A DNA stretch of 56,180 bases from Arthrobacter sp. zg-Y238 (GTDB lineage: Bacteria; Actinomycetota; Actinomycetes; Actinomycetales; Micrococcaceae): the NCBI RefSeq assembly GCF_024385525.1, contig NZ_JANFLU010000009.1:1-56180 (forward strand). Reading direction: 5' to 3'. A program made the translations under genes and the position numbers. Positions 1 to 56,180 of the stretch are shown here, piece after piece. The notes under the pieces were generated by a model, which saw nothing but the letters and a program-made list of their open reading frames with translations, searched no databases and was not told the origin of the DNA. Numbering within the stretch: the first letter of the stretch is position 1; each line of letters begins with the position of its first letter.

Positions 1-60
1 CTGCTACGGGCGGCCCTGCTAAACCCCCGGGGTCCCGCGCCCCGCGGCCCCCCCCACGCT
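1..60. other. Low-complexity window edge, no gene seen
   Basis: The first 60 bases are runs of C and G with no open frame or recognisable motif. They lie just downstream of rpsT. A matching G/C homopolymer stretch occurs at the other end of the window, which suggests a noisy contig end rather than biology. Confidence 0.5.
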
Positions 61-87
61 TGGTAAGTCTGTAATGCTGGCTGCTGG

Positions 88-348
88 TTAGAGCGCGCTG
101 ACCTTCTTGGAGATGGCCGACTTGCGGTTGGCAGCGTTGTTCTTGTGGATTACGCCCTTGCTGACGGCCTTGTCCAGCTTGCGGCTGGCGGTCTTCAGCG
201 CTTCGGCTGCTGCGTCCTTGTCGCTGGCCTTGACTGCGGCATCAACCTTGCTGATGACGGTCTTCAGCTCGGACTTCACCGAGTTGTTACGCTGACGCGC
301 CTTCTCGTTGGTGAGGATGCGCTTCTTCTGGGACTTAATATTGGCCAC
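88..348 (-). CDS. rpsT: 30S ribosomal protein S20
   Basis: Small-subunit ribosomal protein S20, which binds 16S rRNA during 30S assembly. The protein is 86 residues, the usual length. It starts with the typical [10 protein letters not shown] segment and is rich in Lys, Arg and Ala, with a helical C-terminal half ([22 protein letters not shown]). The start is GTG at 346-348; ATG is not available, and a purine-rich AAAGAGAG lies a few bases upstream on the minus strand. The gene stands alone at the window edge, reading out of the window, and is divergent from lepA with the PemK-like gene between. The roughly 170 bases upstream (349-522) hold no gene and should contain its promoter, but I cannot pick a clear -35/-10 pair. 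Confidence 0.97.
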
Positions 349-522
349 TTATAAACTCTCTTTGTATTGCGGACTTGGTCGGTGAGGGTATTTCAGCCCA
401 GACATTGACTGAGCGGCGTGGGGATACCGTAATGGCGCCTGAACCAAAGTGCCCGTCGACCTGCGCGGACACACAGCAATAAATGTTAGCAGAGTTTGGG
501 CTCCGGTAACTAAAGCGGCGGT

Positions 523-1251
523 TCAGCGTGCCGGACGCATCACGGCCAGCCGGCGGGCAACTGTCTGGAAAACGTTCTTATCCATGATTGCACCTTCCCT
601 GCGCACGCTGCCCGGTTCGAGCTGCAGCACGCGGTCCAGCCTCACCTCGCTGGGCCGCCCCTTGCTGTCCCACGGGCCGGTGCCCACATCGAGGTAGCGG
701 GGATCGGAACCGCTGCTGTTGTTCCGGTCCCGGCTGGTCATCATCAGGCCCAGCAACATGCCGCCGCTGCGCCCGATGAGCAGGACCGGACGGTCCTTGC
801 CCTGGCTGGGGTCGTCTTCGAACGGGACCCAGGCCCACACCACTTCGCCGGGATCAGGATCGCCGTCGGGCTGCGGGGCGTAGACCGGGGTGACAGGACC
901 GGTGTAGTCACCGAGGGAACCTGTCCCGGCGGCCGCCGCGGTGGTCCGCGCGGATGACCGCGACTGCGACGACGGCGGCAAAGTCGACGGCGACTGCCCA
1001 GTCGCCGGGCTGCGCGGGGGAGCTGCCTTGGCCCTGGGGGAGGGCGACGGCGTCCGTCGGGTCTCCGGGGTCCGGCCGCCCTCCGGCGTCCGCCGGGTCT
1101 CCGGGGTCCGGCGGCTATCCGGTGTGCGGGAGCGGTCCGGGCTGCGGGTCTCACGGCTGCTTTCGGCTGGGCCGGCAGAGGAGGAAGCGGAACGCAGCAG
1201 GCGGAGCGCCGTGCGGGCAATCGAGGCAAAAGAGCGGGCGTTAAAGGGCAT
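523..1251 (-). CDS. PemK/MazF-like protein with long repetitive N-terminal linker
   Basis: The C-terminal part (about residues 135-242) looks like a PemK/MazF-type beta-barrel: [14 protein letters not shown], then [10 protein letters not shown], then LMMTSRD. This family includes mRNA-cleaving toxins. The N-terminal 130 residues are Arg/Ser/Pro-rich, probably disordered, and contain a 12-residue repeat built from RTPETRRTP (about residues 43-70). No antitoxin gene is adjacent, so a toxin role is doubtful; actinobacterial homologues beside lepA are commonly annotated only as type II toxin-antitoxin system PemK/MazF family. There is no Shine-Dalgarno sequence. TAACGT (minus strand, 1263-1258) ends 6 bases before the ATG, suggesting a leaderless transcript. 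The gene is divergent from lepA. Confidence 0.8.
1048..1119. repeat. 36-bp tandem repeat (2 copies) inside the PemK-like gene
   Basis: Two 36-bp units (1048-1083 and 1084-1119) are near identical; the shared core reads GTCCGNCGGGTCTCCGGGG. A third unit begins and then decays. The period is a multiple of three, so the frame is kept and the protein gains 12-residue Arg-Thr-Pro repeats. Confidence 0.85.
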
Positions 1252-1426
1252 GGCACTACGTTATGCTCCCCGCCGCAAAACCTCAGGTGCGTCCGGTTCC
1301 TGCTGCGGCAGGCAAACGTGGGAGACTGTTAACTCGACAGAACTCCCACTAGAACCGCCAGGACCAAGGACACCCGCGCACCGCGCCGCGTCCGGATTGT
1401 CCCGGAACAGTAAAGGAACCGCCACA

Positions 1427-3280
1427 GTGTCACCCATGGCCCGCTTCTCGCCGGTGCCTGCCGCGACGGATCCGGCGATCATCAGAAATTTCTGCATCAT
1501 CGCCCATATCGACCACGGCAAGTCCACCCTGGCCGACCGCATGCTCCAGTCCACCGGAGTGGTTGAGCACCGGAACATGAAGGCCCAGTACCTGGACCGG
1601 ATGGATATCGAGCGTGAGCGCGGCATCACCATCAAGTCCCAGGCCGTGCGCATGCCGTGGGAGCTGGACGGGCAGTCCTACGCCCTGAACATGATCGACA
1701 CCCCGGGCCACGTGGACTTCACCTACGAAGTTTCCCGTTCCCTGGCTGCCTGCGAAGGAGCAGTGCTGCTGGTGGACGCCGCCCAGGGTATCGAGGCGCA
1801 GACGCTGGCGAACCTGTACCTGGCGATGGAAAACGACCTGACCATCATTCCGGTCCTGAATAAGATCGACCTCCCGGCGGCGCAGCCGGAGAAGTACGCC
1901 GAGGAACTGGCGAAGCTGATCGGCGGCGACCCGGCGGACGTACTGAGGGTCTCCGGTAAGACCGGTGTTGGCGTTGAAGCCCTGCTGGACCAGATTGTCC
2001 GCGAGATTCCGGCACCGGTGGGCGACCCCAACGCTCCCGCCCGAGCCATGATCTTCGACTCCGTGTATGACACCTACCGCGGCGTCGTCACCTATGTCCG
2101 CGTGATCGACGGATCGCTGTCCCCGCGTGAACGCATCCAGATGATGTCCACCCGGGCCAGCCATGAACTCCTCGAAATCGGCGTCAGCTCGCCGGAACCC
2201 ACCCCGTCCAAGGGCCTGGGCGTGGGCGAGGTGGGCTACCTCATCACCGGCGTGAAGGACGTACGCCTGTCCAAGGTGGGCGACACCGTCACCAACCTGG
2301 CCAAGCCGGCCTCTGAATCACTGCCCGGATACGCCGACCCCAAACCCATGGTGTTCTCCGGGCTGTACCCCATCGACGGCGCCGACTACCCGGTGCTGCG
2401 TGAAGCGCTGGAAAAACTGATGCTTAACGACGCCGCGCTGGTGTACGAACCCGAGACGTCCGCGGCGCTGGGCTTCGGCTTCCGGGTGGGCTTCCTGGGC
2501 CTGCTGCATCTGGAAATCACCCGTGAACGGCTCGAGCGTGAGTACAACCTCGACCTGATCTCCACCGCGCCCAACGTGGAGTACGAGGTGACGCTCGAAG
2601 ACAAAAAGGTGGTCACTGTGACCAACCCGAGCGAGTATCCCGAAGGCAAGATCAAAGAGGTCCGCGAACCGATGGTCTCCGCCACGATCCTGGCGCCGAA
2701 CGAATTTGTCGGCGCCATCATGGAGCTGTGCCAGGCCCGGCGCGGCGTCCTGGGCGGCATGGACTATCTCTCCGAGGACCGCGTGGAAATCCGGTACCGC
2801 CTGCCGCTGGCCGAAATCGTTTTCGACTTCTTTGACATCCTCAAGTCCAAGACCCGCGGCTACGCCTCCCTGGACTGGAAGGCCGACGGCGACCAGGTTG
2901 CCGACCTGGTCAAGGTGGACATCCTGCTCCAGGGCGAGCAGGTTGACGCCTTCAGCTCCATCACGCACAAGGACAAGGCCTACGCCTACGGCGTTATGAT
3001 GACCGGCAAGCTGCGTGAGCTGATCCCGCGGCAGCAGTTCGAGGTACCCATCCAGGCAGCCATCGGTTCCCGCATCATCGCCCGCGAATCCATCCGCGCC
3101 ATCCGCAAGGACGTGCTTGCCAAGTGCTACGGCGGCGATATCAGCCGTAAGCGCAAGCTGCTGGAAAAGCAGAAGGAAGGCAAGAAGCGCATGAAGATGG
3201 TGGGCCGCGTGGAAGTTCCCCAGGAAGCCTTCGTGGCTGCGCTTTCCTCCGACGAATCCAAGGACAAATCCAAGAAGTGA
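1427..3280 (+). CDS. lepA: Elongation factor 4 (LepA)
   Basis: Ribosome-binding translational GTPase LepA/EF4, 617 residues, full length. The G1 motif AHIDHGKST (about residues 26-34) is followed by the switch and G3 region with DTPGHVDF and the G4 motif NKID; the EF4-specific C-terminal domain ends in a Lys-rich tail. I chose the GTG at 1427 because AAGGA at 1413-1417 sits 9 bases upstream; the ATG at 1436 is too far from it. The frame stays open far upstream, but that extension is only antisense to the PemK-like gene. The stop overlaps the hemW start (GTGA), so the two are translationally coupled. Confidence 0.97.
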
Positions 3281-4509
3281 CACCCAGTGCACTGCCCCTC
3301 GGAGACCCGGCACCCGCCGACGGTCTCCTCCCCGCACAGGCCGCGGACGGAGCAGCGGAGCGGAACTTCGGACTCTACGTCCACATTCCGTTCTGCTCCG
3401 TCCGCTGCGGCTACTGCGACTTCAACACGTATACGGCCACCGAGCTGGGCGGCGGTGCGTCGCAGGCAGCCTACGGCGGAACGGCGGCCCGCGAGGTGGT
3501 CTTCGCCGCGGACGCGCTGCGGCGTTCGGGCCTGCCGGAACGCCGGATGGGCACCGTTTTCTTCGGCGGCGGTACGCCCACGCTGCTCCCGGCGGAGGAT
3601 CTTGCGCTGATCCTCCGCACCGCCGTCGACCAGTGGGGCCTGGCTCCCGGTGCCGAAGTCACCACCGAAGCGAACCCGGACTCCGTCACGCCGCAGTCCC
3701 TGCAGCTGCTTGCCGACGCCGGGTTCACCCGGGTTTCCTTCGGCATGCAGTCGGCCGTGCCGCACGTACTGGCAGTGCTGGACCGCACGCATACGCCGTC
3801 GAGGGTTCCGCAGGCCGTGCAGTGGGCGCGCGACGCCGGCCTGCATGTGAGCGTTGACCTCATCTACGGAACCCCGGGCGAGTCCATGGCCGACTGGAAG
3901 CACTCGCTTGAAGAGGCGCTGAGCTACGAGCCGGACCATATCTCCGCCTACGCGCTCATCATCGAGGAAGGAACCAAACTCGCCGCCCGGATGCGCCGCG
4001 GCGAGGTGCCGCCCATCGACGACGACGACCATGCCGACAAGTACGTGCTGGCGGATGAAATGATGACCGCTGCCGGGCTGAACTGGTACGAGGTCAGCAA
4101 CTGGGCGCGTACCCCGGAGGACCAGTGCCGCCACAACCTGGCCTACTGGCGCAGCGATGACTGGTGGGGAGTCGGCCCGGGAGCCCATTCACATGCCGGC
4201 GGCGTCCGCTGGTGGAATGCCAAGCATCCCACCGCCTATGCCCAGCGGATCGGCGCGGGGGAGTCGCCCGCCGTCGGGCGCGAGACCCTGGATGCTGATA
4301 CCCGGTACGTGGAAGACGTTATGCTGCGGACCCGTCTCGCCGAAGGCCTGGCCCTGGACCGGCTGCGTGAGCCCGGCAGGCTGGCCGTGGCGGGACTCAT
4401 GGCCGACGGCCTTGTGGATCCGAGGGCTGCGCTGACCGGAAAGGTGATCCTCACCCCGGCGGGGCGGCTGCTGGCCGACGCAGTGGTCCGGCGGCTGCTG
4501 CCGGACTGA
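3277..4509 (+). CDS. hemW: Radical SAM heme chaperone HemW
   Basis: HemW family (formerly annotated as oxygen-independent coproporphyrinogen III oxidase): a radical SAM protein that binds a 4Fe-4S cluster and heme and is thought to deliver heme to target proteins. The radical SAM motif CSVRCGYC is at about residues 40-47, preceded by YVHIPFC, and GGGTPTLL is the SAM-binding glycine motif. It lacks the extra N-terminal Cys expected of true HemN. The 410 residues are normal length. It begins with GTG overlapping the lepA stop; the lepA-hemW pairing is common in actinobacteria. Confidence 0.93.
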
Positions 4510-4545
4510 GTTCGGCGGCGTAGCTGCCCTGCACCGCTGCTTCCT

Positions 4546-4590
4546 GCGGCGCTACTGGATGCACCGCTACTGGATGCGGCGCTACTGGAT
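4546..4590. repeat. 15-bp tandem repeat (3 copies)
   Basis: Three units at 4546-4560, 4561-4575 and 4576-4590, all variants of GCGGCGCTACTGGAT; units 1 and 3 are identical. On the minus strand each unit carries ATC CAG TAG, so it duplicates the last codons and stop of the DUF4870 gene, which ends inside the third unit. Confidence 0.9.
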
Positions 4591-5010
4591 ACGGCGCAGG
4601 TTGAGCGGGTAGCGGTACGGCCGGCCGCGGTTGCACTCGATGCCTGCGATCACCGAGGACACGGCAACGTAGACCCAGATCATGGCATTGAGCACGGCGA
4701 AGAAGCCGCCGATCTCGGGAATGAAGGACAGAGCCCAGACCGTCAGGGCAGCAATGCTTGGCGGGAGCGTGAAGTTCAGGGCTTCCTTGGACTCCTGTGC
4801 AGTGAACGGACCGCGGTCGCGGAACACCAGGTAAATGATCAGCGACGGAACAAAAGCGAGGATGCCGCCGAAGTGCGCCAGAGTTGCCCACTGCCGGTCC
4901 TCGGATGCGGTCAGCGGCAGTGCATTGGCCGGGGCGCCCTGGTAAACGGGACGCTGCGCTCCGCCGTGTTCTTCCGGTCGGGGGTGGTGGTTCTGGCGTG
5001 TGTTGGACAC
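4582..5010 (-). CDS. DUF4870 family membrane protein
   Basis: 142 residues. A polar, His/Pro-rich N-terminal tail of about 35 residues precedes the DUF4870 pattern: ASEDRQWATLAHFGGILAF, then KEALNF, then a C-terminal pair of hydrophobic helices ending in GIECNRGRPYRYP. Three to four membrane segments are visible. The function of the family is not established. It starts with GTG, with AAAAGGAA about 8 bases upstream. Its stop codon lies in a 15-bp tandem repeat that has multiplied the gene's last codons beyond the stop. It converges with hemW. Confidence 0.88.
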   Translation of the reverse strand: MSNTRQNHHPRPEEHGGAQRPVYQGAPANALPLTASEDRQWATLAHFGGILAFVPSLIIYLVFRDRGPFTAQESKEALNFTLPPSIAALTVWALSFIPEIGGFFAVLNAMIWVYVAVSSVIAGIECNRGRPYRYPLNLRRIQ

Positions 5011-5127
5011 GGCGTATATTCCTTTTGGCTCATGGTGACACAGGGTCGGTCCGCTACTACGTATTCCTCAAGGGTACTGGCTCGCGCACTTCCTACAGGA
5101 AAGGAGGCAGGCAGTGCGATGCGCGTC

Positions 5128-5976
5128 TCACCCGGGAACGGTCAGGAAATCGATGACTTCCTCCACCCGTCCGAGCAGTGACGGTTCCAGGTCCGCATAG
5201 CTGTTCACCTGCCCCAGCAGCTTCTTCCAGCCCATTGCGACGTCGGTGTGGTCCCGGTGCGGCCAGCCCAGTCCCTGCAGGATGCCGGTTTTCCAGTCCA
5301 GGTGACGGGGGACAACCGGCCAGGCGGTACGTCCGATCACGGACGGCTTGATGGCCTGCCAGACATCCACGTACGGATGCCCGACAATCAGGACATTGCC
5401 CGGCGCGCCGGGGGAGGTCATCGCCTCGGCCGCGATGCGCGATTCCTTGGAGCCTGGAACCAGGTGATCCACCAGAATGCCCAGCCGGCGTCCCGGGCCC
5501 GGGGCAAACTCCCGAACTGCGGAGTACAGGTCATCGACGCCGTGGAGGGGCTCGACGACGATTCCCTCCACCCGCAGGTCATCACCCCAGACCTTTTCCA
5601 CCAGTTCGGCGTCGTGCTTGCCTTCCACCCAGATACGGCTGGCGCGGGCGGTGCGGGCGCGCTGGTTGGCAACGCGCACCGAGCCGGACGCCGTCCGGGC
5701 CGGACCTGCCTTGGCTGAAGCGGCAGCCGCGGGCACAACTTCCACCGGCTCGCCTTCGAGCAGGAAGCCGAAGCCCAGTTCGAAGGATTTCTTTTTCCCG
5801 CGCCGGTCTTCGAGCACCATCAGGTGCAGTCCGCCGGATTTCTCCACGCGTACCACCGCGCCGACCCAGCCCGAGGCCACGTCCTCAAGGACCAGGCCGG
5901 TTTCAGCGCCGACTTTGCGCAGGACGGTCCGGGCCGGCGCGGTGATGTCCTGCGGACCCCAGGAAAAGCTGGACAC
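5128..5976 (-). CDS. DUF3097 family protein
   Basis: About 282 residues of a conserved actinobacterial family of unknown function. Characteristic segments visible are WGPQD near the N-terminus, ASGWVGAVVRVEK, a basic GKKKSFELG, WVEGKHDAELVEKVWGDDLR, GVVVEPLHG-like IVVEPLHGVDDL, ILVDHLVPGSKE and VGHPYVDVWQAIKP. The segment with WVEGKHDAELVEK followed by LVDHLVPGSKE resembles a TOPRIM-like acidic arrangement, but I do not claim nuclease activity. The frame is open upstream of 5976; I chose the GTG at 5976 because homologues start shortly before WGPQD and GTGAGG lies upstream. It is divergent from hrcA. Confidence 0.85.
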   Translation of the reverse strand: MSSFSWGPQDITAPARTVLRKVGAETGLVLEDVASGWVGAVVRVEKSGGLHLMVLEDRRGKKKSFELGFGFLLEGEPVEVVPAAAASAKAGPARTASGSVRVANQRARTARASRIWVEGKHDAELVEKVWGDDLRVEGIVVEPLHGVDDLYSAVREFAPGPGRRLGILVDHLVPGSKESRIAAEAMTSPGAPGNVLIVGHPYVDVWQAIKPSVIGRTAWPVVPRHLDWKTGILQGLGWPHRDHTDVAMGWKKLLGQVNSYADLEPSLLGRVEEVIDFLTVPG

Positions 5977-6068
5977 GGAAGTTGCCTCACTTACGGTTCT
6001 GATCGGGCGGAAACCGCAGCAGGCCACGGGTCCCTCAATGCTAGCAACGCTGCCGATCCGTACTAGAC

Positions 6069-6095
6069 TTGGCACTTGAACACTGTGAGTGCTAA
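6069..6095. promoter_or_regulatory. CIRCE element (HrcA operator)
   Basis: TTGGCACTT, 9 bases, then GAGTGCTAA. The right arm matches the CIRCE consensus exactly and the left arm differs at two positions (consensus TTAGCACTC). It lies 102 bases before the hrcA start, so HrcA very probably represses its own operon here. TAGACT at 6064-6069 could be the -10 box just in front of it. Confidence 0.93.
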
Positions 6096-6118
6096 ACGTC
6101 CGGCGCTCTGCCCATAGA

Positions 6119-6154
6119 TCACGACGCAGGTCACGACGCAGGTCACGACGCAGG
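6119..6154. repeat. 12-bp tandem repeat (3 perfect copies) in the hrcA leader
   Basis: TCACGACGCAGG is repeated three times without mismatch (6119-6130, 6131-6142, 6143-6154) and then TCA begins a fourth. It lies between CIRCE and the hrcA ribosome binding site, in the untranslated leader. Confidence 0.93.
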
Positions 6155-6197
6155 TCAACAAGCCGATCAAACCGCCGATCAACAGGGAGGGAAAACC

Positions 6198-7211
6198 ATG
6201 AGTGAGCCACGCCGACTCGAGGTCCTCCGCGCCATTGTTGAGGACTACGTCCATTCGCGCGAGCCCGTGGGATCCAAGGCACTTGTGGAACGCCACCACC
6301 TGGGCGTTTCCTCGGCGACCATCCGCAATGACATGGCCGCCCTTGAGGAAGAGGGGCTGATCACCGCCCCGCATACGTCCGCCGGGCGCATCCCCACTGA
6401 CAAGGGCTACCGTCTGTTCGTTGACCGGATCTCCGACGTCAAGCCGCTCTCGGCTCCCGAACGGCGCGCCATCCAGTCGCTGCTGGAGGAGGCCGACGAC
6501 CTCGACGATGTGATGGACCGTACCGTCAGGCTGTTGTCCCAGCTGACCAACCAGGTGGCCGTGGTCCAGTACCCGCATCTGGGCAATGCCAAGGTCCGGC
6601 ACATTGAATTTGTCCTGCTGGCACCGTCGCAGGTGCTGGTGGTGCTCATCTCGACCACGGGGCGGGTAGAGCAGCGGGTCATTACCGTTCCGCAGCCGGT
6701 GACGGAGCCGGACCTGATGGACCTGCGCCAGCACTTCCTGGCCGCGTTGGCAGGCACGCCGCTGAGCAGCATCACCAGCCAGCTGGCCAATGCCCTTGCC
6801 ACCGTGCCTGCCGATCGCAGGCGCGTCGGCAACTCCCTGGGCCACTGCCTGGAGCAGCTGGCGGGCATCAACCGCGAGGACCGCATGGTGATGGCAGGGA
6901 CAGCCAACCTGGCGCGCTCCACGGTAGACTTCCCGCTGACTATCGGTCCCGTGCTTGAAGCGCTTGAGGAACAAGTGGTGATGCTCCGGCTGCTGTCCGA
7001 GATGGAACAGGATGCGCGCGGCGTTGCCGTCCGGATCGGACGGGAGAATCCGCACGGCGGGTTGTCGGAAGCATCGGTGGTGGCTACGGGATACGGTCCC
7101 GACGCCACCGCGAAAGTCGGCATTCTCGGCCCCACGCGGATGGACTATCCCACCACCATGGCGGCCGTGCGTGCCGTGGCTAGGTATCTGTCCCGAATAC
7201 TGAACAACTAA
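6198..7211 (+). CDS. hrcA: Heat-inducible transcription repressor HrcA
   Basis: 337-residue HrcA repressor. The N-terminal winged helix (about residues 1-75) contains [14 protein letters not shown] and [16 protein letters not shown] followed by [13 protein letters not shown], the family hallmark; a GAF-like dimerisation region follows. It binds CIRCE and controls chaperone genes, normally assisted by GroEL. The ATG is preceded by AGGGAGG, and a CIRCE element lies upstream, indicating autoregulation. dnaJ follows after a gap of about 100 bases, so the two probably form one heat-shock operon, the usual actinobacterial arrangement. Confidence 0.96.
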
Positions 7212-7315
7212 CGCGGTCCCCAGCAGTGACGGACCCGCCCGCCGGGGAACCGGCGGAATCCAACCTCCGTCTTCAAAGTTTGAAGGCACGCAATACAGGA
7301 AAGCGATGTGCACGA

Positions 7316-8455
7316 GTGAGCGATCACTACCAGGTTCTGGGTGTCGGACGAGACGCCACCGGTGAAGAAATCAAGAAGGCGTACCGGAAGCTAGCCCGCA
7401 AGCTGCACCCGGACGTCAACAATGCTCCGGGTGCCTCGGACGAATTCAAAGCCGTATCGCACGCCTACGAGGTTCTTTCCGATCCGGAAAAACGGCGGAT
7501 CTACGACACCACGGGCAACGAGAACGGCAACGACAACGGCTTTGGCGGCGGGGGCTTCGGTGCCCAGGGCTTCGGCTTCCAGGACATTTTCGACACCTTC
7601 TTCGGCGGCGGCGCCCCGGGCGGAGGACGCGGACCGGCCTCACGCAGCCGGCGCGGACAGGACGCCCTGATCAACGTCCGGATCGACCTCAAGGACGCCG
7701 TCTTCGGCACCAACAAGAAGATCGACGTCGACACTGCAGTCGTCTGCCCCACCTGTGACGGCTCTTGCTGCCAGCCCGGCACCTCCCCGCGTACCTGCGA
7801 CATCTGCCACGGCACCGGTCAGGTTCAGCGGGCGGTCCGCTCCATCCTGGGCCAGGTCATGACCTCGGCGCCCTGCGGCACCTGCAACGGCTTCGGCACC
7901 GTCATCCCCGACCCCTGCCACGAGTGCTCCGGAGAAGGCCGCGTCCGCAACCGCCGCACCCTGACCATCAAGATCCCCGCCGGCGTCGCCACCGGTACCC
8001 GGATCCAGCTCGGCGGACAGGGCGAAGCCGGGATGGCCGGCGGCCCCGCCGGCGATCTCTACGTGGAGATCCGGGTCAACAATGACCCGACGTTCCTCCG
8101 CGACGGCGATGACCTGCACGCCACACTCACCATCCCCATGACGGCCGCAGCGCTGGGAACCACCGTTGCACTGGAGACCTTCGACGGCGAACGCGAAATC
8201 ACCGTCAAGCCCGGCACGCAGTCCGGCGAGGTGTCCGTCCTCAACGACCTCGGCGTCACGCACCTGCGGGGCCACGGCCGCGGCGATCTCCGGGTGCACC
8301 TGCACGTGGAGACCCCGCAGAAGCTGGACTCCGAGCAGGAGGAACTGCTCCGCCGGCTCGCCAAGCTGCGCGGTGAGGAATACAGCGAGGGAAAGCTGAA
8401 CAGCTCAGGCAACGGCGTTTTCGCCAAGCTGCGGGACCGTCTGGGCAACCTCTGA
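7316..8455 (+). CDS. dnaJ: Chaperone protein DnaJ (DnaJ2 type)
   Basis: 379-residue Hsp40 cochaperone of DnaK. The J domain (1-65) carries HPD at about 31-33; a Gly/Phe-rich linker (70-105) follows, then a zinc domain with four Cys pairs (about 144-208): CPTC, CDIC, CGTC, CHEC, then the C-terminal substrate-binding domains. In the first pair the usual Gly spacing is altered (CDGSCC), which is normal for the second DnaJ of actinobacteria that lies next to hrcA. The start is the GTG at 7316, the only in-frame start near the J domain; AGGAAAG lies about 12 bases upstream. It is followed directly by rsmE. Confidence 0.95.
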
Positions 8456-8456
8456 G

Positions 8457-9224
8457 ATGACCAACCCGATTTTCTTCGGTGACCCGGCGCAGGTGGCAGC
8501 GGCCGGGCCCGGAGACATTTTCCGTCTCGAGGGGCCGGAGGCACGGCATGCGGTGTCGGTCAAGCGCCTCGAAGCCGGTGAAAGCGTGGACGTGGTCGAC
8601 GGCGCCGGGCGCCGACTCACCGGCACGGTGACGGAAACCGGTGCGTCCCTTCTGGAACTGCGGGTGGCGGACGTCCTTGACGAACCGGTTGCACCCGAAC
8701 GGTTCCTCCTGGTGCAGGCACTGGCCAAGGGGGACCGGGACGAGCAGGCCGTGGAAGCTGCGACGGAGCTGGGAGTCGACACCGTCATACCGTGGCAATC
8801 CGACCGCAGCATTGTCCGGTGGCGCGCCGAGAAGGCGGCCAAGGGACAGGCCAAATGGCAGGCTCTTACTTTTGCCGCGGCCAAGCAGTCCCGGCGTTCC
8901 CGGATCCCTGCGGTGGAGCCCGCGCTGGACAGCCGCGCCCTGCCGGCCCGGCTGGCGGAGCTTGACCTTGTCCTTGTGCTCCATGAGGAGGCCGATGTAC
9001 CGCTGGCGAATGCGCTGCGTGACCTCGGCAGGCGCGCTCCGGACGACGCCTCCGCATCCATTGCGGTAGTTGTAGGTCCGGAAGGCGGCATCAGCCCCGC
9101 CGAGCTGGAAGCGCTGCGCGGCGTCGGGGCCGTTGCCGTCCGGCTGGGACCGCACGTGCTTCGTTCCTCCACTGCGGGGCCGGCGGCGCTGGCCGTGCTG
9201 AATCAGCTGCTCGGCCGCTGGTAG
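8457..9224 (+). CDS. rsmE: 16S rRNA (uracil-1498-N3)-methyltransferase RsmE
   Basis: 255 residues, SPOUT-class methyltransferase that methylates U1498 of 16S rRNA using SAM. An N-terminal PUA-like domain (to about 75) is followed by the trefoil-knot domain with KGDRDEQAVEAATELGV, WQSDRS, AAKQSRRSRIP, VVGPEGGIS and RLGPHVLRSSTAG, all RsmE hallmarks. The ATG lies one base after the dnaJ stop, so it is in the hrcA-dnaJ operon. The order hrcA-dnaJ-rsmE is widely conserved in Gram-positive bacteria. Confidence 0.95.
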   Translation: MTNPIFFGDPAQVAAAGPGDIFRLEGPEARHAVSVKRLEAGESVDVVDGAGRRLTGTVTETGASLLELRVADVLDEPVAPERFLLVQALAKGDRDEQAVEAATELGVDTVIPWQSDRSIVRWRAEKAAKGQAKWQALTFAAAKQSRRSRIPAVEPALDSRALPARLAELDLVLVLHEEADVPLANALRDLGRRAPDDASASIAVVVGPEGGISPAELEALRGVGAVAVRLGPHVLRSSTAGPAALAVLNQLLGRW

Positions 9225-9239
9225 AGGAAGTCCGCCGGC

Positions 9240-10211
9240 CTAGTGCCCCGGATCCTGCGGGGACGCCGAGACCGTAATGCGCTTGGAATCCCCGGCGGTT
9301 TCCTGCCCGGTGTAGTAGACCCGAAGGCTGTATTCACCCGGGGCGAGGGAAGCAGTGAAGCTGAATTCGCCGGTCTTGCCGGGCGCCTTGTCCAGTTCGA
9401 CGTTGCCGGAAGCGGCAGCCCCGGATGAGGGCCTGCCGTCCACTATGGGTTCGGCCCGCCAATGCAGTTCAGCCGTCTGCGCCACCGCAGTTCCGCTGAC
9501 CTCGACATCCGTGCCGCGGATCTCCGATTCCTGCGGATCAATCACCCAGATCGGCGCCACCAGCGCGGGGTCCCTGTTCAGGGGCTCCTCCAGGGGCACA
9601 TGGCCGAACGCACGGTACCCCTCCTTGCCGTCCACCAGGATCGCCACGCTGCTTTCCTGCCCCACGGTCGTCAAACCCGCGTTGGCGGCTGCCGCCGTGG
9701 CTGTGTAAACCAGCTGCTGCACTGCACGGTGGGCCATGCCGGAGTCGAGGGAACCCTTGAACGCATCCGAGGAGATGTCCACGGTAATAACGTTCTTGCT
9801 GGAAATGGAGGCGGTGACGCTGTCCGCCGCGTGCCAGGGCGTGAAGTAGTCCTGGTCCAGCGGCTTGTCCGCCGTCATGGCCTGAACTGCCTCACCGATG
9901 GGATCACCGGTGTTGTCCGAGTGAAGGAACTCACGGTAGAGACTGACCGTCGAGTCGTTTCGTCCCAGCCAGTACACCGGCATGAGGGTGCCGACGGAAC
10001 TCGCTTCCGCCGGCGGTGAGACGGTCATGGGAGCAGCGGCGGGGACTTCGCCGGCGTCGAAGGACGAGGGCATCGTGATGGTGGGATTCTCGGCTACAAC
10101 GCCGCATCCACCCAGCCCCAGTGCAGCCGCGGCCACTAGCGAACCGGCCAGGAAATACCGCTGGCTTAGCCCTCGGAGACAGGACGTTGCGTTGTTGGAT
10201 CCGGCGTCCAT
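9240..10211 (-). CDS. GerMN/Gmad2-domain lipoprotein
   Basis: 323 residues. A lipoprotein signal peptide ends in LGGC with the lipidated Cys at about residue 36. A GerMN-like domain (about 75-205) with VYWLGRNDSTVSLYREF and TVDISSDAF is followed by a Gmad2-like Ig domain (about 225-320) with WVIDPQESEIRGTDVEVSGTAVA. Such surface lipoproteins are common in actinobacteria; their role is thought to be in the cell envelope, but no specific function is shown here. The ATG has an AGGAGG five bases upstream. Convergent with rsmE and divergent from phoH. Confidence 0.88.
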   Translation of the reverse strand: MDAGSNNATSCLRGLSQRYFLAGSLVAAAALGLGGCGVVAENPTITMPSSFDAGEVPAAAPMTVSPPAEASSVGTLMPVYWLGRNDSTVSLYREFLHSDNTGDPIGEAVQAMTADKPLDQDYFTPWHAADSVTASISSKNVITVDISSDAFKGSLDSGMAHRAVQQLVYTATAAAANAGLTTVGQESSVAILVDGKEGYRAFGHVPLEEPLNRDPALVAPIWVIDPQESEIRGTDVEVSGTAVAQTAELHWRAEPIVDGRPSSGAAASGNVELDKAPGKTGEFSFTASLAPGEYSLRVYYTGQETAGDSKRITVSASPQDPGH

Positions 10212-10577
10212 CCATCCTCCTTAGGGGTAACTCGAAAACGTACGTCTTCAACCTTTGCACATGCTTCGGGGCCCGCCCGTGCTGCGGACGGGCCTGCGCC
10301 CGGACTGAAACACGATTGAGACATCACCGTTGCGGGGCCGAGATAAAACCGGATGCTGTTCCGTGCGCCGGGGGGTGCATCAAGTAAGATTTAGGTAGCG
10401 TGCGGTGCGCGGCGCGCAGAGGCCGCACCCGTGTTCAGGGGAAATAATCGCCTGCATCAGGGCGTTTGCTTTGGTGGGACGGATACCCGAACCAACCGTC
10501 ACCACCGTAAAAAGTTCGATGAACTTTTAAAACCAGACTCTATAAGGGGCGATGAAAGGCCTGAAAGGGCCGTCTAT
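10212..10577. other. Divergent intergenic region and phoH leader, no gene
   Basis: No coding frame is convincing here. On the plus strand TAAGAT at 10385-10390 could be a -10 box, giving phoH a leader of about 180 bases. That leader contains GTGCGG paired with CCGCAC (about 10400-10429) and an AT-rich hairpin at 10510-10528. A GCCCGT/ACGGGC inverted repeat lies near 10276-10294. Confidence 0.5.
10510..10528 (+). promoter_or_regulatory. Hairpin in the phoH leader
   Basis: AAAAGTTC, loop GAT, GAACTTTT: a perfect 8-bp stem in an otherwise GC-rich region, 50 bases before the phoH start. There is no U tract, so it is not an intrinsic terminator; it may affect mRNA stability or translation. Confidence 0.55.
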
Positions 10578-11672
10578 ATGACCGAATCTTCAATGGAAAT
10601 CGGCACCATTCGGCTGGACAACCAGACAATAGTCTTTGACTCCACGGAACACATGGTCCAGTCGCTGGGTGCCAACGATGAGGCGCTCAGGATCATTGAG
10701 ACGGCAAATCCCGAGGTAAGCCTGATGGTGCGCGGCAACGAACTGTCCGTATCCGGCCCCGCCGCGGAGGTGGAGCAGACCGTACGCCTGGTCAATGAAG
10801 TCCGTGTACTGGCCCGTCACCAGACCCGGGTCACACCGCAGGTTCTCGAGCAGTTGATCAGCATGCTCAAGGACCAGAGCACGCACCGCCCGGCCGATGT
10901 CCTGACGCAGAACATCCTCTCCACCCGGGGCAAGACCATTCGGCCCAAGACCCTGAACCAGAAGAACTACGTGGATGCGATTGACCGCAACACGGTGGTT
11001 TTCGGCATCGGTCCTGCGGGCACCGGCAAGACGTACCTGGCCATGGCCAAGGCGGTGCAGGCCCTGCAGCAGAAAGAGGTCAACCGGATCATCCTCACCC
11101 GTCCGGCAGTGGAAGCGGGGGAGCGGCTCGGTTTCCTTCCGGGGACCCTGAGCGACAAGATCGACCCGTACCTGCGGCCGCTCTACGACGCCCTCCACGA
11201 CATGATGGACCCCGAGTCGATTCCCCGCCTGATGGCCGCCGGCACCATTGAAGTGGCGCCCCTGGCCTACATGCGCGGCCGGACGCTCAACGACGCGTTC
11301 ATCATCCTCGATGAAGCCCAGAACACCACGCCCGAGCAGATGAAGATGTTCCTCACCCGTCTCGGCTTCGGCTCCAAGATGGTCGTCACCGGCGACGTTA
11401 CCCAAGTGGACCTGCCCGGCGGCACCGCCTCCGGCCTGCGGATTGTCCACGACATCCTGGGCGGCATCGAGGACGTCGCATTCTCGGAACTGCAGGCAGT
11501 GGACGTCGTCCGGCACCGCCTCGTCAGTGACATTGTCACGGCCTACAGCGAATGGGACGAGGTCCGGCGCTCCGGAGCAGCCCGCGGAAACGGCGCCCGG
11601 TCCAACGACGGCGCCCGGTCCAACAGCAGCGGCCACTCCAGTGCCGGACGCAGCCGGGAGGCCCGCGCATGA
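10578..11672 (+). CDS. PhoH-like ATPase
   Basis: 364 residues. A KH-like N-terminal region (to about 75) precedes a P-loop ATPase domain with Walker A GPAGTGKT (about 145-152), the conserved [17 protein letters not shown], and Walker [10 protein letters not shown] followed by [15 protein letters not shown]. The family (PhoH/YbeZ) is linked to ribosome and RNA metabolism with YbeY, which overlaps it here. The C-terminal 30 residues are a low-complexity Gly/Ser/Asn/Arg tail built on a small DNA repeat (11593-11632). The start is ATG at 10578 with AAAGGG 8 bases upstream. Confidence 0.94.
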
Positions 11673-12145
11673 GCATCGAAGTGAACAACGAATCCAGTGC
11701 ACCGGCTGTCGATGAAGAGGAACTGGCCCGGCTGGGCCGGTACCTCTTGGACAGCCTGTACGTGCATCCGGAAGCAGACCTGTCCATCATCCTCGTGGAC
11801 GAGGACGCCATTGAGAAGCTGCACATCGAGTGGATGGACCTGCCAGGTCCCACGGATGTGCTGTCCTTCCCGATGGATGAGCTGCGCCCCGGAACCGCCG
11901 GCCGGATCACCCCCGCGGGCGTCCTTGGCGACATTGTGCTGTGCCCGCAGGTGGCGGCCCGGCAGGCCGCCGACGCCGGCCACAGCACCGGTGAGGAGCT
12001 GCTGCTCCTGACCACCCACGGCGTCCTTCACCTGCTGGGCTACGACCACGCCGAGCCGGAGGAGGAGAAGGAGATGTTCGGTCTCCAGCGCCGCCTCCTT
12101 TCCGCCTACCTGGGTAAACAGGCACCCAAGGAGACCCGAAGTTGA
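11669..12145 (+). CDS. ybeY: Endoribonuclease YbeY (rRNA maturation)
   Basis: 158-residue metal-dependent YbeY, needed for 16S rRNA maturation and ribosome quality control. The zinc-binding [11 protein letters not shown] motif is at about residues 117-127, preceded by [11 protein letters not shown] and LGDIVLC. Its ATG overlaps the phoH stop (ATGA) and its stop overlaps the next start, so phoH, ybeY and the CNNM gene are translationally coupled. The family association of YbeZ/PhoH with YbeY supports a joint role. Confidence 0.96.
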
Positions 12146-13470
12146 GTATTGGCGTCCTCATCGTCATGGCCATGGCTTTCATGGTCCTGGCGGGCCTGCT
12201 GACCGCCGCGGAATCGGCGTACGGCTACCTGCCCCGGCAGGATGCCGAAGCGCTGCTCCACGGCAAGGCAGGAGCCCCGCTGCGCCGTATCCTGGCGCAC
12301 CCGGTGGCACACATGCATGCGCTGCGGTTCTGGCGCGTCTGGTTCGAAATGGCCATGGCCGTGTCTGTGGCGACGCTCTTCCAGCTGCTGCTGGACAATA
12401 TCTGGCTGGCGGGCCTGCTTGCCACGGTGACCATGGCTGCCGTCGGTTTTGTCCTCGTCGGCGTCTCGCCAAGACAGATCGGGCGCAAGCACGTCACGGC
12501 CGTCGTTGTACTCACGGCCGGACTGGTCCGTGTGCTGCGGACGGTGCTGGGACCGATCCCGGGATGGCTCGTCCGCCTCGGCACCGCCGTCGCCCCCGGC
12601 ACCCAGGGGCCCGATGCCGCGTTCTTCACGGAAGAGGAATTCCGGGAACTGCTGGACCGCGCGTCCGATGCGGACATGATCGAGGATACCGAGGCGGAAC
12701 TGATCCACTCGGTCTTCGAACTCGGCGACACCAAGGTCCGGTCCGTCATGGTCCCGCGCACGGACATGGTGTGCATCGAAGCCGGCAGCACGCTGCGCCA
12801 GGCCATGTCGCTGTTCCTGCGCTCGGGCTATTCCCGTGTCCCGGTCATCGAGGACAGCGCGGACCATCTGGTGGGCATCCTCTACCTGAAGGACGTCGCC
12901 GCGCAGATGCACAGTGACCCGGAGCGGGCCTCGGTGCAGAAGGTCGAGAATTACGCCCGGAGCGTCCGCTACGTTCCAGAGTCCAAGGCCGTAAGCGAGC
13001 TGCTGCAGGAACTGCAGCGCGAGTCCACGCACGTGGCGATCGTCATCGATGAATACGGCGGAACGGCGGGATTGGTTACGCTGGAGGACCTGATCGAAGA
13101 GATCGTCGGGGAAATCGTGGACGAGTACGACTCGGAGCGCCCCGAGATCGAAGGCCTCGGCGACGGCCGCTACCGGGTCAGCTCCAAGACCGGCATCGAC
13201 GACCTTGGTGAGTTATTCGGCGTCGAACTGGAGGATGATGAAGTGGACACAGTGGGCGGCCTCCTGGCCAAGGCCCTGGGCCGCGTCCCGATTGTCGGCA
13301 GTGAGGTAGTGGTCGAAGGCATCGCACTGCACGCCGAACGGTTGGAGGGCCGGCGCAACCGCGTTTCGCATGTGCTGGCCTGGAACACAGAAAACGAAGA
13401 AATCAGCGATGAGGGCAGAAACCCTGCTCCGCGCACCCGCTCTACAGAATTGGTACCCCGTAATGACTGA
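12142..13470 (+). CDS. CNNM/CorC-family membrane protein (DUF21-CBS-CorC)
   Basis: 442 residues. An N-terminal DUF21 region with about four membrane segments (1-140) is followed by a CBS-domain pair (about 190-330) containing MVPRTDM and [21 protein letters not shown], and a C-terminal CorC/HlyC domain after [23 protein letters not shown]. Family members are linked to magnesium/cobalt efflux; the older hemolysin name is misleading. It starts with TTG (12142) overlapping the ybeY stop as TTGA. It overlaps era by 8 bases. Part of the phoH-ybeY-corC-era chain that is conserved in many bacteria. Confidence 0.92.
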
Positions 13471-14392
13471 ACCGCAGTTCCGCGCAGGATTCGTTTCCCT
13501 GGTGGGCCGGCCCAACGCCGGAAAGTCCACCCTGACCAATGCGCTGGTCGGTTCCAAGGTGGCCATCACTTCCGCCAAGCCGCAGACCACCCGGCACACC
13601 ATCCGCGGCATTGTCCACCGCGAGGACTCCCAGGTGATCCTCGTGGATACCCCGGGCCTGCACCGTCCGCGGACCCTGCTGGGCAAGCGGCTGAACGAAC
13701 TGGTGGCGGATACCCTGGCGGAGGTTGACGCCGTTGGTTTCTGCCTGCCCGCCAACGAGGCGGTTGGCCCCGGCGACCGCTACATCGCTGCCCAGCTGGC
13801 GGCCCTGAAGCGGACACCCGTAATCGCCTTGGTCACGAAGACGGATCTGGTGGACCGCGCCGCCCTGGCCAAGCAGCTGATGTCCGTCACCGCGCTGGGC
13901 AATGAAGTGCTGGGGGAGGCTGGATGGGCCGACGTCGTGCCCGTTTCGGCAGCCGACGGATTCCAGGTCGGTACCGTGGCGGAAGTCCTGGCGGGGCACA
14001 TGCCCGCGTCCCCGCCCCTGTACCCCGACGGCGAACTGACTGATGAGCCCGAAGCCGTGATGGTGGCCGAACTGGTCCGTGAAGCAGCCCTTGAAGGCGT
14101 CCGCGACGAGCTGCCGCACTCGCTTGCAGTAGTGGTGGACGAGATTGTGCCGCGCGAGGGACGCAGCGAAGAGAATCCGCTGCTGGATGTCCGGGTCAAC
14201 CTCTACGTAGAGCGTTCGTCGCAGAAGGCCATTATTATCGGCCGCGGCGGGTCCCGGCTGCGCGACGTCGGAACCACCGCCCGACGCGGCATCGAGGCGT
14301 TGCTGGGCACTAAGGTGTACCTCGACCTGCACGTTAAAATCGCCAAGGACTGGCAGCGCGATCCCAAGCAGCTGGTGAAGCTCGGTTTCTAG
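13463..14392 (+). CDS. era: GTPase Era
   Basis: 309 residues. Ribosome-assembly GTPase that binds the 3' end of 16S rRNA. The GTPase domain has G1 GRPNAGKST (about 15-23), G3 DTPG and G4 TKTD; the C-terminal KH domain shows VNLYVERSSQKAIIIGRGGSRL. I chose the ATG at 13463 because [18 protein letters not shown] is the usual start of actinobacterial Era; it overlaps the previous gene by 8 bases. The longer frame to the 5' side is only the preceding gene read in another frame. Confidence 0.96.
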   Translation: MTEPQFRAGFVSLVGRPNAGKSTLTNALVGSKVAITSAKPQTTRHTIRGIVHREDSQVILVDTPGLHRPRTLLGKRLNELVADTLAEVDAVGFCLPANEAVGPGDRYIAAQLAALKRTPVIALVTKTDLVDRAALAKQLMSVTALGNEVLGEAGWADVVPVSAADGFQVGTVAEVLAGHMPASPPLYPDGELTDEPEAVMVAELVREAALEGVRDELPHSLAVVVDEIVPREGRSEENPLLDVRVNLYVERSSQKAIIIGRGGSRLRDVGTTARRGIEALLGTKVYLDLHVKIAKDWQRDPKQLVKLGF

Positions 14393-14482
14393 TCCGGAGC
14401 GGCCCGGTCCCGTATCCACAGGATCTGGCCGTACACTTTGAAGCATTCGTTTGAGCACTTTGATTCATGAAGGGGACCGGCT

Positions 14483-16006
14483 ATGTCATCTCGCCGTGCC
14501 GCAACGGGCGGCGGCCCCTTGGGAAAACCGACTACAGGTAAGGGTTCAGCAGAACCAGGCGGCAGGCACCTTTCGAGCGGCGCCGCCGCCGGCCACCCGT
14601 TGCTTAAAGGCATTGCCGCGGCGCTGGCCCTGGTGCTGGTCGGCGGGGTGGTGTTCGGCGCCGTCCAACTGCTGAGGCTGAGGGGTAACTTCGAAACCCA
14701 GCCCCTGAATCTTGGGTCGGATGACACACCGGTGGAGCAGGTAGACGCCAACACTGATCCGATGCAGATCCTGGTGCTCGGCACCGATAAGCGTGACGGG
14801 CAGGACTCGAACAACTCCGACGTCATGATGCTGGTGAATCTCACGGCGGACCGCTCGAACGTCACCGTGGTCAGCTTCCCCCGCGATCTTCTGGTCCCGC
14901 TGCCGACATGTGAGGATCCCGAATCCGGCACGGTGTATGACGCCATGGACCTGGGCCAACTGAACGGGGCCCTGGGCAACGGCGGCCCCGGCTGCACCGT
15001 TGCTGCCATTAACGAGGTCACCGGTCTATCGATCGACCACTTCATGATGGCCGACTTCGATGCAGTGAAGGAACTGTCGAACACCCTCGGCGGCGTGGAG
15101 GTCTGCGTCAACCAGCCCGTTGACGACCCGCTCTCCGGCCTGAAGCTGCCGGCCGGAGTGAGCAGCGTCCAGGGCGAGCAGGCCCTTGCCTTCCTCCGGA
15201 CCCGGCACGGTTTCGGCAACGGAGGCGACGAAGGCCGGATCCGCGCGCAGCAAAGCTTCCTGGCCTCCATGGTCCGGAAGGTCAAGGATGAAGGAACGCT
15301 GAACAACCTGCCCAAGCTCTATTCGATTGCGGAGACCGTCACGAAGAACCTCACCGTGGACGAAGAGCTTGCGAACATCCCCGACCTGGTTTCACTGGCC
15401 ACCCGCCTTAAAGACGTTGACCTCGGCAATGTTGCCTTCGTAACGGCTCCCGTGGTGCCGTATGAATACGACACCAACCGGCTGGTCCTCGACGAAGCCA
15501 AGGCCCAGCCGCTCTTCGACGCGCTGGTCTCCGACCAGGGCATCACCGCGGGCGCAACACCGTCACCGGAGGCTACGGATACGGCAGAAGCGGGCACCCC
15601 TGCCGCTCCCGGGACGGCGGAACCTGCCGCCCCCGCCGTTGACCCCGCTGCCGTTCCGGTGACACTGGTCAACGCTTCGGGCACCGCCGGCCGCGACACC
15701 GCGGTCCTCGAGTACCTCACCTCCAAGGGGTTCATCCAGGCCCTTGCCGGCGGCACAGCCGGTGCCCAGAGCCCGGCCACCCAGATCTTCTACGGCTACG
15801 GATATGAAGAGATGGCCATGGAAGTGGCCCGGACACTGAACATTCCTGATGTGCAGGTGGTACTCAGCGGCGCCTACACCGGGGTATCCGTGCAGATCGG
15901 CACGGACTTCGCCAGCGGTTCCACGATGGGGGATCTGGGCGATCTGGGAGACCTGGACGGACAAACCGCGGCCCAGGTTACGTGCCAGACGGCGTTTGGG
16001 AACTAG
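14483..16006 (+). CDS. LytR-CpsA-Psr family cell-wall ligase
   Basis: 507 residues. LCP proteins transfer glycopolymers (teichoic acids, arabinogalactan, capsule) from lipid carriers to peptidoglycan on the outer face of the membrane. A cytoplasmic Gly-rich tail is followed by one membrane anchor (about 42-66), the LCP domain with VLGTDKRDGQDSNNSDVMML, VSFPRDLLV, GLSIDHFMMADF and FLRTRHGFGNGGDEGRIRAQQ, a Pro/Ala/Thr linker (about 355-390) and a C-terminal LytR_C-like domain (PVTLVNASG...). Conserved Arg residues of the catalytic site are present. AAGGGGA precedes the ATG. Monocistronic; the promoter probably lies in 14393-14460. Confidence 0.92.
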   Translation: MSSRRAATGGGPLGKPTTGKGSAEPGGRHLSSGAAAGHPLLKGIAAALALVLVGGVVFGAVQLLRLRGNFETQPLNLGSDDTPVEQVDANTDPMQILVLGTDKRDGQDSNNSDVMMLVNLTADRSNVTVVSFPRDLLVPLPTCEDPESGTVYDAMDLGQLNGALGNGGPGCTVAAINEVTGLSIDHFMMADFDAVKELSNTLGGVEVCVNQPVDDPLSGLKLPAGVSSVQGEQALAFLRTRHGFGNGGDEGRIRAQQSFLASMVRKVKDEGTLNNLPKLYSIAETVTKNLTVDEELANIPDLVSLATRLKDVDLGNVAFVTAPVVPYEYDTNRLVLDEAKAQPLFDALVSDQGITAGATPSPEATDTAEAGTPAAPGTAEPAAPAVDPAAVPVTLVNASGTAGRDTAVLEYLTSKGFIQALAGGTAGAQSPATQIFYGYGYEEMAMEVARTLNIPDVQVVLSGAYTGVSVQIGTDFASGSTMGDLGDLGDLDGQTAAQVTCQTAFGN

Positions 16007-16046
16007 CTCTTCAGGAACCTGGACGGCTGCGTGTTAGTCTGGTCAC

Positions 16047-17924
<1,878 letters not shown>

Positions 17925-17927
17925 GCT

Positions 17928-17974
17928 GCCCGGAGGCACGCCGGGCGGCAGCGGTCCGCCGGGCGTGCCCGGGC
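17928..17974 (+). terminator. Long hairpin after leuA (no U tract)
   Basis: GCCCG (17928-17932) pairs with CGGGC (17970-17974); after a 2-base bulge, 17935-17948 pairs with 17956-17969 (14 bp, one mismatch) around a 7-base loop. There is no T run after it. It may act as an I-shaped terminator or as an mRNA 3' end; it could equally lie in a leuA-recO transcript. Confidence 0.5.
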
Positions 17975-17991
17975 ATGGGAAAATAGGTTTC

Positions 17992-18741
17992 GTGGCCAAA
18001 TCCTTTGCATCCCGCACTTATCGGGATGACGCGGTTGTCCTGCGCACCCACAAGCTGGGCGAAGCGGACCGCATCCTCGTCCTCCTCACCCGCGAACACG
18101 GGCAGGTCCGGGCCGTGGCCAAAGGCGTTCGGCGGACGTCGAGCAAGTTCGGCGCCCGGCTGGAACCGTTCATGGTCGCCGAGCTGCTGCTCGCGCACGG
18201 CCGAAACATGGACATCGTGACCCAGGCCCAGACCAAGGGCGCCTACGGGCACGGCATTGCAGCCGATTACGCCCGCTACACAGCTGCGGCCGCAATTGCC
18301 GAAACCGCGGAGCGGCTGACCGACATCGACGGCGAGTCCGCCAAGGCCCACTACCAGCTGGTGATCGGCGCCTTCGCGGCCCTCAGCCGCGGTTCCCACG
18401 CCCCGGAACTGATCCTGGATTCCTATCTGCTGCGCGCCCTGTCCACCGCCGGGTGGGCACCGAGCTTCACCGACTGTGCACGCTGCGGAGCCCCTGGCCC
18501 GCACACCGCGTTCTCCGCACCGCTGGGCGGAGCTGTTTGTCCCGCGTGCCGGCCGCCCGGCTCGGCGTCGCCGTCCCCGGAGACCATGGTGCTGCTCGGC
18601 GCGCTGCTTACCGGTGACTGGCCCACGGCCGACGCCTCCGGCCCGCAGCCGCGCCACGAGTCCGCCGGCCTGGTGGCCGGATATCTTCAGTGGCACCTGG
18701 AACGGGTGCTGCGGTCCCTTCAACATGTGGAGCGTGTCTGA
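17992..18741 (+). CDS. recO: DNA repair protein RecO
   Basis: 249 residues. RecO acts with RecR to load RecA on SSB-coated DNA in the RecF pathway. The N-terminal OB fold shows [25 protein letters not shown] and [22 protein letters not shown]; the C-terminal domain has a Cys4 zinc site, CARC and CPAC (about residues 160-185). I chose the GTG at 17992 ([13 protein letters not shown]...) because actinobacterial RecO begins there; upstream codons read through a hairpin. AGG lies close upstream, a weak ribosome binding site. uppS follows at once. Confidence 0.94.
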
Positions 18742-18743
18742 CC

Positions 18744-19628
18744 TTGCGTTCAAAATCTTCCGCTGCCAGGCCGGCAGGACCCGTGAGCAGGCCTGCTCCG
18801 CACCCCTCCGGCGCGGTTCCGCCGCCTGTTCCGGCGGAGCTGGTGCCCGCCCATGTGGCGATCGTGATGGACGGCAACGGCCGCTGGGCGAACCAGCGCG
18901 GCCTGCCCCGGACCGAGGGACACCGCGCCGGGGAGGCTGCGCTGCTGGACGTTATGGCCGGCGCCATCGAGATGGGCATCCGCCATGTTTCCGTGTACGC
19001 GTTCTCCACGGAGAACTGGAAGCGTTCCCCGGAGGAGGTCCGCTTCCTCATGGGCTTCAGCCGGGATGTACTGCGCCGGCAGCGGGACCAGCTCAACGAG
19101 TGGGGTGTACGGATCCGCTGGTCGGGTCGCCGTCCCCGGCTGTGGCAAAGCGTGGTGCGGGAACTGGAAATTGCGGAAGAGGAAACCCGCAGCAACACCG
19201 TGTGCACCTTGAACATGTGCGTGAACTACGGGGGCCGGGCCGAGATCGCCGACGCCGTCGCCGCCATTGCCGCCGACGTCCAGAAGGGCAAGCTGCGGCC
19301 CGGGTCCATTTCCGAGAAGACCATCCAGAAGTACCTGGACGAACCGGACCTGCCCGACGTCGACCTGTTCCTGCGCACCTCGGGGGAGCAGCGGTTCTCC
19401 AACTTCATGCTCTGGCAGTCCGCATACGCCGAGATGGTCTTTATGGATACCCTGTGGCCGGACGTAGACCGGCGGACCCTGTGGGAAGCGGTGGAAATCT
19501 ATGCCCGCCGGGACCGCAGGTACGGCGGTGCCGTAGACAAGGCGGCCGGCGGCACGGACGCGGGGGAAGCGGCCGGCCAGGCGCCTGCGGCTGCTCCTGA
19601 CAAGGCCGGAGCTAACGCGGGAGGATAA
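18744..19628 (+). CDS. uppS: Isoprenyl (polyprenyl diphosphate) synthase UppS
   Basis: About 294 residues. Cis-prenyltransferase that extends farnesyl or geranyl diphosphate to the polyprenyl carrier used for peptidoglycan and other envelope polymers. [27 protein letters not shown] (with the catalytic Asp), [15 protein letters not shown], and the C-terminal [20 protein letters not shown] are family signatures. The start is uncertain: I chose TTG at 18744, two bases after the recO stop, with GGAG 11 bases upstream; the first 45 residues are poorly conserved. The Ala/Gly-rich C-terminal tail overlaps the convergent hydrolase gene by 17 bases. Confidence 0.93.
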
Positions 19629-20610
19629 AGGCCCTGGACCACCGCTGGATCCCCTCGTAGACCCGGGTGCGGACGGGCAGCGCGGAAAGCAGGGTGTCAT
19701 GCAGGGCACCGTCGAACCGGTACACGGTGATCTCCGGGCCAAGCAGGACGCCGCGCTGCACCATCAGGTTCACGTCCAGCACGCTGTCGGTGCGCAGCAT
19801 CAGCGGATTCCACGTGGGGGAGATGGTGGAGGCGGCAGAGGCGAGCAGCAGGACCGGGACCCGGATGTCGAGGCCGCGGGCGACCCGGGCGTGCCCCGCG
19901 AGCACAGCCCTGAGCCAGCCGGCGCGGACCGGGAAACTGAACGGCGGACGCCAGAGCGGATCCACGTCCCACTCTCCGTCCATCGCTGAACTGATGCTCC
20001 GGAAGTAGAAACCGAACTCGGGGATCTTCAGCCGGGTCCGGGGCCTCCGGCGGGCGACCGGTTCCAGCAGGCCGTTGGTGGCGAAGCGGAGCATGGAACT
20101 GCCGCTGAGCTCCAGCCAGGGACTGTTCAGGATCAGTGCCTGCAGGCGCCCGGGGAAACGGTCCGCCCAGAGTGCGGCGACCAGCCCGCCGGTCGAGTGC
20201 GCCATCAGCGTGGTGCGCATGCCCGCGCCGAAACGGGCCTGGATATCCGCCTCCATAGCCTCGAGCGCCGCCTCGATATCGGCGTCGTACTCCGCCAGGT
20301 CGCTCACATAGCCCTCCGACTGCCCCGGGCGCAGGCTTCTGCCGTATTTGCGCAGGTCGAGGGCGTAGAAGGCCGCCCCCTGCGCGGCCCAGAACCGTGC
20401 CAGGTCCGCCTGGAAGAAATAGTCACTCCATCCGTGCAGGTACAGGACGGCATCGATCTTGCCCCCGGCCGGGACGGGCGGAACCGGCGGACAGTACGAG
20501 ACCAGGGTTGCAACCACCGGGCCTTCGTCGTCTTCCCCCAGCTCGAGGGTCAGGCTGCGGAACCCGTCGCCGAGAACATCAGGTTTCCAAGTGGGGTGTT
20601 CGCGGCGCAT
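19612..20610 (-). CDS. Alpha/beta hydrolase (serine aminopeptidase/lysophospholipase-like)
   Basis: 332 residues. Alpha/beta-hydrolase fold: [20 protein letters not shown] holds the oxyanion-hole [19 protein letters not shown] holds the nucleophile Ser, and the C-terminal GALHDTLLS holds the catalytic His. No signal peptide is seen, so it is probably cytoplasmic; the substrate is unknown. I chose the ATG at 20610: TAATGT lies 7 bases upstream on the minus strand with no Shine-Dalgarno, suggesting a leaderless transcript. The frame stays open 5' of this point but the extra residues look non-coding. Divergent from pyrD. Confidence 0.85.
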
Positions 20611-20688
20611 GCAACCGACATTAGCCGACCGCGCGCCGGTTTGCCGTTGGGGTTTGGCACACGGTGCCGGTTCTGCAATCTTTGACGT

Positions 20689-21759
20689 ATGCGCATCTAT
20701 CCCGCCTTTTTCCGGCTCGTTTTCTCCGGCATGGATCCCGAACTGGCCCACCGGATCGGTTTTGTCCTCATCCGTGCCGCCGCCCGCACGCCCGCCGGTC
20801 CGGTGCTGCGCCGCCTGATGCGCCCTGCCCCGGTGCTGCGGACCGAGGCACTGGGCCTGACGTTTCCGTCCCCGTTCGGGCTGGCTGCGGGATTCGACAA
20901 GGAAGGCTCGGGCATTGTTGCCCTCTGCAACCTGGGCTTCGGACACGTGGAGGTGGGTACCGTGACTGCCTCCGCCCAGCCGGGCAATCCGAAGCCTCGC
21001 CTGTTCCGCCTCGTCGAGGACCGGGCGGTGATCAACCGGATGGGCTTCAACAACGACGGCGCCGCCGCCGTGGCGCCCCGCCTGGGCAAGGCCCGGACGG
21101 CACTGGCAAAAGCCTTCGGGACGCCGCGGCCCGTCATCGGTGTGAATATCGGCAAGACCAAGACCGTCGAACTCACGGACGCCGTTGAGGATTACCTCGC
21201 CAGCACCCGGGAACTGGCCCCCTACGCCGACTACCTCGCCGTTAACGTCAGCTCACCCAACACGCCCGGGCTGCGCCTGCTGCAGGACATTTCCACGCTG
21301 CGGCCGCTGCTGGAGCAGGTGGGCAGCGCCGCAGACGAGGCCGCCGGCCGGCACGTCCCGCTGCTGGTCAAGATCGCCCCGGACCTGAGCGACGCGGACA
21401 TTGACGACGTCGCCGAGCTCGCCCTGTCCCTGAAGCTGGACGGCGTGATCGCCACCAACACCACCATCACCCGGGAAAACCTGGTGACCGACCCGGAACG
21501 CGTGATTGCCTGCGGCGTCGGCGGGCTCAGCGGTGCCCCGCTGAAGAAACGGTCCCTCGAGGTGCTGCGGCGGCTGCGCGCCGGGCTGGGGGAGGACGGC
21601 CCGGCCATCATTTCCGTCGGGGGAGTGGAAACGGCCGCCGATGTACAGGAGCGCCTCGATGCCGGTGCGCTTCTGGTGCAGGGGTACACCGCGTTCCTGT
21701 ATGAAGGTCCTTTCTGGGCGGCACGGATCAACCGGGGCCTGGCCCGGGCGCGCCGTTAA
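20689..21759 (+). CDS. pyrD: Quinone-dependent dihydroorotate dehydrogenase (class 2)
   Basis: 356 residues. FMN enzyme that oxidises dihydroorotate to orotate in pyrimidine synthesis, passing electrons to quinone. The N-terminal amphipathic helix ([24 protein letters not shown]) is the membrane/quinone-binding extension of class 2 enzymes. [57 protein letters not shown] (catalytic Ser) and the FMN-phosphate segment [12 protein letters not shown] are present. No Shine-Dalgarno is visible; CAATCT lies 7 bases before the ATG. A strong terminator follows immediately. Confidence 0.97.
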
Positions 21760-21762
21760 GCA

Positions 21763-21798
21763 ATGAAAGGGCCGCCCTCGGGCGGCCCTTTCATTTTT
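21763..21798 (+). terminator. Intrinsic terminator of pyrD
   Basis: A perfect 14-bp stem (21763-21776 with 21781-21794, ATGAAAGGGCCGCC/GGCGGCCCTTTCAT), loop CTCG, then TTTT. The A-rich run on the other side is short, so it may also serve the convergent DUF3043 gene. Confidence 0.95.
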
Positions 21799-21825
21799 CG
21801 TACGGAAGTTTGTCTTGGGAAACGC

Positions 21826-22419
21826 TCAGGAGGGGTACTGGCCGCGGCGGACCTGGGGCTTGGGCAGGCGGAAACGCCGCAGCTGCAGGGAACGGGAAAC
21901 CCCGTACCAGACATCACCGGGGTTGGGCCCGCCGAACTTGGCCGTCAGGCGCTTCCGGATCTGCCGGCGCAGCATAAAGCTGTCCGCAATCACCAAAAGG
22001 ATCAGCACCCAGAACGCAGCCATCACAATCAGCTGGACATCGATGCTCGGGATGAAGCTGAACAGGACGAAGACCAGCGCAGCGATCATGATGAATTCGC
22101 CGATGTTCCAGCGGGCATCAACAACGTCGCGGACAAACCGGCGGTTGGGGCCCTTGTCCCGAAGGGGAAGGTAACGCTCTTCGCCGGTGTCCAGGGCGCG
22201 GCGGGTCTTCAGCCGCTCCTCCCGGAGTGCATCGCGGTTGGCAGCCTTGGCCGCCTTCCGGTCATCAGGAACCAACGGCCGCCGGCGGGCGGCTACCTGG
22301 TCCTTGCGGCGGGGCGTCGGGGCACCCTTGCCCACCCGTACGTTGGCTGCCTGGTCAGCGGCAGCTGCCTGGTCCACAGTTTCCTGCGCGGTGGGCGCTT
22401 CTTTCTTTCGTCCGAACAC
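21826..22419 (-). CDS. DUF3043 family membrane protein
   Basis: 197 residues. A charged, Ala/Arg-rich N-terminal half (GRKKEAPTAQ..., about 1-95) precedes the conserved RDKGPNRRFVRDVVDARWNIGEF, two membrane segments (about 108-150) and a basic C-terminal tail ending PQVRRGQYPS. The family is actinobacterial and uncharacterised. The start is GTG at 22419; TATCCT on the minus strand ends 6 bases before it and there is no Shine-Dalgarno, consistent with a leaderless transcript. Divergent from the dipeptidase gene with only 38 bases between the two starts. Confidence 0.9.
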   Translation of the reverse strand: MFGRKKEAPTAQETVDQAAAADQAANVRVGKGAPTPRRKDQVAARRRPLVPDDRKAAKAANRDALREERLKTRRALDTGEERYLPLRDKGPNRRFVRDVVDARWNIGEFIMIAALVFVLFSFIPSIDVQLIVMAAFWVLILLVIADSFMLRRQIRKRLTAKFGGPNPGDVWYGVSRSLQLRRFRLPKPQVRRGQYPS

Positions 22420-22457
22420 ATCCCAAGGATACCGTGAAAGATTGTAGGGTTTTGGCT

Positions 22458-23873
22458 ATGACTTCCAACCCCACTCCAGACGCAAATCCCTCATCCGCGG
22501 ATGTCCATGAGGACGCCCTCCGTGCCAGCGTGGCCGCGGATTTCCCGCGGACCGTCGAGCAGCTCAAGTCCCTGGTGAGCATCCCGGGCATCGCGTGGGA
22601 CTCCTTTGATCCGGAGCACCTGAACCGCAGTGCCGCCGCCGTCGCCGAGCTGGTCCGCGAAGCCGGCATCGAAGACGTCCAGGTGCTCCGCGTGGACAAC
22701 AACGGCACCCCCGGCGGCCCCGCCGTCGTCGCCCGCCGTCCCGCCCGTGCCGGCGCGCCCACCGTCCTGCTGTACGCCCACCACGATGTCCAGCCGCCCG
22801 GGGACCCGGACCTCTGGGAGTCCGACCCCTTCACCGCCGAAGAGCGCAACGGACGGCTCTACGGCCGCGGCGCTGCTGATGACAAGGCCGGCATCATGGC
22901 GCATATCGGTGCACTGCGTGCTCTGGAGGACGTCCTGGGGGAGGAGTCCGGCGTCGGCGTCACCCTGTTCATCGAAGGTGAGGAAGAAGCCGGATCGCCG
23001 ACCTTCCGCACCTTCCTGGAGACCTACCAGGACCTGCTGCGGGCCGACGTCATTGTGGTTGCCGATTCGGGCAACTGGAAGGTAGGTGTACCGGCGCTCA
23101 CCACGAGCCTGCGCGGGCTGGTGGACGGCACCGTGGAGGTACAGGTGCTGGACCACGCCGTGCACTCCGGGATGTTCGGCGGTCCGGTGCTGGACGCGCC
23201 CACCCTGCTGGCCCGGCTGATTGCGACGTTCCATGACGACGCCGGCGACGTCGCCATCGCCGGACTCGTGTCCGGTGACGACGCCGCCGTGGAGTACCCC
23301 GAGGCGGACTTCCGTGCCGATTCGTCGCTGCTCGACGGCGTCCGGCTCGCCGGAACGGGCTCCATTGCCTCCCGGCTGTGGACCAAACCCGCCCTGTCGA
23401 TCATCGGCATAGATGTACCGACCGTGGCGATGTCCTCCAACACCATCCAGCCGAAGGCCCGCGCGAAGTTCAGTCTGCGCCTGGCCCCCGGGCAGAGCCC
23501 GGAGGAGGCCATGGCAGCCGTCGAGGCACACGTCCAGGCTCATGCTCCCTTCGGTGCCAAGGTCACGTTCACACCGGGGGAGCAGGGCAACGCCTTCGCC
23601 ACCGACACCACTGCCAGCGCCGCACGCACCGCGTTGTGGGCCCTCGAACGGGCGTGGGGTGTGGAGCCGGTGGAATCGGGCATGGGCGGATCCATCCCGT
23701 TCATCTCGGACCTCGTGGAACTGTTCCCGGAGGCGCAGATCCTGATCACCGGCGTCGAGGATCCGGATTCACGCGCCCACAGCGCCAACGAATCACTGGA
23801 CCTGGGCGACTTCCGGAACGCCATCCTGGCCGAAGCGCTGCTCCTCGCCCGCCTTGGAGCCGTTGCAGGCTAG
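22458..23873 (+). CDS. M20-family dipeptidase
   Basis: 471 residues. Dizinc metallopeptidase of family M20 (carnosinase/CPG2-like). Metal ligands and catalytic residues are visible in LLYAHHDVQPPGDPDLWESDPF, GRGAADDKAGIMAHIGAL and EGEEEAGSP; a lid/dimerisation domain occupies about 200-320, and the last zinc ligand lies in DSRAHSANE. Probably cytoplasmic, acting on dipeptides; the exact substrate is unknown. The ATG at 22458 has TAGGGT ending 7 bases upstream. A large hairpin follows the stop. Confidence 0.92.
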   Translation: MTSNPTPDANPSSADVHEDALRASVAADFPRTVEQLKSLVSIPGIAWDSFDPEHLNRSAAAVAELVREAGIEDVQVLRVDNNGTPGGPAVVARRPARAGAPTVLLYAHHDVQPPGDPDLWESDPFTAEERNGRLYGRGAADDKAGIMAHIGALRALEDVLGEESGVGVTLFIEGEEEAGSPTFRTFLETYQDLLRADVIVVADSGNWKVGVPALTTSLRGLVDGTVEVQVLDHAVHSGMFGGPVLDAPTLLARLIATFHDDAGDVAIAGLVSGDDAAVEYPEADFRADSSLLDGVRLAGTGSIASRLWTKPALSIIGIDVPTVAMSSNTIQPKARAKFSLRLAPGQSPEEAMAAVEAHVQAHAPFGAKVTFTPGEQGNAFATDTTASAARTALWALERAWGVEPVESGMGGSIPFISDLVELFPEAQILITGVEDPDSRAHSANESLDLGDFRNAILAEALLLARLGAVAG

Positions 23874-23888
23874 GAAACAGGACCAAAG

Positions 23889-23926
23889 CAGGTGCCGGGC
23901 GGGAATTCTTTTAGGCCCGGCACCTG
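23889..23926 (+). terminator. Hairpin after the dipeptidase gene
   Basis: CAGGTGCCGGGC (23889-23900) pairs perfectly with GCCCGGCACCTG (23915-23926) around a 14-base loop. No T run follows, so efficiency as an intrinsic terminator is uncertain. Confidence 0.6.
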
Positions 23927-24033
23927 TTAGATCGTTGGGGGCCAGCAGACGTACCATTGAGACACTGGTCCGGCCCGCGGCAGGCGATTCAAGGCGTGTA
24001 CGCGGAAAGACCAGCTGAGGAAAGAGAGAAACT

Positions 24034-24414
24034 ATGAGCGTTTCCACCAGCGAAAACACGACCGCTGCAGCAGAGGCCGAGCTGCCCGTACACGAAGTAC
24101 TGCTGTCTGATGTAGCCGCACAGAAGGTCCGCAGCCTGCTGGAGCAGGAAGGCCGCACCGACCTCCGTCTCCGTGTGGCAGTCCAGCCCGGAGGCTGCTC
24201 GGGACTCATCTACCAGCTCTACTTCGACGAGCGCGTCCTGGACGGCGACGCCGTCCGTGACTTCGACGGCGTCGAGGTCATCGTGGACAAGATGAGCGTC
24301 CCCTACCTGTCCGGCGCATCGATCGACTTCGAGGACACCATCTCGAAGCAGGGGTTCACCATCGACAACCCCAATGCCGGCGGCTCATGCGCCTGTGGAG
24401 ATTCCTTCCACTAG
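24034..24414 (+). CDS. A-type iron-sulfur carrier (HesB/IscA/ErpA family)
   Basis: 126 residues. Delivers or inserts Fe-S clusters in apoproteins. The three conserved Cys are present: GGCSG (Cys about 55) and the C-terminal CAC (about 119 and 121) in GGSCACGDSFH. The start ATG follows GAGGAAAGAGAG. Its position just before the cytochrome oxidase genes is common in Micrococcaceae and related actinobacteria. Transcribed alone, with a promoter probably within 23940-24030. Confidence 0.94.
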   Translation: MSVSTSENTTAAAEAELPVHEVLLSDVAAQKVRSLLEQEGRTDLRLRVAVQPGGCSGLIYQLYFDERVLDGDAVRDFDGVEVIVDKMSVPYLSGASIDFEDTISKQGFTIDNPNAGGSCACGDSFH

Positions 24415-24458
24415 GAACCATGGCTGCGGCGGCCCGCAATAGGAGCATTAAACGCCCG

Positions 24459-24564
24459 GCGCGGCGGTGATCTGTCACTGGATCGCCGCGCGTACGGGTA
24501 AGCTCTACACGTAGTAGTAAAACTAATGTCCGTAGACGGGAACTTTTTTGTCTCCGTACGGACA
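24459..24564 (+). promoter_or_regulatory. Structured leader/promoter region of ctaC
   Basis: Two inverted repeats lie before ctaC. The first pairs 24459-24468 with 24482-24491 (GCGCGGCGGT side, 10 bp including one G-U). The second pairs TGTCCGTA (24527-24534) with TACGGACA (24557-24564), 8 bp, with GAC/GTC inside and a T6 run in the loop. The first could terminate the Fe-S carrier transcript; the second lies about 33 bases before the ctaC start. Confidence 0.55.
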
Positions 24565-24596
24565 GCACTTGCACGCAACAAGAGGAAGGGCCGTCT

Positions 24597-25454
24597 GTGA
24601 GTTCGCAGGACCGAACCAGCAGCCGACGCGCCAGGATCTTAAAGATCTCAGCCGTAACGTCGGCCGGCGCGTTGTTTTTATCGGGGTGTTCATCGGAGGC
24701 TCAAACGGGCTGGTTGCCGTCGGACCGCGACACCACTAACCACACCGGCCGCATCATTGACCTGTGGGTCAACTCGTGGATTGCCGCCCTGGCGGTTGGT
24801 ATCCTCACCTGGGCTTTGATCCTGTGGTGCATGGTTGCCTACCGCCGCCGCAAGAACGAGACCGGGTACCCCCGCCAGCTCAGCTACAACCTGCCGCTGG
24901 AAATCTTCTACACGGCCGTACCGCTGTTCATGGTTCTGGTGTTGTTCTACTTCACCAACCAGGACATCAAGGCGATCAATGCAACCAGCGATGACCCGGA
25001 CCGGGTCATCATTGATGTGCGCGCCAAGCAGTGGTCCTGGGACTTCAACTATGTCAACGAAGACAAGTACTACCAGGGCGTTCAGGTAAACCTCGACGGC
25101 CAGGAAGTCAAGCAGGATGAGTTCCCCACGTTGGTGCTCCCTGTTGACCAGACCATCGAACTGCAGCTGAACACCCGCGACGTCCAGCACTCCTTCTGGG
25201 TGCCTGCGTTCCTGCAGAAGATGGACGTCTACCCCGGCCGCACCAACGTCATCACCCTCGAAACCGGTAAGACCGGAACCTTCGACGGTAAGTGCGCCGA
25301 GCTCTGCGGTGAGTACCACTCCGAAATGCTCTTCAACGTCGAGGTTGTCAGCGAAGCCGAGTACGACGAGTACGTAGCGACCCTGCCCAGCGGGCAGGTC
25401 GACGAGAACTACGACCGCCAGTACAACTCAGAATCTAGCGAAGTTAGGAAGTAG
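24597..25454 (+). CDS. ctaC: Cytochrome c oxidase subunit II (aa3 type)
   Basis: 285 residues. CuA-bearing subunit of the aa3 oxidase. A lipoprotein-type signal ends in LSGC (Cys about 31), followed by two membrane helices (about 55-80 and 98-122) and the periplasm-facing cupredoxin domain. CuA ligands are seen in VQHSFWVP and [18 protein letters not shown] is the aromatic electron-entry region. In actinobacteria this enzyme forms a supercomplex with the bc complex encoded by qcrCAB at 29.3-32.9 kb. The start is GTG at 24597 with AGAGGAAGGG 6 bases upstream. It leads the ctaC-ctaD-ctaF operon. Confidence 0.97.
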
Positions 25455-25462
25455 GTGACGTC

Positions 25463-27187
25463 ATGACTACTCTCGAATACACTTCGGAAGATTCCGGCAC
25501 CAGGGTTGCGCCCCGCGTAGTACCCGTCTCCAAGGGACGAATCGTTGTCAGCTGGATCACGTCCACTGACCACAAGACGATCGGGTACATGTACCTGATT
25601 GCCTCGTTTATCTTCTTCTGCCTCGCAGGCGTGATGGCATTGGTCATCCGCGCGGAGCTGTTTGAACCCGGTATGCAGATCCTGCAGACCAAGGACCAGT
25701 ACAACCAGCTGTTCACGATGCACGGCACCGTGATGCTGCTGATGTTCGCCACCCCGCTGTTCTCCGGTTTCGCGAACGTCATCATGCCCCTGCAGATCGG
25801 CGCACCGGATGTTGCCTTCCCGCGGTTGAACGCCCTGGCGTTCTGGTTCTTCCTCTTCGGCAGCACCATTGCCGTTGCCGGCTTCATTACGCCGCAGGGC
25901 GCAGCGTCCTTCGGCTGGTTCGCGTACACCCCGCTGTCCAGCACCACGTTCTCTCCGGGCGTGGGCGGAGACCTCTGGGTCTTCGGCCTGGCACTGTCCG
26001 GCTTCGGCACCATCCTCGGTGCGGTCAACTTCATCACCACCATCATCTGCATGCGTGCCCCGGGCATGACCATGTGGCGCATGCCGATCTTCACCTGGAA
26101 CACGCTGGTTACGGCCATCCTGGTCCTGATGGCGTTCCCGCCCCTGGCGGCTGCACTGTTCGCCCTCGGCGCCGACCGGCGCTTCGGAGCGCACATCTTC
26201 GATCCGGAACGCGGCGGTGCCATCCTGTGGCAGCACCTGTTCTGGTTCTTCGGCCACCCCGAGGTCTACATCATCGCCCTGCCGTTCTTCGGCATCGTGT
26301 CCGAGATCTTCCCGGTCTTCAGCCGCAAGCCGATCTTCGGCTACAAGGGCCTGGTCTACGCAACCATCGCCATCGCCGCACTGTCGGTGACGGTCTGGGC
26401 GCACCACATGTACGTGACCGGCGCAGTCATGCTGCCGTTCTTCGCCTTCATGACGATGTTGATTGCGGTGCCTACGGGCGTGAAGTTCTTCAACTGGATC
26501 GGCACCATGTGGCGGGGGTCCATCACCTTTGAGACCCCCATGCTCTGGAGCATCGGCTTCCTCATTACGTTCCTCTTCGGCGGTCTGACCGGCATCATCC
26601 TGTCCTCCCCGCCGCTGGACTTCCACGTCTCGGATACGTACTTCGTGGTGGCACACTTCCACTACGTCATCTTCGGCACCGTGGTGTTCGCGATGTTCGC
26701 AGGCTTCTACTTCTGGTGGCCCAAGTGGACCGGCAAGATGCTCAACGAACGCCTGGGCAAGATCCACTTCTGGCTCCTGTTCATCGGCTTCCACGGCACC
26801 TTCCTCATCCAGCACTGGCTGGGTGTCCTGGGCATGCCGCGCCGCTACGCCGACTACCTGGTGGAAGACAACTTCACCGCGATGAACCAGTTCTCCACCA
26901 TTGCCTCCTTCGTCCTGGGTGCCTCGATGATCCCGTTCTTCTGGAACGTGTACATCACCTGGCGCCACGGCAAGAAGGTTGAAGTGGACGACCCCTGGGG
27001 CTTCGGTGGCTCGCTCGAGTGGGCAACTTCCTGCCCGCCGCCGCGCCACAACTTCACGTCGCTGCCCCGGATCCGTTCGGAGCGTCCGGCACTGGACCTG
27101 CACCACCCCGAGCTGCAGCAGCACGTCACTGACGATTCCGCGGCTGCCAAGGTATTCGGCCCCGGCGACCGGAAGGAAAAAGTCTAA
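25463..27187 (+). CDS. ctaD: Cytochrome c oxidase subunit I (aa3 type)
   Basis: 574 residues, twelve membrane helices. Holds heme a, heme a3 and CuB and reduces oxygen. Visible signatures: [16 protein letters not shown] [26 protein letters not shown] (heme a ligand), [20 protein letters not shown] (CuB His, cross-linked Tyr), WAHHMYVTG (CuB His pair), and [13 protein letters not shown] (heme ligands). The start ATG lies 8 bases after the ctaC stop; the stop overlaps the ctaF ATG (TAATG). The long frame on the opposite strand is a shadow. Confidence 0.98.
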
Positions 27188-27588
27188 TGAAGGTTGAGAC
27201 TAAACTCTTCGCTTACATGGCGCCGTTCTTCGTCGTCGTCGGCGTGGTCTACGGCTACATGGTCGAGTGGACGGAGCCCGTTGGTTACCTGGCGCTCTTC
27301 CTCACCGGCGGCATGTCCGGGATGATCGCCTACTACATCGGCTTCACCGGCAAGCGGGTCGGTCCCCGCCCCGAGGATCGTCTGGACGCCGAGATCCACG
27401 AAGGTTCCGGCGAGCAGGGCTTCTTCAGCCCGTGGAGCTGGTGGCCGCTGCTGCTGGGTGCCTCTGCCGCTATCGGCTTCCTGGGCATGGCAGTGGGCTG
27501 GTGGATCCTGTACATCGGTGCCGGCCTGGCCGTCATCGCGCTGGTTGGCTGGGTTTTCGAGTACAGCCGCGGAAACCACGCCCACTAG
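27187..27588 (+). CDS. ctaF: Cytochrome c oxidase subunit IV (actinobacterial)
   Basis: 133 residues, four hydrophobic segments, matching the actinobacterial subunit 4 of the aa3 oxidase: [23 protein letters not shown] at the start, GKRVGPRPEDRLDAEI in the loop, and FFSPWSWWPLLLG. It has no metal ligands and probably stabilises the complex. ATG overlaps the ctaD stop. A strong terminator follows, so this closes the operon. Confidence 0.95.
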   Translation: MKVETKLFAYMAPFFVVVGVVYGYMVEWTEPVGYLALFLTGGMSGMIAYYIGFTGKRVGPRPEDRLDAEIHEGSGEQGFFSPWSWWPLLLGASAAIGFLGMAVGWWILYIGAGLAVIALVGWVFEYSRGNHAH

Positions 27589-27605
27589 GGACTGCATAAC
27601 AGCAT

Positions 27606-27647
27606 AAAAAGGAAGGACCCGCAGGTGACTGCGGGTCCTTCCTTTTT
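27606..27647 (+). terminator. Intrinsic terminator of the ctaCDF operon
   Basis: A perfect 19-bp stem (27606-27624 with 27629-27647), loop GTGA, with A5 at the base on one side and T5 on the other, so it can work in both directions. Confidence 0.97.
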
Positions 27648-27702
27648 GCGTTGGTCCGCCCCCACAAGACAAGGAACGCTGCAGGGGAGGGGCGGTGCAG
27701 AG

Positions 27703-27712
27703 ATACCGGTAT
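27703..27712. promoter_or_regulatory. Palindrome ATACCGGTAT upstream of the GntR gene
   Basis: A perfect 10-bp palindrome about 90 bases before the gntR start, overlapping TATTCT (27710-27715), a possible -10 box. This position would suit autoregulation by the GntR protein. Confidence 0.45.
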
Positions 27713-27799
27713 TCTTAGACGGCAGCAGTTTTCCCAGCCGAAGGGGCGGAATAGAAGTATGCGTAGGTATGGTCCGTCCGCCGCTTCGGGACACCACCG

Positions 27800-28597
27800 G
27801 TGAGCAATCACCGGCTGCGGCTGCTCACCGAGGGCATCGATCCGGCCGCAGGCATCGCCAAGCACGTACAGCTCCAGGGCATTCTCCGCCGGTTCGTGGA
27901 AACCCATGCCGGGGCAGGGGAGGCCATCCCTTCAGAGCGTGAGCTTTCCGAACACTTCTCTGTTGCCCGCATGACCATCCGCCAGGCCGTCGATGCCCTG
28001 GTGGCGGACGGCGTCCTGGAGCGCGTCGTCGGGCTGGGGACCTTCGTGGCACGGACGAAGATGGACCTGCAGGTACAGCTGACCTCCTACTCTGAGGAAA
28101 TGCACCGCCGCGGCATGGTCCCCGACGCACACGTCCTGAGCTTCGAGCAGATCGGCGCCTCGCAGCTGGTGGCGCGCGAGCTGCAGATTGAACCTGGCCA
28201 GCCGGTTATCCGCTTCCGCAGGCAGCTGCTGGCGGACGGCGAACCGATGAGCGTTGATGAAAACTTCATCCCGGCGCACTACGTACCCGGCATTCTCGAG
28301 GAAGATCCGCCGACGTCGCTCTACAACGTGCTGAGCGAGCGGTACGGCCTGGTGATGGAGTGGGGTGAGGACACCATCGAGGCAACGGCGGCCTCGGCCT
28401 CCATCGCCCGCCTGCTCAACGTTGAGCTCGGCGCACCGGTGCTGAAGATCCAGCGCCACGCCTATGTGTCACGGGCAATGGTCGACTACTCGGTGTCCTA
28501 CTACCGCGCGGACCGCTACAAGCTCTGGGTGCCGCTTCAGCGTCCCGGAGTACGCACCCCCCGCTCATACCACCCGCGCCGGCGACCGAGCGCCTGA
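27800..28597 (+). CDS. GntR-family regulator (HutC/UTRA subfamily)
   Basis: 265 residues. The N-terminal winged helix (about 20-90) shows IPSERELSEHFSVARMTIRQAVDALVADGVLERVVGLGTFVA; the C-terminal UTRA ligand-binding domain (about 105-250) shows PGQPVIRFRRQLLADGEPMSVDENFIP. HutC-type regulators usually sense sugars, amino acids or their derivatives. The start GTG lacks a clear Shine-Dalgarno sequence. A palindrome upstream may be its operator. The gene lies alone with the uncharacterised gene downstream, between the cta and qcr operons; the ligand is unknown. Confidence 0.92.
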   Translation: MSNHRLRLLTEGIDPAAGIAKHVQLQGILRRFVETHAGAGEAIPSERELSEHFSVARMTIRQAVDALVADGVLERVVGLGTFVARTKMDLQVQLTSYSEEMHRRGMVPDAHVLSFEQIGASQLVARELQIEPGQPVIRFRRQLLADGEPMSVDENFIPAHYVPGILEEDPPTSLYNVLSERYGLVMEWGEDTIEATAASASIARLLNVELGAPVLKIQRHAYVSRAMVDYSVSYYRADRYKLWVPLQRPGVRTPRSYHPRRRPSA

Positions 28598-28657
28598 GTG
28601 CCACTCAGGGGGTCGCAGGCCCCGCCCACAAACCACAGCAGGAAGAGGAACACCACT

Positions 28658-29215
28658 ATGGTCACCATTCGGATGTACAAGCGCGACGAGGCGGGGGTGC
28701 TCCATTTCCGTGAGGCCCTCTATGACGAGGACGAGGGGCAGTTGATGCTTTCCTCCGGCCCCGTGGGCTACGAAGGGTCGGCGAAGGTCCAGGATGTGGC
28801 GCCCGACGCCGCGGAGGGCCTACTGCACGCCTTTGCCGTCACCTCGGAGGAAGAGGGATACGCGGAGATTGATCCGGCAGACCAACACTGGGTCATCGTT
28901 CAGTACGCACTCAAGACCGCCGACGGCACCGAGCGGGACCGTTACCTCGAGCACAAGGCCACCCAGGCCATTTCGTCGTACTTCCTGTGGCGGGGGCTGG
29001 GGGAGGTGGACCACACGGAGTTCGCACCGCGCAAGCTGAATATCTATTGCCTGGTCCCGGATGTGAACAAGGCAGTTGCGGGCCTGAAGGTAGTGCTGCG
29101 GGACCCGCTGCTGGACTTCACCAAACTCACCATTGGATCCGCACCCGTGGCCGACCTGACGGCCCTGAAGCAGCGGTATCCGCTTCCGGCCAAGCGGCCG
29201 TTCACGCTGGCCTAG
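28658..29215 (+). CDS. Conserved-looking hypothetical protein
   Basis: 185 residues; I do not recognise a family. It is acidic and soluble, with no signal peptide or membrane segment. Segments of note are an N-terminal beta-rich part (VTIRMYKRDEAGVLHFREALYDEDEGQLMLSSGPVGYEG), an YALKTADGTERDRYLEHKA centre and a C-terminal PRKLNIYCLVPDVNKAVAGLKVV. Codon use is like that of its neighbours and GGAAGAGGAA lies upstream of the ATG, so it is a real gene. It follows the GntR gene by 60 bases and may be its target. A strong terminator separates it from qcrB. Confidence 0.85.
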   Translation: MVTIRMYKRDEAGVLHFREALYDEDEGQLMLSSGPVGYEGSAKVQDVAPDAAEGLLHAFAVTSEEEGYAEIDPADQHWVIVQYALKTADGTERDRYLEHKATQAISSYFLWRGLGEVDHTEFAPRKLNIYCLVPDVNKAVAGLKVVLRDPLLDFTKLTIGSAPVADLTALKQRYPLPAKRPFTLA

Positions 29216-29256
29216 CGAACTAATCACCGGCACGCCGCCGGTACGTGCGGATAACA

Positions 29257-29299
29257 AAGAAGAGGGCCCGACCGGATGATCCGGTCGGGCCCTCTTCTT
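29257..29299. terminator. Bidirectional terminator between convergent genes
   Basis: A perfect 19-bp stem (29257-29275 with 29281-29299), loop ATGAT. It separates the hypothetical gene (+) from qcrB (-). The stem ends in AAGAAGAG/CTCTTCTT with only short T runs. Confidence 0.92.
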
Positions 29300-29313
29300 A
29301 CACTGCCTTGCGG

Positions 29314-30999
29314 CTAGCGCTGTTCGATCGACACCTGGTCGTCAGCCTTGGCTGCAACCTCGGACGGCGATTCGTGGTGATGCGCATTCTCCAGTTCGGA
29401 CGGCGTCACCGGAGCAACGCGGTCCTCGAAGAAGAAGCGGGACAGCTTGGCGCGTCGCTTCTCCTTCCCGGAGATCTTGCCGTTGGCGTCCGGCTGGGCC
29501 GGGAGCGCCTTGTAGGAGTCAAAGTCCACCAGGCGGTAGCGCTTGTACTCGTCCAGCGGCTCGTGCACCTCAATGTACTCGCCGTGCGGGAGACGGACGA
29601 TGCGTCCGCTCTCAACACCGTGCAGGACAATCTCGCGGTCCTTGCGCTGCAGCGCCAGGGCGATGCGGCGGGCAATGATGAAGCCCAGGATCGGACCAAC
29701 GAAGAACAGGACACGGAGCCAGTACGTCACATCGTTCAGCGACACGTGGAAGTGCGTGGCGATGAGGTCGGAGCTGGCAGCGGCCCACATGACGCAGTAG
29801 AACGTGATGCCTGCAACGCCGACGCCGGTGCGGTACGGCGCGTTGCGCGGACGGTCCAGCAGGTTGTGGACCCGCTTGTCCTTGGTCAGCCAGGCTTCGA
29901 TCCACGGCCATGCGAACAGCAGGGTGAAGACGAGGCCTGCCGGGCCCAGGGCCGGCAGCAGCACGTTCAGCGACAGGGTGTTATCGCCCCACGGGAACGG
30001 GATGACCCATTCCAGCGGGAACCCGCCGATGAAGCCGGGCATCAGGCGCAGGGCGCCGTCGACCCAACCGATGTACCAGTCAGGCTGGGTACCGGCGGAT
30101 ACGGGGGAGGGATCGTAGGGACCGTAGTTCCAGATCGGGTTGATGGTGAAGAAGCCCGCGATGATGGCAATCACGCCGAAGACGATGAAGAAGAAGCCGC
30201 CGGCCTTCGCTGCGTAGACCGGGCCGACCGGGTAACCGACAACGTTGTTGTTGGTCCGGCCGGGGCCGCGGAACTGCGTGTGCTTGTGGATGACCACCAT
30301 GAACAGGTGGATTGCAATCATCAGCAGGATCAGCGCCGGAACCAGGAGGATATGCAGCATGTACAGGCGGCCGATAATCGCCGTTCCGGGGAATTCACCT
30401 CCGAAGAGGAAGAAGCTGATGTAGGTGCCCACCACGGGGACCGACTTGATGACGCCGTCGATGATGCGCAGGCCGTTGCCGGAGAGCAGGTCATCGGGGA
30501 GGGAGTAGCCGGTGAAGCCGGCAGCCAGGGACAGGATCAGCAGGACGCCGCCCACCACCCAGTTGAGCTCGCGGGGCTTGCGGAACGCGCCGGTGAAGAA
30601 CACGCGGAGCATGTGCACCGAGACGGCCGCTACGAAGAGCAGGGCCGACCAGTGGTGCACCTGGCGCATGAAGAGGCCGCCGCGGACATCGAAGGAGATG
30701 TTCAGGGAGGACTCATAGGCCACGGACATTTCCACGCCGCGCAGCGGAACGTAGCTGCCTTCGTAACGCGTTTCCGCCATGGACGGATCGAAGAAGAACG
30801 TCAGGAACGTTCCGGTCAGCAGCAGGATGACGAAGCAGTACAGCGCCACTTCGCCGAACATGAACGACCAGTGGTCGGGGAAGATCTTGCGGCCCAGACC
30901 CTTGACCATGCCGGAGCCGTTGACCCGTGAGTCAACGAAGTTGGTGACGCGTCCCAGACGGGTTTTGGCCTCGTAAGGGGTGGCAGAGGTAACACTCAT
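29314..30999 (-). CDS. qcrB: Cytochrome bc complex cytochrome b subunit
   Basis: 561 residues, the long actinobacterial form with a C-terminal extension. Membrane subunit of menaquinol:cytochrome c reductase. Heme ligands lie in MRQVHHWSALLFVAAVSVHMLR and LHILLVPALILLMIAIHLF; the quinol-site region includes PDWYIGWVDGALRLMP. I chose the ATG at 30999, two bases after the qcrA stop. Last gene of ctaE-qcrC-qcrA-qcrB; it forms the bc-aa3 supercomplex with the ctaCDF products. Confidence 0.97.
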   Translation of the reverse strand: MSVTSATPYEAKTRLGRVTNFVDSRVNGSGMVKGLGRKIFPDHWSFMFGEVALYCFVILLLTGTFLTFFFDPSMAETRYEGSYVPLRGVEMSVAYESSLNISFDVRGGLFMRQVHHWSALLFVAAVSVHMLRVFFTGAFRKPRELNWVVGGVLLILSLAAGFTGYSLPDDLLSGNGLRIIDGVIKSVPVVGTYISFFLFGGEFPGTAIIGRLYMLHILLVPALILLMIAIHLFMVVIHKHTQFRGPGRTNNNVVGYPVGPVYAAKAGGFFFIVFGVIAIIAGFFTINPIWNYGPYDPSPVSAGTQPDWYIGWVDGALRLMPGFIGGFPLEWVIPFPWGDNTLSLNVLLPALGPAGLVFTLLFAWPWIEAWLTKDKRVHNLLDRPRNAPYRTGVGVAGITFYCVMWAAASSDLIATHFHVSLNDVTYWLRVLFFVGPILGFIIARRIALALQRKDREIVLHGVESGRIVRLPHGEYIEVHEPLDEYKRYRLVDFDSYKALPAQPDANGKISGKEKRRAKLSRFFFEDRVAPVTPSELENAHHHESPSEVAAKADDQVSIEQR

Positions 31000-31001
31000 G
31001 G

Positions 31002-32033
31002 TTAGCCACGCTCCCAGTAGCTCGGTCCGACAGGTTCTTCGAAGTCGCGCTGGGCGACCAGGTAGCCCTCGCTGTCGACCTCGATCGGCAGCTGCGGCAG
31101 TGCGTGCCCGGCCGGTCCGAAGATGACTTTGCATTCCTGCGTGACATCGAAGGTCGACTGGTGGCACGGGCACAGCAGGTGGTGCGTCTGCTGCTCGTAA
31201 AGGGCAACCGGGCACCCAACGTGCGTGCAGATCTTGGAGTAGGCGACAATGCCGTCCACTGCCCAGTCTTCGCGGCCGGGGGAGGGGTTCAGGTCCTCGG
31301 GGTTCAGGCGCATCAGCAGGACAACAGCCTTGGCCTTTTCCTCGAGCTTGTGCTCGTGCAGGTCGTTCAGACCGTCGGGGATGACGTGGAACGCCGAGCC
31401 CAGGGTGACATCCGAAGCCTTGATCGGGGTGCCGCTGGGGTCGCGCACCAGGCGGGTACCCTCTTTCCACATCGTGTGGCGAAGGGTATTGCCCGGAAGC
31501 GGGCCGAGGTCCCGGAAGACGGCGATAGCCGGCAGCGGTGCCAGGACCATGGCGCCGAGGAGCGTGTTGCGGATCAGGGGACGGCGCTTGATGCCCGTTT
31601 CCTCGATGATGTCCCCAACCATCTTCTCCGCAATCACACGATCCTCTTCAGGACGGATCTCGTGACGCTCTTCGGTGATCTCGTGGTCCGGCATAAGCGT
31701 CTTTGCCCAGTGGACAATGCCGACGCCGATTCCGAGCATCGCGAACGCGGTGCCGAGCCCCAGGAGGATGTTCTGCAGCCGCAGTTCAGCGATGCTGGCA
31801 TCATCCAGGTGGATGCTGAAGTACCCGATGAAAAATACGATGGTGCCGATGATCGACACGATGAACAGGCTCGCCACCTGCCGCTCTGCCCGCTTTTCGG
31901 CGCGGGGATTTGTGTCGGCTAGACGAGGGCGGTGTGGGGGAAGTCCCGGATTCTGGAACTTCTCCTCATCTCCCTGGCCAGCCGTAGCGACGGTGCCCGA
32001 GGTGTTCGGACTGCCGTGACTATGGTCGCCCAT
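31002..32033 (-). CDS. qcrA: Cytochrome bc complex Rieske iron-sulfur subunit
   Basis: About 343 residues, with three membrane segments before the Rieske domain, as in other actinobacteria. The 2Fe-2S ligands are in CTHVGCPVALYEQQTHHLLCPCHQSTFD. The N-terminal 50 residues are polar and include SHGSPNTSGTVATAGQGDEEK. I chose the ATG at 32033 (MGDHSHG...) with GAGGGG just upstream; an in-frame ATG at 32045 is possible but its AGAAGG is directly adjacent to the codon. Located between qcrC and qcrB with overlaps or short gaps. Confidence 0.95.
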   Translation of the reverse strand: MGDHSHGSPNTSGTVATAGQGDEEKFQNPGLPPHRPRLADTNPRAEKRAERQVASLFIVSIIGTIVFFIGYFSIHLDDASIAELRLQNILLGLGTAFAMLGIGVGIVHWAKTLMPDHEITEERHEIRPEEDRVIAEKMVGDIIEETGIKRRPLIRNTLLGAMVLAPLPAIAVFRDLGPLPGNTLRHTMWKEGTRLVRDPSGTPIKASDVTLGSAFHVIPDGLNDLHEHKLEEKAKAVVLLMRLNPEDLNPSPGREDWAVDGIVAYSKICTHVGCPVALYEQQTHHLLCPCHQSTFDVTQECKVIFGPAGHALPQLPIEVDSEGYLVAQRDFEEPVGPSYWERG

Positions 32034-32118
32034 GATCCCCCTCATCCTTCTCTGAAAACTGCATTTATAGACCTATATGTAACTGTGATGTCACCCGTGG
32101 AGGTGAGCGCGGCTGTGG

Positions 32119-32919
32119 TTAGGAAGACCGGGAGGTCAACCAGATGGTGAAAGCGATGATGATTCCCAGACCGGCGGTCCAGATGAACAGACCCTCGGAT
32201 ACGGGACCGAGCGAGCCCAGCTGGGCTCCACCGGGGGAGCCGCTGGTTTCGATGTCCTTGAGGAACGTAATGATGTCCTGCTTGTCCTCGGGAGTGATGT
32301 TGGTGTCGCTGAAGACAGGCATGTTCTGCGGGCCGGTGACCATGGCCTCGTAGATGTGCTTTTCGCTGACGCCGTCCAGGCTCGGAGCGAACTTGCCCCG
32401 GGTCAGTGCGCCGCCGGCAGCTGCGGCGTTGTGGCACATGGCGCAGTTCACGCGGAACAGCTCACCGCCGTTGGCGGATGCCTCTTCATCGGTGGTGTCC
32501 GGCTCAAGGTATTCCGAATCCGGAACCGAAGGGCCGGCACCGAGGCTGGAGACATAGGCAGCCAGTTCGGCGGTCTGGTCTTCGCTGAACTGGACCGGCT
32601 TCTCCTGGGCCTGCGGGCCCTGCATGGCCATCGGCATACGGCCGGTGCCCACCTGGAAGTCGACCGATGCTGCGCCGACGCCTACCAGCGAAGGCCCGTT
32701 TTCGGTGCCCGTGGCTTCTATGCCGTGGCACGTTGCACAGTTGGCGACGAAGAGCTTCTCGCCCTCGCTGACGTCTTCGGCAGTGTACGTGGTGGTAGCT
32801 GCCTGGGCCTGGTTGGCTCCGTTGGCTACGGCATAGAGACCACCCGTAACGAGGAGTCCCAGCAGCAGCAGCGCGACTGCTGCGAGGGGATGACGCCGCC
32901 TTTGCGATAGTGCCTTCAC
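32119..32919 (-). CDS. qcrC: Diheme cytochrome c subunit of the bc complex
   Basis: 266 residues. An N-terminal signal/anchor (about 10-30), two c-type heme sites, CATCH (about 61-65) and CAMCH (about 159-163), and a C-terminal membrane helix (about 245-262). The diheme QcrC passes electrons directly to the CuA site of CtaC in the actinobacterial supercomplex, replacing soluble cytochrome c. Start GTG at 32919. The 73-base gap to qcrA (32046-32118) holds only a short AT-rich stretch; a secondary promoter there is possible but not shown. Confidence 0.97.
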   Translation of the reverse strand: MKALSQRRRHPLAAVALLLLGLLVTGGLYAVANGANQAQAATTTYTAEDVSEGEKLFVANCATCHGIEATGTENGPSLVGVGAASVDFQVGTGRMPMAMQGPQAQEKPVQFSEDQTAELAAYVSSLGAGPSVPDSEYLEPDTTDEEASANGGELFRVNCAMCHNAAAAGGALTRGKFAPSLDGVSEKHIYEAMVTGPQNMPVFSDTNITPEDKQDIITFLKDIETSGSPGGAQLGSLGPVSEGLFIWTAGLGIIIAFTIWLTSRSS

Positions 32920-33001
32920 TTCGTAGTTCCTAACTTATGTGGTCTTTGGGAAACTTGTGCCACTTTGAAGTATTTCGTGGGGTGCGGGTCCTCAAGCAGT
33001 G

Positions 33002-33640
33002 TTACTTGAGGAAGTAAATGATGACGAACAGGGCAATCCAGACCACATCGACGAAGTGCCAGTAGTACGAGGTTACGATCGCCGAAGTTGCTTCGAAGTG
33101 TCCGAAGCGCTTGGCGGCGTAGGCACGGCCGATGATGAAGAGGAACGCGATCAGGCCGCCGGCCACGTGCAGGCCGTGGAAACCGGTGGTGAGGTAGAAC
33201 GCGGAACCGTAGGAGTTCGACGAGAGGGAGACGCCTTCAGAGACGAGCATGGCGTATTCGTAGGCCTGTACGGAGACGAAGATTGCTCCGAGGAAGAAGG
33301 TCAGCAGGAACCACTCAGTCATGCCCCAACGGGAGAACTTCAGGAGCCCTCCGGTGCGGCGAGGCTGAAGTCGTTCTGCGGCGAAGACGCCGAACTGGCA
33401 AGTGAAGGAGCTGGAAACAAGGATCACCGTGTTCACGAAAGCGAACGGAACGTTCAGCTTCTCGGTCTCCATGGCCCACAGTTCGGTCGAGACCGAGCGA
33501 AGAGTGAAATACATGGCGAAGAGAGCAGCAAAGAACATCAGTTCGCTGGAGAGCCACACCACGGTTCCTACGGAAACCATATTGGGGCGGTTCAGCGTGG
33601 GGTGAGCCGGGGTACTGGGGGCATGGGTCGCTGTTGTCAC
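33002..33640 (-). CDS. ctaE: Cytochrome c oxidase subunit III
   Basis: 212 residues, five to six membrane helices: [68 protein letters not shown] and the terminal [21 protein letters not shown] are subunit III hallmarks. I chose the GTG at 33640 ([11 protein letters not shown]...). CATAAT on the minus strand ends 6 bases before it with no Shine-Dalgarno, so the transcript may be leaderless. First gene of the ctaE-qcrCAB operon, divergent from trpD. Confidence 0.96.
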
Positions 33641-33800
33641 ATAGACATTATGGCGGTAAAACTGCCCAGTTCTCCAACAGATCGGGGCCGACGGCGCGTC
33701 CAAAGCGGGCAACGCCGCCCCGGATCCCAGTATTGGCGCGGAAATAGGCCTCACAGAAAGAAATCAGCTTTTTCTACGAAACGTAGATAACCTAGGGTGT
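33641..33800. promoter_or_regulatory. Divergent ctaE / trpD promoter region with an inverted repeat
   Basis: On the minus strand CATAAT (33652-33647) lies 6 bases before the ctaE GTG. On the plus strand TAACCT (33788-33793) lies 7 bases before the trpD GTG. TCTACG-AAA-CGTAGA (33773-33787), a perfect 6-bp inverted repeat, directly abuts the trpD -10 candidate and could be an operator. Confidence 0.5.
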
Positions 33801-34847
33801 GTGACTACGATTCCGAGTTCCGGTGACACCTGGCCGAGCCTGATTAATGCCCTCATCGGAGGCGAAAACCTCTCTACTGAGCAGACCCGATGGGCCATGG
33901 CCACCATCATGGCCGGCAATGCCACGGACTCCCAGATTGCAGGGTTCCTCGTGGCGCTGCGTGCCAAGGGCGAAACCGTTGACGAGCTCACCGGCCTCGT
34001 CGAGGCGATGGTTGCCAGTGCCCGCCCCATCGACATCCCGGGGGAGACGCTCGACATCGTAGGCACCGGCGGGGACCGCCACAACACCGTCAATATTTCC
34101 ACCATGGCCGCACTCGTGTGCGCCGGAGCCGGCGCGAAGGTGGTTAAGCACGGGAACCGCGCTGCGTCGTCGGCCTCCGGATCTGCGGACGTTATTGAAG
34201 CACTGGGGGTCCGGCTGGATCTGTCGGTGGAGCGGGTGGCTCAGGCTGCTGTCGAGGCCGGCATCACGTTCTGCTTTGCCCAGGTCTTCCACCCGTCCAT
34301 GCGCTTCGCCGCCGTGCCGCGCCGCGAGATGGGTGTGGCCACCGCCTTCAACTTCATGGGACCGCTGACGAATCCGTCCAACCCCAGCGCATCGGCCATT
34401 GGTGTCGCAGACGCCCGGCTGGCACCGCTGATGGCCGGCGTGCTGGCCAGGCGCGGCGTGCGGGCCCTGGTGTTCCGCGGCGGCGACGGGCTGGACGAGA
34501 TGACCACCACCGGTGTCTCTACCGTCTGGGAAGTCCGTAACGGTGCCGTAGAGGAGTCCGTAGTGGATCCCTTGGATCTCGGGATCAGCCGGGCCACGCT
34601 GGAGGATCTGCGGGGCGGTGACGCCGCCGCGAATGCGGCAGTGGTGCGCAGCGTACTGGCGGGGGACAAGGGGCCGGTGCGGGACGCCGTCGTGCTGAAC
34701 GCGGCCGCGGCGCTGGTGGCCCTGGACCGCGGGGCGGACGGCCCGCTGATTGACCGGCTGTCCCGCGGTTTGGCCCGCGCCTGCGACTCGATCGACAGCG
34801 GTGGGGCCCAGGCGGCGCTGGACCGCTGGGTGGCCGTCACCCAGTAA
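33801..34847 (+). CDS. trpD: Anthranilate phosphoribosyltransferase
   Basis: 348 residues. Transfers phosphoribose from PRPP to anthranilate, the second step of tryptophan synthesis. PRPP/anthranilate motifs are visible: [41 protein letters not shown], and [13 protein letters not shown] with RRE and [11 protein letters not shown]. The start GTG lacks a good Shine-Dalgarno sequence and a -10-like hexamer lies 7 bases upstream. It stands alone, away from other trp genes, next to ctaE as seen in other actinobacteria. Confidence 0.96.
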
Positions 34848-34874
34848 GCGGGGCCGGCAGGCCGGCGGCGGCTG

Positions 34875-35156
34875 CTAGCTGTCGAAGCCCAGTGAGAACG
34901 CCGCGTCCAGGTCATGCTGCGAGTAGGCACGGAACGCTATCTGCGTGGTGGTGCCGATCACTCCGTCGACCTTGGACAGTCGGTTGGCAATCGCATCGGC
35001 GAGGTCCTCATGGCGCTGCACCCGTGCGATGGCGATCAGGTCGCATTCGCCGGTCACCGAGTAAACCTCGCTGATGCCGTCAATCTCGGAGATTTCCTCG
35101 GCGCATTCCGGGATCCTGGCGGAGTCGGTCTGGATGAGTACAAAAGCGGTGATCAT
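34875..35156 (-). CDS. Stand-alone Lrp/AsnC ligand-binding (RAM) domain protein
   Basis: 93 residues, covering only the C-terminal regulation-of-amino-acid-metabolism domain of Lrp/AsnC proteins: MITAFVLIQTD, then EISEIDGISEVYSVTGECDLIAIARV, then VDGVIGTTTQIAFR. There is no helix-turn-helix. Such proteins form dimers and decamer-like rings, can bind amino acids and may modulate full-length Lrp proteins; the role here is unknown. GGAAGG precedes the ATG by about 7 bases. Convergent with trpD. Confidence 0.92.
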   Translation of the reverse strand: MITAFVLIQTDSARIPECAEEISEIDGISEVYSVTGECDLIAIARVQRHEDLADAIANRLSKVDGVIGTTTQIAFRAYSQHDLDAAFSLGFDS

Positions 35157-35248
35157 GGAGGGGCCTTCCCTGCGGGTCTCTTAGTGCGGCGGTGTCTAGA
35201 TGCGGCACTGTCTTAATGCGGCGGCGTCCGCTGCTGCTCTCTTTGAGC

Positions 35249-35647
35249 CTAGTGGATGGAACGGTGCCTGCGGCGGGAAAGCACTGTCCACGCCGCGCGC
35301 TGGCCGAGCAAGAACACTCCGAGCACTGCCAGGGTGACCATCTGGAAGCTGACGGCGGTGCCGCCGCCGGCCAGCGCACGGATTCCCAGACCGGCTGCTA
35401 CGGTTCCGAGCCAGATGACGACGCCGTCGGGCCAGAGCCGTGCCGGACGCCGCCAGGCGCGCATGGCCGCCCACGAGAGCAGGCATGCCAGCAGGAACGG
35501 CAGAGCGGTGGTGAGGATGCCGAGTACGGCCAGGCCATGTTCGTGGCTTCGCCGGCCAAGGGCGGCGAAAACGACGATAAGGACGAGGTCCGAGGCGAGG
35601 ACCCAGGGCCAGGTCCGGACGGCTGGGCGGGTGGTCGTGTCTGTCAT
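35249..35647 (-). CDS. DUF3054 family membrane protein
   Basis: 132 residues, four hydrophobic helices. The family pattern is seen in DLVLIVVFAALGRRSHEHG, RPARLWPDGVVIWLGTVAAGLGIRAL and SFQMVTLAVLGVFLLGQRAAW. Function unknown. The ATG overlaps the stop of the TetR gene (ATGA), so it is the last gene of the ABC-exporter operon 38118 to 35249. Confidence 0.88.
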   Translation of the reverse strand: MTDTTTRPAVRTWPWVLASDLVLIVVFAALGRRSHEHGLAVLGILTTALPFLLACLLSWAAMRAWRRPARLWPDGVVIWLGTVAAGLGIRALAGGGTAVSFQMVTLAVLGVFLLGQRAAWTVLSRRRHRSIH

Positions 35648-36249
35648 GGGGTGTTCTCCCGGGTGGGGATGGTGCGGTTTTCGCGGACGTAGGGGCCGAG
35701 GAGTTCCCGTACCCGCTCCTCGACCGTCTCCGGCCCGGTGCCGGATTCCAGCAGCCTGGTGGACGAATGCACGATGGCGTTGATGAGCTCGGCCGTCACC
35801 GGCGGATCCGGAACGCCCATCGCAGTCAGCGTCTCCACCAGCGGAGTGAGCAGCTGGCGGTGCATCATGGCACTTTGGTTGTCCAGTTCCTCGCCGGGGG
35901 CGACGGCGGCCAGCGCGTTGCCGACGGCGTGCTCACCCTCCGCGACCAGGCGGATGTTCGTCAGCACATAGGCCATGATGCGGTCCGCGGGTTCCGGCTC
36001 CGCATCCATGGCTTCCCGCACCCGCTGCGTCCAGCGCGGGAAAACGTCCAGCACCAGGGCATGGAGGAGATCCTGGCGGGACTTGTAATACTGGTAGGCG
36101 CTCGGACGGGCGAGGCCCGCCAGCGCGGCCACTTCGGCCATGCTGGGGGCCTCGCCGGTGCGGGCCAGGAGGGTGCGTGCCGCGTCCAGCAGCGCCCGCT
36201 GCTGTGCCGCCCGGTGTTCGGCCACCGTGGGGGCAGTGATTCGGGGCAC
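35644..36249 (-). CDS. TetR-family transcriptional regulator
   Basis: 201 residues. The N-terminal helix-turn-helix (about 20-65) shows LLDAARTLLARTGEAPSMAEVAALAGLARPSAYQYYKSRQDLL. The C-terminal half is a variable ligand-binding helical domain. Start GTG at 36249 with AGGAGGG about 5 bases upstream. It lies 25 bases after the ATPase gene and overlaps the DUF3054 gene. The likely target is its own operon: a 27-bp dyad sits 27 bases upstream of the permease start. Confidence 0.92.
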   Translation of the reverse strand: MPRITAPTVAEHRAAQQRALLDAARTLLARTGEAPSMAEVAALAGLARPSAYQYYKSRQDLLHALVLDVFPRWTQRVREAMDAEPEPADRIMAYVLTNIRLVAEGEHAVGNALAAVAPGEELDNQSAMMHRQLLTPLVETLTAMGVPDPPVTAELINAIVHSSTRLLESGTGPETVEERVRELLGPYVRENRTIPTRENTP

Positions 36250-36274
36250 TTATGCCCTCCTGTTCGTGCTGTGG

Positions 36275-36976
36275 CTAGCTTGAGAGGCGTCCATCCACCA
36301 TCTCTACGACGCGGTCGCAGTGGTGCAGGACGTCGTGATCGTGCGTCACCATAACTGTAGCAACGCCGCGCTCATGGGTTTCCCGGGCAAGCAGGGCAAC
36401 CACGTCCTGGCTGCGGGCGCGGTCCAGTGCTGCGGTCGGCTCATCAACCAACAGCAGCGACGGCCGATTCACCAGTGAACGCGCAATCCCGACCCGCTGG
36501 CGCTCACCACCGGACAGCTGGTCGGGCCGGCTCCGGGCCTTGTGGTCCATGCCCACGGCCGCCAGGAGCTCCAGCGGGTCGAGGCTGTCCCGGGTGCCGG
36601 CAAGCTTCTGCATCAGGCGCAGTTGTTCCGCCGAATTCAGTGCCGGAATCAGGTTCCCGGACTGGAACACGAAGCCGATCTCCTGCAGGCGGAACCGGGC
36701 CCGGGCCGCCTTGCCCAAGGTGCCCAGATCCACTCCATTGACCCGGACGGTCCCGGAATCGGGGGTGGTGAGGGCCCCGGCCACGGCAAGCAGGCTGGAC
36801 TTTCCGGCGCCGGACGGGCCGACGACGGCGACCATCTCACCGGGGCGGACGGTTAGCGAGACGTTAGCCAGGGCCTGCACCGTGCTGTCACCGTCGCCCA
36901 GAGCGAGGTTCGCGGACTCGATCAGCAGTCCGCCGGTACGCGTGCCGGGAGTGCGTTCTTCAGTGGCGGTGCTCAT
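36275..36976 (-). CDS. ABC transporter ATP-binding protein (MacB/LolD-like)
   Basis: 233 residues. Walker A GPSGAGKSS (about 53-61), Q-loop region IGFVFQSGNLIPALNSAEQLRL, signature LSGGERQRVGIARSL, Walker B LLLVDEPTAALD and the switch VTHDH. The sequence groups with the LolD/MacB/FtsE class that works with FtsX-like permeases, here the gene just upstream. Its ATG overlaps the permease stop (ATGA). Substrate unknown; drug or peptide export or lipoprotein handling are possible. Confidence 0.94.
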   Translation of the reverse strand: MSTATEERTPGTRTGGLLIESANLALGDGDSTVQALANVSLTVRPGEMVAVVGPSGAGKSSLLAVAGALTTPDSGTVRVNGVDLGTLGKAARARFRLQEIGFVFQSGNLIPALNSAEQLRLMQKLAGTRDSLDPLELLAAVGMDHKARSRPDQLSGGERQRVGIARSLVNRPSLLLVDEPTAALDRARSQDVVALLARETHERGVATVMVTHDHDVLHHCDRVVEMVDGRLSS

Positions 36977-38118
36977 CTCTGTCCTCCAAGGGCTGCCAGG
37001 GGGTCTACGCGGGAAATCCGAACAATGGCCAGGGCGGCGCCCGCCAGACCAAGGACGATCGTCAGGACCGTGGCCGTCAGGATGGGAGTGGCCTCAAGGG
37101 CAAACGGCATGGCCGTACCAGTCAGTCCGGCACCCATGGCGAGGCCGGCGAGAATGCCGGCAACGGTGGAGGTCACCAGGATGATGGCCGCCTGGAGCAG
37201 TCCGTCACGCAGCAGGTATCCGGTGGAGGCGCCCACGGCGCGCAGCACAGCGAGTTCGTGCTTGCGCTGGATGGTCCAGACCGTGAAGAACGCGCCCACC
37301 ACAAGGGCGCAGATGGCGTACAGGAAGATCTGGATCATTTCCAGGGTCATGGTTTCGGCGGAGTAGCCGGGGGAGGCGTTGAAGGATTCCGCCAGGGTCG
37401 AGGTGACCGTTCCGGCCGCTTTATCGCCGGCGGCGAAATCGATGTCCGCACCGTCGGCCGCCTTTAGGGCAACCGTGCTGGCGGTGTCGAAGTCAACGCC
37501 GGACACGGTGTCAGCGGTCGGCGCCCCGGGGGAACTCTGTCCGCTGGCCAGGTACTGCCAGGTGTCCAGCGGCAGGTAGGCGAGGTCGACGTGCCCGAAA
37601 GTCGCCTGCCCGTCGGTGTAGCCCACCACTGTCAATTCGACGCCGATGCGCTCCAGGGTGACGACGTCGCCGATGTGCAGGCCTTCTTCGGCTGCAGTGG
37701 CTGACACCACGATCTCGTTGGGTGTGGCAATGCTGCGTCCTTCGCCGACTTTCGGCGCCAGGAAGGAACCGGGCTCGATCCCGAACAGGGCCAGGTCGAC
37801 CTGGGTGCCGTTGCCGGTGGTGCCGTTCATCATGGCGGTGCCCATCAGGGCGGACTCCTCGACGCCGGGCTGTTCGGCCCAGACCGCGGCCTGGTGTTCG
37901 TCGACGACGCTGCGGGAGAAAGCGTTGTCGGTTTTGGTGCCTTCATTGAAGGCAAAGGCGGTGGAAGGCATGGCTTTCAGGCCGGACACGCCGTCGTTGA
38001 CCAGTCCGGAGGACAAGCCGGATAGCAGGACCATGAGAACGGCGATGAGGGCGACGACGCCGCCCATCAGTCCGAACCTGGCCCGGGCAAAACGCAACTC
38101 TCGAAGCGCTAGGAACAT
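36973..38118 (-). CDS. ABC transporter permease (FtsX/MacB-like)
   Basis: 381 residues. Membrane helix near the N-terminus (about 16-37), a large extracytoplasmic domain (about 40-260), then three helices; RKHELAVLRAVGAS and the final SRVDPLAALGGQR are typical of FtsX-like permeases. I chose the ATG at 38118 (MFLALRELRFARARFGLM) with AAGGGG 5 bases upstream; a longer frame exists but would run through the operator. First gene of the exporter-TetR-DUF3054 operon. Confidence 0.9.
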   Translation of the reverse strand: MFLALRELRFARARFGLMGGVVALIAVLMVLLSGLSSGLVNDGVSGLKAMPSTAFAFNEGTKTDNAFSRSVVDEHQAAVWAEQPGVEESALMGTAMMNGTTGNGTQVDLALFGIEPGSFLAPKVGEGRSIATPNEIVVSATAAEEGLHIGDVVTLERIGVELTVVGYTDGQATFGHVDLAYLPLDTWQYLASGQSSPGAPTADTVSGVDFDTASTVALKAADGADIDFAAGDKAAGTVTSTLAESFNASPGYSAETMTLEMIQIFLYAICALVVGAFFTVWTIQRKHELAVLRAVGASTGYLLRDGLLQAAIILVTSTVAGILAGLAMGAGLTGTAMPFALEATPILTATVLTIVLGLAGAALAIVRISRVDPLAALGGQR

Positions 38119-38144
38119 CGGAACCCCTTGGTGGATTGCTGGAA

Positions 38145-38171
38145 ATGTTGCCAACACTGTGTCGGTAACAT
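38145..38171. promoter_or_regulatory. 27-bp imperfect dyad, candidate TetR operator
   Basis: ATGTTGCCAACAC and GTGTCGGTAACAT flank a single central T. The arms match at 11 of 13 positions. The site lies 27 bases before the permease start and between divergent genes, the position and size typical of TetR-family operators. Confidence 0.7.
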
Positions 38172-38259
38172 ACCAACATCATGTCAGAAAGTGCCCTCCG
38201 AGGCGAAATGCGCGCGTTGCACCCTTGCCTGCCCGGGCAATGACCGGGGGCTGGCATGG

Positions 38260-39378
38260 ATGCAGGCCGTCTGCTGTGCTTGGACCATGCCAAGGCATGG
38301 CTTCTCGGCACGCGGTTCCCGGCATTCGTCCCGCCGGCGGTATCTGCGCGCGATGGCGGTGGCCGTGGTGCTGGTGCTGGTCTTCGAATACGCGGTCCTG
38401 CCGCAGCTTGTCGGTATCGACAACGTCCTGCGGTCCTTGGCCGGGTTGCCGCTGATAGTGCTGGTGGGTGCGCTGTGCCTGGAGGTCACCTCCTGGCTGA
38501 GCTACAGCGCGCTGACGCGGGTGGTGTTGCCTGGCACCTCGCGGCCGTCCTATTTCACGCTGGTGCGGATCGACCTGTGCGACACCGCCATTAACCACGT
38601 GGTGCCCGGCGGCGGAACGACGTCGGCCGCTGCCCGGTTCCGGCTGCTCACCCTGTCCGGATCTCCGCCGCAGGATGCGCTCAGTGCGGCAACCATCCAG
38701 GTGCTGGGAGCGAACCTGGTTCTCGGTGCGCTGTTTGGTATCGGGTTGCTGTCCATGCTCGGGCAGGTGAACGTCAGCGGCTATTACGCGGCCGCCGGGG
38801 CAGTGGTGCTGGCGCTGTTCGTGCTTGTCGTAGTTCTGCTGACCGTCCTGAACCGGCATCTCGCGGGAGCGGTGCGGGTGGTGCGGTCGGTGGCAGGAGC
38901 GGTTCCGCTGATGCACCCGGACAGTGCCGAAAAATTTGTCCGGACGGTGGCCGGCGAAACACAGATGTTCCGTGCACAGCCGCGCCGGCTTCTTGCCGGG
39001 GTGGCGCTGGCGGCGCTGCGCTGGCTTCTGGACGCAGCCTGCCTGTGGGTGCTGGTAGCGGCGTTTGGCCATGTGCTGGGACCGGGGGAGCTGCTGGTCG
39101 CTTATTCCCTGGCCGGGCTGGTGTCGATGGTGCCGCTGACCCCCGGCGGCGTAGGGCTGGTGGAGGGGCTGCTGGTCCCCACTCTCACCGGATTCGGCGC
39201 ACCGTCACACGTTGCGGTCCTGGGGGTCCTGTCCTGGCGGATCCTGCAGTTCTGGCTGCCGATCCCCGTAGGGGCGCTGGCCTATGTCTCACTGCGGCTG
39301 GGTGTGCTGCGCCGGGCGGGCCGCCGGCGCCGGGAGATAGTCCTCACCGGCGCCAACGGTCCCGCCGATAGGCGGTGA
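38260..39378 (+). CDS. Flippase-like / lysylphosphatidylglycerol synthase transmembrane family protein
   Basis: About 372 residues, seven to eight membrane helices. It matches the LPG_synthase_TM (UPF0104/flippase-like) family: TAINHVVPGGGTTSAAARFRLL, SLAGLVSMVPLTPGGVGLVEGLL and WRILQFWLPIPVGALAYVSLR. It lacks the soluble aminoacyl-transferase domain, so lysyl-PG synthesis is unlikely; lipid transport or glycolipid handling is a better guess. The start is uncertain: ATG at 38260 has GGGGG upstream, ATG at 38287 is an alternative. Divergent from the ABC permease. Confidence 0.82.
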   Translation: MQAVCCAWTMPRHGFSARGSRHSSRRRYLRAMAVAVVLVLVFEYAVLPQLVGIDNVLRSLAGLPLIVLVGALCLEVTSWLSYSALTRVVLPGTSRPSYFTLVRIDLCDTAINHVVPGGGTTSAAARFRLLTLSGSPPQDALSAATIQVLGANLVLGALFGIGLLSMLGQVNVSGYYAAAGAVVLALFVLVVVLLTVLNRHLAGAVRVVRSVAGAVPLMHPDSAEKFVRTVAGETQMFRAQPRRLLAGVALAALRWLLDAACLWVLVAAFGHVLGPGELLVAYSLAGLVSMVPLTPGGVGLVEGLLVPTLTGFGAPSHVAVLGVLSWRILQFWLPIPVGALAYVSLRLGVLRRAGRRRREIVLTGANGPADRR

Positions 39379-39384
39379 GGCAGA

Positions 39385-40170
39385 TTAGGACCAGATGTCG
39401 TCGCCGCGCAGCGTGGCGTCGGCGCCGCCGTCGGTGTAGATGGTCTGTCCCGTGGTGTGGCTGTTCTCCTCGGAGGTCAGCCAGATCAGGAGGCGGGCGA
39501 TGACTTCCGGTTCCGAGTGGCCGTTGAGCGGCATCGGGACATTGGCGTCCACCATGGCCCGTCCTTCGGGGGTGGACAGCAGGTCGCGCGTCATGGCGGA
39601 GAGCACGGTGCCGGGGGCAACGGCGTTCAGCGGGATGCCGGCGCCGGCGAAGGCGGGGCTGATGCTCTCGCGGCGGACCCAGCGGCTCAGGGCGCGCTTG
39701 CTGGAGGGGTAGTTGAGGTAGCCGGTCTGGGGGCCGTTGTCGGCGAGTGCCTGGCCGATCCGCAGGGCTTCTTCCTCGTTGCCGGCGAGCATGGCGTCGA
39801 CAAGCTCGGGGGAGTTGGGCTGCAGGCTCGCCATGGAGCTGACGACGGCGGCGCGGGGCGCACTGCTCTTGGCCAGGACCGGGGCCAGTTCGGTCAGGAA
39901 ATCCGTGACGCCGAAGAAGTTCACGGCGACGGTGATGGGTGCGGGGGCGGAGATGCCGGCGCAGGCGATCACGGCGTCGACGTTCCCGCCGGCAAGTTCC
40001 ACGGCCTTGGCGACGGCGGCGGAGCGGCCCTCGGGCTTGCTCAGGTCCGCTTCGACGTCGGCGTTGCGCAGGTCGACGCCGATGACGGTGTTGCCGCGTT
40101 CCTTCAGGATTGCGGCGGTTGCTGCTCCGATGCCGGAGGCGGATCCGGTCACAATGTAGGTTCTAGTCAT
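39385..40170 (-). CDS. Short-chain dehydrogenase/reductase
   Basis: 261 residues. Rossmann cofactor motif TGSASGIG (about 8-15), CAGIS in place of NNAG, catalytic Ser at about 111-112 and YPSSK (Tyr about 154, Lys about 158). The C-terminal TGQTIYTDGGADATLRGDDIW resembles hydroxysteroid or 3-alpha-HSD-like SDRs (compare 3-alpha-hydroxysteroid dehydrogenase family). The substrate is unknown. TACACT on the minus strand ends 6 bases before the ATG, suggesting a leaderless transcript. It converges closely with the flippase-like gene. Confidence 0.9.
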   Translation of the reverse strand: MTRTYIVTGSASGIGAATAAILKERGNTVIGVDLRNADVEADLSKPEGRSAAVAKAVELAGGNVDAVIACAGISAPAPITVAVNFFGVTDFLTELAPVLAKSSAPRAAVVSSMASLQPNSPELVDAMLAGNEEEALRIGQALADNGPQTGYLNYPSSKRALSRWVRRESISPAFAGAGIPLNAVAPGTVLSAMTRDLLSTPEGRAMVDANVPMPLNGHSEPEVIARLLIWLTSEENSHTTGQTIYTDGGADATLRGDDIWS

Positions 40171-40207
40171 GTTTACAGTGTAGACCTGTCAGCCCGGCAC
40201 CGGCATT

Positions 40208-40555
40208 TCAGTGCAGGAGCTCCTGCCAGCCCGGAGGCACCCGGCCGGCCGGTCCGGGAACGGACTGGCTATTCGGGTGGTGGGCCGGCGGGGCCAGCTC
40301 CGGTCCGGCGAAGACGGAGGAATCCGCGTAGTTCCAGAACCAGTCCTCACCGGGTTCGAAGCTCCGGATGACGGGATGCCCGGTCTGCTGTTGGTGAAGG
40401 GTGGCGTGCTGCCCGGGGGAGCTGTCGCAGCAGCCGATGTGCCCGCATTCGGCACATCGGCGCAGGTGGTACCACCACCCCTCCAGTTGGGCGCATTCCA
40501 CGCAGCCCGGGCCGCTGGGCGGAACCGAAACGTTGATACCGGGGATCGGGTCCAT
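40208..40555 (-). CDS. UBP-type zinc finger protein
   Basis: 115 residues. The ZnF-UBP pattern is clear: GCVECAQLEGWWYHLRRCAECGHIGCCDSSPGQHATLHQQQTGHPVIRSFEPGEDWFWNYAD, with Cys/His ligands spaced as in eukaryotic ubiquitin-specific proteases. Small actinobacterial proteins carry this domain alone, and their partner is unknown. GGAGG precedes the ATG. No ubiquitin-like gene is adjacent. Confidence 0.9.
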   Translation of the reverse strand: MDPIPGINVSVPPSGPGCVECAQLEGWWYHLRRCAECGHIGCCDSSPGQHATLHQQQTGHPVIRSFEPGEDWFWNYADSSVFAGPELAPPAHHPNSQSVPGPAGRVPPGWQELLH

Positions 40556-40713
40556 GGGGGACCTCCTTCAGGTACGGGTGGATCGTCAGTACCGGCCGGC
40601 ACATTGTGCTGCCGTCCCCACCACGGTAGCTACCCGGCCGTCCCCGTCAACAGGTGCCGGAGCGCAACAGGTTCCGGGCGCAGCAGGTCCGCAGCAGGCC
40701 CCCGGCGTCCGGC

Positions 40714-42381
40714 CTAGGCCAGCCAGGCGGTGGTGTCGGGCGGCAGCAGGCCGCCGTCGAGCGGGCCGCTGCTGTGCAGTACCGACCCCGCCGGCAACCC
40801 GATGGATTCGGTGCCGAAGTTGGTGATGCTCTGCCACCCGCCGGGCCGCCGGAAGTGCAGCACGGCGGCCGGACTGTCCAGCCAGTCGAGTTCCTCCGGA
40901 CCCTGCTGCTTGCCGCGGAGCTCCAGTGCCCGGCGGTAGAACAGCAGGGTCGAGTCCCCGTCCTGTTCCTGGGCCGATACCGCAGCGGAGGCGAAGTGCT
41001 CCGGCTGGGGCAGATGGGCGGAGCCGGCGCCGAATCCGAAGGACGGGCCTTCCGCAGTCCAGGGCAGGGGCACCCGGCATCCGTCACGGCCCTTGTCCAC
41101 ACCCGGGTTGCGGTAGAACGTGGGATCCTGCCGGTCAGCGTCCGGGATGTCCGCCACTTCATGCAGGCCCAGTTCCTCCCCCTGATACAGGTAGGCCGAG
41201 CCGGGCAGTGCAAGCATCAGCAGGGTGGCGGCACGCGCCCGGCGCAGGCCCAGCTCCCGGTCCAGTGCCGGTTCGGTGCCGCCCGAGAAGACCCAGGCTT
41301 TCCCGTCCTGTCCCTTCGAGCTGCCCGCCGGAGCGGGCGGCAGGCCGTAACGCGTGGCGTGCCGGACGACGTCGTGGTTGGACAGCACCCAGGTGGAGGA
41401 GGCCCCGGTGGCCGCGGCCTGGTCCAGGTTGGCGGTGATGATCTCCCGGAACCGGGCCGCGTCGAAGTCCGCCTGCAGCAGGTCGAAGTTGAACGCCTGG
41501 CCCAGGCCTTCGGGGCTGGCATACCGCCCGCGGCGCGAGGCATGCACCCAGGCCTCGGCCACCGCCGTGCGCGGAGGATCGTACTCGTTGAACAGCTTCC
41601 GCCACTCGGCATAGATTTCGTGGACCTCGTCGCGGTCCCAGAACGGATGGCCGCCGTCCAGGCCCTCACCTTCCGCCGCCAGCTCGGCACTGGTTGCCAG
41701 GGGCTCAGCGAGGTCCTTGGCGAGTGCATGGGCCACGTCGATCCGGAACCCGTCCACGCCGCGGTCGGACCAGAAGCGCAGGGTGGTAAGGAACTCCGCG
41801 CGCACCTCGGGGTTCTCCCAGTTGAAATCGGGCTGTTCCGAGGCGAACAGGTGCAGGTACCACTGCCCGTCCGGCACCTGCTCCCAGGCGCTGCCGCCGA
41901 AAACGGACTGCCAGTCCGACGGCGGCAGGCTTCCGCCGGGTCCTGTTCCGTCGCGGAAGATATACCGGTTGCGGGCGGGGGACCCCTTGGGAGACGCCAG
42001 CGCTTCCTGGAACCAGGCGTGGCGGTTGGAGGAGTGGTTCGGGACGATGTCCACGATCAGTTTGATGCCGGCGGAGTGCAGTGCCGCGGCCATGTCATCG
42101 AAGTCGGCCAGGCTGCCCAGCCGCGGATCGACGGCGCGGTAGTCGTCGACGTCGTACCCGCCGTCGGCGAGCGCCGAGGGGTAGAAGGGGCTCAGCCAGA
42201 CGGCGTCGACCCCCAGTTGCGCGAGGTACGGGACCTTGGCTGTGACGCCGGGCAGGTCACCGAGGCCGTCCGCATTCGAATCCGAGAAGCTGCGCGGATA
42301 GATCTGGTAGACGGCGGCCTGCCGCCACCAGTGCGGATCCTTCATCGGGTCGGCGGGGAATGGCTGCGCGGGAGCGGTCAA
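40714..42381 (-). CDS. Alpha-glucosidase (GH13)
   Basis: 555 residues. Family 13 TIM-barrel enzyme hydrolysing terminal alpha-glucosidic links in oligosaccharides. Visible regions: [19 protein letters not shown] at the N-terminus, [18 protein letters not shown] with the nucleophile Asp, VAEAW with the acid/base Glu, and SNHD with the third acid. The actinobacterial length and motifs fit GH13 subfamily 30/23-type alpha-glucosidases. The start is TTG at 42381 with AAGGACC about 6 bases upstream. No signal peptide, so cytoplasmic. No transporter lies adjacent. Confidence 0.94.
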
Positions 42382-42452
42382 GGCGGTCCTTCGGGTGGGA
42401 GGTGTTTCTACGTTGTCTGGACTCTACCAACGCGTGTGGCGCACCTAACGTC

Positions 42453-43700
42453 TCAGGGAGCGGCGGCCCGGCGTTCGAGCACCTCCCGTTCGCGGCGGTT
42501 CCCGGCCAGCCCTGCGGCAACGGAAAACTCGGCCCGTGCCTCCTCTGTCCGGCCGAGCCTTGCCAGCAGCTCGGCCCGCACACTCGGCAACAGGTGGGAT
42601 CCGTGCAGGGCTCCTTCGGCCACCAGCCGGTCCACGATGGCCAGGGCGGCTTCCGGCCCGGTGGCCATGGACACTGCCACCGCCCGGTTGAGGTCAACCA
42701 CCGGCCCGGGGGAGAGCCGCCCCAGTGCTTCGTAGAGCAGGACGATCCGGGGCCAGTCCGTGAGCTCGGCACGTGCGGCCGTGGCGTGGCACTGCGCAAT
42801 GGCTGCCTGCAGGGCATAGCTGCCCCGTGGGCGGCCGAGTTCCCTGGACAGTTCGTCGGCACGGGCAAGACCCGCGACGCCGCGTTGGATCTGCGCCCGG
42901 TCCCAGCGGGTACGGTCCTGGTCCGCCAGCAGGACGGGTGCGCCGCCGGGACCGCTGCGGGCGGCGAAGCGGGAACCGGAGAACTCCATCAGGGCCACCA
43001 GCGCGTGCGCTTCCGGTACCCGGGGGACCAGCCCGGTGAGGATCCGGCCGATCCGCAGCGCCTCGTTCGCCAGTTCCGGCCGGGTCCAGTTTTCCCCTGT
43101 GGTGGCCGCATACCCCTCGGTGAACATCAGGTAGATGACATGCAGGACACCGCGCAGCCGCGGCGTCCACTCATTGGGCTCGGGCGGTTCAAAGGGGACC
43201 CGCGCCGCCGCCAGTGTTTTCTTGGCCCGGACAATGCGCTGCTGCACAGTGGCGGCCGGGACCAGGAACAGCCGGGCGATCTCTGCGGTGCTCAGCGAAC
43301 CGACCACCCGCAGGGTCAACGCAATCTGGGCCTCCGTGGAGAGCACCGGATGGCAGGCCGTGAAGAGGAGCCGAAGCACATCGTCGGGCAGCGGGTCCCA
43401 TTCCGGGGCTGCCTCGTCCTGCGCCCGGCGTGCCAGCATCTCGTAGCGGTCCTGAAGCCGCTCGGCGCGCCGCCACCTGTCGATGGCCCGGCGTTTGGCC
43501 ACCGCGCTGATCCAGGCACCGGGATTACGGGGAATACCCGTTCCGCTCCATGACACCAGGGCTTCGGCGACGGCGTCCTGCGCAGCATCCTCGGCCAGTC
43601 CGACGTCGCCGGTCACCCGGGCGAGGGCGGCCACAATCCGGGCGCCTTCGATACGCCACAGCGCGTCAAGGCGTCCCCGGACCGCTGCCGCGGAATTCAC
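42453..43700 (-). CDS. ECF-type sigma factor with long C-terminal TPR-like extension (ECF42-like)
   Basis: 415 residues. Sigma region 2 (about 5-75) includes [28 protein letters not shown]; region 4 (about 110-165) includes [35 protein letters not shown]. The remaining 240 residues ([18 protein letters not shown]..., then repeated helical pairs) match the DUF6596/TPR-like extension of the ECF42 group, whose genes sit beside DGPF/YciI genes, as here. There is no anti-sigma gene; the extension is thought to take that role. The GTG at 43700 is 2 bases from the yciI stop, so it is cotranscribed. An ECF42-like promoter lies upstream of yciI. Confidence 0.93.
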
Positions 43701-43702
43701 GG

Positions 43703-44146
43703 CTACTTGTTCTCCGCCTTCAGGCTCTCCTCTTCCTGACGCCACAGTTCTTCCTTCCGGATGTATTCGTTGTCCGCAAAATCGGCGAAATCGGAAGCTT
43801 CGTTCACGCGGCGGACCTCGAGTTTGGACCCTGGGCCGAGCGGTGCACGGCTGGCCCACTCTGCTGCCTCCTCGCGGGACCCCACCTGCACAATCCAGAA
43901 CCCGTTGAAGAGCTCGTGGGTTTCACCGTAGGGGCCGTCGGTGACCAATGGCGGATCCTCCGCGAAGTCGACCACCAGCCCGCTGCCCTCGGAGACGTCT
44001 GCCAGGCCTTCGCCGCCGATCATCACTCCGGCATTGATCATCGACTCGTTGTAGGCGCCCATCTGGTTGATGATCTGCTCAAACGGGATGTCCTTGGATG
44101 CCTGTACGGCCTCGTCCGTGGCCCGCATGATGAACATGTACTTCAT
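43703..44146 (-). CDS. YciI/DGPF-domain protein
   Basis: 147 residues. YCII-family fold: MKYMFIMRATDEAV at the start, then LVTDGPYGETHELFNGFWIVQVGSREEAAEWASRAPL, where DGPY replaces the usual DGPF. The C-terminal 25 residues are acidic and helical. Biochemical function is unknown for this group. It precedes the sigma gene by 2 bases. AGGGAGAG lies 5 bases before the ATG, and a probable ECF42-type promoter lies about 60 bases upstream. Confidence 0.93.
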   Translation of the reverse strand: MKYMFIMRATDEAVQASKDIPFEQIINQMGAYNESMINAGVMIGGEGLADVSEGSGLVVDFAEDPPLVTDGPYGETHELFNGFWIVQVGSREEAAEWASRAPLGPGSKLEVRRVNEASDFADFADNEYIRKEELWRQEEESLKAENK

Positions 44147-44202
44147 GGCACTCTCCCTGCTGCTTGTTCCGTAGAAGGTGCTGATGCGCCTCCTACTATG
44201 AC

Positions 44203-44229
44203 GTCGAACGAGCAGGATGGATATCGACA
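44203..44229 (-). promoter_or_regulatory. ECF42-like promoter of the yciI-sigma operon
   Basis: On the minus strand TGTCGA (44229-44224), a 17-base spacer, then CGAC (44206-44203). Published ECF42 targets use TGTCGA at -35 with a CGA-containing -10, so the operon is probably autoregulated. Spacing and position (about 57 bases before the ATG) fit. Confidence 0.75.
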
Positions 44230-44269
44230 GCCCGGAAAATCTTTTCTCTCTCCGGGGCCGTAGCAGGCA

Positions 44270-44324
44270 CTGCTGACAGCAGATCCGCCGAGGGCAGATA
44301 CCCCTTCTCCTGCCGTCCGGGCAG
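44270..44324. promoter_or_regulatory. Two palindromes in the clpP upstream region
   Basis: CTGCTG-A-CAGCAG at 44270-44282 is a perfect 13-bp dyad. CCTGCC-GTCC-GGCAGG at 44309-44324 is a second dyad. GGCAGA also occurs at 44293-44298. They lie within 70 bases of the clpP start and are good candidates for binding by the XRE regulator encoded after the clpP pair. Confidence 0.55.
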
Positions 44325-44339
44325 GCGCAGCGTGGGGGC

Positions 44340-44969
44340 ATGAATGAAACCGAAAAAGCCCCGCTGTTTACCGAAAGAATCCGCCAAGAGTTTTTCGAGC
44401 GCCGAGTCCTCGTCCTGGACGGGCCGCTGGATGACGACAATGGAACCCTGCTGGCCACGCAGCTGATTGCCCTGGCGGCTGAGGACCCGAAATCAGATAT
44501 AGCACTCTGGATCCATTCCCCTGGTGGATCCGTCCCCGCAATGCTGGCGATCCGCGACGTCATGCGGGCAATCCCCAACGACGTATCCACCCTCGCTTTC
44601 GGAATAGCCTGCAGCGCCGGGCAGTTCCTGCTGTCGGCCGGCACACGCGGCAAGCGCCGGGCGCTGCGACACTCCCGCGTGCTGATGCATCAGGGGTCGG
44701 CGGGACTCGCCGGTACTGCGGCCGACGTCGAGCTCCAGGCGGACGATCTGCGCTACACGCGGGACACCGTGCTGCGCCTGATCGCGGAGGACACCGGCCA
44801 GCCCGTCGAGCGGATCTTTGCCGATTCCCTGCGTGACCACTGGTATACCGCAGAGGAAGCCCTCGACTACGGCTTTATTGACGCCATCGCCGGGTCCCTG
44901 GCGGAGTTCAGGCCGGCGGGCCGGGTGACGGCCGGGTTTCGGAGCCTGGTCCGGGAGGGAGTCCGATGA
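44340..44969 (+). CDS. ATP-dependent Clp protease proteolytic subunit, catalytic
   Basis: 209 residues. ClpP serine peptidase; forms tetradecamers with a Clp ATPase. The triad is complete: Ser92 in GIACSAGQFLL (usual context AASMG), His117 in VLMHQGSAG, Asp166 in LRDHWYT. The oxyanion-loop SPGGSV is intact (about 60-65). The Cys next to the catalytic Ser and the MHQG instead of IHQP are divergent. The start ATG (44340) has only G5 nearby as ribosome binding site. Overlaps the next clpP by ATGA. A second, separate pair (clpP1P2 beside clpX) is expected elsewhere in such genomes. Confidence 0.93.
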   Translation: MNETEKAPLFTERIRQEFFERRVLVLDGPLDDDNGTLLATQLIALAAEDPKSDIALWIHSPGGSVPAMLAIRDVMRAIPNDVSTLAFGIACSAGQFLLSAGTRGKRRALRHSRVLMHQGSAGLAGTAADVELQADDLRYTRDTVLRLIAEDTGQPVERIFADSLRDHWYTAEEALDYGFIDAIAGSLAEFRPAGRVTAGFRSLVREGVR

Positions 44970-45553
44970 GCACGTACACCATCCCCAACGTCGTCGCCCA
45001 GCATCCCCGCGGCGAACGGATCATGGACATTTACTCCCACCTGCTCACGGAGCGGATTGTCTACGTCGGCACGGCCATTGACGCCGGCGTCGCCAATGCG
45101 CTGATAGCCCAGCTGCTTTTCCTGCAGTCGGACAACCCGGAAGCCGATATCGAGCTCTACATCAACTGCGAGGGCGGAGATCCCAGCGCCATGCTGGCCA
45201 TCTACGACACCATCCGCTTCATCCGCCCGTCCGTTGCCACCACGTGCGTGGGGCAGGCCGTGGCTGTGGGGGCCGTCCTCCTGGCCGCCGGCGCCGAAGG
45301 CAAACGCGCCGCGCTGCCGCATGCGCGGATCATCCTGCACCAGCCCGCAGCGTCAGGTCGAGGCACCATTCCCGACCTGATCCTGCAGGCGGACGAGCTG
45401 GTGCGGGTGCGCTCCGACATGGAGGAGGTCCTCGCCCGCCACACCGGGCAGAGCCTGCAGACGCTCCGGACGGATACCGACCGGGACCGGTTGTTCACTG
45501 CCGAAGCGGCGCGCGAATACGGCCTGGTGGACCACGTAATCCAGCAGGGGTGA
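44966..45553 (+). CDS. ClpP paralogue with Ala at the catalytic Ser position (ClpR-like)
   Basis: 195 residues, full-length ClpP fold. The active-site segment reads GQAVAVGAVLLAAG; the canonical form is GQAASMGA, so residue 100 is Ala instead of the nucleophile Ser (codon GCT). His125 (ILHQP) and Asp174 (DRDRLFT) are kept. The oxyanion loop is also changed, CEGGDP for SPGGSV. By analogy with ClpR of cyanobacteria and plastids, it is probably a structural partner of the active subunit encoded just before, with which it overlaps by 4 bases. Proteolytic inactivity is inferred from the residue change. Confidence 0.9.
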   Translation: MSTYTIPNVVAQHPRGERIMDIYSHLLTERIVYVGTAIDAGVANALIAQLLFLQSDNPEADIELYINCEGGDPSAMLAIYDTIRFIRPSVATTCVGQAVAVGAVLLAAGAEGKRAALPHARIILHQPAASGRGTIPDLILQADELVRVRSDMEEVLARHTGQSLQTLRTDTDRDRLFTAEAAREYGLVDHVIQQG

Positions 45554-45570
45554 CTGGTCCTTGGGCTATG

Positions 45571-45594
45571 TCCCTGTACCTGTCCCTGTGCCTG
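45571..45594. repeat. 12-bp tandem repeat (2 copies)
   Basis: TCCCTGTACCTG (45571-45582) followed by TCCCTGTGCCTG (45583-45594), differing at one base, in the short gap between the convergent clpP and XRE genes. Confidence 0.8.
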
Positions 45595-45610
45595 TTTCAG
45601 GCCGCGACTC

Positions 45611-45940
45611 CTAGGCCGCGAGACGGAAGGCGTTTTGCGGAGCCGTGACGGGGGCGGCGTCGCCTGCGGTGATCAGGGACTCGGCCACCCCGAGGGTCAG
45701 GTCCAGCAGGGTGAGGCCCAGTGCCCCGGCGACGGCGGCCACCATCTCACTGGACGGTTCCTTGAGCCCGCGTTCAATTTCCGAGAGGTACTGCGGCGAA
45801 ATCCCCGACCGGGCAGCGAGCCCGCCGAGGGTCCAGCCGCGTTCGTGCCGCAGCCGGCGCAGGAGTTCTCCAAGCACCTGGCGCCACAAAGGGTCGGAGG
45901 CGGTTTCGGACGGGCCGTTGAAAGGAAGAATCTCGCTCAT
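45611..45940 (-). CDS. XRE-family regulator, ClgR/PopR-like, ending in Leu-Ala-Ala
   Basis: 109 residues. The helix-turn-helix (about 20-80) shows ELLRRLRHERGWTLGGLAARSGISPQYLSEIERGLKEPSSEMVAAVAGALG, close to ClgR/PopR proteins that activate clp genes in actinobacteria. The last residues are NAFRLAA. In Streptomyces PopR and ClgR the terminal Ala pair makes the protein a ClpP substrate, so this is a plausible feedback degron. TACCAT lies 5 bases before the ATG and AAGG touches the codon, so the transcript may be leaderless. It converges with the clpP pair, 57 bases apart. Confidence 0.85.
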   Translation of the reverse strand: MSEILPFNGPSETASDPLWRQVLGELLRRLRHERGWTLGGLAARSGISPQYLSEIERGLKEPSSEMVAAVAGALGLTLLDLTLGVAESLITAGDAAPVTAPQNAFRLAA

Positions 45941-46174
45941 CCTTGATGGTAAAACGCAGTGCGGCCCGGGGCCATGGGTCCGGGCCAGCGGCAGTTCTGC
46001 CCAGAGCGGAGGGCGGCAACTGGCGTTGCCCGCAACCTGAAGCGGGCGGGTCTTTCGTCCGGGCGGGCACAGTCCTACAGTGTGGAGCATGGCCGGGAAC
46101 AGCGTGCGGCTGCCCCACCGAGAGCCAGTCCAGGGGGCGGTCTTCCGTCCCGCCATTGCAAGGACGTGAGGACC

Positions 46175-47011
46175 ATGACGGAAACCCAAAGCGGTGTCGA
46201 AGCCGATCGGGAACTCAAAGCAAAACTCCGGGCGGTATGGGCGCTCGGGAACTATACCGCTGTGGCCACCGAAATCATTTCCGGTCTGGGTCCCGTGCTG
46301 GTGCAGGCCTGCAACATTACTGATCGAGACGAAGTGCTGGATGTCGCGGCCGGTACGGGAAACGCGGCCATTCCCGCCGCTGAGACCGGGGCCGACGTGA
46401 CCGCCTCGGATCTGACCCCGGAACTCCTGGAGTCCGGCAAGCGTCTGGCCGAAGCACGCGGGGCGCACCTCAGCTGGGTCGTGGCCGACGCCGAGGCTCT
46501 GCCATTCGCGGACGGGTCCTTTGACACGGTGATCTCCTGCGTGGGTGTGATGTTTGCCCCGCATCACCGGCAGACGGCAGCCGAACTGGTGCGGGTCTGC
46601 CGGCCCGGCGGTCGCATCGGCCTGATCAACTGGACGCCCGAAGGATTCATCGGACGGATGTTCGCCACCATGAAGCCGTACGCCCCGCCGCCGCCTCCCG
46701 GGGCGCAGCCGCCGCCGCTCTGGGGGAGTGTGGAGCATGTGCAGTCGCTGCTGGCCGGCCGGGTGCGGGAGTTCCGGGCTGAGCGCCGGACGGTGCGCGT
46801 TGACCGGTTTGCGACGCCGGAGGAGTTTCTCGCTTTCTTCAAGGCGAACTACGGGCCCACCATTGCGGTGTACAAGTCGATTGCTGGCAGCCCCGACCAG
46901 GCCGCAGCACTGGACGAGGAACTGATGGCTCTGGTTCGCCGATTCAGCGCCGGCACCGGCGGCACGGCCATGGACTGGGAGTATCTGCTGGTTACCGCGC
47001 ACCGCGCCTAG
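46175..47011 (+). CDS. SAM-dependent class I methyltransferase
   Basis: 278 residues. Rossmann methyltransferase of the UbiE/Methyltransf_11 class: motif I VLDVAAGTGNAAIPAAETG, motif II DLTPELLESGKRLAE, motif III DAEALPFADGSFDTVISCVGVMF, motif IV RVCRPGGRIGLINW. The substrate is unknown. The ATG follows AAGGACGTGAGGACC. The preceding 234 bases (45941-46174) are intergenic; TACAGT near 46075 is a possible -10. A repeat-rich non-coding kilobase follows. Confidence 0.9.
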   Translation: MTETQSGVEADRELKAKLRAVWALGNYTAVATEIISGLGPVLVQACNITDRDEVLDVAAGTGNAAIPAAETGADVTASDLTPELLESGKRLAEARGAHLSWVVADAEALPFADGSFDTVISCVGVMFAPHHRQTAAELVRVCRPGGRIGLINWTPEGFIGRMFATMKPYAPPPPPGAQPPPLWGSVEHVQSLLAGRVREFRAERRTVRVDRFATPEEFLAFFKANYGPTIAVYKSIAGSPDQAAALDEELMALVRRFSAGTGGTAMDWEYLLVTAHRA

Positions 47012-47088
47012 GGGAGTGGGCCTGTAGCCCTCTCCAGTGCTGCCGCCGATCCCGGGACGTGGAGCCGTAGGGACTGTTGCCGTGCGTT

Positions 47089-47390
47089 GCCGTGCACAGC
47101 TTCCCAGCAAATGGTGCAGCTGTGACTAGTGGGGTCACATTGGCGCCCATACGTCACAGAGCCTGGGACCCTGTACCGGACTGGGCCATCGCCGTGCACA
47201 GCCTCCCAGCAAATGGTGCAGCTGTGACTAGTGGGGTCACATTAGCGCCCATGCGTCACAGAGCCTGGGACCCTGTGCCCGGACTGGGCCATCGCCGTGC
47301 ACAGCCTCCCACCAAATGGTGCAGCTGTGACTGATGGGGTCACATTGGCGCCCATACGTCACAGAGCCTGGGACGCTGTGCCCGGACCGG
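47089..47390. repeat. Three tandem 102/103-bp direct repeats
   Basis: Units begin at 47089, 47191 and 47294 with GCCGTGCACAGC and are nearly identical. Each contains TGTGAC and GTCACA about 7 bases apart, then a second GTCACAGAGCCTGGGAC. The third unit starts one base late relative to a 102-bp period because of an inserted C, so a common reading frame is not kept. No spacer sequence separates the units, so this is not a CRISPR array. Confidence 0.92.
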
Positions 47391-47429
47391 AGGCAGCAGA
47401 CGTCCCGGGGGACCCCCTTCTAAACGTTA

Positions 47430-47912
47430 GTTGACATAATGTGGATTATCGGCGTTATAACCGGGGTGCTGGAAGTGGCGGAAACCACAGATATTCCCGA
47501 ACCTTCCATCCGGCCCCGATTACCCGCTAATCCCCCGTTTTTGGCGCTTTTTCCCGGATTTTACCGACCCCCGGCCTTTTCTGCACAGGCTCCGGTTCCG
47601 GGACGCTGTTCTGCGCCGAAGAAGGCCGCCTCGGCTGAGTCCCCAAAAACGGCCGACCTGGTCGCACGGTTTCCGGCCTCCCGGCAACGGATCCACCTCT
47701 TCGCGATCAGTTGACATAACGTCCCCCGGTAACCTGCCGGGGGCTGTCTGCGCTGCTTTACATAACCGCCCGCCGGCTCCTGCCCTGCCCGGCAAACCGC
47801 CGGACCTGGTCGGACAGTTTTCGCCTCCGCCACCCGCGCGCAGAGCACCTCGGCGGGTTGACATAATGCCTCCGCCGGCTGGGTCGGCCGGGACCTCCGG
47901 GTTGACATAACC
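47430..47912. repeat. Dispersed GTTGACATAA motif (4 copies plus a variant)
   Basis: GTTGACATAA followed by TG, CG, TG or CC at 47430, 47710, 47857 and 47901, with a variant TTTACATAACC at 47757. A second motif, GACCTGGTCG followed by an AC.GTTT stretch, occurs at 47655 and 47803. The TTGACA at 47431 followed after 18-19 bases by TTATAA/TATAAC looks like a strong promoter; the other copies lack a -10. Confidence 0.75.
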
Positions 47913-48134
47913 GGCCCCGGACCCGGCCGCGCCCCCTGCCCCGCCGCCGGACCCGGCCCGGGCCGTTACCGGTGCGAAAGCGGGAATACAAACTTCCGAC
48001 GGGACGTTGATCACTTTCCTGCCGTATTTCGTCATCCGTGGTCCGCCACGCCTGTACGGTTTGGTGCAGCGACTTTCGTTGCCCTATATGATCTACGCTT
48101 CACCCCCCCACAATCAGGAGATAAGCACAAGAAA

Positions 48135-48437
48135 ATGGCTACCGATTACGATGCCCCGCGCGTCAAGGAAGAAGACCAGCACACAGACTCCCTCGAGGGT
48201 CTGAAAGCTCAGCAGCGTGGCGGAGCGATGACAGCAGTCATCGATGTCGAAGAGTCAGACGCCATCGACGGTTTTGACCTTCCGGGTGCGGATCTTTCCG
48301 GCGAGGAACTGCTCATCAAGGTGGTTCCCCCGCAGGCAGACGAGTTCACCTGCATGTCCTGCTTCCTCGTACGCCACCGTTCGCAGATCGCCCGCGAAAA
48401 GAACGGCGAGGCCTACTGCCTGGACTGCGAGGGCTAG
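48135..48437 (+). CDS. DUF4193 family protein
   Basis: 100 residues. Actinobacterial family of unknown function: MATDYDAPRVKEED at the start, an acidic middle, and a C-terminal zinc-ribbon-like CMSC...CLDC (about 73-99). Cytoplasmic and soluble. AGGAGATAAG precedes the ATG. A -10-like TATGAT lies 45 bases upstream. A hairpin terminator follows. Confidence 0.94.
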   Translation: MATDYDAPRVKEEDQHTDSLEGLKAQQRGGAMTAVIDVEESDAIDGFDLPGADLSGEELLIKVVPPQADEFTCMSCFLVRHRSQIAREKNGEAYCLDCEG

Positions 48438-48454
48438 TCTCTCCCCGAGCCGCA

Positions 48455-48495
48455 CAGCCGGGTTCCGCCAGACGGCGGACCCGGCTGTTTGTCTT
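48455..48495 (+). terminator. Terminator of the DUF4193 gene
   Basis: CAGCCGGG, a bulged T, TCCGCC (48455-48469), loop AGAC, GGCGGACCCGGCTG (48474-48487), then TTTGTCTTT. Confidence 0.9.
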
Positions 48496-48526
48496 TAACG
48501 CAGGGTCCGCACCGTAGACTCTCCGC

Positions 48527-48961
48527 ATGCCTACCTCCCTTCCCCCATCCGCCCTTGCACTCACCCCGGCGGACAGGGCGCTCGTGGACCTGGCCCGGCG
48601 CACCATTGACGCCGCCACGGACGCCGGCCCCGGCGAAGACGGAATCCATACCATGGGCGCGGCGGTCAGGACGGCCGACGGCGGGATGCATGCGGGCGTG
48701 AACCTGTACCACTTCACGGGCGGTCCCTGCGCCGAACTTGTTGCCCTGGGTGCGGCCCGGGCAGCCGGAGCGGCCGATCCCACCTGCATCGTGGCCGTCG
48801 GCAACCACGGCCGCGGCGTCCAAAGCCCGTGCGGCCGGGACCGGCAGGTCCTTGCCGACTACTACCCCGGCATCCGCGTGATCCTGCCGACGCCGGACGG
48901 TCCGGTCAGCATTCCCGCGGGCGACCTGCTGCCGCTGGGATTCGTCCCGCCCGCGGCGTAA
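48527..48961 (+). CDS. Cytidine deaminase-like protein
   Basis: 144 residues with the cytidine-deaminase fold. HFTGGPCAELVALGAA carries the CAE catalytic motif, and SPCGRDRQVL replaces the usual PCGxCRQ, so one of the expected zinc Cys is Asp. Such PCGRDRQ forms occur in actinobacteria and are often annotated as cytidine deaminase, but activity is not assured. TAGACT ends 6 bases before the ATG with no Shine-Dalgarno, suggesting a leaderless transcript. A GNAT gene follows 7 bases after the stop. Confidence 0.8.
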   Translation: MPTSLPPSALALTPADRALVDLARRTIDAATDAGPGEDGIHTMGAAVRTADGGMHAGVNLYHFTGGPCAELVALGAARAAGAADPTCIVAVGNHGRGVQSPCGRDRQVLADYYPGIRVILPTPDGPVSIPAGDLLPLGFVPPAA

Positions 48962-48968
48962 CCGCCGG

Positions 48969-49545
48969 ATGCCTGCCTCTCCCCTGCTGCGTCCCTGGAC
49001 GGAGGCCGACGCACCGTCCCTGGACGCAGGCCGACGCACCGTCCCTCCATGCGGCTTTCGCTGCCGATCCTTCGCTTGAGCAGCAGCTGGGCTGCCGGCT
49101 CGACGACGTCGGACAGGCCGCCGGGTATCTCGAGACCGCCCTGGCTGATTCTCCGCAGCGGCGAAGCTTCGCTGTTGACATGGACGGTACGGCGGTAGGG
49201 AACATCGGAATCAGTGCCATCGACAGGCGGCACCAGACCGCCTGGGTCTCGTATTGGCTGGCTCCGTCCGCGCGGGGACATTCCCTCGCCTCCCGCGGCG
49301 TCGCGGCAGCAGCAGGCTGGGCCCTCGGTGACGGCGGGCTTTTCCGCCTCGAGCTGGGACACCGGACCAACAACCCTGCATCCTGCCGGGTGGCGCTGAA
49401 CGCCGGGTTCCGGCCGGAGGGCATCGAACGGTCCAAGCTGCGCTACGGCCGGGAACGCTTCGACGTGGAAACCCATGCGCGGCTGGATCCGGTTCCGAAG
49501 ATCAGTGCGCTGCCGCTTCAATCCCCCGGCCCCTCCACGTCCTGA
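48969..49545 (+). pseudogene. GNAT acetyltransferase broken by a 25-bp tandem duplication
   Basis: From the ATG at 48969 the frame reads MPASPLLRPWTEADAPSL, then runs into a stop at about 49080. The rest of an acetyltransferase (HAAFAADPSLEQQLG..., GNIGISAIDRRHQTAWVSYWLAPSARGHSLASRGV, RLELGHRTNNPASCRVALNAGF, RimJ/RimL-like) continues in another frame. A 25-bp tandem duplication (48990-49039) causes the shift; with one copy removed, one continuous frame of about 183 codons would result. It may be a true mutation, a reversible switch or an assembly error. The 3' end overlaps the convergent SOUL gene by 28 bases. Confidence 0.8.
48990..49039. repeat. 25-bp tandem duplication
   Basis: Copies at 48990-49014 and 49015-49039 differ at one base (GACGGAGG against GACGCAGG). 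Because 25 is not a multiple of three it shifts the GNAT frame. Confidence 0.93.
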
Positions 49546-50075
49546 ACCACTTCGTTGCGGCGCAGGAACCAGGGCCGGAACGGCGGGTCGAACCGTGCGA
49601 ACCGCGGACGGCCCAGCGGGGTGAACCCTTCGGCAGACACAGCCGCCAGGAGGACGTGGAGATGGCCCTGATAGTTGGCTTCGCTCCAGCGGCCGGAAAA
49701 CGCCGCAGCGGCAGCCGTCTGGCCCGGCACCGGAACAATGCTGACGGCCGGGTCCTCAGGCACCGGGGCGGACGCCGCGGTCAGCTCCGCGGGCAGGACG
49801 AAGGCCACGCAGAAAGCACCCGGAAGCGGGCTTGGTTCCAGCAGGACCGGAGCCGTCATCGCCAGGGGCATGCCGTCGGTTCCGGGCGACGGTTCCAGCG
49901 GAGACAGAAAGGTGTTCCTCCCGCTGATATACGCGTAGAGGTGCCGGAAGCCGGCATTGCCGGCCCCCTGGAACCCTGCGTTCACGGTGACCTGGGCCAC
50001 GAGGTGGGCGGGGTAATGGCGCAACTCGAAATCCGGATACCGTCCCAGGACGCTGTACGGCTGCTGCTCGGTCAT
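49518..50075 (-). CDS. SOUL family heme-binding-like protein
   Basis: About 185 residues. SOUL/HEBP fold: MTEQQPYSVLGRYPDFELRHYPAHLVAQVTV, FRHLYAYISGRN, MTAPVL and the C-terminal RFDPPFRPWFLRRNEVVQDVE. Heme binding is known for some members, but the role of bacterial ones is unclear. The start could also be the GTG at 50084; I prefer the ATG at 50075, which gives the usual MTEQQPY start. No good ribosome binding site is visible. Divergent from the peptide deformylase gene. Confidence 0.88.
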   Translation of the reverse strand: MTEQQPYSVLGRYPDFELRHYPAHLVAQVTVNAGFQGAGNAGFRHLYAYISGRNTFLSPLEPSPGTDGMPLAMTAPVLLEPSPLPGAFCVAFVLPAELTAASAPVPEDPAVSIVPVPGQTAAAAAFSGRWSEANYQGHLHVLLAAVSAEGFTPLGRPRFARFDPPFRPWFLRRNEVVQDVEGPGD

Positions 50076-50139
50076 GGTGAGCACACGTTACGCCGCCCCG
50101 GCTGCGCGGGAACACCGTAGCGGCTACTAGGATGAAGCG

Positions 50140-50769
50140 GTGCCCACAGATTCCACCGCCCTCCTGCGTGACCTGGTCCTGCCGATGCTCGAACAGGAGC
50201 TCGTGCCGATAGTCCAACTGGGGCACCCCGCCCTCCGCCGTGAGTCGCTGCCCTTCGACGGCGAGCTGGACGCCGCCGAACTGGACGCCCTTGTTGCACT
50301 TCTGCGCCGGGTCATGCACGCCGCCCCCGGCGTGGGAGTGGCTGCACCCCAGCTGGGTATTCCGCTGCAGATTGCGGTGCTGGAGGACACCTTCGACGCC
50401 GGAGCCGAGGCCTCGGCCGTCCGTGAGCGGTCTCCCCTGCCCTTCTTCACGATCATCAATCCCCGGTACGAAGCCGACGGAGACGAGACTGCGGAGTTCT
50501 TCGAAGGCTGCCTGTCCTTCGAGGGCTACCAAGGCGTGGTCCGCCGGCCGCGGTCCGTGGTGCTGGACTACACCGACCTGCAGTCCCGGCAGCGCATGGA
50601 ACGCTTCAGCGGCTGGCAGGCGCGGATCGTCCAGCATGAAACGGACCATCTCTTCGGAACCGTGTACGTGGACAGGATGCTTCCCCGGTCCCTGTGCAGC
50701 AATGCCGAATACGCCCGCCGCTGGGCCGCGCCGGGTATCGGCGAGGCCCAGCGGATACTGGGTTTCTAG
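50140..50769 (+). CDS. def: Peptide deformylase
   Basis: 209 residues. Removes the N-formyl group from new proteins. Motifs are GVGVAAPQLG (I), EGCLSFEG (II, metal Cys) and QHETDHLFG (III, HExxH metal His pair and Glu). The N-terminal extension of about 30 residues is usual for the actinobacterial form. Start GTG at 50140; TAGGAT ends 6 bases upstream with no Shine-Dalgarno, so a leaderless mRNA is likely. A second deformylase is probably present elsewhere in the genome. Confidence 0.95.
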   Translation: MPTDSTALLRDLVLPMLEQELVPIVQLGHPALRRESLPFDGELDAAELDALVALLRRVMHAAPGVGVAAPQLGIPLQIAVLEDTFDAGAEASAVRERSPLPFFTIINPRYEADGDETAEFFEGCLSFEGYQGVVRRPRSVVLDYTDLQSRQRMERFSGWQARIVQHETDHLFGTVYVDRMLPRSLCSNAEYARRWAAPGIGEAQRILGF

Positions 50770-50780
50770 ACCCGGCAGGT

Positions 50781-52820
50781 TTAGGCCCGGGCAGGCTCCG
50801 GCGTGCGCGCCTGCTCCGGGGCCGGGTTCTGCGGCGTGGGCAGCCAGCGGGCCCACCATGCGAGCAGGTGCTCGAAGCGCTTGCGCCGGTGCCACGGCGT
50901 GCCGCTGCGGGAAAGCTCGTGGTTCTCGCCCGGGAAGAGCAGCAGCTCCGTAGGCACCGACCGCAGCTTCAGTGCGGTGTAGTAGCGCTGAGCCTGCTCC
51001 ACCGGACAGCGCAGGTCCTCTTCGGAATGGACCACGAAGGTGGGGGTGCGGACGGAGTCCACGTGCGCCATCGGGCTCTGCGCCAGGACGGCGGCCGGAT
51101 CCGTACCCGTGTAACCGGCACTGAAGAACCAGCCGATGTCCGCTGAGCCGACGAAGGACAGCGGATCAAGGAAGCCGCGTTCCACCACGGCGGCGGTGAA
51201 CCGGTGGTCGTGCGCGATAGTCCACGCCGTGAGGTAGCCGCCGTAGGATCCGCCCATGATGCCCAGCCGGCTCCCGTCAAGTTCCGGATGAGCGGCCAGT
51301 GCACCGTCAACGAACGCGAGCACGTCGGCCAGGTCCAGGGTGCCCATGGCTTCCTTGATGCTACGCCCGTGCGCCTGCCCGTAGCCGGCTGACCCGCGCG
51401 GGTTGCACATCAGCACGGCGTAACCAGCGTTGGTGTAGATCTGCGTCTCGTCGAAATACCCCCACCCGTACTGGGCGAACGGACCGCCGTGGATGTTCAG
51501 CAGCACCGGGTGCGGGCCGGGTCCCTCGGGCAGGGCCAGCCAGCCGTGCACGGGATAGCCGTCCCCGGACGGGTGCGTTTCCTCCGCCGGCAGCGTCACC
51601 GTGGTTTCCCGGCGCAGCGCTTCGGAGAAATCCGTGACGGCGCGGAGGCGGCCGTCCTCGACGACGGCGAGGTCGCCGGCCGTCCGCGGGTCGGTGTAGC
51701 TGACCACCACTGTGCCGTCCGCGGACCCGGCGGCTTCCACGACCCGGGGGCCGGCCACCAGAACTTCCACGCGTCCGCGCGGGTCCACGGCCAGGAGTTC
51801 GCCCGCCCCGCGCGTCCGGCGAAAGACCAGCACCTCGGCGCCGTTGTGCGGCACGACGGTACCCTCCGCCAGGTCAACGCTCTCCGGGTCCGTCAGCCGG
51901 CGCACTGCCGTCGGATCCGCCGCCGGGGCCGCATACAGGGCGGTGTTGCGGGCAACGAAATCGGTGCCGGTGACGGAAACCTCCTGGCCCAGATAGAACA
52001 GCCAGTGACCGTTGGCGCTTTCCACCGGGTCCGAGACCGTCAGCGGGTTGCCGGCGTCGTGGTTGGTAAGCCGGGTCAGGCCGGTGCCGTCCGGATGGAT
52101 GCTGAAGACATCGGACACCAGGGAGTCATCCAGATCCGGGGAGGACGTGAACAGGATCCTGCTGCCGTCCGCAGTGAACACCGGCTGCAGATGGTCCGCT
52201 GGGTCCGATGTCAGCTGCACGGCCTCGGGCAGGCCCTTTTCGGGCCCGCCGTCGTCCTTGGCCCGGCCCCGCGGCTGGATGTGCGGCTCGGCGTCGAGGT
52301 CAGGCAACATCAAGTGGAAGATCTGCACGGGCTTGTCATTGGTGTAGCCCACGCCGTTCATCCGGTATTTGAAGGTGGTGATGAGCCGGGGATCCTCAGC
52401 GGTGGAACCCACGCCGTCAATGGTTCCGTACCGGCCTTCCTCGGGCACACGGGCGGAAAACACCACGCTGCGGCCATCCGGGGAGAAATTGAACCAGGAC
52501 ACGCCCAGCAATGCGTCAGTCAGCTGAATGGGCTCGCCGCTGCCGGCACCCAGGATGTGCAGCTGGGGCGGCTCCCCCGGCGCCGCACGCAGGAATCCGA
52601 GACTGGAACCATCGGGACTGTACTTCGGCAACGTGTCCCGGAAACCGCGGGTGAGCCGCCGCGGCCGGCCGCCCTGCGTCAACGGAATACGCCACAGCTG
52701 CCCGGTATAGGCATCGGCGGTGAAGTCCGGGCGGGTCACTGAGACCACGCAGTGCAGGGCATCGGGATGCACGGCCGGAGCGGACAGGGAATTCAGGAGA
52801 GGCAGGTCACATGGTTTCAC
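50781..52820 (-). CDS. S9-family prolyl oligopeptidase / acylaminoacyl peptidase-like
   Basis: About 679 residues. An N-terminal beta-propeller (PKYSPDGSSLGFLR, FNFSPDGRSVVFSAR and VFTADGSRILFTSS repeats) is followed by a C-terminal alpha/beta-hydrolase peptidase domain (about 420-670): NIHGGPFAQYGWGYFDE, IMGGSYGGYLTAWTIAHD with the catalytic Ser, and the terminal FPGENHELSRSG with the His. No signal peptide, so cytoplasmic. I chose the GTG at 52820: TAGGCT lies 7 bases upstream on the minus strand. Converges with the deformylase gene, divergent from the methyltransferase gene. Confidence 0.92.
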   Translation of the reverse strand: MKPCDLPLLNSLSAPAVHPDALHCVVSVTRPDFTADAYTGQLWRIPLTQGGRPRRLTRGFRDTLPKYSPDGSSLGFLRAAPGEPPQLHILGAGSGEPIQLTDALLGVSWFNFSPDGRSVVFSARVPEEGRYGTIDGVGSTAEDPRLITTFKYRMNGVGYTNDKPVQIFHLMLPDLDAEPHIQPRGRAKDDGGPEKGLPEAVQLTSDPADHLQPVFTADGSRILFTSSPDLDDSLVSDVFSIHPDGTGLTRLTNHDAGNPLTVSDPVESANGHWLFYLGQEVSVTGTDFVARNTALYAAPAADPTAVRRLTDPESVDLAEGTVVPHNGAEVLVFRRTRGAGELLAVDPRGRVEVLVAGPRVVEAAGSADGTVVVSYTDPRTAGDLAVVEDGRLRAVTDFSEALRRETTVTLPAEETHPSGDGYPVHGWLALPEGPGPHPVLLNIHGGPFAQYGWGYFDETQIYTNAGYAVLMCNPRGSAGYGQAHGRSIKEAMGTLDLADVLAFVDGALAAHPELDGSRLGIMGGSYGGYLTAWTIAHDHRFTAAVVERGFLDPLSFVGSADIGWFFSAGYTGTDPAAVLAQSPMAHVDSVRTPTFVVHSEEDLRCPVEQAQRYYTALKLRSVPTELLLFPGENHELSRSGTPWHRRKRFEHLLAWWARWLPTPQNPAPEQARTPEPARA

Positions 52821-52877
52821 GCTCCGAAGCCTAATGTCCGCGGCCGCCGGGGCCAACCGCCGCCTTAGGATGGATTC

Positions 52878-53714
52878 ATGCCTTCCCTGCCGCTGCTGGT
52901 CTGTCCCGTCTGTGGCGGCAGCCTCGAACCCGATCCCGATTTCCGGTCCCTCAGCTGCCCGGCAGGCCATCGATATGATGCGGCCAAGCAGGGCTATTTC
53001 AATCTCCTTACCGGCGGCGGGACTAAATTCCAGGCGGACACTGCCGCCATGGTGCAGGCCCGCACGGACTTTCTGGCGGCCGGACACTACCAGCCCATGG
53101 CGGCCGAGCTGGCACGCCTCGTGTCGGCTGCAGTACCCCGTGCAGGTGCCGTCCTCGACGCCGGCGCGGGCACCGGTTACTACCTCGGCGAGGTGCTGCG
53201 TCCGCTTCCGGGGGCCGAGGCGGTGGCACTGGATATTTCCAAGTACGCGCTGCGCCGGGCGGCCCGCGCACTGCCGGGAACCTACGCACTCGTGTGGGAC
53301 GTCTGGCGGCGGCTTCCGCTGCGGGATGCCTCCGTGGACGTGGTCCTGAACGTCTTCGCACCGAGGAACCCGCCGGAATTCCACCGGGTGCTGGCTCCCG
53401 GCGGCATCCTGGCCGTGGTGACTCCGCGGCCGGAGCACCTGCAGGAAATCCGGGCAGGGGCGGCGATGCTGGGTATCGCCGCCGAAAAGGAAGAACGGGT
53501 CGCTGCGTCCCTGTCACCCGGATTCTCCGCCCTGCACACCACACAGTGCACGTACACCATGCAGCTGCGCACTGCGGACGTCCGAAACGCCGTGCTGATG
53601 GGTCCTTCCGCCCGGCACCTGGAGCCGGACGCCCTCGGACGGACCCTCGCCGCCCTGCCCGACCCCGTCGAGGTGACTGCTTCCTTCACCCTGCAGATCT
53701 TCCGCGCCGACTGA
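52878..53714 (+). CDS. RlmA-like 23S rRNA guanine methyltransferase
   Basis: 278 residues. The N-terminal zinc site CPVCGGSLEPDPDFRSLSCPAGHRYD and the KQGYFNLL segment are diagnostic of the RlmA(I/II) family that methylates G745/G748 of 23S rRNA, the latter linked to macrolide tolerance. The Rossmann part shows VLDAGAGTGYYLGEVL and DISKYALRRAAR, then NVFAPRNPPEFHRVLAPGG. Exact target (G745 or G748) cannot be told from the sequence. TAGGAT lies 6 bases before the ATG with no Shine-Dalgarno, so a leaderless transcript is likely. Confidence 0.92.
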   Translation: MPSLPLLVCPVCGGSLEPDPDFRSLSCPAGHRYDAAKQGYFNLLTGGGTKFQADTAAMVQARTDFLAAGHYQPMAAELARLVSAAVPRAGAVLDAGAGTGYYLGEVLRPLPGAEAVALDISKYALRRAARALPGTYALVWDVWRRLPLRDASVDVVLNVFAPRNPPEFHRVLAPGGILAVVTPRPEHLQEIRAGAAMLGIAAEKEERVAASLSPGFSALHTTQCTYTMQLRTADVRNAVLMGPSARHLEPDALGRTLAALPDPVEVTASFTLQIFRAD

Positions 53715-53841
53715 GGCAGGACGCACAAAACGTTATCCTTCCGCCGCCCGCGGCCCTAGGTCTGCGGCACGGTCTCGGGCAGAATGTACTAAACGCCCGG
53801 TAACCGCCGCCGCGCGCGCTACCGGTGCCGCAGGCTACGGA

Positions 53842-53877
53842 ACAAGCAGGACAAGCAGGACAAGCACGACAAACAGG
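53842..53877. repeat. 9-bp tandem repeat (4 copies) in the nfeD leader
   Basis: ACAAGCAGG, ACAAGCAGG, ACAAGCACG, ACAAACAGG, in the 200 bases between the RlmA-like gene and nfeD, with ACAAC continuing. Confidence 0.88.
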
Positions 53878-53913
53878 ACAACGGGTACTGTCCGGAAGAT
53901 AAGGGGAAAACGG

Positions 53914-54393
53914 ATGCAGGAAGTCTTCGAATGGATGCTCAGCTATGGCTGGGCCCTCTGGCTGGTGCTTTTCCTCGGATTCGCCGCCGTGGAGGCCCTT
54001 ACCCTGGACCTGTTCTTCGGAATGCTCGCCGTGGGCGCGCTGGCGGCTATGCTGGCCTCGTTCTTCGCCGCCCCGCTCTTCCTGCAGGTGGTGGTGTTCG
54101 CGGTGGTCTCCGTCCTCATGATCGGCGTAGTACGGCCGATCGCGCTGAAACACCTGCAGAAGGGCGACAAGGACCAGTTGTCCAACATCGACCGGATCAT
54201 CGGCGCGCCTGCGCTGACGCTGGAATCCGTGACGGGTTCCTCCGGAACGGTGAAAATCGGCGGCGACACGTGGACTGCCCGCAGCGTTGACGGATCCCCG
54301 CTGCCCGCGGGCGTCGAGGTCAGCGTCGCACGGATCGAGGGTGCCACCGCCCTGGTCCAGGCGGCCGGAACCGGAACAACAGCAGCACACTGA
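53914..54393 (+). CDS. NfeD family membrane protein
   Basis: 159 residues. Two to three membrane helices (about 10-75) are followed by an OB-fold soluble domain (about 85-150) with GAPALTLESVTGSSGTVKIGGDTWTARSVDG, typical of NfeD. NfeD proteins work with SPFH/stomatin proteins in membrane microdomains; here an SPFH gene follows after 107 bases. AAGGGGAAAACGG precedes the ATG. Confidence 0.94.
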   Translation: MQEVFEWMLSYGWALWLVLFLGFAAVEALTLDLFFGMLAVGALAAMLASFFAAPLFLQVVVFAVVSVLMIGVVRPIALKHLQKGDKDQLSNIDRIIGAPALTLESVTGSSGTVKIGGDTWTARSVDGSPLPAGVEVSVARIEGATALVQAAGTGTTAAH

Positions 54394-54500
54394 CAAATCA
54401 GGCGGCATGGCCGCCGAACCAAATGCAGGAATTCCGGAAGGAATCCCGCTGAACCAAACCGCGGAATCCGTCCCGGATCGCGCGGAACGCAAGGGGGAAC

Positions 54501-55466
54501 ATGAGTGGAACAGCAGTCCTATTAATTCTCGCCGTCCTGGTGATCTTTGTACTGGTCATCCTGGTCAAGGCGGTCAAGATCGTCCCGCAGGCACGGGCAG
54601 GCGTCGTCGAACGGCTTGGCAAGTACCAGCGCACGCTGAATCCCGGCCTGACCATCCTGGTTCCGTTTGTGGACCGGATGCTGCCGCTGCTGGACCTGCG
54701 TGAACAGGTGGTGTCCTTCCCCCCGCAGCAGGTAATCACCGAGGACTCCCTCGTGGTCTCCATCGATACCGTGGTCTATTTCCAGGTCACCGATGCCCGG
54801 GCAGCAACCTATGAGATCGCGAACTACATCCAGGCTGTGGAGCAGCTGACCACCACCACGCTCCGCAACGTGGTGGGCGGCCTGAACCTGGAAGAGGCGC
54901 TGACCTCCCGTGACCAGATCAACGGCCAGCTGCGCGGCGTCCTGGATGACGCCACCGGCCGTTGGGGTATCCGGGTCTCCCGGGTGGAGCTCAAGGCCAT
55001 TGAACCGCCCCTGTCGATCCAGGATTCCATGGAGAAGCAGATGCGGGCCGAGCGGGAACGCCGCGCCACCATTCTGACCGCCGAAGGCACCAAGCAGTCC
55101 CAGATCCTCACCGCCGAAGGACGCCGACAGGCCGCCATCCTCGCTGCCGAGGGTGACGCGAAAGCCGCCATCCTGCGCGCCGACGGTGAGGCGCAGGCCA
55201 TCGCCAAGGTCTTCGATGCCATCCACAAGGGCAACCCGGACCAGAAGCTGCTTGCCTACCAGTACCTGCAGACCCTGCCGAAGCTGGCCGAAGGCACGTC
55301 CAACAAGCTGTGGATCATCCCGAGTGAGCTGGGCGAAGCCCTCAAGGGTGTCGGCAGCGCATTGGGCGACTTTGTTCCGGACGCGGCCATGCACTCGTCC
55401 AATGGGAGCACCCCGGTCCAGGCTTCCGGCCCTGCCGCCGCATCAGGCCCCGCAGCCGGAGCCTAG
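54501..55466 (+). CDS. SPFH/band 7 (stomatin-like) membrane protein
   Basis: 321 residues. One N-terminal membrane anchor (about 5-25), an SPFH domain with KIVPQARAGVVERLGKYQRTLNPGL and VSIDTVVYFQVTDARAATYEI, then a coiled coil of repeated AEG units (ILTAEGTKQSQILTAEGRRQAAILAAEGDAKAAILRADGEAQ). The C-terminal tail is Ala/Ser/Pro-rich. Forms large ring assemblies and organises membrane domains with NfeD. The start ATG has AAGGGGG upstream. Pairing with NfeD is a standard operon. Confidence 0.95.
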   Translation: MSGTAVLLILAVLVIFVLVILVKAVKIVPQARAGVVERLGKYQRTLNPGLTILVPFVDRMLPLLDLREQVVSFPPQQVITEDSLVVSIDTVVYFQVTDARAATYEIANYIQAVEQLTTTTLRNVVGGLNLEEALTSRDQINGQLRGVLDDATGRWGIRVSRVELKAIEPPLSIQDSMEKQMRAERERRATILTAEGTKQSQILTAEGRRQAAILAAEGDAKAAILRADGEAQAIAKVFDAIHKGNPDQKLLAYQYLQTLPKLAEGTSNKLWIIPSELGEALKGVGSALGDFVPDAAMHSSNGSTPVQASGPAAASGPAAGA

Positions 55467-55493
55467 CCCGTTCCGCTCCCCTGTTAGCCGATT

Positions 55494-55688
55494 CCCGTTC
55501 GGTGCCGGTATAATCGGTTGTTTGCCGGGCAATAGCTGCGGCACCGAACGGGACCGCCGACGGGAACAGCTGCGGCGTCGTCGGCGTTGTATTGGCTGTG
55601 ACGGCCAGCCTTAGGTTTACCTGCCGGTCCGCCTCCGGGCGGCAGGCGGGCACGGCACCGGCATAACAAGGGATCCGCCAGCGGATCC
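55494..55688 (+). promoter_or_regulatory. rbpA promoter and structured leader with a 14-bp dyad
   Basis: CCCGTTCGGTGCCG (55494-55507) and CGGCACCGAACGGG (55539-55552) form a perfect 14-bp inverted repeat; TATAAT lies between them at 55509-55514. A transcript starting about 7 bases after it would have a leader of roughly 190 bases that includes GGATCCGC-CA-GCGGATCC (55671-55688). The left arm sits in the -35/-10 spacer region and the right arm about 20 bases downstream of the predicted start. Confidence 0.65.
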
Positions 55689-55711
55689 AGCGGATTGAAG
55701 AGGGAGAAAAG

Positions 55712-56059
55712 ATGAGCGATCGTAGCCTGCGGGGTATGCGCCTGGGCGCGCAGAGCATGGAGACTGAATCCGGTGTGGAGCCGGCTCCCCGCCAGCGGGT
55801 GGAATACCGCTGTGAGGACGGCGAGCGTGTTTTCGTAACTTTCGCTGCCGAAGCGGACGTTCCCCCGGTCTGGATCTCCAAGACCGGCAAGGAAGCGCTT
55901 CTGGTGGACGGCGAAAAGCCGGACACCAGCAACGACAAGCCGGTGCGGACGCACTGGGACATGCTGTTGGAACGACGCAGCATCGAGGAACTTGAGACGA
56001 TCCTCCAGGACCGCCTGAACATCCTGCGTGAACGCCGCGGAGAGCGCACCAGCGCCTAG
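55712..56059 (+). CDS. rbpA: RNA polymerase-binding protein RbpA
   Basis: 115 residues. Actinobacterial RNA polymerase activator that binds the principal sigma factor and stabilises open complexes. The family sequence SDRSLRGMRLGAQSMETE at the start, RVEYRCEDGERVFVTFAAEADVPPVWISKTGKEALLVDG in the core domain, and the C-terminal sigma-interacting helix HWDMLLERRSIEELETILQDRLNILRE are all present. GAGGGAGAAAAG precedes the ATG. Its leader is long and structured. Confidence 0.97.
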   Translation: MSDRSLRGMRLGAQSMETESGVEPAPRQRVEYRCEDGERVFVTFAAEADVPPVWISKTGKEALLVDGEKPDTSNDKPVRTHWDMLLERRSIEELETILQDRLNILRERRGERTSA

Positions 56060-56068
56060 ATCCATGCA

Positions 56069-56098
56069 GCGCCTGTCCGGTCAGCGGACAATCGGCGC
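56069..56098 (+). terminator. Hairpin after rbpA
   Basis: GCGCC and TGTCCG (56069-56079) pair with CGGACA and GGCGC (56085-56098) with an ATC bulge. A further GC stem beginning near 56112 is probably the real terminator, but that sequence looks corrupted. Confidence 0.5.
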
Positions 56099-56100
56099 GT

Positions 56101-56180
56101 AGAGACAAAAAAGCGGGGCGGGGGGCCAAATGGCCCCCCCCCCCCGTGGGGTTTTATACAAACCCGCCCGGGGGGGTGGT
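56101..56180. other. Noisy window end
   Basis: Runs of C12, G6-7 and G7 replace what looks like an original GC-rich hairpin with A6 and T4 flanks. No gene. Probably a sequencing or assembly artefact at the contig edge. Confidence 0.5.

Follow-up and report, generated by a model that had tools for sequence, protein, structure and literature searches.

One-sided and repeated loss of the catalytic triad in the second subunit of accessory ClpP pairs of Actinomycetes

Introduction

Why would a bacterium encode, in two overlapping genes, one ClpP subunit with a complete active site and a second one without a nucleophile? This question is raised by a stretch of DNA of 56,180 nucleotides from Arthrobacter sp. 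zg-Y238 (contig NZ_JANFLU010000009.1), referred to in the following as the window. Here, we analysed how real and how widespread the altered active site is, what the second subunit retains, and to which of the known Clp systems the locus corresponds.

Results

The window encodes an additional ClpP pair with an altered second subunit

The two reading frames overlap by ATGA (44966-44969), as given in a preliminary description of the window, and both products match the ClpP profile PF00574 (180.6 bits for the clpP3-like and 221.2 bits for the clpP4-like protein; cut-off 20.2). We could confirm the residue states given there as well. The first subunit has the full triad and the SPGGS loop (residues 60-64), all invariant across 27 aligned sequences including the window protein, and the second retains His125 and Asp174 next to an altered loop, CEGGD at 68-72, and does not have the Ser-His-Asp triad of an active peptidase because of Ala100. 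In profile searches against solved chains, those named proteolytic subunit 1 were among the best matches of the first subunit (237 bits), and the second subunit matched many ClpP chains, the best with 212 bits and those named subunit 2 with 183-186 bits. The AlphaFold model of the second subunit was of low confidence (mean pLDDT 40.7) and that of the first of mediocre confidence (68.4), and neither provided a usable structure. The host genome contains four ClpP genes, and since the other two are adjacent on contig 8, each with a full triad, we conclude that the clpP3/clpP4-like genes represent an additional pair.

Table 1 Features of the accessory clpP locus in the window.
Feature	Position	Strand	Remarks
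Cassette of PopR-box-like site, clpP3-like, clpP4-like and popR-like genes	44240..46021	.	limits approximate
PopR-box-like palindrome TCCGCCGAGGGCAGA	44284..44298	+	42-56 bp upstream of the first start codon
clpP3-like gene	44340..44969	+	209 aa; Ser92-His117-Asp166, SPGGS loop
clpP4-like gene	44966..45553	+	195 aa; Ala100 for catalytic Ser, CEGGD for SPGGS
Codon 100 of the clpP4-like gene (GCT, Ala)	45263..45265	+	nucleophile position by alignment
popR-like HTH regulator	45611..45940	-	109 aa, C-terminus RLAA; HTH_31 and HTH_3 over cut-off

The altered nucleophile is shared by relatives and maintained

The preliminary description had considered that relatives might carry Ser at this position, which would make Ala100 a point mutation or a read error. 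Ala also occupies the nucleophile position in a second genome of this species and in both further congeners in which the pair was found, so that a read error or a lone point mutation can be ruled out. Among the four genomes, the dN/dS of the clpP4-like gene is 0.07-0.13 in four pairs, from which we conclude that the gene is not decaying.

Among the 120 best of 7262 homologues of the second subunit, the nucleophile site is occupied by Ala in 90, by Ser in 24 and by Gly in six, and the 24 with Ser share the CEGGD-type loop. The loop residues Glu69 and Asp72 are each retained in 118 of these 120 proteins. Genera in which the Ala form occurs include Nonomuraea, Tsukamurella and Embleya. Within the CEGGD clade, the nucleophile site seems to need just a small residue, because Ala, Ser and Gly interchange there (a quick tree of 132 rows, many of whose branches are weak, requires 16 changes). 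His125 and Asp174 are retained and Cys68 is fixed in all 120 best homologues, a pattern that would also be expected if the second subunit had stayed active by means of a different nucleophile or a shifted triad, Cys68 of the CEGGD loop being one candidate. We consider this extremely improbable, since in other lineages it is the His or the Asp that is lost, with a residue other than Cys at position 68, and since the f4.g10 lineage, which also lacks the catalytic Ser, has Ser at that position.

Triad residues are lost repeatedly in the accessory second and not in the accessory first subunit

With the second protein as query and an E-value of at most 1e-65, matches were obtained in 99 of 394 genomes of the class and in 29 of 295 genomes of the family, counts that depend on the cut-off and miss remote members; in the genus, the pair is present in 4 of 29 genomes. 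We collected 127 loci, three of whose 'second' rows (G100, G170 and G218) grouped among housekeeping ClpP2 in the tree. The first-type rows numbered 126, one being missing at a contig end, and after exclusion of the three misfiled rows together with their partners the accessory set comprises 124 second and 123 first subunits. The second subunit follows an intact first-type gene in 123 of the 124 loci, the remaining one being cut by the contig end, which agrees with the position downstream of an active paralogue that the preliminary description had raised. In addition, both pairs were compared in 54 of the 127 genomes with a locus, which were hand-picked for genus coverage and are not a random sample; each of them has at least four ClpP matches. 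The three misfiled rows are still included in the 54-genome triad readings, in the 193-row tree and in the 127-locus regulator count given below.

The triad is intact in all 123 accessory first subunits and in 44 of the 124 accessory second subunits; the other 80 have lost at least one triad residue, contrary to the assumption of the preliminary description that ClpP3P4-type pairs have both active sites. Broken down by sample, the second-subunit triad is intact in 35 of 96 cases in the class (own genome included) and in 9 of 29 in the family. In the hand-picked genomes, the corresponding numbers are 54/54 for ClpP1, 53/54 for ClpP2, 54/54 for the accessory first and 15/54 for the accessory second subunit. 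The replacements are diverse, with Ala, Gly, Glu, Trp or Phe for Ser, Gly, Gln or Asp for His, and Asn, His, Ser, Thr or Glu for Asp. In Streptomyces, for instance, the second subunit of S. fungicidicus (L161:4001-4603) lacks the catalytic His, and 118 of its 120 best homologues have Gly for this His but keep the Ser. Since 44 of 124 keep the full triad, its loss is not required in accessory second subunits. In a Corynebacterium MAG (L187:3998-4603), all three triad positions of the second subunit are altered (A, T and Q).

We also calculated a careful tree from 58 accessory second subunits and 12 ClpP2 after removal of the active-site columns. The intact/lost state changes eight times on it (at least seven changes are forced by the starred branches, and the bootstrap range is 7-8), a count that by itself covers losses and regains alike; one of these changes affects the ClpP2 of G319. 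With the quick tree of 193 rows, nine changes were obtained. Because ClpP2 is intact in 53 of 54 genomes, the ancestral state was most likely intact. The housekeeping exception carries Trp for the catalytic Ser (GQAAWASA) and is found in both genomes of one genus (G319 and G688). In G319, the accessory second subunit lacks the Asp as well, so that both ClpP2-type subunits of this genome look dead.

The second subunit retains the remaining family-invariant columns and mostly the docking-pocket aromatics

We compared 23 columns that are at least 95% identical in ClpP1, ClpP2 and the accessory first subunits with the accessory second subunits. In the latter, His125 is slightly less conserved (94%), identity at Ser68, Pro69, Ser100 and Asp174 falls to 47-77%, and the other 18 columns remain at 91-100%. 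Over 16 genome pairs, dN/dS is 0.03-0.19 for the second and 0.00-0.19 for the first subunit. That each of the three triad positions has been substituted in various ways, and that the pair occurs patchily in the genus, could also reflect relaxed constraint after duplication, with a second subunit that is heading to loss and a dead triad that has no functional meaning. This appears very unlikely to us, given that the dN/dS values are low and similar to those of the partner, that the 18 other invariant columns are retained, and that regulator and box are conserved (see below). Likewise, selection and column conservation do not support a reading of the second subunit as a pseudogene.

The docking-pocket residues are those named in PMC9765437 and PMC4416901, of which we transferred the positions of E. 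coli Tyr76 and Phe96 by alignment. In the window, they correspond to Trp57 and Ala77 in the first and to the retained aromatics Tyr65 and Phe85 in the second subunit. Both positions are aromatic in 54/54 ClpP2, 109/124 accessory second subunits, 43/54 ClpP1 and 3/123 accessory first subunits; a single pocket aromatic is retained in 117 of the 123 first subunits counted. The pocket of the first subunit is alike whichever state the triad of the second is in, and no association between the two was visible in the counts. As described in PMC4416901, just one of the three aromatic positions of E. coli is aromatic in M. tuberculosis ClpP1, and this subunit does not serve as the platform for the ATPases. 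The pocket aromatics are an imperfect proxy for docking, since most ClpP1 have both, yet the Streptomyces ClpP1 is reported not to dock ATPases, docking taking place via ClpP2 (PMC9765437).

A PopR-like regulator and a PopR-box-like site accompany the pair

A convergent popR-like homologue was found at 115 of the 127 loci, one of them a misfiled ClpP2 locus, in several cases at a distance of more than 400 bp. Its C-terminus reads AA in 102 and LAA in 95 of the 115 proteins, and the RLAA end of the window protein is a likely Clp degron. The 12 loci without a match include two misfiled ClpP2 loci and four with less than 200 bp beyond the gene; at the other six (G424, G562 and four of genus f25.g79), no popR-like gene was found within about 1.5 kb.

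The motif TCTGCC-N3-GGCAGA is half of the PopR site in PMC9775585. The site at 44284-44298 is the only one in the window with one mismatch; allowing up to two mismatches, the window holds seven sites as compared with 4.1 expected, so that the count by itself is not significant. Across the loci, however, 108 of 123 first genes have a half-site with at most two mismatches in their 200 bp of upstream sequence, as compared with about 1.5 of 123 for shuffled bases. In S. lividans, PopR degradation depends on ClpP1P2, PopR is assumed to drive clpP3clpP4, and clpP3-clpP4 are expressed when ClpP1P2 fails (as described in PMC9765437). Because the window has the same parts, namely a second pair beside intact clpP1P2, an AA-ended PopR-like neighbour and an upstream box, a circuit of this type is likely here.

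The locus seems to have been gained or lost as a unit

We compared the insertion site in six congeners (L296-L301), all of which are devoid of the pair. In all six, the left-flank alignment stops at window positions 44231-44246 and the right-flank alignment starts at 46158-46215. The gap between them amounts to 39 bp in L297, 98 bp in L301 and about 2 kb in the other four. In the three of these for which reading frames were determined, the gap holds one of 644-679 codons, whose start presumably resembles SARP-type regulators. L296 and L298 share an additional 63-91 bp with window positions 46022-46111; in L296, this match belongs to the 5' end of the long reading frame. Since the congener flanks enclose other DNA, the segment of about 44240-46021 seems to have been acquired or lost as one cassette. 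The subclade of the window comprises 30 rows (support 85) under eight family codes in the 193-row quick tree, a spread that fits transfer. The base composition of the cassette is not odd (GC 0.666 vs 0.688 and 0.667). Further downstream, behind a methyltransferase gene, the window contains a 103-bp unit in 2.9 head-to-tail copies with 94% matches (47089-47387).

A phage origin was rejected: at least 120 phage records were matched by tblastn, all with less than 60% identity (best among the matches listed 52.9%). Plasmid carriage is a weak sign of mobility, since two of the four actinomycete plasmid records that we read may be chromosomal, namely that of Tsukamurella (NZ_LR134452.1, plasmid 10), on which obgE and proB are located close to the Clp pair, and that of Embleya, which is 5.7 Mb in size. 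A closer plasmid record was not found among 23 records, all of 60-80% identity.

Discussion

From these results we conclude that the locus is an accessory operon of the clpP3-clpP4-popR type of Actinomycetes, with a distinct inactivating change. The novelty as a system that the preliminary description had seen in it is not upheld, as the parts match the Streptomyces operon already known, which is likewise described as a bicistronic accessory pair beside clpP1P2 with a PopR activator (PMC9765437, PMC9775585). The plasmid record of S. fungicidicus shows the pair with a convergent HTH gene ending in LAA, and its second subunit lacks the catalytic His. In contrast to this S. fungicidicus record, the window alters the nucleophile and the SPGGS loop and keeps the His, and its second subunit falls into a different subclade.

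The further suggestion that the pair may be a ClpR-type system holds only in part. On NF009204, which we take to be the ClpR model, the second subunit scores 161.9 bits against a cut-off of 263 (passed by 1 of 14 control genomes), the best value of the four ClpP of the genome (ClpP2: 157.9). It is sister to actinobacterial ClpP2 in trees confined to accessory and housekeeping ClpP subunits. Membership of ClpR is thus not supported. Of the catalytic triad, which is missing in ClpR, the second subunit has lost the Ser and kept His and Asp. What stands is the missing nucleophile beside an intact partner gene; the second subunit plausibly works like the ClpR of cyanobacteria and plastids, which PMC7966870 describes as a ClpP homologue without catalytic activity that takes part in a mixed core, and it appears to have arisen separately from ClpR.

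Two other systems are alike in part. In mycobacterial ClpP1P2, the first-type subunit cuts and the second-type subunit docks the ATPases, its own activity being dispensable; however, this is the housekeeping core, and both its subunits have a catalytic Ser, as the mutants described in PMC9067928 and PMC4416901 document. Listeria ClpP1, a paralogue whose triad is altered as well, relies on its partner, but its change is from Asp to Asn only, and it becomes aligned and active in the complex (PMC9765437). Our searches of an open-licence library revealed no earlier survey of one-sided triad loss; we met only the remark in PMC9067928 on clpP alleles of S. coelicolor, Nocardia and Leptospira that lack critical residues, which were likened to ClpR.

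What makes these loci of interest is that the triad is lost repeatedly in the second and never in the first subunit, and that the pocket shows the opposite pattern. Such repeated loss in related bacteria suggests a division of labour between the two subunits. We consider it likely that they assemble as a heteromer of two rings into an accessory backup Clp core; the first ring would cut, and the catalytically dead second ring would dock the ClpX/ClpC ATPase. If the second ring merely docks and helps to build the chamber, its triad would be free to drift. The AA-tailed PopR would be destroyed by housekeeping ClpP1P2, and upon failure of ClpP1P2 it would turn the operon on, so that the core would probably be induced at that point. 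According to published work, which concerns housekeeping ClpP1P2 and not an accessory pair, a Streptomyces core with ClpP2 S131A retains full activity (PMC9765437), the ClpP2 activity of M. tuberculosis is nonessential, and a strain with both the ClpP1 patch and the ClpP2 activity mutated grew like the controls (PMC9067928).

The dead second subunit might instead join housekeeping subunits such as ClpP1 and restrain the main protease as a brake or decoy. Cross-assembly is possible in so far as the accessory subunits group with ClpP1 and ClpP2, respectively, in the trees, and the S. hawaiiensis accessory ClpP-ADEP is described as blocking ClpP1 tetradecamers and pairing with ClpP2 (PMC12607617). 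However, a decoy needs neither the intact first-subunit gene that precedes it at all loci but the one at a contig end nor the docking aromatics that most second subunits retain, and we therefore regard a brake as unlikely.

Beyond the backup core with its cutting and docking rings, we are inclined, with some reserve, to think that selection has repeatedly built in Actinomycetes the asymmetric core that was engineered in the laboratory, in the form of a mobile three-gene cassette (PopR box, clpP3, clpP4 and popR) with a cut-only and a dock-only ring, and that ClpP2-type catalysis is generally dispensable in the class, which in one genus would extend to the housekeeping core. The loci amount to an experiment that nature itself has replicated and that addresses why inactive subunits occur in some Clp cores, and they correct the assumption that ClpP4-type subunits are peptidases. 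If our reading is true, the ATPase-docking ring of Actinomycetes need not cut, which would bear on the question of which ClpP subunit an active-site inhibitor must hit, and the accessory pairs would offer ready-made asymmetric cores for structural work.
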